Source: a virus
Virus record (IMG/VR): IMGVR_UViG_3300042429_000733
Coordinates: 1 to 30,137 of that record
Length of the DNA stretch: 30,137 bases
Direction: 5' to 3' (one strand)
Both the position numbers and the translations under genes were made by a program. This document shows, piece after piece, positions 1 through 30,137 of the stretch. Under the pieces are notes generated by a model that was given only the letters and a program-made list of their open reading frames with translations, was not told where the DNA came from and did not search any database. The first letter of the stretch is position 1. Each line of letters starts with the position of its first letter.

Positions 1-180
1 CGAACGATGAGAAGTGGTGTTACAACCATGGGGACCTGAGCCGATTACTTGAGCCTAAGTCGGTTGGTTAGTGTACCAGTAACAGGAGTAAGTTAACACA
101 CAAGTTCTAACCCCTCACGAAAGTGGGTTGCCGCTGAAACTCGGTATTGGGGACAGTCAGAAATGATTGAACGAAAAAAT
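1..180 (+). ncRNA. possible 3' part of a structured RNA, cut by window edge
   Basis: No credible ORF covers this stretch on either strand, and its base composition is more balanced than the coding DNA around it. It can fold locally. GCCGA at about 39-43 can pair with TCGGT at about 59-63, flanked by AACC/GGTT. A hairpin with a GAAA loop (CAC-GAAA-GTG inside AACCC/GGGTT) lies at about 109-129. It leads directly into the tRNA-like element at 181. The left part is outside the window, so the RNA family cannot be named. Plausible readings are the 3' domain of another large phage RNA or an untranslated spacer in a tRNA cluster. Confidence 0.3.
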
Positions 181-255
181 AGTCAGGAGTGTAATGAGGC
201 ATGGTGCCAAGTCCTTTAAGGTTACTTATTGTAGGTTCGAATCCTACCCTGACTA
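181..255 (+). tRNA. tRNA-like element, possible UAA anticodon, poorly paired anticodon stem
   Basis: A 75-nt class I tRNA length is seen. The acceptor stem AGTCAGG/CCTGACT is fully paired and discriminator A is at 255. The T arm GTAGG-TTCGAAT-CCTAC is perfect. The D arm is weak (GTA/TGC, three pairs). The best anticodon arm is AGTCC-TTTAAGG-TTACT, where only the outer three pairs form; it would place UAA (Leu) at positions 34-36. Real leucine tRNAs are class II with a long variable arm, which this lacks. CCA is not encoded. It may be a degenerate tRNA or a tRNA-like domain of a larger RNA covering 1-255. Confidence 0.45.
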
Positions 256-276
256 CAAATTTTAAAAAGAATAAAA

Positions 277-462
277 ATGAAAAAATACCTATTATCACTT
301 ATGGTGTTAGTCGTTATACTAACATCTTGTTCTACCCAACAACATGGGTACAACTACAAAAAACATTCTAACACACAACAGAAGATGTATAAACAGACTA
401 AGAGAGTTAACAAGGGGAAGAACCAACTTAACCATCAATGTACACCTAAAAAACATAGATAA
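277..462 (+). CDS. small predicted lipoprotein
   Basis: A 61-residue protein with a classical lipoprotein signal: MKKY, a hydrophobic stretch LLSLMVLVVIL, then a lipobox ending in C18 (LTSC). The mature part is short, very basic and rich in K, Q, N and H, with no recognisable domain. By general knowledge it would be exported, lipidated on C18 and anchored in a membrane. The start ATG follows an A-rich leader, typical of Bacteroidota-type initiation. It sits between two tRNA-type genes and upstream of the lysis group, so a role in the cell envelope, for example as a spanin-like or superinfection factor, is possible. Nothing in the sequence proves one, and no partner gene is obvious. Confidence 0.65.
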   Translation: MKKYLLSLMVLVVILTSCSTQQHGYNYKKHSNTQQKMYKQTKRVNKGKNQLNHQCTPKKHR

Positions 463-476
463 TATAATCATAAAAT

Positions 477-567
477 AATCAAGTGGCGGAATTGGTAGAC
501 GCTACCCATTATATGTGGGGATACTGAGTTAAAAACAGTGGTAAGGGTTCGAATCCTTTTTTGATTA
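477..567 (+). tRNA. class II tRNA, Leu-like, anticodon unclear
   Basis: Acceptor AATCAAG/TTTGATT pairs over seven positions (one G-U). The D arm GCG-GAATTGGTAGA-CGC is typical of bacterial tRNA-Leu. The T arm is AAGGG-TTCGAAT-CCTTT and discriminator A is at 567. At 91 nt it is long. The hairpin after the D arm (CCCA-TTATATG-TGGG) would give an implausible anticodon AUA with U37. The next hairpin (ACTGA-GTTAAAA-ACAGT) would place a proper leucine anticodon UAA with A37, leaving the first hairpin as an insertion. I therefore call the isotype Leu-like but leave the anticodon open. CCA is not encoded. Confidence 0.7.
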
Positions 568-571
568 CTTA

Positions 572-646
572 GGTCCTATAGCTCAGTTGGTTAGTAGCAT
601 CTGACTCATAATCAGAGGGTCGCAGGTTCGAGTCCTGCTGGGACCA
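572..646 (+). tRNA. tRNA with CAU anticodon (Met elongator or Ile2)
   Basis: The cloverleaf is clear: acceptor GGTCCTA/TGGGACC, D arm beginning AGCTCAGTTGGTTAG, anticodon arm TCTGA-CTCATAA-TCAGA with CAU, T arm GCAGG-TTCGAGT-CCTGC, discriminator A at 646. CCA is not encoded. The D arm has one extra base (TTAGTAGC), shortening its stem to three strong pairs. CAU could be elongator Met, or Ile2 if the host lysidine synthase modifies C34. AUA codons are frequent in this AT-rich genome, which would make Ile2 useful, but sequence alone does not decide. Confidence 0.85.
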
Positions 647-686
647 CTATTTTAATAATACACGTCATATATAAAAAAACACAATT

Positions 687-779
687 ATGGGATCAGATAT
701 CATCGTAGCAATTATAACACCAATAGTTATAGTAACAATTTTTACATACATATTTGTTAAGGATAAAATGGCTAAATGA
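687..779 (+). CDS. 30-aa single-pass membrane peptide
   Basis: A very short ORF (ATG at 687, TGA at 777-779) encodes one hydrophobic helix of about 22 residues (IIVAIITPIVIVTIFTYIFV) followed by a short basic tail, KDKMAK. This is the typical shape of a real small phage membrane peptide: N-terminus out, positive charges inside. It sits 49 nt before the holin-like gene and could belong to the same lysis group. No family is recognised. Shortness makes the call uncertain, but a random ORF would rarely form such a clean helix with a basic end. Confidence 0.5.
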   Translation: MGSDIIVAIITPIVIVTIFTYIFVKDKMAK

Positions 780-828
780 TGTTTTTGAAATATTTATTAT
801 AATAAATAAACTTTTAAAAACAAAAATT

Positions 829-1002
829 ATGAAATTAACTAAAGAACAACTTTTGGGTATTCTAAGACACTCATTAACTTTTATTGGTGGTATTTTTATC
901 GCAAAAGGACTTATTGATGAAACTCTGTTGTTTGAACTTACAGGTGGAGTTATCACATTGGCAGGTACAATTTGGTCAATTGTAGAAAAAAACAAAGCTT
1001 AA
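829..1002 (+). CDS. putative two-helix phage holin
   Basis: A 57-residue protein starting at ATG 829; the open frame extends upstream to 754 but that part is low-complexity leader. The order is a short amphipathic start (MKLTKEQLLGILRH), hydrophobic helix 1 (SLTFIGGIFIAKGLI), a short turn (DETLL), hydrophobic helix 2 (ELTGGVITLAGTIWSIV) and a charged tail (EKNKA). The length, two helices and Gly-rich faces resemble small phage holins of the Pam3-gp28 type. Such proteins sit in the inner membrane and time lysis. It is followed at once by an intrinsic terminator, and the amidase endolysin lies 0.7 kb downstream. Family membership is by resemblance only. Confidence 0.6.
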   Translation: MKLTKEQLLGILRHSLTFIGGIFIAKGLIDETLLFELTGGVITLAGTIWSIVEKNKA

Positions 1003-1022
1003 TTTTTTCGGATAAAAATGTA

Positions 1023-1048
1023 AAACCCACTTTTTAGTGGGTTTTTTT
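1023..1048 (+). terminator. intrinsic terminator after holin-like gene
   Basis: AACCCAC pairs with GTGGGTT (1024-1030 with 1037-1043) around loop TTTTTA, followed by a run of seven T. It ends the transcript carrying the tRNAs and holin-like gene. Confidence 0.85.
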
Positions 1049-1092
1049 ATTTTACATTATAATTTTTATGTATTGATGAGTATTTATCTTAT

Positions 1093-1707
1093 ATGTTTGA
1101 AAATATGAGTGGTATTATTATTGCGTTTATAACAGGTGTGTTAGGACCGATTATTTTAGTTTACTTGAAAAGTAAGTTGGAAAGGAAAAAAGAGAAACCA
1201 GATATGGTTAGAGAAACTCTTCGTGTGAGTGAGATGATAACGGCAAAAATAGAACACATTAAGGAAGAATTTGATGCTGATCGTGTTTGGATAACACAAT
1301 TCCACAATGGTGGTAATTTCTACCCAACAGGTAAATCAATGGCAAAGTTTTCAATAATGTATGAAACGGTTCATCCTGGAGTACAATCGGTACAAAGTAA
1401 TTTTCACAACATACCCGTTAATTTATTCTCAAAATCTATCAACGAATTATTAAGTAATGATGTTATTGAGATCCCTGATTTTAAAGATGAAACAATTTCA
1501 ACATTTGGGTTAAAATATATTGCGGAAGATACAGGGTGTAAATCAGGATATTTATTTTCAATTAAAACAATTGATGATAGATTCATTGGAACTTTAGGTT
1601 TGGATTATACAAAACGTAAGAGAAAATTGGATATGGAATCAATAAATCATCTACAAGTTCACGCGACCTCTTTGGGTGGGGTTCTTATGACACATTTGGA
1701 ACAATAA
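1093..1707 (+). CDS. membrane-anchored GAF-like domain protein
   Basis: A 204-residue protein. Residues about 5-25 form one transmembrane helix (SGIIIAFITGVLGPIILVYL), followed by a basic linker (KSKLERKKEK). Residues about 45-200 look like a single GAF-type sensory domain: a helix with IEHIKEEFDADRVWITQFHNGG, a hallmark stretch seen in many phage GAF proteins, then a beta-rich core containing CKSGYLFSI and FIGTLGLDY. GAF domains usually bind small molecules or mediate dimers; here the ligand is unknown. The domain should face the cytoplasm. It lies between the holin-like gene and the endolysin, ending one base before the amidase start, so the two are co-transcribed. A role in sensing conditions for lysis is inference. 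Confidence 0.6.
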   Translation: MFENMSGIIIAFITGVLGPIILVYLKSKLERKKEKPDMVRETLRVSEMITAKIEHIKEEFDADRVWITQFHNGGNFYPTGKSMAKFSIMYETVHPGVQSVQSNFHNIPVNLFSKSINELLSNDVIEIPDFKDETISTFGLKYIAEDTGCKSGYLFSIKTIDDRFIGTLGLDYTKRKRKLDMESINHLQVHATSLGGVLMTHLEQ

Positions 1708-1708
1708 T

Positions 1709-2593
1709 ATGAAAAACGATATAGTTTTATTAGAACATCTAAAAGTTTTACAACAAAAACTTTCAAGTACCGAAGTACCTAATAGAAAAAAAGTTCTAAA
1801 GGAATCTTTAGAAATTATAGATATATCAAGCCAATCTAAATTTAAAGGAAAACAATTTACTCCTAAATATTTTATATTACATCATACGGCAGGTAGGGGA
1901 AGTGCGTCTGGTACTGTTAATACTTTAAATTGTAGACATTACAAAGGTAGTCCAAAATGTACTGTTTTAGGGATTCAATGGATTATAGATAGAGATGGTA
2001 AATTATATAGATCGTTACCACAAGGATCTAAGGGTGCCCATATCGCACATCAAAAATCAGGTATGGGGATGATAAATAATTCAACCGCAGAAGGAGTTGA
2101 AATTTCCGGGGACGACAATGACGATATCCTAATTAAACAATGTAAAACCGCATTATTATTAATAAAAAGTTTGGGTTATTCACTATCAAATGTATATGGT
2201 CATGGAGAGGTATCAACAAATAAATCATCAACGGAAGGTCAGAGATGTAAAGCATATGCTACCAAGTACTGGAATACACCTGAGGATCAATTGCCTGAGG
2301 TTGATGATGAGATAGGTAAAGTTGTTGAGGATCCTAAAGAAAAAGATAGAAAAATTTTTAAACGTAAAGAAGATAATCCAAAAGATAACAATAATAAGTC
2401 TAATAATGACGATGATGATGATGTTGATGATGATGTATCTAATGATAATAAAGTAACAACTACAACTACTACTACAAACACTGAAAAATCTAATCCTTTT
2501 GACTTTTTTAAAAGCCTTGGGGGTATTCTAAAAGAATCCAAAGAGTTAAAAAAACAAGAAGATATACAACGAATTAAAAATTTATTGAAATAA
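1709..2593 (+). CDS. N-acetylmuramoyl-L-alanine amidase endolysin (Amidase_2/PGRP type)
   Basis: A 294-residue endolysin expected to cut the bond between muramic acid and L-alanine in host peptidoglycan. The catalytic domain spans about residues 50-190. Zinc ligands fit the T7-lysozyme pattern: a histidine in LHHTAG (58 or 59), H165 in YGHGEV and C180 in GQRC. IQWIIDRDGKLYR (89-101) and the AEGVEISGDD stretch (127-136) are also typical. No signal peptide is seen, so it would need the holin to reach the wall. The C-terminal 100 residues are unusual: a charged Lys/Asp linker, an Asp-rich run, a run of seven threonines, then a basic helix. This tail may bind the wall or another partner, or be a linker. 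The start overlaps the preceding stop region by a one-base gap. Confidence 0.88.
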   Translation: MKNDIVLLEHLKVLQQKLSSTEVPNRKKVLKESLEIIDISSQSKFKGKQFTPKYFILHHTAGRGSASGTVNTLNCRHYKGSPKCTVLGIQWIIDRDGKLYRSLPQGSKGAHIAHQKSGMGMINNSTAEGVEISGDDNDDILIKQCKTALLLIKSLGYSLSNVYGHGEVSTNKSSTEGQRCKAYATKYWNTPEDQLPEVDDEIGKVVEDPKEKDRKIFKRKEDNPKDNNNKSNNDDDDDVDDDVSNDNKVTTTTTTTNTEKSNPFDFFKSLGGILKESKELKKQEDIQRIKNLLK

Positions 2594-2606
2594 TTCACCC
2601 TCCCAT

Positions 2607-2637
2607 TTGTTTTATCGGATAACTTATACTATCTTTG
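2607..2637 (+). promoter_or_regulatory. Bacteroidota-type promoter for the 48-aa ORF
   Basis: TTG at 2607-2609, 20-base spacer, then TATCTTTG at 2630-2637. This matches the primary sigma factor pattern of Bacteroidota (TTG, 17-23 bases, TAnnTTTG). It leaves a leader of about 45 bases before ATG 2687. Confidence 0.65.
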
Positions 2638-2686
2638 TGTTATAAATAAAAAGTTCATTAATTTACTAACCTTTAAAACTCTAAAT

Positions 2687-2833
2687 ATGAGTGATGAAAC
2701 ACAAGTATTGGTTAATTATACTTATTACTATTATGACAATAATGGTAACAAATATACCACACCAAATGCCTCTTTTGCGGAAGCAAGAGCATATTACTAC
2801 GGTACAGACGATGTATACGCAGAAAAATATTAA
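2687..2833 (+). CDS. 48-aa Tyr-rich hypothetical protein
   Basis: ORF from ATG 2687 to TAA 2831-2833, beginning MSDETQVLVNYTYYYYDNNG. The product is small, acidic and very rich in tyrosine (about ten Tyr in 48 residues), with a second half (FAEARAYYYGTDDVYAEKY) that could be a helix. No domain is recognised and there is no membrane segment. A good host-type promoter directly upstream suggests it is expressed early by host polymerase, possibly as a host-interacting peptide. It is followed closely by the twin promoters of the large noncoding RNA. Confidence 0.6.
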   Translation: MSDETQVLVNYTYYYYDNNGNKYTTPNASFAEARAYYYGTDDVYAEKY

Positions 2834-2851
2834 AAAAAGTTCACAAAGTAC

Positions 2852-2881
2852 TTGACTAACGAAAAAAATGTCGTAACTTTG
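2852..2881 (+). promoter_or_regulatory. upstream twin promoter of the large ncRNA
   Basis: TTG at 2852-2854, 19-base spacer, TAACTTTG at 2874-2881: a full match to the Bacteroidota pattern. It is copy 1 of a 43-base direct repeat (2852-2894). Confidence 0.75.
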
Positions 2882-2888
2882 TAAAACA

Positions 2889-2942
2889 ATTCGGGATTAG
2901 GTTGACAATCCGTTATAAAACTGTGGTTTCCTAACACCGAAT
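2889..2942 (+). ncRNA. stem-loop between the twin promoters
   Basis: ATTCGG-GA-TTAGG (2889-2901) can pair with CCTAA-CA-CCGAAT (2930-2942), giving 11 pairs around a GA/CA internal loop. It would be the first element of RNA started at the upstream promoter. An A-rich stretch follows, not a T run, so it is not an intrinsic terminator on this strand. Its role is unknown; it may distinguish the longer transcript from the shorter one. Confidence 0.45.
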
Positions 2943-2963
2943 AAAAAAAAAGAAAAAAAGTGT

Positions 2964-2993
2964 TTGACAAATCAAAAAAATGTCTTACCTTTG
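2964..2993 (+). promoter_or_regulatory. downstream twin promoter of the large ncRNA
   Basis: TTG at 2964-2966, 19-base spacer, TACCTTTG at 2986-2993. It is copy 2 of the direct repeat (2964-3006), exactly 112 bases after copy 1 and matching it at 37 of 43 positions by my count. Confidence 0.75.
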
Positions 2994-2998
2994 TAAAA

Positions 2999-3926
2999 CA
3001 AATCGGAAATGTCCGAGACGTTCTTTGAAACAAAAAGATTATCCATTTGGTGAAAGTAATCCTTCGGGATAATGATAACCGATAAATGATAATGGGCCGT
3101 GTATGGTCCTTAAATAAACTACGAAAGTAGGATAAAGTGATCTCCCTCGTGTTGAGGAGATTGCGGTTTGAAACTCACCTTTTGGTAGGGATTGAGCTCA
3201 AGTACACAAGTGGGATATCACCAAACCTTCAGTACCGAGGATAACTTCGTAGGGAAAATGGTAGGGTGACCTGGCAAAGTAGATTGTCAGGTTGAACTCG
3301 GAAGAGTAATAAGAATAACCCATAGGAACTCTGTAAGAAATGTGACCATCCAGTTACACTATTGCGGGTCCCAATATGATAGAGGACTTAAAACCGAAAG
3401 GTAAGATAGAGAACGAGTGGTGTCGCTACTATCCCTAAAGACTGATCTACCAAGATCTCTTTATGAAGTAATCTTAAAATATGGAGGTGGGGACACTTCA
3501 CGGAGTAGTTTAGTATTTCGTTTCTCAAAAGGAAACGAAGCTTACGGTGGACCACTACTCTGACACATCTACAACACAAAACTTATGGATTCCAAAATTA
3601 TCCAATAATTAAAAAATACATTAAGGAAAAGTGTCCATTAGGTTTGAGTGAAAGGTGACTACATAGTAATGAGCCGTTCATTGCACACAGAGACCCCAAG
3701 TCAATGTGTATTGTTAAGAAAGACCTTTAGTCCCGCAAGGACGAACTGGGACGGCAGTCTCAAAAAGAGTTAAGTATTGATAGAGTAATTCAAACCTTAA
3801 GGAGTGGTAAACCTAAAATACCGTCACTGAGTATTACTTCTCAAAAGGAAGTGGATAAGAAGGGAAACAATAATCCTTCAAAAGATAACTCACAAAAAAC
3901 TGTAATCTCAGGTTTTTATTTTTTTT
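2999..3926 (+). ncRNA. candidate giant structured noncoding RNA (GOLLD/ROOL-like)
   Basis: About 0.93 kb with no coding potential on either strand (only short shadow frames), higher G+C than its surroundings, and driven by two consensus promoters. Many clean hairpins are visible: ATCC-TTCG-GGAT (3059-3070, stable UUCG loop); CTAC-GAAA-GTAG (3119-3130, GNRA loop); ACCTGGCAA/TTGTCAGGT (3269-3292); TTCGTTTC/GAAACGAA (3517-3539) and ACTTC/GAAGT (3836-3852), the last two with the same seven-base loop TCAAAAG; GAAGG/CCTTC (3859-3879). An intrinsic terminator ends it. Size, ornate folding, phage context and tRNAs nearby are the known traits of GOLLD and ROOL RNAs, phage-associated RNAs reported to assemble into multimeric cages. 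I cannot align to either family, so it may be a new class. The 5' end is inferred from the promoter; the 3' end could instead be the terminator at 3957-3984. Confidence 0.7.
3895..3926 (+). terminator. first intrinsic terminator of the large ncRNA
   Basis: AAAAA-CTG (3895-3902) pairs with CAG-(G)-TTTTT (3909-3917) around TAATCT, followed by a T-rich run to 3926. The stem is A-U rich but the T tract is long. Confidence 0.6.
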
Positions 3927-3956
3927 AAGTAAACTTACTAATATAAAGAAACTAAC

Positions 3957-3984
3957 AGGGCCGATGTGAATCGTCCCTTTTTTT
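3957..3984 (+). terminator. second intrinsic terminator downstream of the large ncRNA
   Basis: AGGG-c-CGAT (3957-3965) pairs with ATCG-t-CCCT (3970-3978) around loop GTGA, followed by seven T. It is stronger than the first and faces the convergent tmRNA. Confidence 0.8.
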
Positions 3985-4034
3985 GTGCTTTAAAAAATAA
4001 TTTTCTCACAACACTAATCTATAATTTTAGCGCA

Positions 4035-4064
4035 TAAAAAAACCTCACTATAAGTAGTGAGGTT
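4035..4064 (-). terminator. tmRNA terminator
   Basis: A perfect ten-pair inverted repeat (AACCTCACTA, loop TAAG, TAGTGAGGTT at 4041-4064). On the minus strand it is followed by a run of seven T, and it lies eight bases past the tmRNA 3' end. Confidence 0.85.
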
Positions 4065-4071
4065 TAAATAG

Positions 4072-4467
4072 TGGAGGTGCGGAGACTCGAACTCCGGTCC
4101 AGTATATCCTGTCAGATAAGGACTACACGTTTAGATCAAGGTTTTTCATACCTTCCGAAATATCTGAGTTCTCACACCGCTCAGCGACGGTGACAGTCCT
4201 TACGGGGAACCATACCCGTTTTGTTTTCTTTTAGAGAGAAAACCAACTCGTCAACGACTTCTGTTGCTAGGTTATATGTCTGCCGACCCCCCGTTTCCGT
4301 AAACCTCTTAGGCTACAGTAACTTCAGATTCTCTTAGTAAACCAAGAGTTTCCATTTTGTTCAAAACGTTGCCGTCTATAAATGTGAATCAGTTTTTTAG
4401 GAGATTAATTCAGTCTCCACGTGCCCTTGATCCTCAGCCAATACCTGTCAAATCCAAAAACACCCCC
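4072..4467 (-). ncRNA. ssrA: phage-encoded tmRNA
   Basis: Read on the minus strand, the 5' end GGGGGTG pairs with CACCTCC at the 3' end (seven pairs, one G-U), with discriminator A at 4072. The T arm is CGGAG-TTCGAGT-CTCCG. The conserved 5' block GGATTTGACAGG closely matches the tmRNA signature. The 396-nt length is normal, and the middle contains G- and C-rich blocks suited to pseudoknots. The terminal CCA is not encoded and must be added. The tag frame (4308-4373) opens after a TAGAC-type upstream element. tmRNA rescues stalled ribosomes and marks the incomplete product for proteolysis. It has its own host-type promoter and terminator and lies antisense to no real gene. Confidence 0.92.
4308..4373 (-). 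other. tmRNA tag-encoding frame
   Basis: From resume codon GGC (4373-4371) to stop TAA (4310-4308) the frame encodes 21 residues: it begins GNVLNKMETL and ends RESEVTVA. The alternative frame (GCA ACG TTT TGA) would give only ATF. Usual bacterial tags end in ALAA or LAA and are about 8-15 residues in this phylum; this one ends TVA and is long. The resume codon is inferred from its position after the TATAGAC element. Confidence 0.65.
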
Positions 4468-4493
4468 ATATGTCAAATAACTTATTATAAATA

Positions 4494-4523
4494 CAAATAT
4501 AAGTGTAAAACTACAATAATCAA
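4494..4523 (-). promoter_or_regulatory. tmRNA promoter
   Basis: On the minus strand TTG (4523-4521), 19-base spacer, TATATTTG (4501-4494). It lies about 27 bases before the mature tmRNA 5' end, so the precursor would need 5' processing by RNase P. Confidence 0.65.
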
Positions 4524-4531
4524 AATTTTTA

Positions 4532-4540
4532 GATATTTAT
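4532..4540 (+). promoter_or_regulatory. GATATTTAT phage promoter-like motif
   Basis: GATATTTAT five bases before ATG 4546. It matches the recurrent motif found upstream of the structural genes (see 14775 and 18621). Confidence 0.4.
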
Positions 4541-4545
4541 TTCAT

Positions 4546-5919
4546 ATGGAAAAGGGAAAATATAACCCATACGACGAGGATGTTGATGTAATACAGGATA
4601 ATGAAAATGTTAAGATCGTTAAAGTATTAACTTTAAATGCCTCCCAATATTTTGGAGATAATTTTTATGGTAAGGATCATTGGGGTAATCATTATAAAAA
4701 TGGTGATCTATATTTTGTGATCGGTAAAAAGGATGATAGTTTATATTCCATTTATAATGATGATAATGGGAGTGTTATAAGAGATCTTAAAAATCATGAC
4801 GAAATTATAGAGATAAACGATTTTAAACGATCATTTTTATCTTCATTAAAAGTATTATCACCAATTATAAAAGGTGGTAAAACATATGAGTTTCTAAAAA
4901 AGGTATCTAAAGGTTATGATCCTGGATGGAGAGATGATGGGGATGATCCGATAATTGAAGAAGTAAAATTCAATGAAAGAAATCCAAGTAATTCTAAGGT
5001 TGTTATTAAATTTGAGGATGATGAGGTTTTTTTGGATACTATTGATGTTGAGGATAGTGATGACATTTACACGTATAGGGCTTTTACCAGTGCTTACTCA
5101 AGTCGTGATTACGATTCGTATAATGAACACGATAGGTGGAAACACGGTGAGTATATTCAGTATAATTTTAATGATGATAACAGAAGTAAGGCTTTCAAAA
5201 TTGCTAAATTTTCTAATGGTTTTATAAAGGAAGATGATTATGAAGGTATATCAAAAATTTTAGGTGAAGACTTTAGTTATATTGTTGATGATTTAATCAA
5301 TGAATATGCATCCAAATGGCAAGAATGTATTAATGATGCGGTTAAAGATATCATCTTAGGTGAGATTGATAAACCATTTGATAGATTTGGAATTAAGCAA
5401 GTACACAAAGGTTATAGATTTGAAACAACGGTTGGGGTATTATTACATTGGTATCATGATGTTGAAAACTACAGATTTACATTGAGTGAATTATTGAACA
5501 AATTAATAAAACTTTATGATAAAAAAAATAGAGGATATTGGGGTGAGTTAGAATATGAGGTGGATTGTGTTGATTGGGACGATAATGCTATTCAGGAATA
5601 TTTTTCAAAAGGTTTAGACCAAATGTTAGAAAAAATTGAAGAGGATGATCGTTTTATTGATATTAACGGATATCGTGAGATAAGAGACTTTATTGATGAA
5701 AAATATGGGTTTGATTGGGTTAAAACAAAAAAGGATCCTGATATATCATTTATTGTTCAAACTATACAACCTGAAACAAATAAAGCGTTGGTTAATGTTT
5801 ATAACGATAAAACCAACAAATATCACCAAAGACTTTTGGATATTGATGGTTTATATCAATTGGATAATCAACCCGAATTATTTAATGAAAGAAGAATAGT
5901 AAAGAAAAAATTTTTATAA
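4546..5919 (+). CDS. large acidic phage protein of unknown function
   Basis: A 457-residue acidic protein starting MEKGKYNPYDED. The open frame continues upstream to 4357, but that part lies antisense to the tmRNA and its promoter and reads as junk, so ATG 4546 is chosen. No transmembrane segment or signal is visible. The N-terminal part (about residues 30-80: YGKDHWGNHYKNGDLYFVIG and following) loosely resembles a beta-rich domain seen in several phage proteins with the pattern F..Y...G.LY.I; this is a weak impression. The rest is rich in Asp, Tyr and Lys with predicted helices and no catalytic motif I recognise. It precedes the peptidase gene by 27 bases and may share its transcript. Confidence 0.75.
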   Translation: MEKGKYNPYDEDVDVIQDNENVKIVKVLTLNASQYFGDNFYGKDHWGNHYKNGDLYFVIGKKDDSLYSIYNDDNGSVIRDLKNHDEIIEINDFKRSFLSSLKVLSPIIKGGKTYEFLKKVSKGYDPGWRDDGDDPIIEEVKFNERNPSNSKVVIKFEDDEVFLDTIDVEDSDDIYTYRAFTSAYSSRDYDSYNEHDRWKHGEYIQYNFNDDNRSKAFKIAKFSNGFIKEDDYEGISKILGEDFSYIVDDLINEYASKWQECINDAVKDIILGEIDKPFDRFGIKQVHKGYRFETTVGVLLHWYHDVENYRFTLSELLNKLIKLYDKKNRGYWGELEYEVDCVDWDDNAIQEYFSKGLDQMLEKIEEDDRFIDINGYREIRDFIDEKYGFDWVKTKKDPDISFIVQTIQPETNKALVNVYNDKTNKYHQRLLDIDGLYQLDNQPELFNERRIVKKKFL

Positions 5920-5934
5920 TTCAAATTATTTTAC

Positions 5935-5942
5935 TATATTTG
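5935..5942 (+). promoter_or_regulatory. -7-like element before the peptidase gene
   Basis: TATATTTG matches the Bacteroidota -7 element, but no TTG lies at the right distance upstream and only four bases separate it from ATG 5947. If used, the mRNA would be leaderless or start inside the gene. Confidence 0.3.
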
Positions 5943-5946
5943 TTTT

Positions 5947-6732
5947 ATGGAACGAAATTATGAATTATTGAAAGAGGTATTATCCGTACCCACAAAAACT
6001 TATCAGGAAGAAAAAATGGTTCAATTTATCACAAATTGGTTAACCGAAAACAATATCCCTTTTTATGTTGACGAAATGTCAAACATTTACGCAACAAAAC
6101 AAACCGACGAAAACGTATTGTATTTCCCATGTGTGATTGCACATACTGATACGGTACATAACATTGATACAATTAATGTTGTAGAGGAAATGTTACCTGA
6201 TGCTCAGGGTAATGTAAAATTATCACTAAAGGCGTATAACGACAATGATGAACCAACAGGTATTGGTGGCGATGATAAATGTGGTATATACGGTTGTTTG
6301 GAATTATTGAATGAATTACCTAATCTAAAGGCCGCATTTTTTGTGTCTGAGGAAACTGGTTGTAAAGGATCATTTAAGGCGGATCCTGAGTTTTTTATGA
6401 ATGTTGGTTATGGAATTCAATTTGACGCTCCTGAAAACAATATGATCTCTGAGTTTTTGATGGGAAGAAGTATGTTTGATCGTGATAGTAAATTCTTTGA
6501 AGTTGGTGGTAGATTGATTACAGAACACTTTCCATCTGATACCAAATATCACAAACATCCTTACACGGACATATACCCTATCAGAACGATGTTTAACATA
6601 CCTTGTTTCAACATATCCATTGGATACTACAACTACCATACAAGAAACGAATACGTGGTCGTAGATGACACTTACAACGGTATTAAAGTTGGTAAGATGA
6701 TGATTGAAGAGTTAGGTTACGAAAAACACTAA
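5947..6732 (+). CDS. M20/M28-like di-zinc peptidase (peptidase T-like)
   Basis: A 261-residue cytoplasmic metallopeptidase. The di-zinc site of this clan is complete: H66 and D68 in AHTDTVH, D109 or D110 in GIGGDDKCG, the catalytic glutamate pair E135-E136 in VSEETGCKGS, D160 in IQFDAP, and H231 in YYNYHTRNEYV. It is shorter than typical M20 enzymes (about 350-450 residues) because the small lid/dimer domain is mostly missing, so it may be a minimal catalytic-domain form. Such enzymes release amino acids from short peptides or trim N-termini. It converges on the ClpC-like gene across a shared terminator, which suggests, as inference, that it recycles peptides made by Clp proteolysis. A precise substrate cannot be named. 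Confidence 0.85.
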   Translation: MERNYELLKEVLSVPTKTYQEEKMVQFITNWLTENNIPFYVDEMSNIYATKQTDENVLYFPCVIAHTDTVHNIDTINVVEEMLPDAQGNVKLSLKAYNDNDEPTGIGGDDKCGIYGCLELLNELPNLKAAFFVSEETGCKGSFKADPEFFMNVGYGIQFDAPENNMISEFLMGRSMFDRDSKFFEVGGRLITEHFPSDTKYHKHPYTDIYPIRTMFNIPCFNISIGYYNYHTRNEYVVVDDTYNGIKVGKMMIEELGYEKH

Positions 6733-6736
6733 ATAA

Positions 6737-6762
6737 AAAAAGGGAGATTATTCTCCCTTTTT
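6737..6762. terminator. bidirectional terminator between convergent genes
   Basis: AAAAAGGGAG (6737-6746) pairs with CTCCCTTTTT (6753-6762) around ATTATT. It has T runs on both strands and serves the peptidase (plus) and ClpC-like (minus) transcripts; the ClpC-like stop codon lies within it. Confidence 0.85.
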
Positions 6763-8811
6763 CTTTCTACTAACTTTTTTCTTAGGTTCTTCTTTTGTTC
6801 TTTCTTCAATGTTGATGATCTCTTCATCATTTTCTGTTTTTACAAATAACATATATTCTTTGTTTTCACTAACTTCTCCTGTTAGAATTTTTTCAGAAAT
6901 TAAATCTTCAATTTTATTTTGAATTGCTCTTTTTATTGGTCTTGCTCCAAACACCTCATCAAAACCAACTTTAGAAATCAAATCAATTACTGAATCTTCA
7001 TACGTAAAATTGTATTTCATGGATTTTAATCGTTTAACTAAAATATCAATTTCCAACTTAACAATTTTATCAATGTTATCTTTATTAAGTGAATTAAAGA
7101 TTACCACATCATCAATTCTATTTAAGAATTCAGGTGCGAAAAATTTACTAAGTTCTTTTTTAAGAATATCACGTTTTTTCTCTTCCTGAACAACATCACT
7201 TGAGTTACTTGTTTTAAATCCAACCCCTGTTCCAAAATCTTGTAATTTTTTAACCCCAATGTTAGATGTCATAATGATCAAACAATTCTTAAAATTGATC
7301 TTTCTTCCCAAGCCATCAGTTAAGTGACCATCATCCAACATTTGTAATAGTGTTGAGAATATGTCTTTATTTGCCTTTTCAATCTCATCAAATAAAATCA
7401 CACAGTAAGGTTTGTTTTTAACTTGTTCTGTAAGTTGACCACCTTCTTCGTGACCGACGTATCCTGGAGGAGATCCAATCAATCTTGAGATTGTATGTTT
7501 CTCTTGGTATTCAGACATATCAACACGGATAAGACTATCTACACTTCCGAAGATTTCTTTAGCCAATTGTTTTGCCAAGAATGTTTTACCGACACCTGTT
7601 GACCCTAAAAATATAAATGATCCGATTGGACGATTTGGATCCTTAATCCCCACACGATTTCTTCTAATTGATTTTGAAATTTTACCAACCGCATCTTCCT
7701 GTCCAATTACATTGGAGTTTAATGTTGATTCTAAATTAACCAAAGAATTCTTTTCGTCAATATTAATTTTATTTACAGGTATTTTAGTCATATTTGACAC
7801 CACCTCATAAATTAAACCATCAGGGATCCCACGTTTACTTGTTTTAAGTTCTTCGTCAAATTTTTTCTTTTCGGTGTCTAAATCCTTCAAAATTTTACGT
7901 TCCTTATCTCTAAGTTCTGCAGCTTGTTCGTAATTTTGTTTTTTGATTACGTCAACTTTTTCTTTTTTGATATCTTGAGCCTCTTGTTTTAGTTTTTCAA
8001 TAATTTCAGGTAGTTTAATGTCAATTTGCATTCTTGACCCAACCTCATCTAAAATGTCAAACGCTTTATCTGGAAACTCACGATCGGTAATATAACGATC
8101 TGCCAATTCCACACATAAACGTAATGATTCATCGGTGTAATAAACTTTATGATGTTCTTCGTATTTCCCCTTACTTTGTTTAAGTATTTCAAATGTTTCT
8201 TCTTTGGAAGATGGGTCAACAACGATCTTTTGGAATCTTCTTTCTAACGCACCATCCTTTTCAAAATTTCTACGATACTCATCTAAAGTAGTTGCCCCAA
8301 TACATTGGATCTCACCACGAGACAATGCCGGTTTAAATATGTTGGACGCATCTAATGAACCTGAACTATTACCAGCTCCAACAATTGTGTGAATTTCATC
8401 AATAAAGATGATGATATTTGGTGAGGCCTGAAGTTCTTCAATGATAATCTTCATTCTTTCTTCAAATTGACCTCTATATTTTGTACCCGCAACAACGGAG
8501 TTAATATCCAAAGATATGATTCTTTTATCAGATAGATTTTTTGGACATTCACCATTATGTATCATCATAGCGAGACCTTCAACAATTGCCGTTTTACCAG
8601 CACCTGGTTCACCAATAATTATTGGGTTATTTTTTTTTCTACGGGACAATACTTGGGCAATTCTAAAAATTTCTTTTTCACGACCAATTACAGGATCTAA
8701 TTTTCCTTCACTTGCCAATTTATTTAAATCCTTACTAAAGTTATCTAACACTGGAGTTCCTCCATCAGTCTTTTTCTTACCTTTATCGTTTTCATCCATA
8801 AATTCAATCAT
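6748..8811 (-). CDS. clpC: ClpC-like AAA+ unfoldase without N-domain
   Basis: A 687-residue double AAA+ ATPase. Residue positions are from ATG 8811; the frame opens at 8907 but the extra 32 residues overlap the operator-like region. AAA module 1: Walker A GEPGAGKT (67-74), Walker B FIDE (136-139), arginine finger in ALERRF (188-193). The middle region (about 280-312) contains a UVR-type motif (QNYEQAAELRDKE), diagnostic of ClpC. Module 2: Walker A GSTGVGKT (403-410), Walker B ILFDE (472-476). The loop DFGTGVGF (VGF at 530-532) matches the ClpP-docking motif of ClpC, so it should hand substrates to host ClpP. The N-terminal Clp_N repeats (about 140 residues) are missing, so substrate choice must depend on other parts or adaptors. 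The C-terminus is basic. No clpP is seen here. Confidence 0.93.
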   Translation of the reverse strand: MIEFMDENDKGKKKTDGGTPVLDNFSKDLNKLASEGKLDPVIGREKEIFRIAQVLSRRKKNNPIIIGEPGAGKTAIVEGLAMMIHNGECPKNLSDKRIISLDINSVVAGTKYRGQFEERMKIIIEELQASPNIIIFIDEIHTIVGAGNSSGSLDASNIFKPALSRGEIQCIGATTLDEYRRNFEKDGALERRFQKIVVDPSSKEETFEILKQSKGKYEEHHKVYYTDESLRLCVELADRYITDREFPDKAFDILDEVGSRMQIDIKLPEIIEKLKQEAQDIKKEKVDVIKKQNYEQAAELRDKERKILKDLDTEKKKFDEELKTSKRGIPDGLIYEVVSNMTKIPVNKINIDEKNSLVNLESTLNSNVIGQEDAVGKISKSIRRNRVGIKDPNRPIGSFIFLGSTGVGKTFLAKQLAKEIFGSVDSLIRVDMSEYQEKHTISRLIGSPPGYVGHEEGGQLTEQVKNKPYCVILFDEIEKANKDIFSTLLQMLDDGHLTDGLGRKINFKNCLIIMTSNIGVKKLQDFGTGVGFKTSNSSDVVQEEKKRDILKKELSKFFAPEFLNRIDDVVIFNSLNKDNIDKIVKLEIDILVKRLKSMKYNFTYEDSVIDLISKVGFDEVFGARPIKRAIQNKIEDLISEKILTGEVSENKEYMLFVKTENDEEIINIEERTKEEPKKKVSRKKKGE

Positions 8812-8863
8812 ATCTTTTTGTTTTCTTAAAAAGTAGTAAACCAATTTTAAAAAGTATACATTT

Positions 8864-8926
8864 TGACAAATTGTCATATAAAATTTTTTTAACTGACATA
8901 TTGACATATTTTATGTTTTGGCATAT
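8864..8926. promoter_or_regulatory. operator-like TGACATAT boxes in divergent promoter region
   Basis: Between the ClpC-like gene and the UVR-motif gene lie a perfect inverted repeat TGACA-AAT-TGTCA (8864-8876), two direct copies of TGACATAT (8894-8901 and 8902-8909) and a variant TGGCATAT (8919-8926). TGTCATAT at 8872-8879 is a fourth related box. The boxes overlap the plus-strand promoter at 8901-8931 and could bind a repressor that couples both genes. Confidence 0.5.
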
Positions 8927-8931
8927 ATTTA
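8901..8931 (+). promoter_or_regulatory. promoter for the UVR-motif gene
   Basis: TTG at 8901-8903, 20-base spacer, TATATTTA at 8924-8931 (one mismatch to TAnnTTTG). It leaves a 41-base leader before ATG 8973. Confidence 0.5.
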
Positions 8932-8972
8932 GTTAAAAGTGAAAAAATAATAAACCATAAAAAAATAATAAT

Positions 8973-9332
8973 ATGTTTAATTTTAGAGATTTTGATAAAA
9001 TTTTTAATGAAATGTTCTCAGAAGGAACAGGTTTTAATTTAGGTGATAAAAAATGGACCAAAGAAACCTATAAATCCCCAGATGGGTCTTTTACTTATAC
9101 TTACATGACTAGAGGTAAAAGTAATGAATTACACAATTTAAAAGAAAAATTAAATTTGGCAATTGAGGATCAGAATTTTGAGGAAGCCGTGGAGTTACGG
9201 GATAAGATAAAGAAATTGGAGGAAAATAAAGAAAAGATTTCTGAATTACAATCCAAATTAGACGAATCAATTAAGAATCAAGATTTTGAGAAGTGTATTC
9301 AATATCGTGATGAGATAAAGAAGTTAAAATAA
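8973..9332 (+). CDS. double UVR-motif protein, possible ClpC adaptor
   Basis: A 119-residue protein. The N-terminal 50 residues contain a Phe-rich start and a small beta unit (KSPDGSFTYTYMTRG). Residues 53-84 and 90-119 are two UVR motifs (pattern L...L..AI...NFE.A..LRD.I..L), forming antiparallel helical hairpins. UVR motifs occur in UvrB and UvrC, in the ClpC middle domain, and in McsA, which binds ClpC and the McsB kinase. The McsA zinc-binding cysteines are absent here (one Cys only). The gene is divergent from the ClpC-like gene, which itself carries a UVR motif, so a UVR-UVR contact regulating or loading the unfoldase is a reasonable inference. It is followed by a strong terminator, so it is its own unit. 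Confidence 0.75.
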   Translation: MFNFRDFDKIFNEMFSEGTGFNLGDKKWTKETYKSPDGSFTYTYMTRGKSNELHNLKEKLNLAIEDQNFEEAVELRDKIKKLEENKEKISELQSKLDESIKNQDFEKCIQYRDEIKKLK

Positions 9333-9337
9333 TTAAT

Positions 9338-9366
9338 ATCCACCCCAAAAGGGTGGATTTTTTATT
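9338..9366 (+). terminator. intrinsic terminator after the UVR-motif gene
   Basis: ATCCACCC (9338-9345) pairs with GGGTGGAT (9351-9358) around CAAAA, followed by a T-rich run. Confidence 0.9.
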
Positions 9367-9395
9367 TTATGGAAATATATTTAAAATAAAAAATT

Positions 9396-9641
9396 ATGGC
9401 AATTTTAAAAGAAGAATATGTTGGAACAAAAATTTTGAACGAGGTTCAATCATCTAACTTGGTAAAAACTGAATATGATACCGCAACAAAAAAATTGGTG
9501 GTAGAATTTAAAAATGGTATGAAATACGAATACGATGATGTTCCCCATCAGTCATACACTGAATTCAGAAGTGCCCAATCACAAGGTAATTACTTTAATA
9601 CCCAAATCGCAAAAAAATACAAGTACAAGAAACTAGGTTAA
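9396..9641 (+). CDS. KTSC domain protein
   Basis: An 81-residue protein whose middle matches the KTSC family: SSNLVKTEYDTATKKLVVEF, then NGMKYEYDDVPHQSYTEF and a short SAQSQGNYFNTQI segment. The family is a small beta-rich fold common in phages and bacteria, in which a lysyl-tRNA synthetase C-terminal association was noted for some members; its function is not established. The usual conserved serine near SxGxxFN is represented by QSQGNYFN. It stands between a terminator and the nucleotidyltransferase-like gene. An ATATTTAAAA-type motif lies about 15 bases upstream of the ATG. Confidence 0.8.
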   Translation: MAILKEEYVGTKILNEVQSSNLVKTEYDTATKKLVVEFKNGMKYEYDDVPHQSYTEFRSAQSQGNYFNTQIAKKYKYKKLG

Positions 9642-9656
9642 TTTATAATAACGTTG

Positions 9657-9664
9657 TATTTATA
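9657..9664 (+). promoter_or_regulatory. TATTTATA phage promoter-like motif
   Basis: TATTTATA ends four bases before ATG 9669. It belongs to the recurrent motif set; the very short spacing would imply a leaderless mRNA if it is a promoter. Confidence 0.35.
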
Positions 9665-9668
9665 TATA

Positions 9669-10400
9669 ATGGATAGTGAATTAATTAAAAGTTTCAAAAT
9701 GCAGGACAATCTTAACCCTAAGGTTTGGGAAAAAGATGGTAATGGATTTAAAATGAAATCTCAGGTAAGAGAAAAATTACTTGAGATCTCATATCAATTC
9801 ATAGATTTTTTAGGTGTTGATATTATTGTAACGGACATTATCCTTACAGGATCTTTATCTAATTATAACTGGTCAAAATATTCTGATTTTGATTTACACA
9901 TAGTTGCAGACTTCAATCAATATCCTGAAAATCAAGTAGAACTTTACGAAAAACTTTTTAATTTAAAGAAAATGATATTCAATCAAAAACATGATATCAC
10001 AATCTTTAATTATGAAGTTGAACTATATGTACAGAATGAAAGTGAGACACATTTTAGTAGTGGAGTTTATTCTGTGTTATTTAACGAGTGGTCAAACGAA
10101 CCTAAAAAGGAAAATGTTTCAATAGATAAGGAATTATTGAAACAAAAATCCAAACAATGGATGAACATCATTGATGATTTAATTGATGCAATCCAAGACG
10201 ATGATGTGGAAACCGCAAAAGAGATGATCCAAAAATATAAAGACAAGTTGAAGAAATATAGAACTTGTGGATTAGAAAAAGGAGGTGAGTTTTCAACAGA
10301 AAATTTGGTCTTTAAAATTCTAAGGAGAAATGGTTACATAGAAAAATTACATGATTTGTCATCTAAAATACTTGACGACAAATTATCTATGAAACAATAA
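9669..10400 (+). CDS. nucleotidyltransferase-fold protein
   Basis: A 243-residue protein from ATG 9669 (a TTG start at 9654 would add only MYLYI and overlaps the promoter-like motif). Residues about 60-85 carry the polymerase-beta-type nucleotidyltransferase signature: GSLSNYNWSKYSDFDLHI, with G-S followed by D-x-D as metal ligands. A third acidic residue is likely in EVELYV about 45 residues later. The C-terminal half is helical (residues 145-240) and charged. Such enzymes transfer nucleotides to proteins, tRNA or small molecules; the target here is unknown. Possible roles are AMPylation of a host protein or tRNA modification. It precedes a run of probable virion genes but looks enzymatic, not structural. 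Confidence 0.75.
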   Translation: MDSELIKSFKMQDNLNPKVWEKDGNGFKMKSQVREKLLEISYQFIDFLGVDIIVTDIILTGSLSNYNWSKYSDFDLHIVADFNQYPENQVELYEKLFNLKKMIFNQKHDITIFNYEVELYVQNESETHFSSGVYSVLFNEWSNEPKKENVSIDKELLKQKSKQWMNIIDDLIDAIQDDDVETAKEMIQKYKDKLKKYRTCGLEKGGEFSTENLVFKILRRNGYIEKLHDLSSKILDDKLSMKQ

Positions 10401-10433
10401 TTTAATAAATCACCAAATAAACTTAAATATTGC

Positions 10434-10450
10434 TATATTTATATAGAAAA
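10434..10450 (+). promoter_or_regulatory. TATATTTATATAG phage promoter-like motif
   Basis: TATATTTATATAGAAAA shares the core TATTTATA and the A-rich 3' flank with the motifs at 14775 and 18621. It lies 25 bases before ATG 10476. Confidence 0.5.
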
Positions 10451-10475
10451 ATAATATTTTAAAAACAAATATACT

Positions 10476-11951
10476 ATGGGAGGATTAAAACCTGTTGGAA
10501 GTGAAAAATTAGAGGGTATGGACAAGATCCGTAGAATTATGGAAATTGCGAGATACAACGAAAATATCCCAACGCCAGTAAATGAAGATAAATCATCTGA
10601 ATATAAATTGTCTTTGGCTGACGGTAACACATATGAGATTATTAAAGAAAGACAAGGATATATTATTAAACAAACAATATCTGAATCTGTTTCTGAATAT
10701 ATAGAACCGATGAAAAATAGAAAATATTATTCATCTTATTCACAAGCGTTGAAGAAAATGAACTTGATGGCAAGGGAGTTCAATCAACTACACGGTAACG
10801 AAAGTGGAACCTCTCTCTTTGAAGGGGACGAAAAAAAAAAAGACACTAAATACGTAATTTCCACATCTAAACAACCTGTAACAACTACCACAACAACACT
10901 TGCGGTACCACCTGTTGCGGCACCTCCTGTTGCAGCACCACCTGTCGCGGTACCACCTGTTGCAGCACCTCCTGTTGTGGCACCACCAACAGTTCCCCAA
11001 CCAATGGAAGAACAAGGTGATCCTGCGTTGTTACCCGCACCCGCACCTGCACCCGCACCTGCACCCGCACCTGATCCAAACGCAGTACCTGCACCAGCAC
11101 CTGAAGAAGTTCCTGTACCTGAAGAAATTCCGGTACCTGAGGAAGAACCAATGTCTGATGAAGATATGGGCGGTAAAGAAGAAGAAGTAACATTTAAAGT
11201 AATCCAAAAACTTACAGGAAAATTAGCTCAAAAAATTAGAACTTATTCAGGAGCAGAAGAAATGACTTCAAATGATACAAAATATGTTATCAACTCAATT
11301 TTATCTGCACTTGACTTAGCCACATTAGAAGAAGACGATGTGGAAGATATTATTTCAAGATTAGAAGGTGAGGAAGAAGAAGTTGATAATGAAGAACAAG
11401 GTATGGAAGGTGAAGGTATGGACACCGAAGGTGAAGGTATGGAAGGTGAAGTTACAGAACCTGAAGCTGAAGTTGGTGAAGGTTATAATAATCTTGGAGA
11501 TGCGTATAACGATTATCTTGGGGCAGCATACACATCAAAAATGTCAGATAATTTAATGAATGAATTTGACGACGAAGAATATGATGAATATGAGGATGAT
11601 TACGATTACCCAAGACATGGGTCAAGAGGAAAACTTAGAAGATATGATGATGAAGAAACATTTGAAGATCTTTTCACCGAATCTAAAGTAGATAAAATCA
11701 TCTCAAATTATTTTGCGGTTGACAAAACTGAAAAATTATTAAAAGAAGAAAAACAAAAACAAAGTTTAAAGAAAATTAACGAAAAAGAAGTTTATAGATT
11801 ATCTGAATCAATTAAACAGGAAAGAGCATCTTTGAAGTTTATGGAAAATAATCCAAAAGCAATTTTAGTTGGTGCTACCGTTAAGAAAAATTTGGTATTT
11901 AAAGAAGGAATTAAAGAATTTAGAATTACACCAAACGGACAAGTTATATGA
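10476..11951 (+). CDS. Pro/Ala-rich acidic phage protein, probable virion component
   Basis: A 491-residue protein of unknown family. The order is: residues 1-120, a mixed domain starting MGGLKPVGSEKLEGMDKIRR with an ordered middle (YKLSLADGNTYEIIKERQGY); 130-230, low complexity with a Thr run, repeats of PPVAAPPV and PAPAPAPA and a PVPEE repeat; 235-300, a helical segment (VTFKVIQKLTGKLAQKIRTY); 305-345, Gly/Glu/Met repeats (EGEGM); 350-410, an acidic Asp/Tyr run; 415-491, a helical basic end. The acidic repeats resemble those of the scaffold protein at 21078, suggesting a prohead core or internal role. It is the first gene of a four-gene unit overlapping the next by four bases (ATGA). Function is not known. 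Confidence 0.75.
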   Translation: MGGLKPVGSEKLEGMDKIRRIMEIARYNENIPTPVNEDKSSEYKLSLADGNTYEIIKERQGYIIKQTISESVSEYIEPMKNRKYYSSYSQALKKMNLMAREFNQLHGNESGTSLFEGDEKKKDTKYVISTSKQPVTTTTTTLAVPPVAAPPVAAPPVAVPPVAAPPVVAPPTVPQPMEEQGDPALLPAPAPAPAPAPAPDPNAVPAPAPEEVPVPEEIPVPEEEPMSDEDMGGKEEEVTFKVIQKLTGKLAQKIRTYSGAEEMTSNDTKYVINSILSALDLATLEEDDVEDIISRLEGEEEEVDNEEQGMEGEGMDTEGEGMEGEVTEPEAEVGEGYNNLGDAYNDYLGAAYTSKMSDNLMNEFDDEEYDEYEDDYDYPRHGSRGKLRRYDDEETFEDLFTESKVDKIISNYFAVDKTEKLLKEEKQKQSLKKINEKEVYRLSESIKQERASLKFMENNPKAILVGATVKKNLVFKEGIKEFRITPNGQVI

Positions 11952-12355
11952 ATAAATTAATTTACATAAATGGTATGGGTCCTAACTATAAGGGAGACAA
12001 TCTTTATGAATTTATATTTTCAGATACTTTAGAAGTTTGGGGTGAAAATTGGGAATCAAAACCTGCGAATGGTTACCCACTTCCCCCTGATGTTGAATAT
12101 ATTAAACGAGTTGGAGTTTTAATTAATGGAGAAATAACATTGGAATTGGTTCAAGATTCTGATGTTTTTTCAGTTATAGATTCAATGGATGGAGTATTGG
12201 CGTTAGGATGGGAAAAAGAAAATAATGACATTGACTTTTCAATCACCAAAAGATTAGTTTTTAAATTTGGCGATTCAGAACAAGATGTAAAAGATAAACT
12301 ATATGAACGAGATATCGTTCTTGAATTTGAAAAAAAAGTGGAATATGAAATCTAA
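11948..12355 (+). CDS. conserved-looking 135-aa hypothetical protein
   Basis: A 135-residue acidic soluble protein. It starts in the ATGA overlap with the preceding gene, which indicates translational coupling. The N-terminal stretch (KLIYINGMGPNYKGDNLYEF) and WGENWESKPANGYPLPPDVEYIKRVGVLINGEITLELVQDSD suggest a small beta-rich fold, ending in a charged helix. No catalytic motif or membrane segment is seen. Its place between two probable virion genes suggests a structural or assembly role. I do not recognise a family, although the GENW.....G.P.PP..EYI pattern looks like a motif that would be conserved in related phages. Confidence 0.7.
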   Translation: MNKLIYINGMGPNYKGDNLYEFIFSDTLEVWGENWESKPANGYPLPPDVEYIKRVGVLINGEITLELVQDSDVFSVIDSMDGVLALGWEKENNDIDFSITKRLVFKFGDSEQDVKDKLYERDIVLEFEKKVEYEI

Positions 12356-13352
12356 AGATCACGTTTTAAATCTATTATCTCACGGATTTAAGTTTGACAC
12401 TATTGCGAGATTAAATGAAGCTCAGGTAAGAGTATTATCTGAGAAAATTTCTAAAGAGGAAAATAAAGAACAAGTCACAAAAAAAATGACAACGATTTAT
12501 GAGATTCCTGCTCAAACCGCAAAAACAACAGGTGCGGATATTGGTGGGGTTAATATTAAAGTTGAACCTTCTGGGGTTGTGAAAGCGACTGAAATTGGTG
12601 AAGACGATACATTAAATGTTAACAGTGATCCAGGTTATACCGATGATGGTATGTATCTTGAAGAAAAATTTGAATCAAAATCACAACAAAGATTGTTCTA
12701 TGCAAGATGTGGTAATGGTAAAACAAAAACAGAAAAAAAATGGTGTAAATGGGCAAAAGAATTTTCTAAAGAAACTGACTATGAAACAACACCTGAGAAA
12801 AAAGAAAAAAATGAATCTAATGAAAAATTCATAGAAGAAAGTATCATTAGATTGATTGAGAAAAATATTAATCCTAAAATGAGTAAAGGTGACTTAATTC
12901 GTACAATTAACGAAAAATCACAAGAGTCATCTATGATATTGAAAAATCCATTAAAAAATACTATGTTTTCTCATGAATCAGGAATTGAGATGAAACGTAT
13001 GAAAAAACCAACAATGGGAATGCCAATTATGGGAACAATGGAAGAAAACACTAAAGAAGCTCCTGTAAAAGAGCCGGGAACTAAAACCCCACCAAAAAGA
13101 AGAGATAACCCATTTAAGAACCCTAACCCTGGTACAAAAGAAAAACCAAGAGGTCATAGAAAAGATATGGGTGAAAACACTAAAGAAGCTCCTGTAAAAG
13201 AGCCGGGAACTAAAACCCCACCAAAAAGAAGGGATAACCCATTTAAAAATCCTAACCCTGGTACAAAAGAAAAACCAAGAGGTCAAAAAAAGACTAAGGA
13301 TGAAATGAAAACGGATTTTATTGGATTAATTAAACAGGCTTTAACTAAATAA
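12345..13352 (+). CDS. repeat-containing basic phage protein
   Basis: A 335-residue protein. ATG 12345 (MKSKDHVLNLL) overlaps the end of the upstream gene by 11 bases and is preferred over the in-frame ATG 12303. Residues about 108-140 (SKSQQRLFYARCGNGKTKTE and KKWCKWAKEF) resemble a short SKxQQR-type motif found in many phage proteins. Then follow a helical segment (EESIIRLIEKNINPKMSKGD) and, near residues 234-313, a Lys/Pro-rich segment made of two copies of a 43-residue unit (KEAPVKEPGTKTPPKRRDNP and continuing). The C-terminus ends in a helix FIGLIKQALTK. The basic repeats could bind DNA or the acidic scaffold. Probably a virion or prohead protein; function unknown. Confidence 0.72.
   Translation: MKSKDHVLNLLSHGFKFDTIARLNEAQVRVLSEKISKEENKEQVTKKMTTIYEIPAQTAKTTGADIGGVNIKVEPSGVVKATEIGEDDTLNVNSDPGYTDDGMYLEEKFESKSQQRLFYARCGNGKTKTEKKWCKWAKEFSKETDYETTPEKKEKNESNEKFIEESIIRLIEKNINPKMSKGDLIRTINEKSQESSMILKNPLKNTMFSHESGIEMKRMKKPTMGMPIMGTMEENTKEAPVKEPGTKTPPKRRDNPFKNPNPGTKEKPRGHRKDMGENTKEAPVKEPGTKTPPKRRDNPFKNPNPGTKEKPRGQKKTKDEMKTDFIGLIKQALTK
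13044..13156 (+). repeat. direct repeat copy 1 inside the gene at 12345
   Basis: 113 bases almost identical to 13173-13285, with period 129 bases (43 codons), so the reading frame is kept. Confidence 0.9.
13173..13285 (+). repeat. direct repeat copy 2 inside the gene at 12345
   Basis: Second copy of the 113-base repeat. A few synonymous or near-synonymous changes separate the copies (for example AGAGAT/AGGGAT, AAGAAC/AAAAAT), suggesting a fairly recent duplication. Confidence 0.9.
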
Positions 13353-13354
13353 AA

Positions 13355-14722
13355 ATGAAAGAAAAATATATACAACATTTAATTAATAAGGTTATTAATG
13401 AAGCACCTGTTGATTATGGAGATTATCCTGAAAGAATGCACCCAAGAACTCAAAGTAATATTGAGGATCCTGAAAAAAACTTATACGGTAAAAATAAGGC
13501 GTTTAAAGGTGGCACATCAGATGTTGAAAAAATGACATCTACCAGATTTAAAGATATTGTTGATTACGTTAAACGTTATTATGGTATTGTTGACGATCAA
13601 GGTAGACCAAACAAAAGTATTAACATTACAGACCAAAGAGTTAAATACGGTATTCAAGTGGAACAAATGAAAGCCGTACAAGAGGTTATGAAACTTGAAG
13701 GTCCTAAAAAAGACGAATTAAAAGATTTGGCTTTAGAAATTGCAGCAAAAGAAGAAGGATGGTTACCATATAGTAAAACCTTAGAAGACGCAATTGATGA
13801 AGGGATGGTAGAAAAAGAACTATCACAAGGCGCTGGTACAAAATATAAATTTGAATTTGTTAATGTATTAACGTTCTTAAATGAAGAAAAAATTAATCCT
13901 AACCAATTCCAACTGGAAAAGGAAGAGGAACCTGAATTTGAAATTCCGGCAAATTTCTCATTTGATGTTGATGAATTAACACCACAAGAGGAGTTTCAAC
14001 TTGAGGTTGAAAAAAGAAACGTTATTAACGCGATTATTCAAGGTAAAGGTAAAAAAGGTCAATTTGCGTTTCAAGCATTTAAAGATAGATTAGATGAAAT
14101 TGACCCTCGTTTCTACCCACTTTATAATAAAATTATGTCAGCAAATGACTTAATGTATTTTACCGATGAAGACTTGATTGAAGCTATGGGCGGAAATGCA
14201 GCGGGTTCATCGGGTGTTGAGGAGGATGGTGATGACGAAGATAGAGATATGGTTATCGCCAATGGACTTATATTCCCAATCTTATTACACGAATTAGTTA
14301 AAGGTTTTGCTGCGATCCCAACAAGAGAACAATGGAGAGGAATGGATCCGGGGAAAGCTCAGGATGTAATGGGACAAACAGATGTATTTTCAAATGAACC
14401 AATGCAATTTAGAGTTGGTGGTGAATTAATTACAAAATTAAGATTCTTATTACCTGATGACCTAACGGTTAATGTTGAAAACAGAGATTTATTACCATTC
14501 TTTGAAAGATTACTTTATGCAGTTCCTGCTGAAGAATTCTTAAAAGAAATTATGGCAAATGTTGTTTCTGAAAACCCAAGTGATAACAATAAAGCAAAAC
14601 GAAAATTCAATGAGTTATTAGTTAAGGCTAAAGAAGACTATAAGAAGTTTAAAGAAGATAGAGATGATGACTATGATGATGAAGATGAAGATGATGACAT
14701 CTTATCTAAATTAGGTTTCTAA
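13355..14722 (+). CDS. probable virion protein with capsid-targeting-like N-terminus
   Basis: A 455-residue acidic protein starting two bases after the previous stop. The first 18 residues, MKEKYIQHLINKVINEAP, form an amphipathic helix ending in I-N-E followed by A, which fits the (L/I)xE|A cleavage rule of T4-type prohead proteases and the site in the capsid protein. The body includes a helical region (residues 100-150, QVEQMKAVQEVMKLEGPKKD), an acidic middle (ELTPQEEFQLEVEKRNVINA), a hydrophobic segment (MVIANGLIFPILLHELVKGF, about 305-325) that may be a buried helix, and a strongly acidic C-terminus. No named family is recognised. It immediately precedes a terminator and the terminase gene. 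Confidence 0.75.
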   Translation: MKEKYIQHLINKVINEAPVDYGDYPERMHPRTQSNIEDPEKNLYGKNKAFKGGTSDVEKMTSTRFKDIVDYVKRYYGIVDDQGRPNKSINITDQRVKYGIQVEQMKAVQEVMKLEGPKKDELKDLALEIAAKEEGWLPYSKTLEDAIDEGMVEKELSQGAGTKYKFEFVNVLTFLNEEKINPNQFQLEKEEEPEFEIPANFSFDVDELTPQEEFQLEVEKRNVINAIIQGKGKKGQFAFQAFKDRLDEIDPRFYPLYNKIMSANDLMYFTDEDLIEAMGGNAAGSSGVEEDGDDEDRDMVIANGLIFPILLHELVKGFAAIPTREQWRGMDPGKAQDVMGQTDVFSNEPMQFRVGGELITKLRFLLPDDLTVNVENRDLLPFFERLLYAVPAEEFLKEIMANVVSENPSDNNKAKRKFNELLVKAKEDYKKFKEDRDDDYDDEDEDDDILSKLGF

Positions 14723-14740
14723 ACTAAACTACAAATACTT

Positions 14741-14774
14741 AAAACCCCCTTTTATGAAAATAACTGGGGGTTTT
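14741..14774 (+). terminator. intrinsic terminator before the terminase gene
   Basis: AAAACCCCC (14741-14749) pairs with GGGGGTTTT (14766-14774). The T run is short because the late-promoter-like motif begins right after it. Confidence 0.75.
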
Positions 14775-14790
14775 GATATTTATATAGAAA
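14775..14790 (+). promoter_or_regulatory. late-promoter-like motif before terminase
   Basis: GATATTTATATAGAAA, placed between a terminator and ATG 14797. This is the clearest example that the motif starts a new transcript. Confidence 0.6.
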
Positions 14791-14796
14791 TGTCTT

Positions 14797-16566
14797 ATGG
14801 GTTTAACTAAAGAACAGGTAATGTTAGAATACGTAAAGTGTATGAAAGATACTCCTTACGCATTAAGAACATATCTTCAAACATACGATAACACAGTTTC
14901 AAAATACGTACCATTAGAGTTATTCCCTGATCAGATATCGTTGTTAACTGATTATGAAGAATTTGAGGAAAATATTGCGTTAAAATATCGTCAGGCGGGT
15001 GTGTCTACGGTAACTGCGGCTTGGATATCAAAAAGATTGGTATTCGCAAAAAAGAACCAACCTGAAAAAATTCTTATTATCGCCAACAAATTGGATACAT
15101 CTATGGAGATGGCGAATAAGATACGTGCGTTTGTTGATCAATGGCCAAGTTGGGTCGGAGCGGGATTCTCAAATGATAAGAATTCACAAAAACACTATAA
15201 ATTATCAAATGGGTCTGAGGTAAAGGCGGTGGCAACATCAAAAGATGCCTTGCGTGGTTTTACCCCTACAATACTTGTATTTGACGAGGCGGCGTTTATT
15301 GAAGCCGACAGTGACTTCTGGGCGGCTTGTATGGCATCCTTATCCACAGGGGGTAAGGTAATAGTAGTTTCAACACCAAATGGTTACGATCCAATTTATT
15401 ATGAAATATATGATCAAGCATTAAAGGGGATGAATAACTTTAAAATCTCTGAGATGTTTTGGTACCGAGATCCAAGATATTCAAAAGATTTATATTTGGT
15501 ACCGACTGAGGATTTGGTGAAATATCTTTTAAATAAAGAAGAACACGACCTTAGTAAACATATTTCATTTGAACATATTGATCCATACCACAGAAATTAT
15601 AAAGAGTTAGATGACTACTTTAAAAAAGGTTATAAACCATGTTCTACTTGGTATGAGAAAATGGTTAAAAAACTTAAATACGATAAGAGAAAGATTAACC
15701 AAGAGTTAAATTGTGAATTTTTAGGTTCGGGAGATAACGTATTTGAGAATAGTCAATTAGAATATATTAAAGATAATACTATTATGGACCCCACAGGTAA
15801 ACTGATGGGTAATTCATTATGGATGTGGAAAGAACCAATTCCCGAACATAAATACATTATGGGTGTGGACGTTTCTCGTGGAGATAGTGAAGACTTTTCT
15901 TCCATACAAATTATAGATTTTGATGATAGAGAACAAGTATTTGAATATGTTGGTAAAATACCACCTGACGCTCTTGCTGAAATTGCATACAAATGGGGTA
16001 TGATGTATAACGCATTTGTTGTTGTGGATATAACAGGTGGTATGGGAATTACCACCGTTAGAAAACTACAGGAACTTGGATACAAAAACCTATATGTTGA
16101 AGGTATTGATCAAACAAATATTTGGTCATATAATTCAAAATTGGCAGAAAAAATACCGGGATTAAATTTTAACAATAAACGTGTACAAATTATTGCCGCA
16201 TTTGAGGAATATGTAAGACATAAGTTTAAGATACGTAGTGTTAGGTTATACAATGAAATGAACACATTTATTTACGTTAATGGTAGACCTGATCACCAAA
16301 GAGGACAACATGATGACCTTATCATGGGTATTTCTATGGCAATATATGTTGGAGAATCATCTTTCACTAAATTAGAAAAGGTTGTTGAAAGAACAAAAAT
16401 AATGTTAGAATCTTGGACAGTTGTTAGTGATAATACGGCAAGACAACAAACACATTTTGACCCAGTTATTCCAAATACTAACGTAAAACATGATAGATGG
16501 TCAAGAGATGCAGGACCATCAAAAGATGATTACATTAAATATAATTGGTTATTCGGTAATAGATAA
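14797..16566 (+). CDS. terL: terminase large subunit (T4 gp17-like)
   Basis: A 589-residue DNA packaging motor. The ATPase domain has a Walker A variant RQAGVST (65-71), Walker B ILVFDE (159-164) with catalytic E164, and coupling motif STPNG (192-196). The C-terminal RNase H-like nuclease has three expected acidic residues: D358 in IMGVDVSRGD, D411 in FVVVDITGG and D506/D507 in GQHDDLIMG. Length and motif spacing fit T4-type large terminases. It docks on the portal to drive DNA into the prohead and cuts concatemers. The start ATG 14797 follows the phage motif; an ATG at 14789 is in another frame. No small terminase was recognised in the window. It opens the head module. Confidence 0.96.
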   Translation: MGLTKEQVMLEYVKCMKDTPYALRTYLQTYDNTVSKYVPLELFPDQISLLTDYEEFEENIALKYRQAGVSTVTAAWISKRLVFAKKNQPEKILIIANKLDTSMEMANKIRAFVDQWPSWVGAGFSNDKNSQKHYKLSNGSEVKAVATSKDALRGFTPTILVFDEAAFIEADSDFWAACMASLSTGGKVIVVSTPNGYDPIYYEIYDQALKGMNNFKISEMFWYRDPRYSKDLYLVPTEDLVKYLLNKEEHDLSKHISFEHIDPYHRNYKELDDYFKKGYKPCSTWYEKMVKKLKYDKRKINQELNCEFLGSGDNVFENSQLEYIKDNTIMDPTGKLMGNSLWMWKEPIPEHKYIMGVDVSRGDSEDFSSIQIIDFDDREQVFEYVGKIPPDALAEIAYKWGMMYNAFVVVDITGGMGITTVRKLQELGYKNLYVEGIDQTNIWSYNSKLAEKIPGLNFNNKRVQIIAAFEEYVRHKFKIRSVRLYNEMNTFIYVNGRPDHQRGQHDDLIMGISMAIYVGESSFTKLEKVVERTKIMLESWTVVSDNTARQQTHFDPVIPNTNVKHDRWSRDAGPSKDDYIKYNWLFGNR

Positions 16567-16577
16567 TATTTAAAGAT

Positions 16578-16736
16578 ATGGGACTTACAACAAGAAAAAA
16601 ATCAGGTAATATAATCGGGGGATCACGACTTGTGGTACCAGGTCAGCCTATTTATAGTGTGAAAGTAAATGACCCTTCATTTAATAGTAAGGGGGATAAA
16701 AGTAATGGTCAACAACCTAACAATGACAAAAAGTAA
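16578..16736 (+). CDS. 52-aa hypothetical protein between terminase and portal
   Basis: ORF from ATG 16578 to TAA 16734-16736, starting MGLTTRKKSGNIIGGSRLVV. The product is small, basic at the N-terminus and polar/disordered at the C-terminus (SKGDKSNGQQPNNDKK). The middle PGQPIYSVKVNDPSFN may form a beta hairpin. An AATATTTAAAG motif precedes it closely. No family is recognised, but its place between two essential head genes and its clean codon usage support a real gene, possibly a small structural or packaging factor. Confidence 0.6.
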   Translation: MGLTTRKKSGNIIGGSRLVVPGQPIYSVKVNDPSFNSKGDKSNGQQPNNDKK

Positions 16737-16783
16737 AATGAGTGAAATGTTTAGTATTGACAAAAAATTATTAAATTTTTAAT

Positions 16784-18622
16784 ATGGAGCAAAATAATAG
16801 TAATAATAACAACAATAATAATAATAATAACGTTAATGATTTAACGATATGGCAGAAGTTATCAAAAACTTTTGGGCCTAACTCGTTATTAGGAATGGAT
16901 TATCCCACATATAAGTTGGATAAACAGGTTATACTTAAAACTACAGATAAGAGAGAGTTTGAGAAAGAAAAATTACAACTTCAACAAACGTTATTCTTAA
17001 ACAATCAATGGGCTAAGATTGAAAATAATCTTTATACCCAAGCAATTTATTATGAACCAAATAGAATTGCGTCATTCTATGATTATGAATCAATGGAGTA
17101 TACTCCTGAGATATCAACGGCATTAGACATTTATTCTGAAGAATCTACTACACCTAATCAGGATGGTTACTTATTACAAATTTACTCTGAATCAAAAAGA
17201 ATTAAAAGTATCTTGGTTGATTTATTTGTTAACAACTTAGATATCAATACTAACTTACCTATGTGGGTTAGAAATACTTGTAAATACGGTGACAATTTCG
17301 TTTACCTGAAATTAGATACGGAAAAAGGAGTTACGGGATGTATCCAATTACCTAATATTGAAATTGAAAGATTGGAAAGAGGTATGGAATCAAGAACCGT
17401 AAATGCAACTCCAAATCCAAACGATAAAGGATTAAGATTCCATTGGAAAGTAAAAGATATGGAATTTAATACTTGGGAGATTGCTCACTTCAGATTATTG
17501 GGTGATGACAGAAAATTACCTTATGGTACATCAATGTTAGAAAAAGCTCGTCGTATTTGGAAACAATTGGTATTGGCTGAAGACGCTATGTTAATCTACA
17601 GAACATCAAGAGCACCTGAAAGACGTGTATTTAAAGTATTTGTTGGGAACATGGATGATAAGGATGTTGAATCGTATGTACAACGTGTTGCAAACAAGTT
17701 TAAAAGAGAACAAGTTGTAGATAGTAAAACAGGTAATGTGGATTTACGTTTCAATCAAATGGCAGTGGATCAAGATTACTTTGTTCCTGTTCGTGACGTA
17801 GCTCAAACAATGCCTATTGAGACATTACCGGGAGCAACAAACTTAGCGGAAATTGCAGATATTGAATATATCCAAAAGAAGTTATTAACCGCACTTAGAA
17901 TTCCAAAGGCTTACTTAGGTTTTGAAGAAGTTGTTGGTGATGGTAAAAATTTATCTTTATTAGATATTAGATTTGCGAGAACAATTAATAAAATACAAAA
18001 GGCAATTATTGCCGAATTAAATAAAATTGCAATTATTCACTTATTCCTATTAGGGTTTGAGGATGAATTACATAACTTTACGTTAGGTTTAACAAATCCA
18101 TCAAAACAAGCTGATTTATTAATGATTGATGTATGGAAAGAAAAAGTAACATTATATAAAGATATGGTTGGTGAAATACCAAAATCAATTCAACCTACAT
18201 CTGCTACTTGGGCTAAGAAACATATCTTTGGTTTCTCTGATGAAGAGATTAAACTTGAGGTACAACAAATAAGATTAGAAAGAGCGGTATCTGCCGAATT
18301 AGACAATACCGCAACAATAATCACACATACGGGATTATTTGATAATGTAGACAAACTTTACCATACTACAACAGGAACAACTAAAAATGCCGCAGCATCA
18401 GGAGATCCATCAGCACCTGGAGCACCACCTGATATGGGAGGATCACCACCACCCCCACCTGATATGGGATCTGAAATGCCTGTAGGTGAATCAAAAAAAG
18501 ATAACTTAAATATATTATTGGAAAATGATGATATATTAGGTGAAAAATACCTTGATTTATCAAAAGGTAGAAATTCTTTAGGTTCTATGGAAGAACAGTT
18601 AAACAAATTACTAAATGATTGA
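16784..18622 (+). CDS. portal protein (T4 gp20-like)
   Basis: A 612-residue portal vertex protein, forming the ring through which DNA enters and to which the tail attaches. After a poly-Asn N-terminus come typical gp20-like segments: ASFYDYESMEYTPEISTALD (about 95-115), DIYSEESTTPN, the crown and wing region with WKVKDMEFNTWEIAHFRLL, the stem/clip region LPYGTSMLEKARRIWKQLVL with AMLIYRTSRAPERRVFKVFV, and the core ending YIQKKLLTALRIPKAYLGFE and NLSLLDIRFARTI. The C-terminus carries a Pro/Gly-rich tail (GGSPPPPPDMG) and a short helix. The length is somewhat above T4 gp20 (524) because of these ends. It lies in the expected order after the terminase and before the protease. Confidence 0.95.
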   Translation: MEQNNSNNNNNNNNNNVNDLTIWQKLSKTFGPNSLLGMDYPTYKLDKQVILKTTDKREFEKEKLQLQQTLFLNNQWAKIENNLYTQAIYYEPNRIASFYDYESMEYTPEISTALDIYSEESTTPNQDGYLLQIYSESKRIKSILVDLFVNNLDINTNLPMWVRNTCKYGDNFVYLKLDTEKGVTGCIQLPNIEIERLERGMESRTVNATPNPNDKGLRFHWKVKDMEFNTWEIAHFRLLGDDRKLPYGTSMLEKARRIWKQLVLAEDAMLIYRTSRAPERRVFKVFVGNMDDKDVESYVQRVANKFKREQVVDSKTGNVDLRFNQMAVDQDYFVPVRDVAQTMPIETLPGATNLAEIADIEYIQKKLLTALRIPKAYLGFEEVVGDGKNLSLLDIRFARTINKIQKAIIAELNKIAIIHLFLLGFEDELHNFTLGLTNPSKQADLLMIDVWKEKVTLYKDMVGEIPKSIQPTSATWAKKHIFGFSDEEIKLEVQQIRLERAVSAELDNTATIITHTGLFDNVDKLYHTTTGTTKNAAASGDPSAPGAPPDMGGSPPPPPDMGSEMPVGESKKDNLNILLENDDILGEKYLDLSKGRNSLGSMEEQLNKLLND

Positions 18623-18636
18623 TATTTATAATAAAA
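18621..18636 (+). promoter_or_regulatory. late-promoter-like motif
   Basis: GATATTTATAATAAAA, overlapping the portal stop codon and ending seven bases before ATG 18644. Confidence 0.5.
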
Positions 18637-18643
18637 AAAAATT

Positions 18644-19360
18644 ATGAAATTTGGGTTATTAAAATCAAAAATTGAGAATTGTTTGGTAGAATCATACAGA
18701 AAAAATGGTTTAAAACGAGATATGTTTGTTTTTGAAGAACTTGTGTTAAAGAACAAATCTTTAAGTACACTTTATTTCTTATATGATGAACTTAGTAAGA
18801 ACAAAGGATTAAATGAATCTTTTGTAAATGAGTATATTAACGAAAGTATTATACTATTTGAGAATACTATTTCTAAGGTTGAGAAATCAGACATTAAAGA
18901 TTTAAATTCTTGGGTTGGTCATATTGTAACAGAAAACAGATACCGAGATATTGATAATTTATTCTCAAATGAAGCATCCACTTTAGAGGAAAAATTAAAA
19001 AGTAAAAAAACTATTTCTGAAAACCTCAAAAAAAATACAATAAAAGAAAAGGATGTTATTGAAGTTCCATTAAAATCTATGGTTGAAGTGGCAAACAATA
19101 CAATTAAAACACATATTGATAGTTTAAACGAAAGTGAAAGAAAACAACTTAATGTTTTACTGAGTACTCCCGATGAAAAACTTAATCAAAAATATAATTT
19201 TCTTAAAGAAGATGTAATTGAAAAATTGGAGGGTTTATTAACGGAAAATGAAGATTCTGAAACTAGTGGAAAAATCAACGAAACAATTGAAAAATTACAA
19301 ACAGAAAATTACGACAAATTAAATTATTTTAAACTAAAACAATTAAATGAAAATCTTTAA
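18644..19360 (+). CDS. helical hypothetical protein of the head module
   Basis: A 238-residue, almost entirely helical, charged protein. The N-terminal part (KIENCLVESYRKNGLKRDMF, then FEELVLKNKSLSTLYFLYDE) looks like a globular helical bundle. Residues 120-238 are Lys/Glu-rich and likely coiled coil, ending KLNYFKLKQLNENL. No transmembrane segment is seen. It sits between portal and prohead protease, the place where T4 encodes small prohead core proteins (gp67 and gp68), so a core or scaffold role is plausible, but no sequence similarity can be claimed. Possible (L/I)xE sites such as LTE near the end may be protease targets. A terminator follows. Confidence 0.75.
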   Translation: MKFGLLKSKIENCLVESYRKNGLKRDMFVFEELVLKNKSLSTLYFLYDELSKNKGLNESFVNEYINESIILFENTISKVEKSDIKDLNSWVGHIVTENRYRDIDNLFSNEASTLEEKLKSKKTISENLKKNTIKEKDVIEVPLKSMVEVANNTIKTHIDSLNESERKQLNVLLSTPDEKLNQKYNFLKEDVIEKLEGLLTENEDSETSGKINETIEKLQTENYDKLNYFKLKQLNENL

Positions 19361-19400
19361 TTATTAGGAATTTGTTTTTGTTAGTAAATATTTTTACTTA

Positions 19401-19432
19401 AAATCTGTCTCTTAAGGACAGATTTTTTTTTT
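19401..19432 (+). terminator. intrinsic terminator inside the head module
   Basis: AAATCTGTC (19401-19409) pairs with GACAGATTT (19417-19425) around TCTTAAG, followed by a long T run. Confidence 0.9.
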
Positions 19433-19511
19433 AGTGATTTTTTTATTTGATATATACCCCAAAATCAGTTATTATTATTTAAAATAAACCATATCAGTAT
19501 GAAGAAAATTT

Positions 19512-19979
19512 ATGAAAAAAGGCAAAACCGAAAAAATCAATGGTTTTAGGACATCAAAGATAGTCTATGGCACCGTAGACTCCAAAGAATTTAAATCACT
19601 TTACCTAAATATCCAAACTTGGGTTGAACCAAAAAAAGACTCTGAAAATTGGACAAGAGTTGTCCTTAATATGAGCAGATCAATTAAACATACCGTCCAT
19701 CACAAATTAGATAAGACAATGTTTGACAATAAATTTATAGTAGACTTAGATCTTAGAACAAGCGGTCTACACCTCAAAAAGAAATCGTTCATGAATTTAG
19801 AAATTAACCTATTCCTAAATGAACCAATAGATTTCAAATCCTTAAAATTAAAAAAAACACTTAAATTATTAGTAAAAGAAATCTATTCAGATGTGTTAGT
19901 TAGTAACCCAAACTTTAAATTTTATTTAACAAAAAATGGTAATTCTAAAACTATTAAGATAAAAACAGAAACGACCTAA
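19512..19979 (+). CDS. 155-aa basic hypothetical protein
   Basis: A 155-residue basic protein. ATG 19512 is chosen; the ATG at 19500 is in another frame and stops soon. Predicted beta strands dominate: FRTSKIVYGTVDSKEFKSLY, YLNIQTWVEPK, WTRVVLNMSRSI, KFIVDLDLRTSGLHL and SFMNLEINLFLNEP, ending in a helix and a basic tail. The pattern looks like a small beta-sandwich or OB-type domain but no family is named. It stands between a terminator and the protease's phage motif, so it has its own short transcript, probably from the AT-rich region at 19435-19511. Confidence 0.7.
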   Translation: MKKGKTEKINGFRTSKIVYGTVDSKEFKSLYLNIQTWVEPKKDSENWTRVVLNMSRSIKHTVHHKLDKTMFDNKFIVDLDLRTSGLHLKKKSFMNLEINLFLNEPIDFKSLKLKKTLKLLVKEIYSDVLVSNPNFKFYLTKNGNSKTIKIKTETT

Positions 19980-19994
19980 TATTTATAACTAAAA
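19978..19994 (+). promoter_or_regulatory. late-promoter-like motif before the prohead protease
   Basis: AATATTTATAACTAAAA, six bases before ATG 20001 and overlapping the previous stop codon. Confidence 0.5.
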
Positions 19995-20000
19995 CTTATT

Positions 20001-20729
20001 ATGGGTGAATATAAAATTTTAGGACCTAAAGATACGGGTAGAGGAATCCTTATTGAATACGATGCGGGATATATTAACCCAAAAGAAGGTCGTAACTACG
20101 AGATATTAAAAGAATCATCAAATCATTTAGACCATTCAAAACCATTTGAATTTTACGCAGTTTTACAAAAATATAATACACCTAACAGAAATGGTAGATT
20201 ATACCCTGAGAAGATCTTAAAGAGAGAGGCAGAAAATTATAGAAAGTTGATTGAGAAAGGAACCTCATTATCTGAATTAAACCACCCTGAGTCTTCTTTA
20301 ATTGATTTAGATCGTGTATCACATATAATCACTGATATATGGTGGGATGGTCCTGTATTGTTAGGTAAACTTAAATTGTTGACAAGCCCTGGATTTCATG
20401 AAAGAGGGGTTGTTTCTACTAAGGGAGATTTGGCAGCAAACTACTTACGTCAGGGAGTTACTTTAGGTATATCATCTCGTGGTGTAGGATCACTTAAAAA
20501 GATTGGGGAACAAAACGAAGTACAAGACGATTTTGAACTTATCTGTTTTGACTTAGTATCTTCACCATCTACACCTGGAGCTTACCTTTTCCAAGATAAG
20601 AACGATAGAATGAAGTACGAAGAGAACTTAGAGGAAGACAAAAAAATAGCAGTAGAAAGAAATGTTGGTGAAAGTGGTAACAAATCACTTGACTTAATGA
20701 AAAGATTAACCGATTATTTAGATAAATAA
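20001..20729 (+). CDS. prohead maturation protease (T4 gp21-like)
   Basis: A 242-residue serine protease of the phage prohead type. Motifs in order: YNTPNRNGRLYP (59-69), catalytic histidine H95 in SELNHPES, nucleophile serine S158 or S159 in LGISSRGVGS, and D184 in LICFDLVSSPSTPGAY, which closes the active site. It acts inside the assembled prohead, digests the scaffold and trims the capsid protein after (L/I)-x-E. Length is close to T4 gp21 (212) with a charged C-terminal tail that probably is removed on activation. It is followed at eight bases by a small gene. Likely substrates in this window are the proteins at 22546, 21078, 13355, 24728 and 26206. Confidence 0.93.
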   Translation: MGEYKILGPKDTGRGILIEYDAGYINPKEGRNYEILKESSNHLDHSKPFEFYAVLQKYNTPNRNGRLYPEKILKREAENYRKLIEKGTSLSELNHPESSLIDLDRVSHIITDIWWDGPVLLGKLKLLTSPGFHERGVVSTKGDLAANYLRQGVTLGISSRGVGSLKKIGEQNEVQDDFELICFDLVSSPSTPGAYLFQDKNDRMKYEENLEEDKKIAVERNVGESGNKSLDLMKRLTDYLDK

Positions 20730-20737
20730 AAAAAACT

Positions 20738-20953
20738 ATGGAACAAGGAGAAAAGTATTTTGTGGCTAAAATCACATCTGATTTATTAGATAGTGAATCA
20801 GGTAAAGTAAAAAAAATGAGAGAGGAGAAATTAGTATTGGGATACACCCCAACTGACGTTGAAGCGAAGGTGACTAAAGTGTATGAACACTATACGATGG
20901 ATTGGAGAATTACATCAATCACTGAAAGTAAAATTGACGAGGTGATTAATTAA
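20738..20953 (+). CDS. small protein resembling DUF4494
   Basis: A 71-residue protein with a beta-beta-helix-beta layout: KYFVAKITSDLLDSESGK, KMREEKLVLGYTPTDVEAKV and WRITSITESKIDEVI. The pattern (a strand, a charged hairpin ending in a hydrophobic strand, T..DAEA.. helix, then a strand with I.SI..S) resembles the DUF4494 family found in Bacteroidota and their phages, which supports the host assignment. Its function is unknown. It is co-transcribed with the prohead protease and closed by a strong terminator. The resemblance is by eye. Confidence 0.65.
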   Translation: MEQGEKYFVAKITSDLLDSESGKVKKMREEKLVLGYTPTDVEAKVTKVYEHYTMDWRITSITESKIDEVIN

Positions 20954-20976
20954 TCTTTAATTTAATTAAACTTAGG

Positions 20977-21009
20977 ATGGGTATAACATTGGTTATACCC
21001 ATTTTTTTT
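20977..21009 (+). terminator. intrinsic terminator before the scaffold gene
   Basis: ATGGGTATAAC (20977-20987) pairs with GTTATACCCAT (20992-21002) around ATTG, followed by a T run. Confidence 0.92.
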
Positions 21010-21048
21010 GCCCTATAGTGAGAAAAAAATGATTTTTTTTAAAATACA

Positions 21049-21066
21049 TACTATTTATATTGTAAA
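21049..21066 (+). promoter_or_regulatory. late-promoter-like motif before scaffold and capsid genes
   Basis: The core CTATTTATAT (21051-21060) is followed by an A-rich flank, twelve bases before ATG 21078. No motif or terminator separates the scaffold and capsid genes, so both probably depend on it. Confidence 0.5.
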
Positions 21067-21077
21067 ACAAACTATAG

Positions 21078-22511
21078 ATGAACAAAAAATCAGTTGTTGA
21101 AGACACTTTATTTCAAATTAAAAATTTGGAACAAGTTCTTAAAGAAAATGCAAAAGGAATACTTTCTTCTACCATGAAGGATGAAATCAGCTCATTAGTA
21201 AAAGAATCTCTTAGAGAACAAGAAGAGATTGACGTTGAAGACCCCGAAGAGGTTGTTGAACCTGAAGGTCAAGAAGATGATGTCGAAGACATAGACTTAG
21301 GTGCTGAACCTATGGATATGGAAGTTGACATGGAAGATGACGACGTTGAAGATATCAGTATGGATTCTGAAGATGATGATGCAATTGACATGACTGGAGC
21401 AGATATGTCAGATGTAATTAAAGTTTTTAAATCTATGAGTGATGAAGATGGAGTTATCGTAAAGAAAGATGCGAACAATAACATTACATTATCTGATCCT
21501 GAAACAGGAGCCGATTACTTTATCCAACTTTCTGAACAATATCAAGATGAACTTGATAAAGAAGAAGATTTATCATTGGACGAAACTTTGTACGAAATTG
21601 AAATGGATGACTTTGATATGTCAGATTATGGCATGGAAAACGATGAGTTTGAAGACGAAGAAGAAATGGATTTTGAAGAAGAACCAAGACACAGAAGTCG
21701 TAGACATCGTGAAATGGAAGAAACTCCAATGTATGAAACTGAAACTGACGAAGTTCTTTATGAAATTGAAATGGATGAAGAAGAATCGGACAAAGAAGAA
21801 ATGGAAGAAGGAGAAGACATGGACCATGTAATGGAAGCTAAATTTAAAGCTAAAGGAATGGGAATGGGTTCACCTAAATTTACGTACGGACAAACTATGG
21901 ATTATAAAACTACCAAACAAAAAGAAGGTAAAAAAATGATCAATACAGGAAGTGCTAAAAAATTCACTTATAAAGATGGTGAAAATTTAGATGGTGAATA
22001 CAGACCAATCAAAAAGAGAAAAGAAACCACAGAAGCTTCACGTACATTAGGTGCGGGTAGAAAATTTGGAAGAAAAGGTTTACCAAAACCAAAAGCGGCT
22101 CCTCAACATATTAGTGAAACTGAAGTAGAATTACTTAAGTCTAAAAATGAAGAGTACAGAAAGGCTTTGAATCTTTTCAGAACTAAATTAAATGAAGTGG
22201 CGATATTCAACTCTAACTTGGCTTACGCAACTAGACTGTTTACAGAACATTCAACGACAAAACAAGAGAAAATAAATATTCTTAGAAGATTTGACAATGT
22301 TGAAACTCTTAAAGAATCTAAAAGTCTCTATAAAACATTAAAAGATGAATTCTCATCTGAAACAACTAAGGAAAACTCTATCAACGAATCATTTGAAAAA
22401 TCGGTTACTAAAACTCCTGTGTCAGGATCAGCCGTTAATTTGATTGAATCTAAAACTTATGAGAATCCTCAGTTCTTGAGAATGAAAGATTTAATGGGAA
22501 AAATAAAATAA
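21078..22511 (+). CDS. prohead scaffold/core protein (T4 gp22-like)
   Basis: A 477-residue, extremely acidic protein placed between protease and capsid genes, as gp22 is in T4. The N-terminal helix (KNLEQVLKENAKGILSSTMK) is followed by about 170 residues dominated by Asp, Glu and Met with short repeats (LYEIEMD twice). A basic middle (residues about 255-340, FGRKGLPKPKAAPQ) follows. A C-terminal coiled-coil domain (350-477) holds KNEEYRKALNLFRTKLNEVA and NSNLAYATRLFTEHSTTKQE, the segment most like T4-type scaffolds. Several (L/I)xE sites would let the gp21-like protease destroy it during maturation. T4 gp22 is shorter (269 residues), so the acidic region is an expansion. Confidence 0.85.
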   Translation: MNKKSVVEDTLFQIKNLEQVLKENAKGILSSTMKDEISSLVKESLREQEEIDVEDPEEVVEPEGQEDDVEDIDLGAEPMDMEVDMEDDDVEDISMDSEDDDAIDMTGADMSDVIKVFKSMSDEDGVIVKKDANNNITLSDPETGADYFIQLSEQYQDELDKEEDLSLDETLYEIEMDDFDMSDYGMENDEFEDEEEMDFEEEPRHRSRRHREMEETPMYETETDEVLYEIEMDEEESDKEEMEEGEDMDHVMEAKFKAKGMGMGSPKFTYGQTMDYKTTKQKEGKKMINTGSAKKFTYKDGENLDGEYRPIKKRKETTEASRTLGAGRKFGRKGLPKPKAAPQHISETEVELLKSKNEEYRKALNLFRTKLNEVAIFNSNLAYATRLFTEHSTTKQEKINILRRFDNVETLKESKSLYKTLKDEFSSETTKENSINESFEKSVTKTPVSGSAVNLIESKTYENPQFLRMKDLMGKIK

Positions 22512-22545
22512 AAAATAAATAAACTAAAATAAAAAACCAAAAAAA

Positions 22546-24399
22546 ATGGGAGCATTATTAGAATCAGGTCTTGTTGGTAACATTGGGTTAAAACACCTTA
22601 AAGTTATCAAAGAAGATACTATTAACAAATGGGATAAATTAGGATTCCTTGAAGGCCTTAAAGGTCACCTAAAAGAAAACGTAGCACAGTTGTATGAAAA
22701 CCAAGCTTCTTTCTTGATTAACGAAGCAACTTCTGAAGGTTCTAACGGAGCATTCGAAACAGTTGTTTTCCCTATCGTAAGAAGAGTTTTCTCTAAATTG
22801 TTGGCTAACGATATCGTTTCTGTACAAGCAATGAACTTACCAATTGGTAAATTGTTCTTCTTTGTACCTCGTATCCAAGGATACACAAGTGCATCTGACG
22901 CAAATGGTGGAACACACTTCGCACCAATTGGAGCACCTAACGGACCAACTGCAGATGAAAACGCAGGATATCCAGGTGGATCAGAAGGTAACGCTTACGC
23001 TAAAAACCTTTACGATTTATTCTACGAAGGTGGTGAAGCAGCTTTAGATCCTCCAGGATTGTTTGATTACTCTAAAGGTCAATGGACTGCAGTTACTGCA
23101 GATACAACTGTACAAATTTGGAGTCCAACAACTGGTCAATTAGAGGACGCAGGTGATAATAACCCATTGTATACTGCAACAACAGGTACAAGAAAAGTTA
23201 TTATCAGTCTATGTGACTTTAACAGAGCTGGTGAAGGTAAATTAATCGGACCTGATGGTAACGAGATAGATACTGAAACTTTCTTATCTGACCTTAAAAT
23301 CATTGCTGATACAGGTTTAACTGCATCTGAAACATCACCTTGTACTTTAGGTACTGGTCCATTATTGTTTAGAGTTGTTACTCAAATCTACGGTAAAGGA
23401 ATTGTTAAATATGGTCAACAAACACAAACTGTTTTCCCAAGTTCTTCAAATAGTACAGGTGGAAACGGTGGTTCTTTCTATGACATATGTGACTCAGAAG
23501 GTTGTATATATTTAGAAGTTGACTTATCTTGTCCTGTATGTGCTACTTGTGGTACTACATTAGACGGATACACAGGAACAACTTTAACGGCAATTGACGA
23601 AGTAGGATCTTTCACTGCGGTTTACAGAAGATACAAAAACTTAGAGTTTGAAGATAAAATCGGTGAGGTTTCTTTCGATTTAGAATCAGTAACTGTTTCT
23701 GTAACTGAAAGAAAACTAAGAGCACAATGGTCTCCTGAGTTAGCTCAAGACGTTGCAGCATTCCATAACATCGACGCTGAAGCTGAGTTAACTGCATTGT
23801 TATCTGAGCAAGTTGCAGCTGAGATTGACCGTGAGATCTTACGTGACTTGAGAAAAGGAGCGGCTTGGAACTTACGTTGGGATTACAACGGATGGAGAAG
23901 ATTGTCTTTAACTACATCTTACACTCAAAAAGATTGGAATCAAACTTTGATTACTGCGATTAACCAATTGTCAGCACAAATCCACAAATCAACATTGAGA
24001 GGTGGAGCTAACTGGATCGTAGTTTCTTCTGAGATTTCAGCTATCTTTGATGACTTAGAATACTTCCACGTATCTAACGCATCTCCTGAGCAAGATCAGT
24101 ATAACATGGGTATTGAAAGAGTTGGTACTCTTGCAGGACGTTACCAAGTTTACCGTGACCCTTACTTCCCAGCTAACACAGTGTTAGTAGGACACAAAGG
24201 AACATCATTGTTAGACACAGGTTACATCTACGCACCGTATGTACCACTTCAATTAACTCCAACTATGTACAATCCGTTCAACTTTACACCGATAAAAGGT
24301 ATTATGACCCGTTACGCAAAAAAGATGGTGAATAATAGATTTTACGGCAGAATTACTGTTGATGGTGTTCGTACATTCGATTTAAGAGAATTGAGATAA
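22546..24399 (+). CDS. major capsid protein (T4 gp23-like)
   Basis: A 617-residue HK97-fold capsid protein. The N-terminal 60 residues are a helical delta-like domain ending FLINE|ATSEG; cleavage after E60 (I-N-E followed by A) matches where T4 gp23 is cut (after residue 65). Typical gp23 segments follow: FETVVFPIVRRVFSKLLAND, VQAMNLPIGKLFFFVPRI, then near the end IERVGTLAGRYQVYRDPYFP and YAPYVPLQLTPTMYNPFNFT. Residues about 170-370 hold a long insertion with five cysteines (315, 320, 329, 332, 335). Codon use is visibly more biased (GCA, GGT, TCT, AAC) than in neighbours, as expected for the most abundant virion protein. The leader is A-rich without Shine-Dalgarno. Confidence 0.96.
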   Translation: MGALLESGLVGNIGLKHLKVIKEDTINKWDKLGFLEGLKGHLKENVAQLYENQASFLINEATSEGSNGAFETVVFPIVRRVFSKLLANDIVSVQAMNLPIGKLFFFVPRIQGYTSASDANGGTHFAPIGAPNGPTADENAGYPGGSEGNAYAKNLYDLFYEGGEAALDPPGLFDYSKGQWTAVTADTTVQIWSPTTGQLEDAGDNNPLYTATTGTRKVIISLCDFNRAGEGKLIGPDGNEIDTETFLSDLKIIADTGLTASETSPCTLGTGPLLFRVVTQIYGKGIVKYGQQTQTVFPSSSNSTGGNGGSFYDICDSEGCIYLEVDLSCPVCATCGTTLDGYTGTTLTAIDEVGSFTAVYRRYKNLEFEDKIGEVSFDLESVTVSVTERKLRAQWSPELAQDVAAFHNIDAEAELTALLSEQVAAEIDREILRDLRKGAAWNLRWDYNGWRRLSLTTSYTQKDWNQTLITAINQLSAQIHKSTLRGGANWIVVSSEISAIFDDLEYFHVSNASPEQDQYNMGIERVGTLAGRYQVYRDPYFPANTVLVGHKGTSLLDTGYIYAPYVPLQLTPTMYNPFNFTPIKGIMTRYAKKMVNNRFYGRITVDGVRTFDLRELR

Positions 24400-24418
24400 T
24401 CAATTAAAACAGAATAAG

Positions 24419-24449
24419 AAAAAGGGGACAAGAAATTGTCTCCTTTTTT
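24419..24449. terminator. bidirectional terminator after the capsid gene
   Basis: AAAAAGGGGACA (24419-24430) pairs with TGTCTCCTTTTT (24437-24448) around AGAAAT, with one G-U pair. It serves the capsid gene (plus) and the convergent 80-aa gene (minus), whose stop lies inside it. Confidence 0.85.
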
Positions 24450-24690
24450 ATTTATCATCAGTTTGGTTAGGTTCTTCCACCTTTGACAACACTCTAATTG
24501 CCTTTGATATTACTTCAGTTTCACCGATAGTGAACGCACCACGTTTATAAGATGCCTTAACCGACTCAATTAAATAATATAATGCATGATCTTTATTCAT
24601 GGTTATAAGAATTGCATCTAAGTGTTGTTCACTTAATATATTAATGGTACCAAATAAGTTACCAAATAATTCATTTTCCCGTTCTTCCAT
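24448..24690 (-). CDS. 80-aa helical hypothetical protein
   Basis: An 80-residue acidic protein beginning MEERENELFGNLFGTINILS. It is nearly all helix (EQHLDAILITMNKDHALYYL, then IESVKASYKRGAFTIGETEV) with a polar C-terminus. No membrane segment and no known domain are seen; the size and pattern recall small phage regulatory or chaperone proteins. It lies divergent to the gene at 24728 across a 37-base gap. The shared motif there reads TATAAATA on this strand, the T4 late -10 sequence, about 18 bases from this ATG, so the same site might serve both directions. Confidence 0.65.
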   Translation of the reverse strand: MEERENELFGNLFGTINILSEQHLDAILITMNKDHALYYLIESVKASYKRGAFTIGETEVISKAIRVLSKVEEPNQTDDK

Positions 24691-24703
24691 TTTACTTTAT
24701 GTT

Positions 24704-24717
24704 GATATTTATAATAG
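24704..24717 (+). promoter_or_regulatory. late-promoter-like motif in divergent gap
   Basis: GATATTTATAATAG, ten bases before ATG 24728. Its reverse complement contains TATAAATA. Confidence 0.5.
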
Positions 24718-24727
24718 TAGACAAATT

Positions 24728-25687
24728 ATGGATTTAAATCAAATAATAAATAAAGTTTTATCTGAAGCAACTTCAGATGGTGGTGGTAGGGGATCATATG
24801 TTGCACCACTGCAATTGGGTGTTAGAAAATTTAAAACTACCCAAAATGGTCCGTTTACTAAACCTGTTTCAAAATACGATAGTCCTATGTTAGAGTTTGA
24901 TAGTTATGACGGATCAATGGACGAGACAAAAAAACAAATCAAAAAAATAGAATCTAAGGCTAAAAAAACCACCAACTATATTAAAAAACATCCAAATTCA
25001 ACATTTAGTGATGATGATGGTAATAATATTAATCCTACGCCAGGTAAAAAATCAAAAATAGTTCCCGTAAATGAATGGGTTGAAATAACTGAGTCTAGTA
25101 CAAGTGTAACCGCAGGTGAATATAGTGGACCTATGGAAATAGGATTAAAAAAATGGAGTAAAAGTGAGTTAGGTCCTTTTTATGAATTTTTAGATCATAA
25201 AATAAACGACATTGCAATTAAAAAAAGTTTAAAAAATAATTTAAAAAGAATTGTTGGTGTTTGGGAAAAAGGTAAAGACGGGACACATAATGTTAAAACA
25301 CATGATGCTCACACAATCAATGAGGATTTAGGAGTTTGGTTTGGAACAAAGAAGAAACCAAAAGGATCTAAACAACCAAAGGGACCTTGGGTTAACATTT
25401 GCAAGAAAGTTGATGGTAAGCATCCACCGTGTGGTAGACATGATGCCACAGACAAGGCATATCCAAAATGTAGAGCGTCAGGAGTTGCGGGTAAAATGTC
25501 CGATTCGGAAAAAAGAAATGCTTGTCAACAAAAAAGAAATGCTGAAAAGAAAGATACTCAGACAGGTAAAGGTCAAAAACCTGTTATGACACATTACGAA
25601 CCAAAAAATGAATCAACGGTGAAAAAAACAATTAAATTAACTGAAAACGATTTAATCAGAATTGTAAAAAAAGTTTTAGTTAATTAA
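24728..25687 (+). CDS. probable virion protein with targeting-like N-terminus and Cys-containing domain
   Basis: A 319-residue basic protein. The open frame extends to 24599 but that part is antisense to the 80-aa gene, so ATG 24728 is used. The N-terminus MDLNQIINKVLSEATSD ends in L-S-E followed by A and resembles the capsid cleavage site (INEATSEG). Two related segments follow: YVAPLQLGVRKFKTTQNGPF (about 24-43) and YSGPMEIGLKKWSKSELGPF (about 132-151). Residues about 205-290 contain WVNICKKVDGKHPPCGRHDA and YPKCRASGVAGKMSDSEKRN with four cysteines, a domain I have the impression of in many phage proteins but cannot name. The C-terminus (KTIKLTENDLIRIVKKVLVN) repeats the targeting-helix pattern. 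It converges and overlaps by eight bases with the next gene. Confidence 0.75.
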   Translation: MDLNQIINKVLSEATSDGGGRGSYVAPLQLGVRKFKTTQNGPFTKPVSKYDSPMLEFDSYDGSMDETKKQIKKIESKAKKTTNYIKKHPNSTFSDDDGNNINPTPGKKSKIVPVNEWVEITESSTSVTAGEYSGPMEIGLKKWSKSELGPFYEFLDHKINDIAIKKSLKNNLKRIVGVWEKGKDGTHNVKTHDAHTINEDLGVWFGTKKKPKGSKQPKGPWVNICKKVDGKHPPCGRHDATDKAYPKCRASGVAGKMSDSEKRNACQQKRNAEKKDTQTGKGQKPVMTHYEPKNESTVKKTIKLTENDLIRIVKKVLVN

Positions 25688-26090
25688 TTTTTTCTAAAAT
25701 TGTTGAAAGTGAGTGAATTATCTGAGATTTTATTTCAGTTTCGTATTCTTGACGTATTTTCTCTGTTTTAGAATCAAATAGTTGTGTTAATCTAATCCAA
25801 TCTGTTTGTTGAAGAACTACATCGTAGTGGTACACGTGATTAGTTATTGCCACACGTCTCTCATCCATTACCACGAACAATCCTAACTTAGAGTTTTTAA
25901 TATATCTTTTATAAGACAATGGTGCAATTAAAAACTTAGAGTCGGGGTGGTTGATTAACTTACGACATATTGCCGTACAAATTTTTTCATTATCTTCTGA
26001 ACTTTTTACGTTTTTGTAAAAACTATTTCTATACCATAACATTGCTTTAACGTATAGTCGTTTCATAAGTCTTTTAAATAATTTTTTCAT
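25680..26090 (-). CDS. 136-aa basic hypothetical protein
   Basis: A 136-residue protein. The N-terminal 30 residues are strongly basic and amphipathic (KKLFKRLMKRLYVKAMLWYR), possibly membrane- or nucleic-acid-associating. The middle (NEKICTAICRKLINHPDSKF, LIAPLSYKRYIKNSKLGLFV, VMDERRVAITNHVYHYDVVL) alternates strand-like and helical segments and looks like a compact alpha/beta domain; the end is a helix (EIKSQIIHSLSTILEKIN). No family is recognised. It has a host-type -7 element upstream and is separated by a terminator from the next minus-strand genes, so it is its own transcript and may be expressed early. Confidence 0.7.
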   Translation of the reverse strand: MKKLFKRLMKRLYVKAMLWYRNSFYKNVKSSEDNEKICTAICRKLINHPDSKFLIAPLSYKRYIKNSKLGLFVVMDERRVAITNHVYHYDVVLQQTDWIRLTQLFDSKTEKIRQEYETEIKSQIIHSLSTILEKIN

Positions 26091-26126
26091 TTGTTTGTAT
26101 TTTTACTTTGTTTTTGTTCTTAAGTA

Positions 26127-26134
26127 CAAAGATA
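26127..26134 (-). promoter_or_regulatory. -7-like element for the 136-aa gene
   Basis: On the minus strand TATCTTTG, a full match to TAnnTTTG, 36 bases before the ATG. No TTG lies at the usual distance, so the -33 box is weak. Confidence 0.4.
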
Positions 26135-26147
26135 TGCAAATTTTCGG

Positions 26148-26185
26148 TAAAAAAAAATAACCCCATTAAAAAATGAGGTTATTTT
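26148..26185 (-). terminator. terminator of the minus-strand structural unit
   Basis: AAAATAACC (26154-26162) pairs with GGTTATTTT (26177-26185), with an inner CATT/AATG. On the minus strand it is followed by a run of nine T. Confidence 0.8.
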
Positions 26186-26205
26186 GAATATTTCTTTGGT
26201 ATTAA

Positions 26206-26688
26206 TTAACAATAAGGGGCCGAACACCTTTTTTTACCATCTAAACCTGGTTTTGTACCCTTACATACCTGAACGGCATAACCATTGGCGTAGGCACTTG
26301 GGTAAACATCAAATTTAGATTTTGCGGCTGATTTACCACGAGCACAAAGTTTAGTACCTGTTTTCTTTCTACCTTCTGCCATGACCATATCCTTATCATC
26401 TATATTCATAGACATTTCCATACCGTCTTTTTTACTTTCATTCATCAGGAAATCAAATACTTGATCCATATTGTTTTTAGCTTCAGATACATGATCTTGT
26501 GCCCAATCATGTCCATTATCTAAAATAGATTCAATCATACTCTCATCTAAATCTAATAAAAGATCACATTGTCTTCTAATTTGTTGTAAATTAGAGAAGA
26601 ACATATATCGCTCACCTTTTTGTTCATTAAGGACTCTTTTTACCAAATTGGTAACGTCCGATTCATTTAATCTTATTATTCTTTTCAT
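26206..26688 (-). CDS. probable virion protein with targeting-like N-terminus
   Basis: A 160-residue protein. The N-terminal 23 residues follow the pattern K.I.RL.E.D...LVKRVLNE|Q, an amphipathic helix ending L-N-E, nearly the same as the C-terminal helix of the protein at 24728. The middle (residues 30-85) is helical (SNLQQIRRQCDLLLDLDESM). Residues about 112-160 form a cysteine-containing domain: KLCARGKSAAKSKFDVYPSA, YANGYAVQVCKGTKPG and RCSAPYC. I have seen the KxCARGKxAAKxKFDVYPSAYAN pattern often in marine phage proteins, where its role is unknown. The four cysteines might bind zinc. It is the last gene of the minus-strand unit. Confidence 0.72.
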   Translation of the reverse strand: MKRIIRLNESDVTNLVKRVLNEQKGERYMFFSNLQQIRRQCDLLLDLDESMIESILDNGHDWAQDHVSEAKNNMDQVFDFLMNESKKDGMEMSMNIDDKDMVMAEGRKKTGTKLCARGKSAAKSKFDVYPSAYANGYAVQVCKGTKPGLDGKKRCSAPYC

Positions 26689-26692
26689 TATA

Positions 26693-27088
26693 TTAATTAT
26701 TTAATCCATTAACACCACCTAGTGTGACCATATCTAATTGAGTTACTGGCGTACCATACCCATCAGTATAAACAGGATGAGGTACAGTATTTGTATAATA
26801 AAATGCGTTACCATTATTAACGTCTGATAAACAAGTATAACAAATTACCGTTTCAGTATTTGCACTTCTTGGTATGTTAATAATACATTCATTACAATTA
26901 TCATATTGGGTGATTGCTGAATATGTTGTTACTTCTGCGGTGCCAGATATTACGGTACCACAAATAGTTTCCCCTGTTAGCCCATCACTAAATGAATAAG
27001 TTTCTCCTGATGCGGGTTCAAACCTTCCGTCAAACCCAACTATAAATTCATCCAATGATGAACATTGTTTTAATATAAAATTTGCCAT
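26693..27088 (-). CDS. 131-aa Cys-rich hypothetical protein, probable virion component
   Basis: A 131-residue, beta-rich, acidic protein starting MANFILKQCSSLDEFIVGFD. It has seven cysteines (in KQC, ETIC, DNCNEC, VICYTC), more than usual for a cytoplasmic phage protein, hinting at metal binding or at a virion surface role. It is rich in Thr, Gly and Asn and ends LGGVNGLNN. The first part reads like a repeat of a short module (C...DEFIVGFDGRFEPASGETY). It has no signal peptide. A phage motif precedes it at 27101. Its place next to tail/baseplate-type genes suggests a tail decoration or fibre-associated protein, without proof. Confidence 0.68.
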   Translation of the reverse strand: MANFILKQCSSLDEFIVGFDGRFEPASGETYSFSDGLTGETICGTVISGTAEVTTYSAITQYDNCNECIINIPRSANTETVICYTCLSDVNNGNAFYYTNTVPHPVYTDGYGTPVTQLDMVTLGGVNGLNN

Positions 27089-27100
27089 ATCTTTATTTAA

Positions 27101-27108
27101 TAAATATC
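27101..27108 (-). promoter_or_regulatory. late-promoter-like motif
   Basis: On the minus strand GATATTTA(TTAAA), twelve bases before ATG 27088. Confidence 0.45.
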
Positions 27109-27109
27109 T

Positions 27110-28570
27110 TTATTTTTTATTTACGATCTGAAATTTAATTTGTCTTTTATAAGTATTCACTTCTCCACTAGAAATGACTTTTAAATCTATATAATATTCA
27201 TTTGGAATCTTATCCCTTGTATCAAATATAAAATAGTACTCATTTGGAGTTCTATTAAGTTTGGTCCAATCCTGAACTTGAACTTCGGTTTGACCTTCTC
27301 TCACATACACTCTATAGTACCCCTCAACTTTCGGTAAAAGTTGATTAACGGTATACGCTTTCTTGATTATAACCCCAACTTTTCTAATGTCTGTGTTTAA
27401 TATTTTTTCATCTTGTTTAATACCATAATAATCAAAACCATAAACTGAAGGATCATTTGTTGTTGTTCCAATTTGTATTGATTTTTTTAATGGGTAAATT
27501 GCAAACTCATTTATTACGTCAGGTAATGAAAAACCATTTAATGAAATGTCAGACCAAGTATCGGTAAAGATACATGGGGTCTTATATCCAAGTAATGGTG
27601 GAATTGTTATCTCATATACGCCCTTTGTGACTTGACAAGAAGACATATTTACAAGACCCGGTATTGGAGTTCCCGACTGATCACTAATTGTTACTAAAGG
27701 GTTATTATCCAAGTTTTGAAAATCACCATCTTCAAAGATATATAGGTATAATTTATTGATTTTACCCAATGAAAATGAGTTTCTATCATCTTCTATTGAG
27801 TCGTCGTAATTAGTCTCTAAGAATGGTTCGTAGAACGTCTGAGTATGTCTTGTAAAAAATCCTACAGAGTAATTACCTGTTGTTCCTGTTAAGTTCTCAA
27901 CTTGAGGTAAGTAAGCAATACCCCATCCTGTGGTGTTAATTAATGAACCATCTAAAATAGAGTTAATTTCATCTGTCATATCAAACTCTACGTTCTCATC
28001 ACCAAATTCAAAATGTTGTGTTGCAACAATTTCTAATTGATTATAATTAAATGAACCTGTGTTTGTATTACTATAAACTCCGGGTTGTTGCCAATCTGTT
28101 ATTGTTGTTGTTGCCGACCAATTTGAAGGTCTATCAGAATAGTTCTTATCACTTGGTATTCCAGTTACTAAATCATAGTAGTCGTAACCAACACCTTCAT
28201 CCCAATTTTGAGGTTGGTTTTCATTAAAGTTAACATATGGTATTCTGAATAAAATTAAATCAAATGATGTTGCTCTTAATCTACCTTGAGATGTTGAAGT
28301 GTTTAATAATTCTTTATCAAAATAACTAGTGTTAGTCATTCTTAAAGTGTGAGTTGTATTTGTATTACAACCTTCACTGATAATACCACTTTGGTATTTT
28401 TCTTTTAATAAAGTAAGATCTAAATCAAAGATAAAACGTGTGAATCCAATTGGATTAACAAGACTTCCATCACCATAAAATAATTCGGTGACAGGATTTC
28501 TCCCTGAATTAACAAGACTATTAGATATTAGAGTATTATTCCTACTGAAATATGAATTATTTATTGACAT
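27110..28570 (-). CDS. large beta-rich virion protein (tail or baseplate region)
   Basis: A 486-residue beta-rich protein, rich in Asn, Thr, Tyr and Ser, with no signal peptide or membrane helix. The N-terminus (MSINNSYFSRNNTLISNSLV) and the segment NPIGFTRFIFDLDLTLLKEK suggest a structural domain; then come RATSFDLILFRIPYVNFNEN, an aromatic stretch (WDEGVGYDYYDLVTG), DMTDEINSILDG and, at the C-terminus, an Ig-like or carbohydrate-type fold (GYYRVYVREGQTEVQVQDWT, IPNEYYIDLKVISSGEVNTY). No enzymatic motif is visible. Its position directly downstream of the gp5-like gene suggests a baseplate or tail-associated protein. I do not recognise a T4 homologue. Confidence 0.75.
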   Translation of the reverse strand: MSINNSYFSRNNTLISNSLVNSGRNPVTELFYGDGSLVNPIGFTRFIFDLDLTLLKEKYQSGIISEGCNTNTTHTLRMTNTSYFDKELLNTSTSQGRLRATSFDLILFRIPYVNFNENQPQNWDEGVGYDYYDLVTGIPSDKNYSDRPSNWSATTTITDWQQPGVYSNTNTGSFNYNQLEIVATQHFEFGDENVEFDMTDEINSILDGSLINTTGWGIAYLPQVENLTGTTGNYSVGFFTRHTQTFYEPFLETNYDDSIEDDRNSFSLGKINKLYLYIFEDGDFQNLDNNPLVTISDQSGTPIPGLVNMSSCQVTKGVYEITIPPLLGYKTPCIFTDTWSDISLNGFSLPDVINEFAIYPLKKSIQIGTTTNDPSVYGFDYYGIKQDEKILNTDIRKVGVIIKKAYTVNQLLPKVEGYYRVYVREGQTEVQVQDWTKLNRTPNEYYFIFDTRDKIPNEYYIDLKVISSGEVNTYKRQIKFQIVNKK

Positions 28571-28580
28571 TTACGTTTTT

Positions 28581-28592
28581 AATATAAATATC
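28581..28592 (-). promoter_or_regulatory. late-promoter-like motif
   Basis: On the minus strand GATATTTATATT, ten bases before ATG 28570. It shows the motif works in the minus orientation too. Confidence 0.5.
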
Positions 28593-30137
28593 AATTAATT
28601 CTAATATTTTGATTCAGTATTGTATTTTGAGAGTTATTAAGTATTTCTGTGATCTTTTTTGCTGATGGTCCATCAGTTATTGAAGGGTATTCTTGGATTG
28701 GTGCAAGACCTGGAAATGCGTGTACGTGGCCTATCATAAATTGAACAATAAGGTTCAATAATGACATTAATTCTTCCCCTCTGACCATTGAATTAGTTTT
28801 ACCATATATGACATCTGTTAACATATTTTGTTCAATTCCATATAATGTATTTTTTAAATCAATTGGTTCTCCCTTACTTGGTATAACTGATTTATGTGAT
28901 AACAAATAAAGAAAGTCTCCACCCATTACACCATATGTTGTTGGGTTGGCAACAAATGTGTCATTTGCAACTTCAGTTACCTTCATTTCAAGTTGTTCGC
29001 CTAAAACATCTTGTACCCAAACAAGTCCAAAACCATACTCTTTATTTTGTGGAGATAATTTAGTTTTAGTGAAAAAATTTGAGATATTATTAAATTCTGT
29101 TATTCCACTTGGAGTATCAATACTTGCACCTAAAAATATTTCAGTATTACTTTTTGTTGGTGTAAAAACAAATGGGAATTGATTTTCTAATTTACTTCCG
29201 TCTTGAGATGGGTATGAAAGATATCCATCAATATTTATTTTACCAATGTTAACACCTTTAATAAAATCATTTATTATTGTTAACGCCTGATCAGAAGTTT
29301 TACCCGTAAAATTTAGTTCATATAAAGTTGTCCCTTTATAACTATCTAAATCGGAAGTAAGAAAAATTTTATTAGACAATGTTTCAGGTACTGGAATCAA
29401 ACTATATAATTTTATGCTACCATCAAAAGTTGATCCTGTTGTTGCAAGATTTGTTATTTCCCACTCAACTAAATTTTTAACTTGTCTACTTTCTTTGATG
29501 TATTCAGTTACTGTTTTTGGTTCGCCTTTAATTTTTTCTAAAGGAGATGTAGATATTTGTAAAAATGATCTTTTATCATTTGGTACAGGTATATTAAAAT
29601 CCGCACTTGACGATTTAATAGGATCTAATTTACCTGATCGTATTAAAACGTGGTTTTCTCTTACGACAACATCTGAGGTTCCTCTACCTAAAATGGAATT
29701 ATCACCTGGTTCAGGATATATCCCATAAACTTTTGGGTCGGTTATTCCTGTTTTACGATCTCTTAACTGATTTGCTTGTTTGAAAAATTCCCCCGATGCC
29801 ATCATGGACTGAGAATTTGTCCATTCTTCTTTAAAATTATTTTGTGGTCTTGTTATTGGCCCTTGTATATAAAACTTACTGGCATCTAATCTCTCACGTT
29901 TATCGTAATAAATTAAGTTAACAAATTCTTTTTCTTTTGGAACTTGATTAATGTAATACGGTAATAATGGTAAAAATATAAATGGATCTTTTTCCGTCCA
30001 TTTATCGTTTTCTTCATTCCAATCCTCAGGTAAAGAATCCTCATACCTTTCAGATGTTGGTATAACTCTTACTCTACCCAACATCATTGGATCTTTGTTA
30101 TCGTTTACATAACCCGGAAATAATGTTTTATTTTTGA
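28591..30137 (-). CDS. baseplate hub-type protein with gp5-like OB N-terminus, 5' end outside window
   Basis: The frame is open from the stop at 28591 through the right edge; in-frame codons before ATG 30087 read KNKTLFPGYVNDNKDPMMLG, so the real start lies outside the window and the ATG at 30087 is internal. At least 514 residues are visible. FPGYVNDNKDPMMLGRVRVIP is the typical start of the OB-fold domain of T4 gp5/gpV-type baseplate hub or spike proteins (G.V.DN.DP...GRVRV). WTEKDPFIFLPLLPYYINQV fits the next part of that fold. The rest is a long beta-rich region with no lysozyme motif seen. A C-terminal segment (LMSLLNLIVQFMIGHVHAFP) is conserved-looking. Likely a tail-tip or baseplate component. 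Confidence 0.75.
   Translation of the reverse strand, partial: KNKTLFPGYVNDNKDPMMLGRVRVIPTSERYEDSLPEDWNEENDKWTEKDPFIFLPLLPYYINQVPKEKEFVNLIYYDKRERLDASKFYIQGPITRPQNNFKEEWTNSQSMMASGEFFKQANQLRDRKTGITDPKVYGIYPEPGDNSILGRGTSDVVVRENHVLIRSGKLDPIKSSSADFNIPVPNDKRSFLQISTSPLEKIKGEPKTVTEYIKESRQVKNLVEWEITNLATTGSTFDGSIKLYSLIPVPETLSNKIFLTSDLDSYKGTTLYELNFTGKTSDQALTIINDFIKGVNIGKINIDGYLSYPSQDGSKLENQFPFVFTPTKSNTEIFLGASIDTPSGITEFNNISNFFTKTKLSPQNKEYGFGLVWVQDVLGEQLEMKVTEVANDTFVANPTTYGVMGGDFLYLLSHKSVIPSKGEPIDLKNTLYGIEQNMLTDVIYGKTNSMVRGEELMSLLNLIVQFMIGHVHAFPGLAPIQEYPSITDGPSAKKITEILNNSQNTILNQNIRIN

Follow-up and report, generated by a model that had tools for sequence, protein, structure and literature searches.

A phage gene for a GOLLD RNA with a leader hairpin and a boxA-like site resembling those of Bacteroidota rRNA operons

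We analyzed a stretch of viral DNA of 30,137 nucleotides (IMG/VR virus record IMGVR_UViG_3300042429_000733, positions 1 to 30,137; hereafter the window) and found that it contains a complete phage gene for an approximately 0.9-kb RNA of the known GOLLD family, an assignment that we regard as virtually certain. Membership of this family is in itself ordinary. As far as the literature was searched, the new observation is that the GOLLD RNA carries at its start a small hairpin followed by a boxA-like site, the arrangement seen in rRNA leaders of Bacteroidota: among the matches listed from the open-licence literature, no report joined GOLLD or ROOL with boxA, antitermination or NusB, and an earlier notice elsewhere is possible. 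The whole explanation, in which a GOLLD gene with an rRNA-type leader gives rise to a cage with a role around the translation machinery, appears reasonably likely to us. The features on which it is built are as follows:

477–647, plus strand: tRNA-Tyr and tRNA-Met genes (ARAGORN and Rfam)
2852–2856 (TTGAC) and 2874–2881 (TAACTTTG), plus strand: predicted outer promoter P1, Bacteroidota type (pattern TTG-N17–22-TAnnTTTG at −147 relative to 2999)
2889–2942, plus strand: predicted hairpin element between the promoters (ATTCGG...CCGAAT; fold −15.4 kcal/mol)
2964–2968 (TTGAC) and 2986–2993 (TACCTTTG), plus strand: predicted inner promoter P2, Bacteroidota type (sequence and conservation)
3003–3016, plus strand: leader hairpin just before boxA, in a boxB-like position (terminator scan; folding of single leaders)
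3020–3029, plus strand: boxA-like antitermination site GTTCTTTGAA (motif in 72 of 75 leaders; core word common before 16S genes)
3089–3500, plus strand: GOLLD 5′ domain, by analogy the cap domain, outside the Rfam model (29 of 111 predicted pairs covary)
3099–3103 with 3203–3207, plus strand: 5-bp loop pairing, a pseudoknot or an inter-chain kissing contact (complementary in 75 of 75 sequences)
3501–3914, plus strand: GOLLD 3′ domain, RF02032 (311.9 bits; 32 of 110 predicted pairs covary)
3563–3622, plus strand: variable linker, by analogy a disordered loop inside the cage (low conservation)
3625–3626 with loop 3696–3697, plus strand: kissing contact, by position the published bridge B7 (covaries)
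3731–3742, plus strand: L21a-like hairpin, loop CGCAA with self-complementary GC (GC in 73 of 75)
3899–3927, plus strand: last GOLLD hairpin (3899–3914) and T-rich tract, a weak intrinsic terminator (pairs 3899–3913 and 3900–3912 covary)
3957–3978, plus strand: second terminator-like hairpin, with seven T at 3978–3984 (fold −10.1 kcal/mol)
4069–4467, minus strand: phage tmRNA, a convergent neighbour (RF00023, 112.5 bits; ARAGORN)

The GOLLD covariance model of Rfam (RF02032) matched 3501–3914 on the plus strand with 311.9 bits against a cut-off of 150, covering model positions 1–416, that is, the whole model. The initial annotation had named GOLLD, had proposed a search with Rfam covariance models and had described the RNA as a divergent member or a new class. 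Membership was borne out by the search, whereas the idea of a new class was not, because the match spans the full model at about twice the cut-off; nor is the 3′ half divergent. No covariance-model match to ROOL was found over the region (Rfam, gathering threshold or E up to 1), and weak Rfam matches below the cut-off, such as BTnc060 with 29 of 228.9 bits, were dropped.

Relatives were collected from IMG/VR with a core pattern, which gave 98 stretches, and with two variant patterns, which gave 41 and 1 more; as these 98 and 42 viral stretches were picked by exact match to a 30-base core of the 3′ domain, the conservation of that core is partly selection. The 146 hits comprised 123 full-length sequences (starting at or before model position 100 and ending after 900), of which 75 were retained at 97% identity, the window included. 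Among GenBank phages searched with blastn, the uncultured huge phages LR745206 (635 kb) and LR756502 (642 kb) aligned with the 5′ as well as the 3′ half of the RNA; the matches of six Acinetobacter records lay in the 3′ half. In five of 13 records (Lactobacillus phages LP65 and Lb338-1, Flavobacterium phage immuto, Microcystis phage Mel-JY01 and LR756508) no GOLLD match was present. No Lactobacillales or mycobacterial GOLLD was found for a comparison of boxA. The pattern search returned no stretch among genome contigs, and plasmids gave no GOLLD match. RF02032 had no match in six named-locus and 198 Bacteroidota genomes, a scan in which the controls were silent too, so that absence is not implied. 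We presume that the clade of the window may belong to the lake sequences behind the GOLLD family name.

The absence of coding potential claimed for some 930 bases was confirmed in the window: the longest stop-free stretch in the six frames of 2999–3925 was 65 aa, and overlapping frames (67 aa and 63 aa) were found on the minus strand only. A long reading frame through the region, which would speak against a non-coding RNA, was thus not seen in the window; among the relatives the longest stop-free stretch had a median of 89 aa and a maximum of 157 aa, and on this point the claim is less clear-cut. The minimum free energy of 3000–3914 was −246.4 kcal/mol, compared with −213.9 ± 9.1 kcal/mol for 20 dinucleotide shuffles (z −3.56), and the predicted pairs were canonical in 96% (5′ domain) and 97% (3′ domain) of cells in the 75 aligned sequences, in agreement with the ornate structure described in the initial annotation. 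The two hairpins with the identical loop TCAAAAG noted there were located as well (loops at 3525–3531 and 3841–3847), both within hairpins of the RF02032 model.

Covariation was tested with our own script, written in the manner of R-scape (not R-scape itself) and using a tree-based null. Across the 75 sequences, the test of all pairs returned 36 pairs at E < 0.05, of which 32 were canonical in at least 80% of sequences and four were not base pairs; a first set of 52 sequences had given 19 significant pairs, 15 of them canonical. In the predicted structure, which was derived from the same alignment, 61 of 221 pairs covaried (5′ domain, 29 of 111; 3′ domain, 32 of 110), so that compensatory changes are present in the metagenomic homologues, the check that had been suggested for this region. 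As controls, sliding the partners by 1–3 columns reduced the canonical fraction to 34–46%, and shuffling the 3′ letters among sequences gave 84–85%. The 5′ domain outside the Rfam model is therefore a conserved structured domain too, and the arrangement is that of GOLLD, a conserved 3′ region after a less conserved structured 5′ region. The loop pairing 3099–3103/3203–3207 occurred in six versions (GUGUA/UACAC in 55 sequences, GUAUA/UAUAC in 10, GCCUA/UAGGC in five, GCUUA/UAAGC in three and two singletons), and pair 3101–3205 was significant in the all-pairs test. For the half of GOLLD that lies outside the Rfam model, covariation is now available from this alignment.

A second GOLLD copy provided a further comparison. 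The related record G001 matches 23.7 kb of the window at 99.3–99.99% and carries another GOLLD (322 bits) 16 kb upstream of the window-type copy. The two copies are 87% identical. Where paired positions differ between them, both partners have changed in 15 pairs and one partner in eight, and one pair is broken; because the differing pairs are mostly preserved, both copies look selected. The loops at presumed inter-chain contacts are identical in both copies, and 21 gaps of the paralogue alignment fall in 3563–3632. By synteny, a second-locus GOLLD was assigned in L047, L062, L095 and L051. In the tree the window copy grouped with the second-locus copies of L272, L047, L062 and L095 (support 0.99), with L051 outside, and because of this grouping it looks like a duplicate. 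Two GOLLD genes occurred only in G001 and in the palindromic G287 among 90 matching records, most of which are fragments, and both loci lay on one contig in G001 only. The double GOLLD of G287 (L242) was rejected as a paralogue pair, its copies having opposite orientation and identical scores, and was read as a palindromic assembly.

Two other accounts of the region can be set against these data. The short minus-strand frames that overlap it might suggest a decayed or protein-coding stretch whose structure arose by chance; covariation, however, lies far above the null and also above the slid and shuffled controls, and the pairs that differ between the paralogues were broken only once, which leaves this account extremely improbable. 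A new giant RNA class unrelated to GOLLD would fit the coverage of the Rfam model, which accounts for only 414 of the ~915 nt and leaves a 5′ domain that matches no Rfam family. Yet the 3′ match is full-length, and the 5′ domain is attached to it in 90 of 102 loci (nhmmer, 2999–3500); 11 of the other 12 loci end at a contig edge and one is the Acinetobacter phage L004. We consider an unrelated class just as improbable, and treat the region as a GOLLD gene in what follows.

The two promoters that had been claimed in front of the gene were recovered as predicted sites, P1 and P2, which match what we take to be the Bacteroidota promoter consensus. E. coli-type promoters were considered and rejected, a sigma-70 scan being at chance (three found, 3.5 expected). 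Of 75 relatives, 68 had the pattern TTG-N17–22-TAnnTTTG no more than 120 nt upstream, as against only eight of 1500 shuffled upstream regions; where 250 nt of upstream sequence was available (74 sequences), at least two such promoters were found in 18, the window included. Transcription from P2 would start near 3000. The hairpin at 2889–2942 resembles the longer stem between promoter and boxA in the leader of L079 (shared GTGGTTTCC part), and the leader of L050 is also concerned; the likeness is as if leader stems had been swapped between phages. At the 3′ end, the two claimed intrinsic terminators are present as hairpins with T tracts and are weaker than asserted: a generic terminator scan flagged neither of them, only the leader hairpin at 3003–3016 and a minus-strand site at 4065–4040. 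At least eight T within the 16 nt after AATCTCAG were found in 48 of 75 sequences.

Approximately 90 nt of leader precede the GOLLD core, in the order promoter, hairpin, GTTCTTT[GA]A. Of the first 52 leaders, 50 had this motif, as did 72 of the 75 pooled ones, a conservation among related, non-independent loci on which the case for boxA rests. The leaders without the exact motif were L056 (two mismatches), L262 (one mismatch) and L003. A second scan covered 42 loci, six of them too short; of the 36 that had 810 nt or more upstream, 35 carried the motif, in every case 711–802 nt before the core. Among the 67 leaders in which a −7 box was present, 54 had the motif starting 24–28 nt past it. Outside the leaders, 28 copies were counted in 553 kb of plus strand (first set); in the window alone GTTCTTTRA was not above chance (two found, 1.47 expected). 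No boxA was found in LR756502, nor a gammaproteobacterial-type boxA in 6.3 kb of the Acinetobacter phage locus L004. In L064, L095 and L002 boxA was kept where the rest of the leader was replaced. The form GTTCTTTAA occurs with an adjoining promoter in L005, L050, L059 and L079, and L253 also has GTTCTTTAA. Of the 72 boxA leaders, 68 by our count had a hairpin of −3.8 kcal/mol or lower between the −7 box and boxA, and its paired sequences varied (TCGG/CCGA, CAGG/CCTG, TTGG/CCAA). RNAalifold returned no consensus structure for the leader segment, the hairpins appearing only when single leaders were folded.

For comparison with rRNA leaders, 8-mers were counted, none preselected, in the 350 nt before 116 listed Bacteroidota 16S genes (119 loci), a sample. 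TTCTTTGA occurred before 45 and GTTCTTTG before 43 of the 116 genes; only A-rich words ranked higher, and the TTTGCACC words of the promoter ranked equally. Exact GTTCTTTGA preceded 43 of them, against 0.2 expected from mononucleotide shuffles; the other 73 listed leaders lacked it, and 33 carried AGTTCATT (the GTTCATT form), so that the boxA word matches only part of the phylum. The GOLLD leader thus holds, downstream of its promoter, the rRNA boxA sequence of the presumed host phylum. According to excerpts of PMC10250234, boxA and its neighbours in rRNA load an antitermination complex on RNA polymerase and aid subunit formation. GOLLD resembles rRNA in being a long, structured RNA that is not translated, and could plausibly need protection from Rho for that reason.

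By this analogy the boxA-like site is likely to be a Nus site. A different reading, which takes GTTCTTTGAAA for a conserved single-stranded segment of the RNA (a processing site, for instance, or a cage contact), could draw on its fixed distance from the promoter and on a conservation equal to that of GOLLD core elements. The motif nevertheless coincides with a word that is over-represented upstream of 16S genes in the presumed host phylum, shows the variation of boxA (TTTGA to TTTAA) and persists where neighbouring leader sequence has changed; GTTCTTTGACATATTGG copies, moreover, also stand at tRNA genes of four loci. We judge this reading unlikely and retain the Nus site. The GTTCTTTGACATATTGG copies are boxA-like and lie among the phage tRNA genes of L051, L035, L082 and L073, and the signal may therefore serve other phage stable RNAs.

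Contacts known from the GOLLD cage were sought in the 3′ domain, the published names being assigned by position and complementarity. In excerpts of PMC12286853, B7 is an intermolecular bridge of the cage, formed by an inter-chain kissing loop, and a GC/CG switch is reported at B8. Both a kissing pairing of L20 with J13/15 and a self-complementary L21a loop were found. At 3625–3626/3696–3697 the letters were GG/CC in 48, GC/GC in 24, UC/GA in two and GU/CC in one of 75 sequences; the shifted L21a-like loops of L002 and L003 had CG, like the published switch. Since the contact matching the published inter-chain kissing loop covaries, the RNA is likely to assemble into a cage. A tRNA inside the linker was looked for and rejected, ARAGORN placing none inside GOLLD in 102 loci. 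With two paralogues in the lineage, whether cages could be mixed becomes a concrete question.

The window, a bacteriophage fragment, encodes T4-like portal, terminase, head protease and major head proteins, and the gene has the phage or prophage location near tRNAs typical of GOLLD (tRNA-Tyr, tRNA-Met and tmRNA in the window; tRNA-Met adjoins GOLLD in many loci). Matches to the portal protein were found in 12 of 16 records searched: it is 100% identical in G001 (58,992 bases) and 74–82% identical in further large contigs of up to 304 kb, and because its relatives sit in such contigs the window is probably part of a jumbo phage. In G005 the portal match falls into three pieces within one 1343-codon open stretch, and LR756508 also gave three pieces; insertions or inteins are possible. 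The host, we infer from the TAnnTTTG promoters and the boxA comparison, would be a Bacteroidota bacterium; no host genome carrying the phage was found in genome contigs or in the 6 and 198 Bacteroidota genomes scanned. A tmRNA exceeded the cut-off in all ten large records (G001–G005, G010, G015, G022, G023 and G032) and lay 0.15–3.0 kb from GOLLD, convergently, in nine of them (far away in G002), the records having been chosen for size and a tmRNA near GOLLD being already known in G001 and G015. G004, G010 and G023 may be one phage, as their scores are identical. The two huge phages had no tmRNA over the cut-off.

The predicted phage tmRNA tags are long. That of the window is GNVLNKMETLGLLRESEVTVA (21 aa), and those of L316, L322, L324, L330 and L314 read GNV[LI]NK..., have 21–22 aa and end in SVA, AVA, TVA or VAA. 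Three readable tags from Bacteroidota genomes have 9 aa and end in ALAA or MAA. ARAGORN gave no tag or another frame for some of both kinds, so the tag calls are provisional. A Clp-type double AAA+ ATPase is encoded a few kb from the phage tmRNA at 6748–8907 on the minus strand (best NCBIfam matches ClpB and ClpA, all below curated cut-offs; phrog_4871, 'ATP-dependent protease') and could serve tagged proteins. Between it and the tmRNA lies an M20-like peptidase (5947–6732, plus strand; phrog_4191).

We propose that host RNA polymerase would start at one or both of the Bacteroidota-type promoters and that the first 30 nt of the inner transcript would present the hairpin and then boxA. NusB and S10 (NusE) may bind boxA, by analogy with rRNA operons, and the polymerase would then resist Rho termination along the untranslated structured RNA, perhaps also helping it to fold. 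Transcription would end at the last GOLLD hairpin or at the second hairpin. The RNA would fold into its 5′ and 3′ domains, as covariation shows, and copies would join through kissing loops into a hollow cage like that of env-38, as the conserved contacts suggest. From the context (tRNA, tmRNA and an rRNA-like leader), the RNA would most likely serve to hold or handle components of the translation machinery in the infected cell; we put this role in handling translation components forward tentatively, as a possibility on the doubtful side. A bolder version appears improbable to us. There, the GOLLD gene would be a counterfeit rRNA whose tandem-promoter, hairpin and boxA leader hijacks host rRNA antitermination, and two diverged GOLLD genes of one phage would form a mixed cage that, with the neighbouring phage tmRNA and tRNAs, handles ribosomes or their parts in the course of infection. 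Excerpts of Kretsch et al. (PMC12286853) report that some GOLLD linkers contain tRNAs and that ribosomes were recovered in GOLLD pull-downs, and work cited in PMC7567579, likewise seen as an excerpt, describes the GOLLD of a L. brevis prophage as accumulating in lytic infection and dispensable for phage production. An rRNA-type leader tells how much GOLLD the phage wants and by which machinery, links GOLLD to the biology of stable RNAs and ribosomes, and offers a testable proposal for its mass production by such phages.

Compared with known systems, the gene shares with Bacteroidota rRNA leaders a TAnnTTTG-type promoter, a short hairpin and boxA GTTCTTTGA, and differs in that its product is a phage non-coding RNA rather than rRNA, Nus binding being proposed by analogy. 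With respect to E. coli boxA, the GTTCTTTAA leaders carry the wording of its consensus, GYTCTTTAANA, as given in an excerpt of PMC5725501. A set of 806 non-redundant GOLLD RNAs is given by Kretsch et al. (2025, PMC12286853), who solved env-38 GOLLD as a 14-mer nanocage; the comparisons made here are with excerpts of that report. ROOL, according to the same excerpts, is likewise a phage-borne cage-forming RNA near tRNAs, and differs in having no family match in this region. With env-38, the window RNA shares the whole 3′ model, the conserved kissing contacts and the phage origin; the 3′ domains measure 414 and 413 nt (421–833 in env-38) and the 5′ domains, compared by length alone, 412 and 420 nt. 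Env-38 sits downstream of a Met-tRNA, as do L005 and related loci. Unlike env-38 as those excerpts describe it, the window RNA has a leader of ~90 extra nt with hairpin and boxA, a tmRNA neighbour and a second paralogue in its lineage.
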